Made by a program: the position numbers and the translations under genes. A stretch of DNA of 21,342 nt, taken from IMG/VR virus record IMGVR_UViG_3300002492_000003, positions 1-21,342 of that record; one strand, written 5' to 3'. Shown in pieces: positions 1-21,342 of this stretch. Below the pieces are notes generated by a model, which did no database searches, was not told the origin of the DNA, and saw nothing but the letters and a program-made list of their open reading frames with translations. The stretch's first letter is position 1. Every line of letters begins with the position of its first letter. Source of the stretch: a virus.

Positions 1-2
1 TC

Positions 3-191
3 AACGTGCTGGAGTTTCTATACGCAGTAGGTCAATTAGGCGATGTTAGGGTTGAATGCATCGTTGACGTGACACCAGGCCAGATACAAGACGGCCTTGA
101 CTGGGTGCGGAAATACAACGGTGGGAGCGTGGAAGTCATTCCCCTGGAATCAGACACCATGTATTCGGATTATGTATTGGCTGCGATATAG
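3..191 (+). CDS. Partial protein of unknown function, paralogue 1 of the TIGR-linked gene pair (5' end off the window)
   Basis: About 62 residues are visible and the frame is open to the left edge. The GTG at position 6 is not a convincing start: it aligns with an internal valine of the related gene at 546, where R-V-I-E-A-L-Y matches N-V-L-E-F-L-Y here. The pair then share V-E-C-(I/V)-V-D and a later hydrophobic strand (SVEVIPL against DEVIIVPS). The N-terminus is therefore outside the window. The protein is much shorter at its C-terminus than paralogue 2, stopping at TAG 189-191, 11 bp before the first array repeat. I do not recognise the family. The alternating hydrophobic strands suggest a small alpha/beta fold, which is inference. 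Its position directly upstream of array 1, as paralogue 2 sits directly upstream of array 2, suggests a repeated gene-plus-array cassette. Confidence 0.7.
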   Translation, partial: NVLEFLYAVGQLGDVRVECIVDVTPGQIQDGLDWVRKYNGGSVEVIPLESDTMYSDYVLAAI

Positions 192-197
192 CTACAG
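182..197 (+). repeat. Direct repeat bracketing array 1, left copy
   Basis: TGCGATATAGCTACAG here matches TGCGATATAGCGACAG at 511-526 in 15 of 16 bases. The left copy contains the stop codon of paralogue 1, and the right copy includes the degenerate last repeat of array 1. The pair may mark the ends of the gene-plus-array duplication. Confidence 0.6.
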
Positions 198-202
198 GTT
201 TG

Positions 203-519
203 GTGAAACCTAGGGTGGGATGTGCGAGCCACAACCTCGGTGAAACCCAGCAAGGTAGTGCGAGCCAGGTGGTTGGTGAAACCCATATAGGTGGTGCGAG
301 CCATTAGCAGAGTGAAATCCAGGTCGAGTGTGCGAGCCAGGTAGTATGTGAAACCCAGATTGCTTGTGCGAGCCATGTTGCCCGTGAAATCCAGGCAACG
401 GATGCGAGCCACACCCTCGGTGAAACCCAACCCGATTGTGCGAGCCATCTGTATCGTGAAACCCAGGTTGGATGTGCGAGCCGAGGCAAAAGTGTAAACC
501 GGTTGCCCTATGCGATATA
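203..519 (+). repeat. TIGR-like array 1: 18 alternating half-repeats, 36-bp period
   Basis: Type A half-repeats (GTGAAACCCA) begin at 203, 240, 276, 312, 348, 384, 420, 456 and 492. Type B half-repeats (GTGCGAGCCA) begin at 222, 258, 294, 330, 366, 402, 438, 474 and 510. The 17 intervening spacers are 8 bp long, except the first (213-221, 9 bp). Examples are gcaaggta (250-257), ggtggttg (268-275), tataggtg (286-293) and ttagcaga (304-311). The spacers differ from one another, though 232-239 and 412-419 match at 7 of 8 bases. The last two half-repeats are degenerate (GTGTAAACCG and ATGCGATATA). One A-spacer-B-spacer unit is exactly 36 bp, the reported length of processed tigRNAs. The array is probably transcribed on the + strand with its neighbours, although no dedicated promoter is visible and strand is inferred. 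It also fills most of the gene-free stretch 192-545. Confidence 0.85.
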
Positions 520-526
520 GCGACAG
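511..526 (+). repeat. Direct repeat bracketing array 1, right copy
   Basis: This is the partner of the repeat at 182-197 (15 of 16 bases identical). It overlaps the degenerate terminal half-repeat of array 1 and lies just before the ribosome-binding site of the next gene. Confidence 0.6.
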
Positions 527-545
527 AGAAATCAGGAGGTAAATG

Positions 546-1130
546 ATGGCACGATGGATTATCAGTGGCAGTCCAATAAGAGTTATTGAGGCACTGTACT
601 ATCTGGGATTATTGCACGGCACTGTCGTGGAGTGTGTTGTGGATGCAGAGAACGACGAAATAAGGGAATTGCAACGTAAATTGGGAGATGAGGTCATCAT
701 TGTGCCGTCACCTACTCTACCAGGCGCTACAGAACAGAAAGGAGGTGATGATAGCGTATGGGAACAATACCTGGAGCAATATGAGGTTGATGATGAAAAA
801 CGTTTCAGGAAATTGATACAGGCGCAGAGGGAATTGATACCGTTTCTACAGGAAATGCGTCGAGAGATTGCCAGGCATTTTGGCCCGCATAAACCGGTTC
901 GATTGGAGCTGGATGAGAGCATTGATATCTATCAGGATGTTCTCGTCTATGTTGATACGCCGAGCATTGATGCGCTGGAGGAATTCGAACGTGCTTGGCT
1001 GTATGAGGCGCTAGATCGTTATCGGCTGCCATTCTGGGTGACACTGATGCCGTTGGGGTGGGCAAGCCGATCTTGTGATGAAACCCGTAAACGTAGTGCG
1101 AGCCATACGCAGAGTGAAACCCGTCTGTAA
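546..1130 (+). CDS. Protein of unknown function, paralogue 2 of the TIGR-linked gene pair
   Basis: The product is 194 aa from the second ATG. I chose 546 over the ATG at 543 because AGGAGGT (534-540) is then 5 bases upstream rather than 2. The first 55 residues form hydrophobic strands (WIISGSP, VVECVVD, DEVIIVPSP) similar to the partial gene at 3-191. A charged, probably helical middle follows (about residues 75-110, rich in E, R and Q), then a C-terminal part with LVYVDTPSID and PFWVTLMPLG. From about residue 173 the frame runs into array 2: the first half-repeats and spacers are translated as a polar tail, and the stop at 1128-1130 lies inside a spacer. That tail is probably not ancestral. 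I do not recognise the family. Its place between two arrays and upstream of tas suggests a role in the same system, such as array RNA processing, spacer acquisition or an effector partner. None of these is shown by the sequence. Confidence 0.8.
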   Translation: MARWIISGSPIRVIEALYYLGLLHGTVVECVVDAENDEIRELQRKLGDEVIIVPSPTLPGATEQKGGDDSVWEQYLEQYEVDDEKRFRKLIQAQRELIPFLQEMRREIARHFGPHKPVRLELDESIDIYQDVLVYVDTPSIDALEEFERAWLYEALDRYRLPFWVTLMPLGWASRSCDETRKRSASHTQSETRL

Positions 1131-1467
1131 TGTGCGAGCCAGGTAGAACGTGAAACCCAATCGGCTGGTGCGTGAGCCAAGGCTGACGTGAACTCCAGTG
1201 GCGTCGTGCGAGCCAGCGTTCGCTTGTATCCCGCGAGGCAAATGCGAGCCAGTGTAGGGGTGAAATCCGTAAATGCAGTGCGAGCCGAATGATACGTGTA
1301 ATCCTAGGGAGGGATGCGAGCCAAAAATTAAGTGAAACCCAGTCAGCGAGTGCGATCCACGTCCAGCGTGAAACCCATACATCTGGTGCGAGCCAGTCGT
1401 TCGGTGAAACCCAACTTGCTTGTGCGAGCCATTTTGGCGATGAAACCTAAAGGGGTTGTGCGAATTA
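1060..1467 (+). repeat. TIGR-like array 2: 23 alternating half-repeats, 36-bp period
   Basis: Type A half-repeats begin at 1078, 1114, 1150, 1188, 1224, 1260, 1296, 1332, 1368, 1404 and 1440. Type B half-repeats begin at 1060, 1096, 1132, 1168, 1206, 1242, 1278, 1314, 1350, 1386, 1422 and 1458. All 22 spacers are 8 bp. The phase survives in degenerate copies: GGGCAAGCCG at 1060, TTGTATCCCG at 1224 and GTGCGAATTA at 1458. The half-repeat at 1168 carries a 2-bp insertion (GTGCGTGAGCCA), which shifts all later positions by 2. Spacers include ggtagaac (1142-1149), atcggctg (1160-1167), aatgatac (1288-1295), gtcgttcg (1396-1403) and acttgctt (1414-1421). The left end overlaps the 3' end of paralogue 2. 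The right end lies 27 bp before the tas start codon. It fills the gene-free stretch 1131-1494. Confidence 0.85.
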
Positions 1468-1494
1468 CACGAGATATAAACAGGAGAGGTAAAG

Positions 1495-2289
1495 ATGGAA
1501 CAAGCGGAAATCACAATTAACGGAAATGGCAATGATAATCAGTTGCCTCAGCTCAAACCCCGCAAATATCCCGAGCTGTATCAGGCATATCGGTTCTGGT
1601 ACGAGCTGGTCGAGATGCGCAAGCGCCACCTGCTGCGCATCAGCGCCGTCGAGCGCGGGGTATGTTCTCTCAGCGTGGAATTCGAACGCAAAGTCATGGA
1701 CAGAATCAAACTGGATGATGCAGTCGAGTACACGCGCCAGGAGATGATCCGCGCTGCTGAGGCTGTCCCTATATGGGAATGGATTGCCAGTTTCAAGGGT
1801 CTGGGTGCGGGAGGTTTGGCCGCTCAGTTGATCGCTCAGATAGACGACACTGGCAATTTCCCGACAATCTCATCGCTATGGCGATTTGCGGGTTATGCAG
1901 TGATTGACGGACGGCGGGAATACCGCAAATCCGGAGAGAAGGCACATTATAGTGCACATCTCAAATCCACCTGTTATTTGATCTCCGAACAATTTCTGCG
2001 TGCGCAGACAAAGCCATGGATAGACGTCTATTACGAGTACAAGGGGCGCAAACGCCGGGAATATCCCGAACCCTGGTGTGATCAGTGCAATCTGCCTGCA
2101 TCAGTGTGCGGTATCCGCAGCCATCGGAAGCGCTTTACCGACAATCACCTGCATCTGATGGCCATGCGCAAGATGACCAAGGTATTTCTGAGCAATCTGT
2201 GGCTGAGCTGGCGCACTGCTGAGGGATTGCCGGTATCAGAGCCGTATGTTCAGGCGGTTTTAGGGCACACGGATATGGTATTGGTATGA
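1495..2289 (+). CDS. Putative Tas protein (Nop/IS110-C-terminal-like, no nuclease domain) of a TIGR-Tas system
   Basis: The product is 264 aa, starting at an ATG with AGGAGAGG (1482-1489) 5 bases upstream. Residues 25-95 look helical. Residues 97-134 (FKGLGAGGLAAQLIAQID, then FPTISSLWRFAGY) match the helix-hairpin-helix core of the Transposase_20 domain of IS110-family proteins. That domain is structurally related to Nop domains of box C/D snoRNPs and to Tas proteins. A basic segment (RREYRKSGEKAHYSAHLKS, about 140-158) follows, then a possible zinc site (C195, C198, C205, H210) and a long C-terminal helix after NHLHLMAMRK. The N-terminal DEDD/RuvC domain needed by an IS110 transposase is missing, and no HNH motif is visible. 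It is therefore predicted to be an RNA-guided DNA-binding protein using 36-nt guides from the adjacent arrays. Alternatives are a degenerate IS110 transposase fragment or an unrelated helix-hairpin-helix protein. The adjacent arrays argue strongly for Tas. Confidence 0.78.
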   Translation: MEQAEITINGNGNDNQLPQLKPRKYPELYQAYRFWYELVEMRKRHLLRISAVERGVCSLSVEFERKVMDRIKLDDAVEYTRQEMIRAAEAVPIWEWIASFKGLGAGGLAAQLIAQIDDTGNFPTISSLWRFAGYAVIDGRREYRKSGEKAHYSAHLKSTCYLISEQFLRAQTKPWIDVYYEYKGRKRREYPEPWCDQCNLPASVCGIRSHRKRFTDNHLHLMAMRKMTKVFLSNLWLSWRTAEGLPVSEPYVQAVLGHTDMVLV

Positions 2290-2331
2290 TTGGGCGGGCC
2301 ATACTGGGCGTTTTGTATCTGATCGAGCAAC

Positions 2332-2369
2332 CTGCTGAGGCTGTGTATCCTGAGACACAGCCTCAGCAG
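2332..2369 (+). other. Perfect 15-bp hairpin downstream of tas
   Basis: CTGCTGAGGCTGTGT (2332-2346) and ACACAGCCTCAGCAG (2355-2369) are exact reverse complements with an 8-nt loop. No T-run follows on either strand, so it is not a standard intrinsic terminator. It could cap the 3' end of the array-tas transcript, be an RNA-processing site, or be a structured RNA. A smaller hairpin follows at 2379-2405. Confidence 0.7.
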
Positions 2370-2378
2370 AAGACAGGC

Positions 2379-2405
2379 AAATCGCCTGGCACCCCTGTGC
2401 GATTT
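2379..2405 (+). other. Second hairpin in the tas downstream region
   Basis: AAATCGC (2379-2385) pairs with GCGATTT (2399-2405) across a 13-nt loop. With the 15-bp stem just upstream, it makes the 2290-2576 interval a structured intergenic region. I see no convincing gene in it: the open frame from 2286 reads through both hairpins and lacks a plausible ribosome site. Confidence 0.45.
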
Positions 2406-2576
2406 CAGCGGCTAGAGCGGAAACAGAAATGCTCTAAGAAAAGCAAACCGGTATCAGGAAAATGCATTCCCTGTTATAAATGTTCTGCTATACGACGATG
2501 TCAGATACGTGTCAACAGCGGAGAAACAGCACTCTGTGAACGAGAATTCAACTGGGAATGGGATGAGGATAGCATC

Positions 2577-2783
2577 ATGAACGAGCAACAGTTTGCAGTC
2601 GGTGATCTGGTCAGATATGAGGGCAGTACCTGGCGCGTTGTGGCCATGAGTGCCTCTGGCATTTACCTGCGGGCACGACGGGCGGGGATCGGCTATACCT
2701 GTCACCTGCCATGGGAAATTGTACATGAGAAAGTGCGACGGGTGGAACAGCGGCAGATGTATTGTGAGATGTGCAGTGACTGA
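2577..2783 (+). CDS. Small protein of unknown function
   Basis: The product is 68 aa. The frame is open back to 2286, but I chose the ATG at 2577 because GAGGA (2565-2569) sits 7 bases upstream and the protein-like sequence begins there. The upstream part spans two hairpins. The N-terminal half (FAVGDLVRYEGSTWRVV, residues about 6-22) looks like a small beta-barrel of the kind seen in KOW/SH3-like or YpsB-like domains, and the C-terminus ends with a C-E-M-C pair. No function can be assigned. It is followed 12 bp later by another small gene, with which it probably forms an operon. Confidence 0.6.
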   Translation: MNEQQFAVGDLVRYEGSTWRVVAMSASGIYLRARRAGIGYTCHLPWEIVHEKVRRVEQRQMYCEMCSD

Positions 2784-2795
2784 CAGGAGGAGCAG

Positions 2796-2999
2796 ATGAG
2801 CACGGTAATCGTTCCGCTCAGTTATGTTGAATGCGAGTTGCGCCGTATGCGTGAGTTGGAACGGCGCATAAAGCGGCTATCCGAGAGCCGCAGGCGGTTG
2901 GTCAGGCTGGTGCGTGCCTATCGTGCAATGAGGCGCGAGGATAATTCACCGGTGATTTTCATTGTGCCGGAGGATGAAGCAGAGCAGCCGGTATCCTAG
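2796..2999 (+). CDS. Small highly charged protein of unknown function
   Basis: The product is 67 aa. A strong AGGAGGAG just upstream supports the ATG at 2796. Residues 10-48 are an arginine- and glutamate-rich amphipathic segment (repeated RR, ELERRIKRL, RRRLVRLVRAYRAMRR), predicted as one long basic helix that could bind nucleic acid or form a coiled coil. The C-terminus is acidic, after VIFIVPEDE. I do not recognise it. It lies 12 bp before the next gene, in the same transcription unit. Confidence 0.65.
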   Translation: MSTVIVPLSYVECELRRMRELERRIKRLSESRRRLVRLVRAYRAMRREDNSPVIFIVPEDEAEQPVS

Positions 3000-3011
3000 G
3001 TCGGGGGGATA

Positions 3012-3617
3012 ATGCCTCGCCTGCGTGACGCTGCAGGACGATTTGTCGCTACACCTGAGTGGCCTGTGGAGGTAACCGAACCGGCCCGTGAGCCGAGTGT
3101 CACCGGGGATGTTATTGTGCCGTTTCTGCAATCGCTGATCTGGGCGTTGGCCACTGGGGTTTGTGCACTGGTGCTATGCTGGCTGACCGAATTGCCTGAC
3201 TGGGTAGCATTGTTGATCGCCGCGATCGCATTTGTCGTCTCGTGGGGGTCGGCACTACAGACTGCCCACGAGACGATCTGGCGCACCGAGACGCCGTTGG
3301 TACAGCGTATCGAACCGATACCTCAAACGGTACGGCTGGAGCTGACAGAGACCACACCGGAGGGCAATGTCCAGCGCATGCGTATTGCTGACGTGCCGAT
3401 AGACGACGAGCGGCTGAGGTTATTTGTGCAGGCGGCGTTAGAGGGACGATCGCTCTCGGTGCACTCCTGGACGCCTGAGCCGTTATCACGCAGTGAATAC
3501 GAGCGCATTACAGAGGCATTTAGGCAGGCGGGATTCCTGACCGTCTCCCGCGGTCGTGGTGGTCGGCAGCTGACAGAGCGTGGGAGACGAGTATTGCAAC
3601 GATTATTGCGGGGATAA
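3012..3617 (+). CDS. Membrane protein with two helices and a winged-helix-like C-terminus
   Basis: The product is 201 aa, with the start ATG at 3012 preceded by a G-rich GGGGGGA. After a proline-rich N-terminus (about 1-33) there are two hydrophobic helices, residues about 36-58 and 62-80, separated by a short turn (TELPDW). The remaining cytoplasmic or external part ends with residues about 150-201 (SEYERITEAFRQAGFL, GRGGRQLTERGRRVL), which resemble a winged helix-turn-helix of the kind found in phage DNA-binding or replication-linked proteins. A membrane-anchored DNA-binding protein is possible but inferred. No known family recognised. Confidence 0.7.
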   Translation: MPRLRDAAGRFVATPEWPVEVTEPAREPSVTGDVIVPFLQSLIWALATGVCALVLCWLTELPDWVALLIAAIAFVVSWGSALQTAHETIWRTETPLVQRIEPIPQTVRLELTETTPEGNVQRMRIADVPIDDERLRLFVQAALEGRSLSVHSWTPEPLSRSEYERITEAFRQAGFLTVSRGRGGRQLTERGRRVLQRLLRG

Positions 3618-3620
3618 ATA

Positions 3621-3638
3621 TGCAATGTAATGTGCAAT
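3621..3638 (+). promoter_or_regulatory. Direct repeat TGCAAT, possible operator
   Basis: TGCAAT occurs at 3621-3626 and 3633-3638, offset by 12 bp, a little over one helical turn. It lies just upstream of a -10 box and a gene for a small helix-turn-helix protein, so it could be a regulatory site. Support is limited to the repeat and its position. Confidence 0.3.
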
Positions 3639-3668
3639 TATGTGTACCGCCATTCTGTGGCGATTTTG

Positions 3669-3674
3669 TATAAT
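3669..3674 (+). promoter_or_regulatory. Candidate -10 box for the small HTH gene
   Basis: This is a perfect TATAAT, 19 bp before the ATG at 3694. The expected -35 region (about 3646-3651, accgcc) does not match TTGACA, so activity may depend on an activator or be weak. Confidence 0.4.
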
Positions 3675-3693
3675 CGGCAATGGGGTAGGGGGG

Positions 3694-3915
3694 ATGGATA
3701 GAGATGACTTAGACGAGTTGAGCAGATGTGAGCGTAGAGCGCTATTGGTTTGGAGATTGTGTGAGGGCGTGCACATCAGCACGGCAGAGGCGGCAAGGTT
3801 GCTGGATGTGACGCGTTTGAGCGCACGGAGATTTCTCAACGCTATTGGCAGGGTTGTGCCTATCTATCTGGACGATAGCACCAATCCGCCACGGTGGCGA
3901 CGAGTGAGGGAATAA
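3694..3915 (+). CDS. Small helix-turn-helix DNA-binding protein
   Basis: The product is 73 aa. I chose the ATG at 3694, immediately after a G-rich Shine-Dalgarno-like run (GTAGGGGGG) and downstream of a TATAAT. The longer frame from 3640 would begin upstream of that -10 box. Residues 28-52 (STAEAARLLDVTRLSARRFLNAIG) form a clear helix-turn-helix of the MerR/Xis or sigma-region-4 type. The C-terminus is a short strand and a basic tail (PPRWRRVRE). It could be an excisionase-like or regulatory protein. Two terminator hairpins that act on the opposite strand follow directly and would shield it from antisense transcription from the minus-strand gene. Confidence 0.65.
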   Translation: MDRDDLDELSRCERRALLVWRLCEGVHISTAEAARLLDVTRLSARRFLNAIGRVVPIYLDDSTNPPRWRRVRE

Positions 3916-3946
3916 AAAGAGACAACCCGCTGCAAGGCGGGTTGTC
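3911..3946 (-). terminator. Intrinsic terminator (minus strand), distal
   Basis: GACAACCCGC (3921-3930) and GCGGGTTGTC (3937-3946) form a perfect 10-bp stem with a 6-nt loop. Read on the minus strand, the stem is followed by TCTTTTTATT, a good U-tract. It would stop transcripts entering from the minus-strand gene. On the plus strand the hairpin is followed by GGGCC, not T residues. A second small hairpin (CCGGAGAT/ATCTCCGG, 3950-3968) lies alongside. Confidence 0.7.
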
Positions 3947-3998
3947 GGGCCGGAGATGCTATCTCCGGCGGAGCAATGGTATTATACCGATTTGTGTG

Positions 3999-4039
3999 AA
4001 AAAACAAAAAAGGCCGCGGTTCGTGAGAGACCGGCGGCC
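3999..4039 (-). terminator. Intrinsic terminator (minus strand), proximal to the cargo gene
   Basis: On the minus strand, GGCCGCCGGT pairs with ACCGCGGCC (plus coordinates 4030-4039 and 4012-4020, one bulged base), followed by TTTTTTGTTTTTT (3999-4011). This is a textbook rho-independent terminator about 50 bp after the stop of the gene at 4086-4517. The stretch 3916-4085 otherwise holds only this, the distal terminator and a small stem at 4060-4080. Confidence 0.85.
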
Positions 4040-4085
4040 GTTCTCCGATATTTCTTTCTAGCGCCTCGGAAGCGGGCGCTTGATC

Positions 4086-4517
4086 TCAAAGCTGCAGGAG
4101 CTGTTTTAGTAGCTTTACAGCTTCTTCAAAATTTTTTCTTTTTATGCAATCAACAATCTTGGTTGTTTCGAATTCGTCATAATTTTGCAGGTTCCCTGCT
4201 TTATCCAGCAGGGAACCGACCTCGGACGGAAAGAAGTCCTCGCCTTTAAAGTATCGGCTTTCTAGAAATCCTAGACTCCTTTTCCATTCCTCGTACTCCT
4301 TCCAATCCCCTTTGCCCGGGAATTCCCGGGGCAGACGTTTCCAAACAACGTATGTTTCTCCAGTGGGTCTAAACAAACCGTACCAACCCTCTCCGGAGTA
4401 TTCTACTACATCATCTTCACCATTGTATACCTCTATCCCACTACAGAAAAAGCCGTACGGATTTCTTGGTTGTAGATTGAGTTTCTCTTCTGTTCGTCTC
4501 GAAACTTTTGTTATCAT
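4086..4517 (-). CDS. Minus-strand cargo (moron-like) protein of unknown function
   Basis: The product is 143 aa. The ATG at 4517 is preceded on the minus strand by AGGAGAGGA seven bases upstream. A longer frame reaches back to 4631 but would begin inside or upstream of the promoter. The sequence is rich in aromatic and charged residues: NPYGFFCSGIEVYNGEDD, then EGWYGLFRPTGETYVVWKR, then two or three C-terminal helices ending in a leucine-rich EEAVKLLKQLLQL. No known family recognised. It is the only minus-strand gene in the window, is visibly more A/T-rich than its neighbours, and has its own consensus promoter, palindromic operator and terminator. That is the usual organisation of phage morons such as superinfection-exclusion, anti-defence or host-fitness genes. 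A perfect 11-bp inverted repeat (4190-4217) lies within the coding region. Confidence 0.75.
   Translation of the reverse strand: MITKVSRRTEEKLNLQPRNPYGFFCSGIEVYNGEDDVVEYSGEGWYGLFRPTGETYVVWKRLPREFPGKGDWKEYEEWKRSLGFLESRYFKGEDFFPSEVGSLLDKAGNLQNYDEFETTKIVDCIKRKNFEEAVKLLKQLLQL
4190..4217. repeat. Perfect inverted repeat inside the cargo gene
   Basis: GGTTCCCTGCT (4190-4200) and AGCAGGGAACC (4207-4217) are exact reverse complements around a 6-nt loop. On the minus strand the repeat encodes part of the VGSLLDKAGNLQ segment. It has no T-tract, so premature termination is not implied. Confidence 0.65.
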
Positions 4518-4586
4518 TATTTTGTCCTCTCCTGCCCGATTTTGCCCTCGGAGCCGGGGCATATTCCATCCTATTATTCTATCCCT

Positions 4587-4615
4587 ATTGTACCACAATG
4601 TACTACATTTGTCAA
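4587..4615 (-). promoter_or_regulatory. Consensus sigma70 promoter of the minus-strand gene
   Basis: On the minus strand, TTGACA (4615-4610) and TACAAT (4592-4587) are separated by exactly 17 bp. This is close to an ideal sigma70-type promoter. Transcription would start near 4580, giving a leader of about 60 nt before the ATG at 4517. Confidence 0.85.
4597..4609. promoter_or_regulatory. Palindromic operator between -35 and -10
   Basis: AATGTACTACATT is a perfect 13-bp palindrome around a central base and fills most of the 17-bp promoter spacer. A repressor bound there would block RNA polymerase, so the strong promoter is probably shut off under some conditions, for example in a lysogen. The binding protein is unknown; the small HTH protein at 3694-3915 is one candidate. 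Confidence 0.65.
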
Positions 4616-4674
4616 GAGGTTTTGACGCCAATTTTCGTGTTTGTTTGAGAATTTTAATCTTTCGCCAGAAATCG

Positions 4675-4689
4675 GTGACAATTCGTCAC
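4675..4689. promoter_or_regulatory. Inverted repeat upstream of the late promoter
   Basis: GTGAC (4675-4679) and GTCAC (4685-4689) form a short inverted repeat with a 5-bp spacer, about 30 bp upstream of an extended -10 box. It could bind an activator of the late operon. The evidence is only its symmetry and location. Confidence 0.3.
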
Positions 4690-4718
4690 TGAGTGGTGCA
4701 ATTTCTGATACCCCCTGC

Positions 4719-4727
4719 TGGTATAAT
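4719..4727 (+). promoter_or_regulatory. Extended -10 promoter of the structural operon
   Basis: TGGTATAAT is a perfect extended -10 element (TG, one base, TATAAT). No good -35 is present at the normal distance (caattt at 4699-4704), which fits an extended -10 or activator-dependent promoter. It is the last promoter-like sequence before a long run of closely spaced + genes that continues to the window end. Confidence 0.6.
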
Positions 4728-4754
4728 AGAGTTGACCAAACTGGGAGGGAGTCT

Positions 4755-4949
4755 ATGGACGCAAAACCATTCTGGAAATCACGCACATTCTGGTTTGCCA
4801 TTCTCTTCGCATTAATCAATATCGCCGGTTTGTTCGGCTACGAGACGTACCAACCCGACCCGCAGACAGTCGAGATCGTGGGCATCGTTGTCTCGGTACT
4901 CGCAATCCTGCTGCGGTTCGTGACAGGACAGCCTATTTCTCTCCGCTGA
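4755..4949 (+). CDS. Small two-helix membrane protein, holin-like
   Basis: The product is 64 aa. The ATG at 4755 follows GGGAGGGAG (4743-4751) and lies about 28 bp after the extended -10 box; the open frame upstream to 4641 would precede the promoter. Two hydrophobic helices are visible, residues about 9-27 and 37-57, linked by a polar turn (YETYQPDPQ). The opening PFWKSRTFW is typical of small phage membrane proteins in lysis or tail regions. Size and topology fit a class II holin-like protein, next to an XhlA-like protein. No endolysin is visible in the window, so a lysis role is an inference. Confidence 0.65.
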   Translation: MDAKPFWKSRTFWFAILFALINIAGLFGYETYQPDPQTVEIVGIVVSVLAILLRFVTGQPISLR

Positions 4950-4958
4950 GGGCACGCC

Positions 4959-5237
4959 GTGACACGCAGCGAGGTGGCATCCATCCGAGAAGATTTAGCG
5001 CGCATCGAGGCACAAATCGCAGAGCTGCGTGCATTGGTTGAGAGTGAGGCACAACGCTGCCCATATCGTGAGACCATCGCACAGTCGCGTGAGAATCATC
5101 AGCAGCTATCACGATTACAGGTTGATCTGCACACACTGCGCCTTGAGATAGCACGAGCGGGCGCGACGGGCGGAGGGGTTGTTGCTGCGGTTGTTGCTGC
5201 GGCGATCGGTATCGGTAAATCGCTGGGGTGGTGGTAA
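4959..5237 (+). CDS. XhlA-like coiled-coil membrane protein
   Basis: The product is 92 aa from GTG 4959, 10 bp after the previous gene, with GAGG (4948-4951) upstream. Residues about 3-72 are a long amphipathic coiled coil (SIREDLARIEAQIAELRAL and similar heptads). A glycine- and alanine-rich C-terminal hydrophobic helix follows (GGGVVAAVVAAAIGIG, about 73-89). This is the layout of XhlA/haemolysin-type phage proteins, which act with a holin at the membrane. It could equally be a general membrane-anchored spacer protein. Confidence 0.65.
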   Translation: MTRSEVASIREDLARIEAQIAELRALVESEAQRCPYRETIAQSRENHQQLSRLQVDLHTLRLEIARAGATGGGVVAAVVAAAIGIGKSLGWW

Positions 5238-5293
5238 TCGAGAAGCGGTGATGATACGGAGATTGGGCACAGGCCACTGACGGTGCGTATAGA

Positions 5294-5815
5294 ATGACAA
5301 CCTGGAAGAATCGCATCATTGGCAGCGGGGAGGAGGACCCTAAGCAACTGCTGGCTAACCCCAGTAATTGGCGTATCCATCCGAAGGCGCAACAAGATGC
5401 GTTGTCGGGCGTGCTCGATGAGGTAGGCTGGGTAGATCAGATCATTGTCAATCAGCGCACCGGGCACGTAGTGGATGGCCACCTGCGCGTCTCGCTGGCA
5501 CTGCGCCGCAATGAGCCGACCGTGCCAGTGCTGTACGTCGAGCTGAGTGAGGAAGAGGAGAAACTCATCCTGGCGACGTTCGATCCCATCGCGGCAATGG
5601 CTACTGCCGACAAGGAACAACTCGATGCGCTGTTGCGGGATGTGCAGACGGGCAATGCGGCGGTACAGGAGATGCTGAACGAGCGGATGAGCCGTTTACA
5701 GGTATCCGATAAACTGGACGGGCTAGGAGAACCGAATGCTGATGGCGGTAAATACGTCGAGTGTCCTATGTGCGGTTACAGATGGCAATATGACAGTTCT
5801 GCGGGATTTCCTTGA
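5294..5815 (+). CDS. ParB-like (ParB/Srx N-terminal domain) phage protein
   Basis: The product is 173 aa. Residues about 15-90 match the ParB/sulfiredoxin-like fold: PKQLLANPSNWRIHP, then an acidic and hydrophobic stretch, then VVDGHLRVSLALRR with the characteristic D61-G62-H63-x-R65 nucleotide-binding motif. The usual strand VPVLYVELSEEE follows. The C-terminal end carries a half zinc-knuckle, C157-x-x-C160-G, close to the stop. In many phages this family lies directly upstream of the terminase genes or is fused to a DNA methylase; here it stands alone before TerS. It may bind CTP or DNA during packaging or modification. The exact role is not known. Confidence 0.8.
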   Translation: MTTWKNRIIGSGEEDPKQLLANPSNWRIHPKAQQDALSGVLDEVGWVDQIIVNQRTGHVVDGHLRVSLALRRNEPTVPVLYVELSEEEEKLILATFDPIAAMATADKEQLDALLRDVQTGNAAVQEMLNERMSRLQVSDKLDGLGEPNADGGKYVECPMCGYRWQYDSSAGFP

Positions 5816-5832
5816 AACCATGACGATTGAAA

Positions 5833-6348
5833 ATGAGTGAGAGTTTGCAGTCACCGCGCCGAATTAAATCTACTGAACGTCAGCGTCAGGCACTCGAGCT
5901 GCGCAAAGCGGGCGCCACATACGAGATGATTGCCGAGAAACTCGGTTTCCGCGGCCCATCTGGTGCATATGAGGCCATCAAGGCCGCCCTCGAAAAAACT
6001 CTTCGTCCTCCCGCCGATGAGCTGCGCCAGCTGGAGAGTGAGCGCCTCGACGCCCTTTTGTTGGCCGTCTACCCGCAAGCGCGGCAAGGCAACCTCGGCG
6101 CGGTGGACAGAGTGTTGCGCATCATGGAACGGCGCGCACGCCTGCTGGGATTGGACGCTCCGATCAGGACCGACATCACAACTGGTGGCCAACGGTTGGT
6201 GATCGAGTATGTCAACGATTGGCGTGATAAAACTCCCATACCCGCATCCTGGCCAGATAGCGGTCCGGCGACACTCACGCCGGATAACGGTGTTGAGCGC
6301 GGGCCGGCGCTGGCGCAAGACGACACTGGCAATGGCGATTATGGTTGA
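5833..6348 (+). CDS. Terminase small subunit
   Basis: The product is 171 aa from ATG 5833; a TTG two codons upstream (5827) is possible. Residues about 20-55 form a helix-turn-helix (KAGATYEMIAEKLGF, GAYEAIKAALEK) that would recognise the packaging site. A helical central part (ERLDALLLAVYPQAR, VDRVLRIMERRARLLGLD) fits the oligomerisation domain, and VIEYVNDWRD near the C-terminus is typical of this group. The gene overlaps the large terminase gene by 140 bp in another frame, so the last 45 or so residues share DNA with the TerL N-terminus. That overlap is unusually long. The protein is assigned by domain layout and position. Confidence 0.8.
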   Translation: MSESLQSPRRIKSTERQRQALELRKAGATYEMIAEKLGFRGPSGAYEAIKAALEKTLRPPADELRQLESERLDALLLAVYPQARQGNLGAVDRVLRIMERRARLLGLDAPIRTDITTGGQRLVIEYVNDWRDKTPIPASWPDSGPATLTPDNGVERGPALAQDDTGNGDYG

Positions 6349-7435
6349 GGCGGCGGTGCGCGGCGGTCAGTACATCTGGGGTGCGCCGACGTTTGACCAG
6401 GTGCGTGTGGCGTGGGATGAGACGCGACATGCGGTCGGCGCTCATGCAACGTTTTACCAGCAGCGTATGGAAGCGGTGTTCTGGACGGGTGGTGTGATCC
6501 GGTTTCGGTCGCTGGATGATCCCGACAACGCGCGCGGCCACACTGCTGACGGCGTCGTAATTGATGAGTGCGCCGACGTAAACGAGCGGGCGTGGTATGA
6601 GGTGTTGCGCCCGATGCTGATTGACACCGGCGGCTGGGCATGGCTGATTGGCACGCCGCGCGGGCACAATTGGTTTTATCGCGAGTTCGTGGCGGCCCAG
6701 GAACGGCCGGATAGTGCGGCATTCATGGCACCGACGTTAGGCGTTGCCATCCGCGACGGTGCGCTAGTGCGCGAGCCGCATCCGCTAGAGAACCCGCATG
6801 TGCCATTTGAGGAGATCGAGCGGCTGTGGCGCATGCTCCCAGAACGCACGTTCCGTCAGGAAATACTGGCCGAGTTTGTCGAGGACGGTGGTGGCGTCTT
6901 CCGGCGTGTGCGGGAGGCGGTGGGTGATGTCGAACCGTCCGGGCAGTATGTTTTTGGTGTGGATTGGGGGCGCAGTGAGGATTGGACGGTCATCACGGTG
7001 CTGGACGTGCAGAAGCGCGCGGTGGTGGCGATTGACCGGTTCAATCAGATTGATTACGCCTTGCAGACCAACCGCCTCAAGGCACTGGCTGAACGATATC
7101 GCCCCGACGTCATCATTGCCGAGGCCAATGCGATGGGGCAGCCCATCATCGAGCAATTGCAGCGCGATGGACTGCCGGTGCGGGCGTTCATGACGACCAG
7201 TGCTTCGAAGGCGCAGATCATCGAATCGCTGGCGCTGGCGTTCGAGCGTGGGATGATCACCATCCCGAATGATCCTGTGCTGATCGAGGAATTGACGGCC
7301 TATGAAATGTCGCGGCTGCCGTCTGGTATGGTGCGCTACGCTGCGCCCAGCGGCATACACGACGACTGTGTGATGAGCCTGGCGCTGGCGTGGTCGGCAT
7401 GCGTGGAGCGAGACATAATCTTTGCGTTTGTGTGA
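6209..7435 (+). CDS. terL: Terminase large subunit (ATPase and nuclease)
   Basis: The product is 408 aa. It powers DNA packaging into the procapsid and cuts the concatemer. ATPase: PHPGQ at 12-16 (adenine-binding region), Walker A S-A-G-R-R-W-R-K-T-T at 30-39, Walker B VVIDE at 116-120, coupling motif IGTPRG at 147-152. Nuclease (RNase H-like): D252 in GVDWG, E305 in IIAEAN and D385/D386 in IHDD. Walker A is odd because the glycine that normally precedes the lysine (GRRWGKT in close relatives) is arginine 36. The start lies 140 bp inside TerS because PHPGQ and Walker A require it. The stop is 8 bp before the protease gene, with GAGGTG between. Confidence 0.93.
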   Translation: MSTIGVIKLPYPHPGQIAVRRHSRRITVLSAGRRWRKTTLAMAIMVEAAVRGGQYIWGAPTFDQVRVAWDETRHAVGAHATFYQQRMEAVFWTGGVIRFRSLDDPDNARGHTADGVVIDECADVNERAWYEVLRPMLIDTGGWAWLIGTPRGHNWFYREFVAAQERPDSAAFMAPTLGVAIRDGALVREPHPLENPHVPFEEIERLWRMLPERTFRQEILAEFVEDGGGVFRRVREAVGDVEPSGQYVFGVDWGRSEDWTVITVLDVQKRAVVAIDRFNQIDYALQTNRLKALAERYRPDVIIAEANAMGQPIIEQLQRDGLPVRAFMTTSASKAQIIESLALAFERGMITIPNDPVLIEELTAYEMSRLPSGMVRYAAPSGIHDDCVMSLALAWSACVERDIIFAFV

Positions 7436-7443
7436 GGTGAAAT

Positions 7444-8262
7444 ATGCCAGTAGACGTGACTGATAAGTACATCCGTATTCGGCAACGAGACCCGGATGAT
7501 TTCGAGGAGGGATCATTTCGCACCATTACGCTCAGTGACGAGGATGGTATCCGTGCAGTGATTGGACGTCTCAAAGGTCAGGATAGCACGACCGTGCAAT
7601 CATACCTGTTCGATAAGGAGAAGTGGACAGTCGAGGAAGCCGAAAGATGGGTGAAGGAGCATAGAGAGCGCAAGGGCATGGCGGTCAAAATGCTGACCGA
7701 GGATGACACCGGCGCGGTGATAGGTGGCTATCTGCTGCTCTGGGGCAACCCGGCAATGAAAGACCTGCAAGGTGACTATTTCACGCCGGAGACAGAGCTG
7801 ATGCTGGATCACTATAAATCGGCGCCGTTGCTATTTCACCACGGGCTGGATGATAGCATCGGGCTGAGCGTCATCGGCAAACGGCTGGATGCGAAATCCG
7901 ACGACGTCGGCGTGTTCGTACAGAGTTGGATTGACAAAAGTAATCGCTACTGGGCGATGGTCGAGCCGTTGCTGAAAGCGGAACGGCTATTCTACTCGCC
8001 TGGGAGTGCGTCGCATCTGGTGAAACGAGCGCCAGACGGCAAGTTGTTGTCATTCCCAGTGGTCGAGGACACATTGACGCCAGTGCCGGCGCAATATCGG
8101 TTGCGACCGGTTGAGCAAATCAAAGCGGCGTACAAGGCAGCGCACCTGGAATTGCCAGACCTGGCTGATACTGCCGACGCGGGGGCGTCGGGTGTGAAGG
8201 CAGCGAAGGCGCGGGTGGCTCTGGAGGAGCTATTAATCCAACTTGCGGAGGAGACAGAATGA
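7444..8262 (+). CDS. HK97-family prohead protease
   Basis: The product is 272 aa. It matures the procapsid by cleaving the scaffold-like N-terminus of the capsid protein. The first 80 residues (KYIRIRQRDPDDFEEGSFRTI, AVIGRLKGQDSTTVQSYLFDKEKWT) match the N-terminal extension seen in many phage proteases of this type. The protease domain has candidate catalytic H132/H133 (LFHHG) and serine S185 or S188 (YSPGSAS), followed by SFPVVEDTLTPVPA. The C-terminal part, after about residue 215, is alanine- and charge-rich and probably scaffold-like. The gene overlaps the capsid gene start by 4 bp (ATGA), which couples their translation. Confidence 0.88.
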   Translation: MPVDVTDKYIRIRQRDPDDFEEGSFRTITLSDEDGIRAVIGRLKGQDSTTVQSYLFDKEKWTVEEAERWVKEHRERKGMAVKMLTEDDTGAVIGGYLLLWGNPAMKDLQGDYFTPETELMLDHYKSAPLLFHHGLDDSIGLSVIGKRLDAKSDDVGVFVQSWIDKSNRYWAMVEPLLKAERLFYSPGSASHLVKRAPDGKLLSFPVVEDTLTPVPAQYRLRPVEQIKAAYKAAHLELPDLADTADAGASGVKAAKARVALEELLIQLAEETE

Positions 8263-9602
8263 ACACTCAGGAATTGATGGCGGCTGCGAAAGTCAAGGCC
8301 GCCGAGGCGCGGGCAATCCTGGAAAGTGATGCACCAGATGTCGAGAGGGCCAACGCGCTGTTGGCGGAGGCGAAGGCCTATCGCGAGCGGGCGGAGGCCA
8401 TCAAGGCTGCTGATGGCGTGTTGGCGGCGGTTTCCGAGCCGGAGCGGCCAGACCTCCCGACTGGTGACACACAGCAGGCCAATGTGAAGGCGATTGAAGC
8501 CGCGCATGTGTTGCGGTTCGGGGCAATTGATGAGCCGACAGACAAGGTGATGCGTGAAATCTACGGTGGCGACTACCGTCAGGTGGCGTTTGAGCAGATC
8601 AAGGCATTCACGCGTTACTTGCGATCGGGCATTGCCGACCGGGCGCTGACGCGGCAGGTGTGGGACATCGCGGATGTCAAAGCGATGCTCAAGGATGGAA
8701 TGACCGTCAGTGAAATCAAGGCGACGATGGTCGAGGGGCAGGACACGCTGGGCGGCTACGCCGTGCCACCACAGATAGCGAACGAGATACTCGGTCGGCT
8801 GCCGGGTTTGACCGTCGTGCGTGGCGGCGGGGCGCTGGTCATTCAGACTGCTAGTAATGCCATCCAGTGGCTCAAGTTGACAGGTGGCAACGATCAATAC
8901 CGCACAGGCATGCGCGGCCAGTGGGATAGCGAAGTGGCTGCGCCGGCGGAGAAGAATTTCACCTGGGGGTTGGAGACCATCAATGTCAACACCTACACCT
9001 ATAAGGTGGCAATGTCGCAGAGCCTCATCGAGGATGCGCAGAACATCGTGCCCATCTTCAACTCGCTGGTGACCGACACACTGGCGATTGACGAGGATGA
9101 GGCCTTCCTGGTAGGCGACGGTGTGGGCAAGCCGCGCGGTATCCTGCCTGGAGGGGCGAATGCACACGGGCTGACTGAGGTTATCAGTGGTCACGCCTCA
9201 CAATTGACTGTGGAGGGTGTCAAAAAACTGAGGCGTGGCATTGCGAGCCAGTACCGGCGCAACGCTTGCTGGATCGGCAACAGTGACACAGCTAGTGTCA
9301 TCGAGCTATTCCAGGACAGGCAAGAGCGGTTCTATTTCGAGTACCTGGAAGTTGGGGAAGCGTTCATGCGGCAACCCTGGCGCGAGAGCGAGAGCATGCC
9401 GGACATTGCCGCCAACGCCTATCCGCTGATCTACGGCGACCTGTCCGGGTACCGCATCGTGGAGCGGCTGGGGCTGTCGGTCGTGCGCTTCCAGGACAGC
9501 AACACCGGCATCAACAAAGTGGAGTTTCATGTCCGGAGGCGCATCGGTGGCAACCTGCTTGAGCCGTGGAAGTTCGCTGTTCAGAAGGTGGCGGCCAGCT
9601 GA
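8259..9602 (+). CDS. Major capsid protein, HK97 fold
   Basis: The product is 447 aa. Residues 1-55 are a helical, alanine- and glutamate-rich delta domain (KVKAAEARAILESD, LAEAKAYRERAEAIKAA), which is cut off during maturation. The HK97 core follows: DTLGGYAVPPQIANEIL (about 162-178, the typical GG-x-x-VP start), an N-arm/E-loop region, and GLETINVNTYTYKVAMSQSLIED, AFLVGDGVGKPRGIL (about 285-299, the common capsid G-DG-xGxPxGIL motif), and YGDLSGYRIVERLGLSVVR near the end. Gene order protease then capsid confirms it. Confidence 0.92.
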   Translation: MNTQELMAAAKVKAAEARAILESDAPDVERANALLAEAKAYRERAEAIKAADGVLAAVSEPERPDLPTGDTQQANVKAIEAAHVLRFGAIDEPTDKVMREIYGGDYRQVAFEQIKAFTRYLRSGIADRALTRQVWDIADVKAMLKDGMTVSEIKATMVEGQDTLGGYAVPPQIANEILGRLPGLTVVRGGGALVIQTASNAIQWLKLTGGNDQYRTGMRGQWDSEVAAPAEKNFTWGLETINVNTYTYKVAMSQSLIEDAQNIVPIFNSLVTDTLAIDEDEAFLVGDGVGKPRGILPGGANAHGLTEVISGHASQLTVEGVKKLRRGIASQYRRNACWIGNSDTASVIELFQDRQERFYFEYLEVGEAFMRQPWRESESMPDIAANAYPLIYGDLSGYRIVERLGLSVVRFQDSNTGINKVEFHVRRRIGGNLLEPWKFAVQKVAAS

Positions 9603-9623
9603 GGCCGGGGAGGATAACAGATA

Positions 9624-10091
9624 ATGAGCGGTGAGATTTTTGCCAACAAGTATAAGATCGTGCCGGGCAAGGCGGCGCCGGAGTCACAGATCACGGCCGG
9701 CAATTACCCGGCGTCGGGGTCGTATGTGGATGTATCTGGCTGCGAGCGGTTTCACGTGCTGATCCATCTCGGCACGGTGCACGATAGCGACGCGCCGACG
9801 TTCGAGGTCAAGCAGGCATCGGCTGCTAATGGCACGCTCAAGGCGATCAGCGAGGCCCATTGCAAATGGACAGGCACGGGTGCGTCGGACAATAACCTCG
9901 TGCTGATCACCATCGAGACCGACAAGCTGGACATCAACAACGGCTACAAGTACGTCACGGTGGTTGCAGGTGGTACGCTCACCAATGGCACGTATGCCGA
10001 CATACTGTATCTGCTGCCGTTGACCAGCGAGCCGGTGACACAGCTGGCGACCATCTGCCCCGCGGCCAATCAGCTAGCGTTTGTGGGCTAA
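9624..10091 (+). CDS. Putative capsid decoration or head protein
   Basis: The product is 155 aa. GGGGAGGA (9606-9613) lies upstream. The sequence is beta-rich (SYVDVSGCERFHVLIHLG, NLVLITIETDKLDIN, KYVTVVAGGT, ADILYLLPL), with no membrane helix. It lies directly after the capsid gene, the usual place for head-decoration or accessory capsid proteins, and a strand-rich small protein fits that role. A hairpin with a GAAA tetraloop follows the stop. I do not recognise a named family; the role is inferred from position and composition. Confidence 0.55.
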   Translation: MSGEIFANKYKIVPGKAAPESQITAGNYPASGSYVDVSGCERFHVLIHLGTVHDSDAPTFEVKQASAANGTLKAISEAHCKWTGTGASDNNLVLITIETDKLDINNGYKYVTVVAGGTLTNGTYADILYLLPLTSEPVTQLATICPAANQLAFVG

Positions 10092-10103
10092 CACATTGAC
10101 GAG

Positions 10104-10129
10104 GGAGGGGCGGGGAAACTCGCCCCTCC
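10104..10129 (+). other. GAAA-tetraloop hairpin between head genes
   Basis: GGAGGGGCGGG (10104-10114) and CTCGCCCCTCC (10119-10129) form an 11-bp stem (one G-T wobble) closed by a GAAA tetraloop. No T-tract follows. It overlaps the region just before the ribosome site AGGAGGAG of the next gene. Likely roles are partial termination, mRNA stabilisation or tuning of capsid-level expression. Confidence 0.7.
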
Positions 10130-10144
10130 AGGAGGAGAACGACG

Positions 10145-10579
10145 ATGAGCAAGCGAGGTCTAATTGGGATTGCCATAGGCATAGTGCTGGTAATGCTGCT
10201 CTTCGCATTGCCGATATGGGCGCAACACCAGACCAAAATCTACTTTGATCAAGGCGGCGAACGGATGGTGATCCAGGCTGGCGGCGCAGTGGTAGTGACG
10301 CCCGGCGCAACGATGAACATGCTGTACTACCCGGCCGCCGGTCAGGCCGAGGTGTGCGGATCAACCGTCATCACCGGTACAGGTACATTGCCGCACGGGC
10401 TGGCGACGCCGGTGTACGTGAATGTGAGCCTGGGCGCTGATTTTCATGAAGATCACGCCTTCGTGACATTCACTAACATATCGGGAACGGTGACCGCGAA
10501 GGTATGGAAGTACAATGCGACGCCTGCGCCCGCAACTACGGGAGTGCCGATCAATTGGTGCATCAAGGGCATTCCATAA
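10145..10579 (+). CDS. Exported or membrane-anchored protein of unknown function
   Basis: The product is 144 aa, with AGGAGGAG directly upstream of the ATG. Residues 3-26 are K-R followed by a long hydrophobic helix (GLIGIAIGIVLVMLLFALP) ending in A-Q, a good signal peptide or N-terminal anchor. The mature part is strand-rich (KIYFDQGGERMVIQ, GAVVVTPGATMNMLYY, AFVTFTN, VTAKVWKYNAT), with two cysteines (in VCGST and WCIKG). A secreted-looking protein inside a virion structural operon is unusual. It could be a surface or decoration protein with a hydrophobic N-terminus, or a lysogeny-related exported protein. Confidence 0.6.
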   Translation: MSKRGLIGIAIGIVLVMLLFALPIWAQHQTKIYFDQGGERMVIQAGGAVVVTPGATMNMLYYPAAGQAEVCGSTVITGTGTLPHGLATPVYVNVSLGADFHEDHAFVTFTNISGTVTAKVWKYNATPAPATTGVPINWCIKGIP

Positions 10580-10597
10580 GAAGGCTGACATGCTGAG

Positions 10598-10831
10598 ATG
10601 AAAATCGAAATCCTGGTGACTGCTCCCTACACCAACTTTGAGAGTGACCCGCCGGGTCGTGCGGTTATGCTGCAGGCAGGTGCTGTGGTTGACTACCCTG
10701 ACTGGTACGCGCGCGGGCTGTGTGACGCTGGTTTAGCCAAGCCGGTAGAGGACCTCCCACCGGTGGCGTCTTCACCGCCTCTGGTTGAGGTTAAAGCCAG
10801 CGAATATCATAGGCGAGGTCGGCGGACGTGA
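10598..10831 (+). CDS. Small phage protein of unknown function in the connector region
   Basis: The product is 77 aa. The central segment (GRAVMLQAGAVVDYPDWYARGLCDAGLAKP) is similar to short conserved phage proteins found between capsid and connector genes. The C-terminus is proline-rich and then basic (YHRRGRRT). No catalytic motifs are visible. The stop overlaps the GTG start of the next gene (GTGA), so they are translationally coupled. Confidence 0.6.
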   Translation: MKIEILVTAPYTNFESDPPGRAVMLQAGAVVDYPDWYARGLCDAGLAKPVEDLPPVASSPPLVEVKASEYHRRGRRT

Positions 10832-11670
10832 ATGAGTATTGCATGCTCCATGATCTGAAGGCTTATCTCAGGATCACGGAGACCGACAGCGACACGCTGC
10901 TCAGCCTGTTCGCCGAGCAAGCCAGTCGCATGCTGGACGCGGCCTGCCGACGGCGGTTCTATCCGCTCATCGCAACGCGCTACTACGACCATCCGCGTGA
11001 TGCCAGTGTGCTGGTTCTGGACGACGACCTATTGGAGGTCATCACATTCACGATCAATAATGGCATGGTTACAGTGGCAGCCAGCGACTACTATCTCACC
11101 TGCGGCGGACAGCACAACCTACTGCCGGCTGATCGCATCGAGATGCGGATTGACGGCCAGCATGCGGCATTACAATACAGCACGACGCCCCAGCGTGCGC
11201 ATGCCGTTACTGGTATCTGGGGATACCACGAAGCGTGGGCCAATGCCTGGGACTCTGTTGATGCTCTAATGACCGCAGTGGACAACAGCACGACGACGCT
11301 GCCGGTCAATGACGCCGATGGGCCAGACTTGGACGGTCTGACGCCGCGCTTCAAGGTTGGGCATCTGATCCGGGTGGACAGCGAGTTCATGTACGTCAGC
11401 GCCGTCACGGCTGGCACGATCAATACACTGACTGTGCGGCGTGGAGTCAACGGCAGCACGGCTGCGGCGCACGATGCAGGGGCGGCAATTGCGGTATACC
11501 GACCAATGAGCGACATCGTCTCGGCGGCCAAACGGCTAGCGGCTTGGCTGTACGGCCAGCGCGACCAACCCTACGCTGAGCGCGTCCAGGCGGCGCAGCA
11601 GGGGATCATCAGCATCCCTGAGGCCATGCCACCAGACGTGCGATTGGTAATTGCGAGATATGCACGGTGA
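10828..11670 (+). CDS. Head-tail connector protein (gp6/adaptor-like)
   Basis: The product is 280 aa from GTG 10828, which overlaps the preceding stop. The first 50 residues (CMLHDLKAYLRITETDSDTLLSLFAEQASRMLDAACRR) have the helical, acidic pattern of HK97 gp6-like adaptor proteins that form a ring under the portal. A strand-rich middle (about 60-200) includes a VDSEFMYVSAVTAG segment and a repeated VNGST/AAAHDAG pattern, which looks like an inserted beta domain. The C-terminus (DIVSAAKRLAAWLYGQRDQPYAERV, about 228-252) returns to helices. That makes it longer than the usual 100-residue connector, suggesting a fusion with a beta domain. Confidence 0.65.
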   Translation: MNEYCMLHDLKAYLRITETDSDTLLSLFAEQASRMLDAACRRRFYPLIATRYYDHPRDASVLVLDDDLLEVITFTINNGMVTVAASDYYLTCGGQHNLLPADRIEMRIDGQHAALQYSTTPQRAHAVTGIWGYHEAWANAWDSVDALMTAVDNSTTTLPVNDADGPDLDGLTPRFKVGHLIRVDSEFMYVSAVTAGTINTLTVRRGVNGSTAAAHDAGAAIAVYRPMSDIVSAAKRLAAWLYGQRDQPYAERVQAAQQGIISIPEAMPPDVRLVIARYAR

Positions 11671-12107
11671 GCGTGGCAACCGTCACTGATGCGCTGGCAG
11701 CGCTGGAGAAGACGATCACGGGTGTCAAGGCGGCGTACAGCCTGGACGAGACACCCAACGCACTCACCACGCTGCCGGCCTTCGTCAACTGGCCGGGCGC
11801 AGCGACGTATGAGACGTGCTCCGGTCTGGGCATTGAGATACGCACGTACCGGTGCATTCTCTATGTCACGCCGGTGCAGTCGCCAGTGGAGATGCGCTAT
11901 AAGGGTAAATTGGCCGAGCCGTTGTTGGAGGCCGCTCGGAATGCCTTCCTGGGCGCGCCCGGCCTAGCAGGCACAATCGGTGTGTTGGCCATGCGGTTTA
12001 CAGGCGACAGTGGACTGGTCGCCATCGAGGACTATGGCGGCGTCTACATTGGCGCCGAATTCACAGTGCAGGTGCAGGAGGAGATCAATGTCACATATAC
12101 GGACTAA
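11667..12107 (+). CDS. Putative tail completion or terminator protein
   Basis: The product is 146 aa from GTG 11667, overlapping the preceding stop. An N-terminal helix (TVTDALAALEKTITGVKAAYSL), central strands (LGIEIRTYRCILYVTPV) and a C-terminal strand region (DYGGVYIGAEFTVQVQEEINV) resemble the alpha/beta fold of phage tail terminator or minor tail proteins. Position between the connector and major tail protein supports this. The family is not recognised with certainty. The gene overlaps the next small gene by 20 bp. Confidence 0.55.
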   Translation: MSVATVTDALAALEKTITGVKAAYSLDETPNALTTLPAFVNWPGAATYETCSGLGIEIRTYRCILYVTPVQSPVEMRYKGKLAEPLLEAARNAFLGAPGLAGTIGVLAMRFTGDSGLVAIEDYGGVYIGAEFTVQVQEEINVTYTD

Positions 12108-12300
12108 CACAGTCCAATGCCCGCGATGCGGGCGGCAGGTTGAGTTAAAGCCACATCCCACAAAGGCCAATCGCATCATTGCTGAGTGCGAATGCAATCG
12201 CGGCCCATTGGGTGAGTATCTCGGCCCAGTGTTTGAAACGAATGCAGAGGGCGCGCCGATAGCGCGCGAGGAGGTAATCAATGACAGCTCCATCAGTTAA
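12088..12300 (+). CDS. Small zinc-ribbon protein
   Basis: The product is 70 aa from ATG 12088, with AGGAGGAG (12076-12083) upstream. This start is preferred to the longer open frame that begins inside the previous gene. Residues 11-14 (C-P-R-C-G) and 33-35 (C-E-C) form a four-cysteine zinc-ribbon pattern. The gene overlaps both neighbours by about 20 bp, so it lies within a tightly coupled tail gene string. Its role is unknown. Confidence 0.7.
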   Translation: MSHIRTNTVQCPRCGRQVELKPHPTKANRIIAECECNRGPLGEYLGPVFETNAEGAPIAREEVINDSSIS

Positions 12301-13087
12301 GACCAGCGGCAGCGGGTTCCGCTATGCCACCATCTACGCACTGGACGCCAATGGCTATCCGGCGGCCACCAGTACGACAGTCTATGAGGGTATACAAGCC
12401 GAGGGTGCGAAGACGCTGGAGTTGAATGAGCCAGAGCCTCGCATCATCAATATCACAGGTGACGATCGGTTGTACGCGATGGACGCACTACCGGCGCTGG
12501 AGGGCATAAATGGCACCCTCACCATTGCGCGCGGCAACATGGCGTTGGAGGCGCTCACGCGGGCGGTGATCAACTTCACGGTTGGCGAGGCGAAGGGCCT
12601 GGTCGGCGGCATCACTGACAAGAGCGGATTTGAACCGCAATGCGCGATTATGGCGTACCGCCAGGCACTGACCGAGACCGGCGCACGGGTATACGAGAGC
12701 GTTGTAATTCCACGTGCGCTGCTGTTCGCACGCCACAGCGGCTACAATGAGAACGCCGCCGAGTATTCTTTTAGCATCGTTCCGCAACTAGTCACCAAGC
12801 ACCTCTGGGGGACAGCGCTGTCATTGAACACTGAGGGCGTGACGCAGGCGCAGGTGATCCGGTTTATCACCCAGTATAAGCCGTACATCGTTGCCTGGAA
12901 GGGTGATAATGTGGTGACCAAGTTCTTGTTCGCTGCGGGCCGTCAGGCGGTTAGTACGGATAAAATTCACGGCGTGTGGGTGAACGGCACGTTGGACGCA
13001 ACGGCCACTAAGGCAACGGACGGTGTGACACCGACAACCAAGCCGGGCGTCGGTGATATAGTAGTTTGCTTCTACGAAGTTGCATAG
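12281..13087 (+). CDS. Major tail (tube) protein
   Basis: The product is 268 aa. The sequence is beta-rich with a polar N-terminus (TSGSGFRYATIYALDANGYPAA), a TTTVYEGIQAEGAKTLELNEPEPR segment and repeated I-T/V strands. It resembles phage major tail proteins and lies just before the portal, in the connector-tail junction of this operon. A C-terminal domain (about 235-268) may be an Ig-like decoration. Assignment rests on composition, size and order rather than a catalytic motif. Confidence 0.7.
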   Translation: MTAPSVKTSGSGFRYATIYALDANGYPAATSTTVYEGIQAEGAKTLELNEPEPRIINITGDDRLYAMDALPALEGINGTLTIARGNMALEALTRAVINFTVGEAKGLVGGITDKSGFEPQCAIMAYRQALTETGARVYESVVIPRALLFARHSGYNENAAEYSFSIVPQLVTKHLWGTALSLNTEGVTQAQVIRFITQYKPYIVAWKGDNVVTKFLFAAGRQAVSTDKIHGVWVNGTLDATATKATDGVTPTTKPGVGDIVVCFYEVA

Positions 13088-13101
13088 CGGAGGGCCGGCC
13101 C

Positions 13102-14544
13102 ATGGCCTTTTTCGACCGGTGGCTGGATCGCACCATCGCGCGGCTCGGCTACGTCAAAGCCACACGCACGCCGGTTGCGGCCGTGTTTGCCGGAGAGACG
13201 CCGCTTGGCGCTGGCCTCGGCAGTAATGACTATTCGCAAGAGGAACGTGAACGGCTGGCAATCACCAGCGCGTGGGTGTACTCGGATGTGCGTGTCATTG
13301 CCAACGAGGCCAGCGCGGCCGACGTGGACATCTGGCAGGGGCAGAATGAGATAGAGGATCATCCTGTCGAGAGGTTGCTCGAACGGCCCAACCCGTACAT
13401 GGGATCAGCGTGGATGCGCCAATACACGATACAGTGGTTGCTGTTGCGCGGTGAGGCCTACTGGCTGAAGGTCTATGATCGTGCTGGTGAATTGCGCGAG
13501 TTGTGGCCCATTCCATCCAGCCACATCGAGCCGATACCTGACACACAACGCTACATCGCTGGTTACCGGTACACGCCCATGAATGGGCGTCCGCCCATCT
13601 ATCTCGAACCGGAGCAAGTGGTTTTCTTCCGCTTCCCCAATCCATTCGATTACCACCGTGGTCTCTCACCACTCACGGCATATCGGATGGCAGTTGAGAC
13701 CGACATCGCGGCGAGCGCCTGGAACATGCGGACGTTCCGTGATGACGTGACACTGCGCACGCTGATCAGTGTGCCGGCGGAGATGTCAGAGCCGAATTTT
13801 GCGCGGGCGAAGGCCGACCTACAGACCGAGTTGATCGGGAACCAACGGCGGTTTCTCATCGTGCGCAGTGGTGACGTGACGGTCACCCCGCTCAGCATCA
13901 GCCCAAAGGACATGGAGTTTCTGGCGGGGCGGACGTTCACGCGAGAGGAGATAGACCGCGTGTTTGGTATCCCAGCGGGATTTTGGGCCAAGGAGGCGAC
14001 GCGCGCCAACTCGGAAGCAGCGAAGGCGGTGATGATCGAGCAGGCGGTCTGGCCGGTATTGGTTCTGATGGCCGAGACCATCACCAATCAGATGGTGCGC
14101 ATTGACTTTGGAGATGATCTAGAGTGCCGTTTCAAGGACATTCGCACTGAGGATCGCGCGCTGCTGGTGCAGGAACGCCAGGCATACTGGCAGGTGAAAA
14201 CCGTCAATGAGGCGCGGCACGAGCTGGGTCTTGATCCGCTAGATGATCCGATCTTGGGAGAAACGCTTGTACCACTCGCTGTGAAGGGCGAACCGCTCGG
14301 AGACATGTCATTTAGCGTAGATGTGGCAAGTGACATAACTAAGGCTGCGCGTGAGGACTTGAGGCGTTGGGAGAGCATCGCGCGGCGGCGGGTGCGGGCT
14401 GGTGAGCCGGCAGCCTACGATTTCGAGAGCCAGCACATTCCGCCTGAGATCAAGGCCAGTGTGTTGGCGAAATTGGCGACGGCGACGACCGAGGAGGAGG
14501 TGAAAGCGGCGTTCGCGATGCCCTTTCGGCTTTGGTGGTACTGA
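13102..14544 (+). CDS. Portal protein, HK97-type
   Basis: The product is 480 aa from ATG 13102, with GGAGGG 7 bases upstream; the open frame upstream to 13066 is unlikely. SAWVYSDVRVIANEASAADVDIW, NPYMGSAWMRQYTIQWLLLRGEAYWLKVY and HRGLSPLTAYRMAVETDIAA are typical of HK97 portal proteins. LFGIP-type segment DRVFGIPAGFWA is also present. The C-terminal end departs from the family (PFRLWWY, then stop), while the next gene's frame remains open across this point with no ATG or GTG. The portal forms the dodecameric DNA channel at one capsid vertex. Position after the tail tube gene is less common than after terminase. Confidence 0.9.
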   Translation: MAFFDRWLDRTIARLGYVKATRTPVAAVFAGETPLGAGLGSNDYSQEERERLAITSAWVYSDVRVIANEASAADVDIWQGQNEIEDHPVERLLERPNPYMGSAWMRQYTIQWLLLRGEAYWLKVYDRAGELRELWPIPSSHIEPIPDTQRYIAGYRYTPMNGRPPIYLEPEQVVFFRFPNPFDYHRGLSPLTAYRMAVETDIAASAWNMRTFRDDVTLRTLISVPAEMSEPNFARAKADLQTELIGNQRRFLIVRSGDVTVTPLSISPKDMEFLAGRTFTREEIDRVFGIPAGFWAKEATRANSEAAKAVMIEQAVWPVLVLMAETITNQMVRIDFGDDLECRFKDIRTEDRALLVQERQAYWQVKTVNEARHELGLDPLDDPILGETLVPLAVKGEPLGDMSFSVDVASDITKAAREDLRRWESIARRRVRAGEPAAYDFESQHIPPEIKASVLAKLATATTEEEVKAAFAMPFRLWWY

Positions 14545-14581
14545 GATCAAGGCCAAGAAGCTGACAAAGGCGGAACAATGG

Positions 14582-15319
14582 TTGGCACGGCGATATCAAC
14601 TTGAAAGAGATCAGATACTCTTTTTCAAGCGTCTGTTCAAACAGCAATGGAAGGCTTTCATCGTTCAACTGCAGAGCGGGATGCCGCTCGAACAAGCATT
14701 GGATGCCATTGATATAGTGAATCAGCAGTTTAAAGATGATATGGTATTGGCATTACAAAAGGCGGCCAGCAACGGCGTGAACCAGGCTCAGGCAGCGGTA
14801 CAAGCGGCTGCCGCATCAGCCACTGCCGTGCCGAATGTCCAGCTGCCGGTGATGGGCATCGATTGGGCGCTGGTCAACGAGAACGCCAAAGAATGGGCGC
14901 AGCAATATGCCTATTCTGAGATTGGCGGCATCACAGCCACGACGCGCAAGGCCCTGCGCCAGAAGGTGGGCGATTGGCTGGTATCCGGCCAGCCACTGCA
15001 GCAGCTGATGCGCGATAAGCAGCTGGTTCAGCTGTTCGGTCCGCAGCGTGCGAAGCTGATCGCGGTTACCGAGGTGACGCGCGCCTATGCCGAAGCCAAC
15101 CAGCTGGTTTTTCAGCAGACGGGGGTGCAACAACGGCGCTGGAATACCGCCAACGATGAACTGGTGTGTTCTATCTGCGGCCCACTGAATGGGACAGTGG
15201 TTGGTATCACTGAGCCGTTTCCGGGCGGGATTATGCTGCCACCGGCGCACCCGAATTGTCGGTGCTGGATCACGCCAGTGGTATCCGAGGAGCCGGATGG
15301 AACTGAGCATTCAGGTTAA
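14582..15319 (+). CDS. MuF-type head morphogenesis protein
   Basis: The product is 245 aa if TTG 14582 is used; the same frame is open back to 14504 with no ATG or GTG, so the start is uncertain. The N-terminal helix (YQLERDQILFFKRLFKQQW) and helical middle lead to the SPP1 gp7/MuF core: LIAVTEVTRAYAEANQ (about 158-173), then N-x-x-D/E-LVCSICGPLNGTVV (about 191-206), and the terminal HPNCRC, a conserved cysteine/histidine motif. It helps load or process DNA ends in the procapsid. The 3' end overlaps the next gene by 23 bp. Confidence 0.88.
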   Translation: MARRYQLERDQILFFKRLFKQQWKAFIVQLQSGMPLEQALDAIDIVNQQFKDDMVLALQKAASNGVNQAQAAVQAAAASATAVPNVQLPVMGIDWALVNENAKEWAQQYAYSEIGGITATTRKALRQKVGDWLVSGQPLQQLMRDKQLVQLFGPQRAKLIAVTEVTRAYAEANQLVFQQTGVQQRRWNTANDELVCSICGPLNGTVVGITEPFPGGIMLPPAHPNCRCWITPVVSEEPDGTEHSG

Positions 15320-15767
15320 GGGTGTAGACCGACTCGTATCGAAGTTCGGCAAACTGGCAACGTTCACCAATCTGAGGCCGGCAATGGGCGATTCGCTCAA
15401 CAAGGTGTGGAACGAACTGGCCAGGTATCCGAAACCGCCAGAGCATGGCACGTTCACCGGCTTCAAGAGCGAGAAGCAACGCCGGTGGTTCTTTGCCGCG
15501 CTGCGAGAAGGGCTGATCGAGGTGCCCTACAGGCGAACCGGCACGCTGGGGCGGAGCTGGACAATGCGCATCAGCTCAACGGTGGACGGCATCGAGGGCC
15601 GGGTCGGCACGAATGTCGTCTATGCGCCTTGGGTGCAAGATCGGGATAGGCAGGCTGTCATCCATCAGGGCCGCTGGCAGACGGCGCAGGATGTATTGGA
15701 GAAGCTGCAGGACTGGATCGTGCACCGGTTCCAGCGCGAGATTGATAAGCTATTGCAATTGCTATAG
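15297..15767 (+). CDS. HK97 gp10-like minor head or tail completion protein
   Basis: The product is 156 aa from ATG 15297, with GAGGAG (15287-15292) upstream, inside the end of MuF. The opening SIQVKGVDRLVSKFGKLA, then VPYRRTGTLGRSW and VVYAPWVQDRDRQAVIHQGRW, are signature segments of the HK97 gp10 family. This protein completes the head-tail joint or tail tube. The longer frame from 15189 overlaps the MuF cysteine motif and has no supporting ribosome site. Confidence 0.85.
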   Translation: MELSIQVKGVDRLVSKFGKLATFTNLRPAMGDSLNKVWNELARYPKPPEHGTFTGFKSEKQRRWFFAALREGLIEVPYRRTGTLGRSWTMRISSTVDGIEGRVGTNVVYAPWVQDRDRQAVIHQGRWQTAQDVLEKLQDWIVHRFQREIDKLLQLL

Positions 15768-15775
15768 GGGGCAGG

Positions 15776-16108
15776 ATGCCACTTGCCACGGAAACGATCA
15801 AGTATGAGGACATAGAAATAACCGTCAGCGAGGCCAGTGTGGCCATGGGCATGCGACGCAGTGTGTTGCGCGGCGAGGCACTTAGGCTGGATGTGCCGGA
15901 CGAGACGCCTGAGCAGTGGCTACTGCGGGTGATCACGTTCCCTGACCTGACCGCAGCAACTCAGGCAGTAGATGGCATCCCGTGGCCGTTGACGTTTGAA
16001 GAGTTCCGCGATCTGCCGGAGCGCTTAGTGAACCTGTGGAGCGAGGCCGTCTACCGCCTCAATCCCCACTGGAACCCAATAAAGGAGGACGACCCAAAAA
16101 AAGGGTAA
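15776..16108 (+). CDS. Tail assembly chaperone G (unshifted product)
   Basis: The product is 110 aa from ATG 15776. It is small, acidic and helical in its second half, ends in DDPKKG, and lies directly before the tape-measure gene. Its 3' end contains a tandem slippery sequence, so a fraction of ribosomes shift by -1 to make the longer GT form. In lambda-like phages G and GT coat the tape-measure protein during tail assembly. The assignment rests on position, length and the frameshift site. Confidence 0.85.
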   Translation: MPLATETIKYEDIEITVSEASVAMGMRRSVLRGEALRLDVPDETPEQWLLRVITFPDLTAATQAVDGIPWPLTFEEFRDLPERLVNLWSEAVYRLNPHWNPIKEDDPKKG

Positions 16109-16359
16109 GTCAGAGCGAGGAGCTGTACCGGCGGCTCACGCTCTGGCACAGGGCACAGGATACTGGTGATGAATTGCCTGATGTGTATCTGCACGATCTG
16201 GAACGGGCGTGGCGCTCGTGGACTCTGGGAGAGGCGCTTGGTTGGCAGGCACTACCACTGGCGGGCGGCTACCTGGAGCAACCGGAGGCGCTGATGGAAG
16301 ACATGCTGATGATTGCGGCCATATCACGGAGAGTTAAGGAGCGGATCGGTGGCGGTTAA
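15776..16359 (+). CDS. Tail assembly chaperone GT (programmed -1 frameshift product)
   Basis: The frame shifts by -1 at the slippery site 16093-16102. The predicted product is about 194 aa: 108 residues of G, then K-R-V-S-Q-S-E-E-L-Y continuing to the stop at 16357-16359. The T part (LYRRLTLWHRAQD, DLERAWRSWTLGEALGWQ) is helical and would contact the tape measure. The downstream frame is open well before the site, but a separate start is unsupported. The tape-measure gene begins 8 bp before the T stop. Confidence 0.85.
16093..16102 (+). promoter_or_regulatory. Programmed -1 frameshift slippery site
   Basis: In the 0 frame, GAC CCA AAA AAA GGG TAA gives two in-phase X-XXY-YYZ heptamers: C-CCA-AAA (16093-16099) and A-AAA-AAA (16096-16102). 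Slippage on either yields the same GT protein. The 0-frame stop follows 4 bases later (16106-16108), a standard arrangement for tail chaperones. Confidence 0.9.
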
Positions 16360-18520
16360 TACGCTGGATATCCTGCTGCGAGTCAACGGCGCTTCACAAG
16401 TCCGCACGGCATTACAGAGTATAACCGGAGCGGTGCAACAGCTGGGACTTATGCTCGGGGCTGGTGGTGTTACAGCGGGGATGATTGCCTTCAGCAAGCA
16501 GTCGTTACTGATGGCCGGCAATGCCGAACGATTGGGGCGAGCCACCGACAACCTGGCGAGATCACTGGGCGCATCAGGCGAGGCAATGATCAAAGCCATC
16601 ACCGATGCCTCCAAGAATACAATCAGCGGCCTGGACGCAATGCGGATGGCTAACAAGGCCATGCTGCTGGACGTGGTGAAGAACGAAAAGGAGATGAGCG
16701 ATCTGGCGAGGATCGCCATTGTGCTGGGGCAGGCGATGGGCAAAGATGCCGCGAGCGCAGTAGATGACCTGACTACCGCGCTCGGACGCCAATCACCTCT
16801 GATCCTGGACAACCTCGGCATTAAGATGAACTTGACCGAGGCTGAAGCGCGCTATGCAGCGATGCTCGGCAAGACGGTAGACCAGTTGACAGAAGCCGAG
16901 AAGAAGCAGGCGTTCCTGAACGCCGCGTGGGAAAAGGCACGCCAGAAGGCTGAGCAGTTGGGTGGTGTGCAGATTGATACCATCGGTCAGCTGGAACAAC
17001 TGACGGCTGCCTGGGCGGACTTCCAAACCGAGTTTGGAAAGTTTCTTACCGGCAGCGGCGTGATCGAGACGCTCACCAACCTGGTCACGCTACTGAAAGA
17101 GGGCGCCATTGCCTGGCAGGGGGTATTTGAGCGAGGCAAAGCCGGGCAGGAGACAGGAAAGGCCCAGACCCTCGCCATCGCATCCACAGCCCTTGCAGCC
17201 CTCATTCCGGGTCCCGGCAGCATCGAAGAGAAAGCCGTTTGGATCGCTCAAGCAGCGCAAAACCTGGGACTTGTGTCCATCGAAGCCGAAGCGTTGCAGC
17301 GGGAGTTGACCGACGCGGCAACAGCCGAACAGACGCAAGCTGACGCCGCCCGTGCGGTAGCGACCACAGCGAATCAGGCAGCCGCCGTGCAGCGCGACTA
17401 TGCCGGGGCACTTAAGGCAGCCGGGGACTTGGCACAAAGACTCGAATCCCTTGAGCAGCAGTACAATCGTGACCGGGAGGATACCATCAAACGCTTCAAC
17501 CAACGACGCGCGCAGATGGACGAGGACTGGGCGCGTTTGCAAAATGAACAGCAGGCAGACTTTAATCGTCAGCGCGAACGCATGATGCGCGATTTCCTCA
17601 AGTCGCAGGCTGATATGGAGGCGCGTTACCATGAGCAACGCACTGCCTTGGCGGTGCAGTACGGCATTGAGGCCGAGCGTGCCGAAGCGGAACATCAGAG
17701 ACGGATGGCGCGGATGCGTGAGGACTATGCAATGCAGCAGGAGGATGCCGTCGCCGCCCGCGACGCGATCGCATTCCTGCGCAACGCGCGCAATTACGAG
17801 ATCAACCGACGGCGGGCCGAGGAGGAATTTGCCGATCAAAATGCCAGGCGACAGGCTGATTATCAGCGTCAACTGGAAGACATGCAGCAGGCGTTTAACC
17901 AACAGCGTGATCAGCGTCTGGCGCAATTCAAACAGCAACAAGAGGACATGCAGGCCGACTTCGAATATCGACAGGCGCGAGCAGCTGAGTATCGCGCAAT
18001 CGAGCTGCAACGCCTTGAGGCAGACTATCAGGAACGGATGGCCGATCTGGATGCTCAACTGAAGGCGGAGCGAGACGCCGAGAAGCAAGCATTTCGTGAT
18101 CGCATCCTGGAACTGGAGGGATTCAACAAAGAGTTCCTGGCGCTGGAGCAACAACGCAACGCAATGGCCAAGCAGTTGCTCGAGGAAACGCTGCGGGATA
18201 TGCGCCAGCTGCGTGCTCAGGTAACCTATCAGCCGGTACACGGCCGCGCAATGGGCGGCTACGCGGTGGCGGGGCTGTACCGTCTCGGCGAGGCTGGACG
18301 CGAGTTCGTACTTAATGCGGCTGCGACACGCAGCGCTGAGATGCTGACCGGCGGCCTGCTCAGCCAGGACAGGGTGTTAGCCATGCTGGCCGCCGGACGT
18401 GGAGCTATTAACAACTTCAATCAGACCATCAACATCGGTGCGCAGGATAGCTACACTGGGCTGCTGTCGGCCATCCGCGCGCAGACAGTTGAACTACTCC
18501 GAGAATATGCGAGGGCATGA
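16349..18520 (+). CDS. Tail tape-measure protein
   Basis: The product is 723 aa from GTG 16349. AAGGAG (16336-16341) lies 7 bases upstream, and the start gives VAVNTLDILLRVNGA, a common tape-measure opening. A hydrophobic segment (GLMLGAGGVTAGMIAF) lies near residues 31-46. Residues about 365-625 are a very long charged coiled coil, rich in Q, R, D and M. The C-terminal GGYAVAGLYRLGEAGREFVLNA (about 634-655) matches the G-x-G-E-x-G-x-E motif common at tape-measure C-termini. Length sets tail length; at about 0.15 nm per residue, the tail would be roughly 110 nm. The gene overlaps the chaperone T stop and ends in ATGA overlap with the next gene. Confidence 0.92.
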   Translation: MAVNTLDILLRVNGASQVRTALQSITGAVQQLGLMLGAGGVTAGMIAFSKQSLLMAGNAERLGRATDNLARSLGASGEAMIKAITDASKNTISGLDAMRMANKAMLLDVVKNEKEMSDLARIAIVLGQAMGKDAASAVDDLTTALGRQSPLILDNLGIKMNLTEAEARYAAMLGKTVDQLTEAEKKQAFLNAAWEKARQKAEQLGGVQIDTIGQLEQLTAAWADFQTEFGKFLTGSGVIETLTNLVTLLKEGAIAWQGVFERGKAGQETGKAQTLAIASTALAALIPGPGSIEEKAVWIAQAAQNLGLVSIEAEALQRELTDAATAEQTQADAARAVATTANQAAAVQRDYAGALKAAGDLAQRLESLEQQYNRDREDTIKRFNQRRAQMDEDWARLQNEQQADFNRQRERMMRDFLKSQADMEARYHEQRTALAVQYGIEAERAEAEHQRRMARMREDYAMQQEDAVAARDAIAFLRNARNYEINRRRAEEEFADQNARRQADYQRQLEDMQQAFNQQRDQRLAQFKQQQEDMQADFEYRQARAAEYRAIELQRLEADYQERMADLDAQLKAERDAEKQAFRDRILELEGFNKEFLALEQQRNAMAKQLLEETLRDMRQLRAQVTYQPVHGRAMGGYAVAGLYRLGEAGREFVLNAAATRSAEMLTGGLLSQDRVLAMLAAGRGAINNFNQTINIGAQDSYTGLLSAIRAQTVELLREYARA

Positions 18521-18897
18521 TGCCGGTCTATGACTACGAGATCGGGACCACCAGTACCACGACCAACGTTGAGTCGTTGTCGCCACCACTCCCACCGCCG
18601 CGCAGCGTGTTCATCGAGTACACACGCGAGTACGATAAGGCGGACGGCCAGATAGGTGGCGATGGTTACCCGATGGCGATCTGGACGTTTGACCTGCTGA
18701 CCACAGCGCAGTTGGCCAAATTACGAACGTATTGCAGCGGCAAGAGCGCAGCGGTCTACATCAAGACGCGCAATGCGAGCGAGGCATTCGTCAAATACCG
18801 CGGAGTGATGATCTGGCCGTCTGACTTAATGAAAAAGCGTGTGGCCGGTAAATACCTGGACGTGCAAATTGAGTTTCGGCGGTTGGTGGCAGTATGA
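18517..18897 (+). CDS. Distal tail-region protein
   Basis: The product is 126 aa, starting with ATG 18517 overlapping the tape-measure stop. The N-terminus is proline-rich (SPPLPPPRS). The rest (VFIEYTREYDKADG, MAIWTFDLLTTAQLAKLRTY, KYLDVQIEFRRL) is strand-rich and resembles short tail-tip adaptor proteins. The stop overlaps the following tail-tip gene (ATGA), so the two are translated together. No named family is recognised. Confidence 0.7.
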   Translation: MMPVYDYEIGTTSTTTNVESLSPPLPPPRSVFIEYTREYDKADGQIGGDGYPMAIWTFDLLTTAQLAKLRTYCSGKSAAVYIKTRNASEAFVKYRGVMIWPSDLMKKRVAGKYLDVQIEFRRLVAV

Positions 18898-21342
18898 CAG
18901 CGCTCAGTTCGGATGAGAAGAACCTATTGCGGGCTGGCGGCCACAAAGCAACGCTGTATTTGTCCGTGCTCAAGCCGCAATCGGTGTTCACCGCGCAGGT
19001 GAACATGACGTCACCTGCGCGGGGTGCCCGCAGCATCGTCTATGACAATGATAGCGGCGAGGATAGCGTACTGCCAGGAATGACCATGTGGGTTGGCACG
19101 AGTCCCGGCGCATGCGATGTGGGCAAGGTGCGCGTGCGGGCGATCAACACTGGGACTAACACCATCACTGTCAGCGAAAACAGTCTGGTTTGGGCGAATG
19201 ACCAGTATCTGACGGTCAAACGCAATTGGGAATTGTGGCCGGTCTACCCTCGGTTCGATGCATCCGGCAATTTTTACAAGGATTATGACATTCCATACAC
19301 CGACGAGAATGAACAACTGAGGCCCGTGGCGATCATGGGGCCACCGCGCGCCGAATTTGATGATGGTACAGAAACGACATTCGTGTTCGCTGATACCAAC
19401 AATGATGCCGGTTATGCCTTCCGTGGCGAGAATATCATTAGCCGGTCTTGGGATGTCATCGGCCCAGGGACTTATAGTTGGACAGCGGGTGGTTCGACAC
19501 AGATTCTCAGTATTTCCGGGAGCGAACGCTTCACCGATGCGCACTGGGTCACGCTCACAGTCACCGACAGCAATGGCAAGACACAAACGACGCGGCGACC
19601 GGTATTCTGTCACGAACGGACTGGCAGCAACGCGCCGATCACTGCGTTCACATTGGAATCACTGACGGGGGATTGGGAGCATGGCGGTTGGACAGCGCGT
19701 CTGAGAGTCTATAGCGGTGCGACGACCAGCGATTTACCGGATGGCACGCTAGTTGTGTTATGGCACGAGGCGATCTATGGCAACACACCAGTGCTGATCG
19801 GCGGCAACTATCCGTATGCCAAGAATATCCTGTTCGTCGGCTACGTGCGCGGCGAGACTGTCAGGCAGGATTGGAATACCGGCGACGTGACGTTTGAAGC
19901 AACGACGATTGATGGCCTATTGCGGCGCTCCATGATGTTCTCTGTGCCTCTAAAGATGACCCTGGGCACGCAGGATCAATGGTATGAGTTCACTGGCCCG
20001 ACGGTCGCTGAGGCAGTGCATCATTATTTACGCTGGCACAGCACGCTGTTCGACATTGCCGACGTATACTTGCCGATGGCGAACACGCTGCGAGTGGAGA
20101 CCATCGAGGACTTCGCCAAGGGTGACCTGTACACCCAAGCTGATAACTTCGCGCGCAACTATGGAATCTTCGCGCATGTCTGCTGCAACAAGCTCGGACA
20201 GGTGTACGTCGCCGAGGATGCACAGATGTTGAATGCCACACGCCGGAATGCGCTCACTATAATCAGTGACATCACGGCGGCTGACCGGCGCGGCGAGATT
20301 ACCATATTGCATCAACCCGAACCGCGCGTCGGGATGGTGCATCTGAGCGGCTTCGCCTACCCGCGCACACCGATCATCAGCAAGGCGCCCGGCAATGCGC
20401 CGCTCGATATCGGCGCTCAGGTGATGCATTTCGAGCGGCAGATACTGGCGAGCCAGGCACAGGCGAATGAGCTGGCCGGGCGCGCATTGGCGGCGGCCAA
20501 TAACCCGTATCCTGAGGTGCGCATTCAATTCGCCGGGCATTACCTCGGCGCGCTGGACATTGTGCCGCAGGAGTGGTGGACGCTCAGCCTGGAGGCCGGT
20601 GATACACCACGTGGGATCGTCTGGACGAACAAGCGGTTGGTGTGCCGAAACGTATCGGCCAGCTACGACCCGGCGGCCGGCAGTATCTTGGTCGATGCCG
20701 TGTTTGAGCCAGAGGTCGAGAGCCAGGACGGCGTGGACGGCGATTACCCGGCCAATCCACCGGATGACAACAACATCACGCCACCATCGCCGCCGGTCAT
20801 ACCTCCCCAGCCACCGGCGGCCAGTGGGCGGTTGGCAGCGTTCGATCATAATCTAGGCCACCTCAATCAAACATTGGCTGGGACATGGGAGACGCGCAAC
20901 AATGGCGCGGCGACGATCACCGACAATCAAGGCGGATTTGATCCGCATTGGCCGACTGTTCAGAATAGCACGGACATCGAGGATGCTATTCTGTGGCGTC
21001 TGCAGACGGGCAAAATTTACCGGAGCACGGACTGCGGGCGCAACTGGTCGCAGGTGACCGGAATGGGCGATCCTCCGAACGCCTGGGATGACAGTCCAGC
21101 GCCGACGTTCGCCAACTGTGACGTGGTGATGGGCACGCCGAATAACTACCGTGCCGGCGAGTGGTATTTCCTGGTGCGCTGGCAAAATAGCGCCGGTAAC
21201 TGGCGGGGCTGGATATTAAAGTGCACCGGGAACGGTGAGGGGTGGATGTGGCAGCCATTGGGCGGCGCTTCCTACCAGAAAATCGGCCAGTATTACTACG
21301 CAACCTCCATCAGCGACATGAACTGGGACTACCCCGCCACCT
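18894..21342 (+). CDS. Large tail-tip or receptor-binding protein (3' end off the window)
   Basis: Reading from ATG 18894 there is no stop before the right edge, giving at least 816 residues. Residues about 1-240 are strand-rich, with a PKD or Ig-like segment near 185-230 (YSWTAGG, HWVTLTVTDSNGKTQTT). A central region (about 280-615) contains NILFVGYVRGE, TIDGLLRRSM and FARNYGIFAHV and resembles the baseplate-hub or tail-associated fold. Residues about 620-645 are a proline-rich linker (ITPPSPPVIPPQPP). After it lies an Asp-box, S-T-D-C-G-R-N-W at 711-718, matching S-x-D-x-G-x-x-W of beta-propeller glycan-binding or sialidase-like folds. It is therefore probably the hub plus a receptor-binding module. 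The C-terminus is not visible. Confidence 0.8.
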   Translation, partial: MTALSSDEKNLLRAGGHKATLYLSVLKPQSVFTAQVNMTSPARGARSIVYDNDSGEDSVLPGMTMWVGTSPGACDVGKVRVRAINTGTNTITVSENSLVWANDQYLTVKRNWELWPVYPRFDASGNFYKDYDIPYTDENEQLRPVAIMGPPRAEFDDGTETTFVFADTNNDAGYAFRGENIISRSWDVIGPGTYSWTAGGSTQILSISGSERFTDAHWVTLTVTDSNGKTQTTRRPVFCHERTGSNAPITAFTLESLTGDWEHGGWTARLRVYSGATTSDLPDGTLVVLWHEAIYGNTPVLIGGNYPYAKNILFVGYVRGETVRQDWNTGDVTFEATTIDGLLRRSMMFSVPLKMTLGTQDQWYEFTGPTVAEAVHHYLRWHSTLFDIADVYLPMANTLRVETIEDFAKGDLYTQADNFARNYGIFAHVCCNKLGQVYVAEDAQMLNATRRNALTIISDITAADRRGEITILHQPEPRVGMVHLSGFAYPRTPIISKAPGNAPLDIGAQVMHFERQILASQAQANELAGRALAAANNPYPEVRIQFAGHYLGALDIVPQEWWTLSLEAGDTPRGIVWTNKRLVCRNVSASYDPAAGSILVDAVFEPEVESQDGVDGDYPANPPDDNNITPPSPPVIPPQPPAASGRLAAFDHNLGHLNQTLAGTWETRNNGAATITDNQGGFDPHWPTVQNSTDIEDAILWRLQTGKIYRSTDCGRNWSQVTGMGDPPNAWDDSPAPTFANCDVVMGTPNNYRAGEWYFLVRWQNSAGNWRGWILKCTGNGEGWMWQPLGGASYQKIGQYYYATSISDMNWDYPAT

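What the first reader, a model, noticed from the sequence alone, without database searches (positions are those of the whole stretch)
203..519. Array 1: strictly periodic alternation of two different 10-bp repeats with 8-bp variable spacers
Eighteen half-repeats keep an 18-bp step from 240 to 510 and alternate A, B, A, B without exception. The repeats are conserved while the spacers vary, the opposite of a simple tandem repeat. One repeat type alone would look like a mini-CRISPR, but two alternating types with 8-bp spacers do not fit CRISPR.
Basis: seen in the sequence. Interest (0 to 1): 0.85.

Follow-up and report, generated by a model that had tools for sequence, protein, structure and literature searches.

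The report
Phage TIGR-TasA RNA-guide arrays
A bacterial virus carries two arrays of paired short RNA guides next to a nuclease-free guide-binding protein, a new member of the recently described TIGR-Tas family, and comparison of related viruses shows that such guides are swapped out much faster than the DNA around them.

Summary
In detail: two different short repeats alternate in strict order every 18 bp, and a second array (1065-1463) and a guide-binding gene (1495-2289) belong with it. The locus is a dual-repeat TIGR array with a nuclease-free Tas protein (TasA), a kind published in 2025 (PMC12045711). It meets nearly every sequence-level feature I could test: UG...CCA boxes in both repeats, 36-bp unit, truncated edge repeats at both ends of both arrays, and a Tas protein above the curated NCBIfam cut-off (148.5 vs 100 bits). 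The model's best PDB folds are TasR and TasH. No guide hits its own phage genome, or a pool of related phages, above permuted pairs. A sibling phage holds type IV CRISPR genes in the same interval. Most likely role: non-cleaving RNA-guided DNA binding against rival elements (inferred; targets unknown).

The parts
190..515 (+). TIGR array 1: 5' truncated edge AGCTA (190-194), 9 loop repeats, 8 full edge repeats, 3' truncated edge TGCGA (511-515); encodes 9 predicted tigRNAs
   Evidence: direct reading and periodic alignment; counts against shuffles
1065..1463 (+). TIGR array 2: 5' truncated edge AGCCG (1065-1069), 11 loop repeats (some degenerate), 3' truncated edge TGCGA (1459-1463); 11 predicted tigRNAs
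1495..2289 (+). tasA: 264-aa Nop-domain Tas protein without a RuvC or HNH domain
   Evidence: NCBIfam NF052498.1 148.5 bits, cut-off 100; profile to TasR 9mty E 5e-60 over TasR residues 113-323 and to TasH E 2e-32; AlphaFold2 model pLDDT 84, best PDB folds TasR and TasH
543..1130 (+). 195-aa ORF of unknown function between the two arrays; its frame runs on into the first units of array 2 (stop at 1128-1130)
   Evidence: no family match; distant paralogue of the ORF before array 1
1..191 (+). 3' part of a 72-aa ORF (start lies upstream of the window); its stop codon TAG (189-191) overlaps the 5' truncated edge of array 1
516..545 (+). ribosome-binding-site stretch (AGGAGGTAAATGATG) after the 3' truncated edge of array 1: the array fills the gap between two genes
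   Evidence: no terminator-like site at either array end
1464..1497 (+). leader with AGGAGAGG before the tasA start, directly after the 3' truncated edge of array 2

Best explanation
This is a TIGR-TasA system of a tailed phage that is probably temperate (integrase present). The two arrays are probably transcribed together with the neighbouring genes, cut within the edge repeats into about twenty 36-nt tigRNAs (half edge, spacer A, loop, spacer B, half edge), and each is held by a TasA dimer through its UG and CCA boxes. Spacer A pairs with one strand of a double-stranded DNA target and spacer B with the other, in the order 5'-[spacer B sequence][0-2 nt][reverse complement of spacer A]-3'. Because this Tas protein has no nuclease, it most likely bends and occupies the target, blocking transcription or replication, and does not cut it. 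The likeliest targets are rival phages or other mobile elements of the same host, and guide units are exchanged quickly. Shown here: array anatomy, protein family and fold, lack of a nuclease domain, absence of close self-targets, rapid spacer replacement in related systems. Known from the published system and inferred here: processing, dimer, paired-strand targeting. Inferred only: competitor targeting and non-cleaving interference. The confidence given is for the identity and guide mechanism; for the role against rival elements it is about 0.5.
For: Anatomy as in published TIGR dual-repeat arrays, including 5' and 3' truncated edges. Curated TIGR-Tas model above cut-off; all 13 aligned TasA proteins match that model. 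PDB profile and fold matches to TasR and TasH. Sequence aligns to TasR only from residue 113 on, so the N-terminal nuclease is missing. Same repeats plus a tasA gene in eleven other virus contigs, none above cut-off in 400 Chloroflexota genomes. Spacers replaced while flanks are kept in sibling pairs. No close self-target in any of twelve TIGR phages. A sibling phage holds type IV CRISPR genes in the same interval. Target geometry follows from the published 8-nt 3' overhang and C-5 rule.
Against: No target was found: guides do not match a 1.6-2.0-Mb pool of related phages better than permuted pairs, and four exact scans of IMG/VR gave only 1-3 hits each, in contigs without detectable homologues of six proteins of this phage. 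The host is unknown. Published tests of TasR saw no block of phage infection in E. coli. Expression and processing of these arrays are untested. Array 2 has several degenerate repeats, so some units may be dead.
Confidence: 0.85

Rival explanations
1. TIGR-TasA used as an RNA-guided regulator of the phage's own genome or of host genes (repressor or DNA bender, for example helping integration or silencing host genes during takeover).
For: Phage has an integrase; TasA has no nuclease; the published TasR complex bends DNA by about 180 degrees and the authors suggest integrase help.
Against: No guide matches the phage's own contig with 0 or 1 mismatches, and matches at 2-4 mismatches are as frequent as in permuted pairs. 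Wholesale spacer exchange in sibling pairs fits an arms race better than fixed own or host targets. Host genes could not be tested.
Confidence: 0.2
2. A box C/D snoRNA-like guide set that directs modification or binding of host RNA.
For: Shared Nop-domain ancestry and UG/CCA boxes.
Against: The box C/D Nop protein recruits fibrillarin through an N-terminal RuvC-like domain, which is missing here; TasR had no activity on RNA substrates. rRNA targets were not tested here.
Confidence: 0.04
3. A decaying or silent repeat array: the arrays are remnants and no longer make useful guides.
For: Array 2 holds several degenerate units (loops at 1225 and 1297 with three mismatches; one unit with extra bases near 1168).
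Against: Array 1 is almost perfect, tasA is intact and scores above the curated cut-off, and both arrays keep truncated edges and gene-to-gene spacing.
Confidence: 0.05
4. A CRISPR-like array with Cas proteins.
For: Conserved repeats with variable spacers.
Against: Two alternating 9-nt repeats, 9-nt spacers; no defence-system model (PADLOC, Cas included) matches tasA or the ORF between the arrays, and no Pfam Cas family reaches its cut-off among the window proteins tested; the adjacent protein is a Tas protein.
Confidence: 0.005

Closest known systems
TIGR-TasA, dual-repeat type (Faure et al. 2025, e.g. Flavonifractor plautii FpTIGR; PMC12045711)
   Same: Nop-only Tas protein; edge and loop repeats with UG and CCA boxes; 36-bp unit; truncated edges at array ends; array next to the tas gene in a phage
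   Different: Arrays end in the ribosome-binding region of the next gene and not in a terminator; two arrays separated by an ORF of unknown function; 5' truncated edge of array 1 overlaps the upstream stop codon; targets unknown in both
TIGR-TasR and TIGR-TasH (PDB 9mty; 21kl, 9w04)
   Same: Same Nop core by sequence and fold; UG...CCA repeats in TasR arrays
   Different: No RuvC or HNH nuclease; about 16-24% identity over the Nop core
TIGR stem-loop arrays (Faure et al. 2025, Fig. 7)
   Same: Tas protein and boxes
   Different: Here edges are conserved repeats and not palindromes; the array does not fold better than shuffles (z -0.35)
IS110 / IS621 bridge-RNA recombinases
   Same: Distant Nop-domain homology (E 0.006 by profile; Foldseek E 3e-3)
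   Different: No recombinase domain found; guides come in arrays
Type IV CRISPR-Cas
   Same: Works like: RNA-guided interference without cleavage by elements that compete with other elements (published analogy); type IV genes occupy the matching interval in a sibling phage
   Different: Unrelated proteins and guide architecture

Membership tests
TIGR-Tas, dual-repeat type | Two distinct alternating 8-12-nt repeats with spacers of about 8-9 nt, unit about 36 bp | tested here: met
TIGR-Tas, dual-repeat type | Both repeats begin UG (box D) and end CCA (box C); loop repeat A-rich | tested here: met
   edge TGCGAGCCA, loop TGAAACCCA (motif definition)
TIGR-Tas, dual-repeat type | 5' truncated edge at array start and 3' truncated edge at array end | tested here: met
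   190-194 and 511-515; 1065-1069 and 1459-1463
TIGR-Tas, dual-repeat type | Adjacent Nop-domain Tas protein | tested here: met
   NF052498.1 above cut-off; TasR/TasH by profile and fold
TIGR-Tas, dual-repeat type | Rho-independent terminator after the array (described as typical, not as defining) | tested here: not met
   no terminator-like site at either array end; arrays run into the RBS of the next gene
TIGR-Tas, dual-repeat type | Processing into 36-nt tigRNAs bound by the Tas protein | not testable with these tools
   needs RNA sequencing
TIGR-Tas, dual-repeat type | Tandem-spacer pairing to opposite strands of a DNA target | tested here: inconclusive
   geometry searched in own and related phages, no excess over permuted pairs
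TasA subtype | No RuvC or HNH nuclease domain | tested here: met
   264 aa; relatives' profile aligns to TasR 113-323 only; residues 1-20 low confidence; no Pfam nuclease
CRISPR-Cas | Single repeat type and Cas proteins | tested here: not met
   two alternating repeats; no PADLOC (Cas) model on the two proteins beside the arrays, no Pfam Cas family above its cut-off
IS110 transposon | N-terminal DEDD recombinase domain | tested here: not met
   absent; only weak similarity to the shared Nop part
TIGR stem-loop array | Palindromic, hairpin-forming edges | tested here: not met
   no folding excess; edges are conserved repeats

The most novel reading that the evidence does not exclude
TIGR-TasA is a guide-swapping weapon between phages: guide units (and even spacer A and B separately) are exchanged far faster than the flanking genome, and the module occupies a cargo slot that in a sibling phage holds type IV CRISPR genes, so two unrelated non-cleaving RNA-guided systems would be interchangeable tools for the same job.
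Probability: 0.3. Interest if true: 0.7.

Novelty: new member of a known kind. Interest (0 to 1): 0.42.

Why it matters
TIGR-Tas was described in 2025, and its targets and the way its arrays change are named there as open questions. This locus adds a clear phage example with two arrays, and the comparison gives evidence on array dynamics: in sibling phages guides are replaced and not merely mutated, sometimes one spacer of a pair without the other. It also finds no close self-match in twelve TIGR phages and points to a shared cargo slot with type IV CRISPR, a testable hint about function.

Tried and rejected
Pairing between spacer A and spacer B of one unit (hinted by a few units such as TGTTGCCCG/GGCAACGGA): no general excess over permuted pairs. 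Self-targets in own phage genomes with 9-nt or 8-nt spacers: none. Cross-targets in 1.6 Mb of related phage DNA: one exact hit, equal to permuted controls. Exact scans of IMG/VR for four window guides: 1-3 hits each, in contigs without detectable homologues of six proteins of this phage. Guide pairs shared between different phages: none in 31,506 comparisons. Array-repeat scan of 84,980 genomes: 54 stretches, all single matches, none an array. Rfam: no match. Search for a host in 400 Chloroflexota genomes: best terminase relative 51% identical, so host not settled. TIGR-Tas in the same 400 genomes: none above cut-off; the weak hits are partial matches in longer frames, probably IS110-like.

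Full report
WHERE IT LIES. The window is part of a tailed-phage genome: a 42,422-bp IMG/VR record (IMGVR_UViG_3300027515_000002) is 100% identical to it over the 10,286 bp compared. Neighbours upstream are a replication initiator-like gene and a DnaC-like helicase loader; an integrase lies further off; a ParB-like gene and the terminase large subunit lie downstream. The phage is therefore probably temperate. Its host is unknown; the best terminase relative among 400 Chloroflexota genomes is 51% identical, which is only a hint.

WHAT IS THERE. Both repeats of array 1 are far more frequent than in shuffled sequence and alternate without exception at 18-bp steps from 223 to 511. Read box to box, the edge repeat is TGCGAGCCA, the loop repeat TGAAACCCA, and each spacer 9 nt, giving a 36-bp unit. 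Array 1 runs from a 5' truncated edge (190-194) to a 3' truncated edge (511-515), nine loops in all. Array 2 runs from 1065 to 1463 with eleven loops, some degenerate. Outside that last position, spacer positions carry 0.02-0.53 bits of information and loop positions 0.89-2.0.

THE PROTEIN. The 264-aa protein at 1495-2289 passes the curated NCBIfam model for TIGR-Tas (148.5 bits, cut-off 100). A profile of 13 relatives finds TasR (9mty, E 5e-60) and TasH (E 2e-32) in the PDB, aligned to TasR residues 113-323, which leaves out the nuclease part. The AlphaFold2 model (mean pLDDT 84) has chains of TasR and TasH as its eleven best PDB matches, followed by IS621. It is therefore a TasA.

COMPARISON WITH THE PUBLISHED SYSTEM. 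Faure et al. 2025 (PMC12045711) describe alternating 8-12-nt edge and loop repeats, UG and CCA boxes, 36-nt tigRNAs, truncated edges at array ends, and TasA as a Nop domain alone. The sequence-level features are met here, except that the arrays run into the ribosome-binding site of the next gene and not into a terminator. From the published 8-nt 3' overhang and C-5 rule I derive the target order 5'-[B][0-2 nt][rc(A)]-3'; the opposite order would give a 5' overhang.

RELATIVES. A scan of IMG/VR for the exact repeats found 17 stretches. Eleven virus contigs other than the window's own carry repeat chains, and all eleven have a tasA gene (24-54% identity). In one, a 72-kb contig, there are at least 111 distinct units, against 5-15 most often in the paper. 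In several arrays the 5' truncated edge overlaps the TAG stop of the upstream gene (window array 1, two arrays each in G005 and G011), and in several the 3' truncated edge runs into a ribosome-binding site. A scan of 84,980 genomes gave only single matches.

Four pairs of sibling loci from other TasA clades have aligned flanks 80-94% identical, but only 1 of 11, 1 of 8, 1 of 6 and 3 of 11 units (smaller array of each pair) have both spacers recognisable at 7 of 9 or better in the sibling: 6 of 36. At 88% identity about 92% of single spacers, hence about 84% of pairs, should be recognisable. Repeats are kept. One unit shares spacer A (CATTGACGG) but not spacer B. So spacers are replaced and not just drifting. 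Limits: few pairs, none from the window's own lineage, and partly hand-set array registers.

WITHIN ONE GIANT ARRAY SET. In the 72-kb contig, related spacer A pairs (15, expected 3.6) and related spacer B pairs (25, expected 3.7) exceed all 300 column shuffles, yet no two units share both. This suggests half-unit reassortment, but the control ignores dinucleotide composition, so it is only a lead.

TARGETS. No self-match with 0 or 1 mismatches in any of twelve TIGR phages, two of them known only as 12-kb fragments. No cross-match excess in a pool of 1.6-2.0 Mb. No general A-B covariation, in agreement with the paper. Four exact IMG/VR scans were uninformative.

THE SIBLING PHAGE. A close relative that includes the matching region (IMGVR_UViG_3300010289_000007; terminase 88% identical, the gene before it 47%, a further shared gene of unknown function 31%) has no TIGR locus in its 22.6-kb contig, which is incomplete. 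Between its replication genes and terminase lie csf1-, csf2- and csf3-like genes of type IV CRISPR, a CysH-like gene and a methyltransferase. The csf2 and csf3 scores are strong in PADLOC but below the NCBIfam cut-offs. The paper itself compares nuclease-free TasA with type IV systems. One such pair is suggestive, not proof.

VERDICT. A real and clear new member of a known kind. Identification is nearly certain; the role against rival elements is inferred.

Noticed in passing
L009 3076-7895 (IMGVR_UViG_3300010289_000007): Sibling phage carries type IV CRISPR csf1/csf2/csf3-like genes with a CysH-like gene and a methyltransferase in the interval where the window phage has TIGR-TasA.
   Followed up: partly
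L196 about 2136-2910: Sibling phage has a tract of about 770 bp of degenerate 5-mers (NNGGC repeated with a variable dinucleotide), unexplained.
   Followed up: no
L163 4354-9780 and L164 7514-9388 (IMGVR_UViG_3300036863_000086): A 72-kb virus contig holds at least 111 distinct TIGR units in many arrays, some flanked by inverted repeats; spacers A and B recur independently.
   Followed up: partly
L196 5754-5919 and L002 about 5134-5160: Palindromic iteron-like repeats (GGACAAAATGTCC) inside the replication-initiator gene, a possible phage origin.
   Followed up: no
window 543-1130 and L002 6479-6697: The two ORFs before the arrays are distant paralogues of unknown function (32% over 53 aa); the 543 ORF reads into array 2.
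   Followed up: partly
L214 (IMGVR_UViG_642979336_000005): A record whose name suggests an isolate genome holds a TIGR array of about 18 units next to a TasA (40% identity); a good candidate for finding targets in a known host.
   Followed up: no
L204 (G448, terminase 46% relative): Another terminase relative carries tasA with arrays on both sides, with AGCGAGCCA-like edge repeats and GAGAACCA-like loops.
   Followed up: no
L013 145-230: A phage with 59% identical terminase carries the tail of an array with the same repeats about 0.7 kb upstream of the terminase gene.
   Followed up: no
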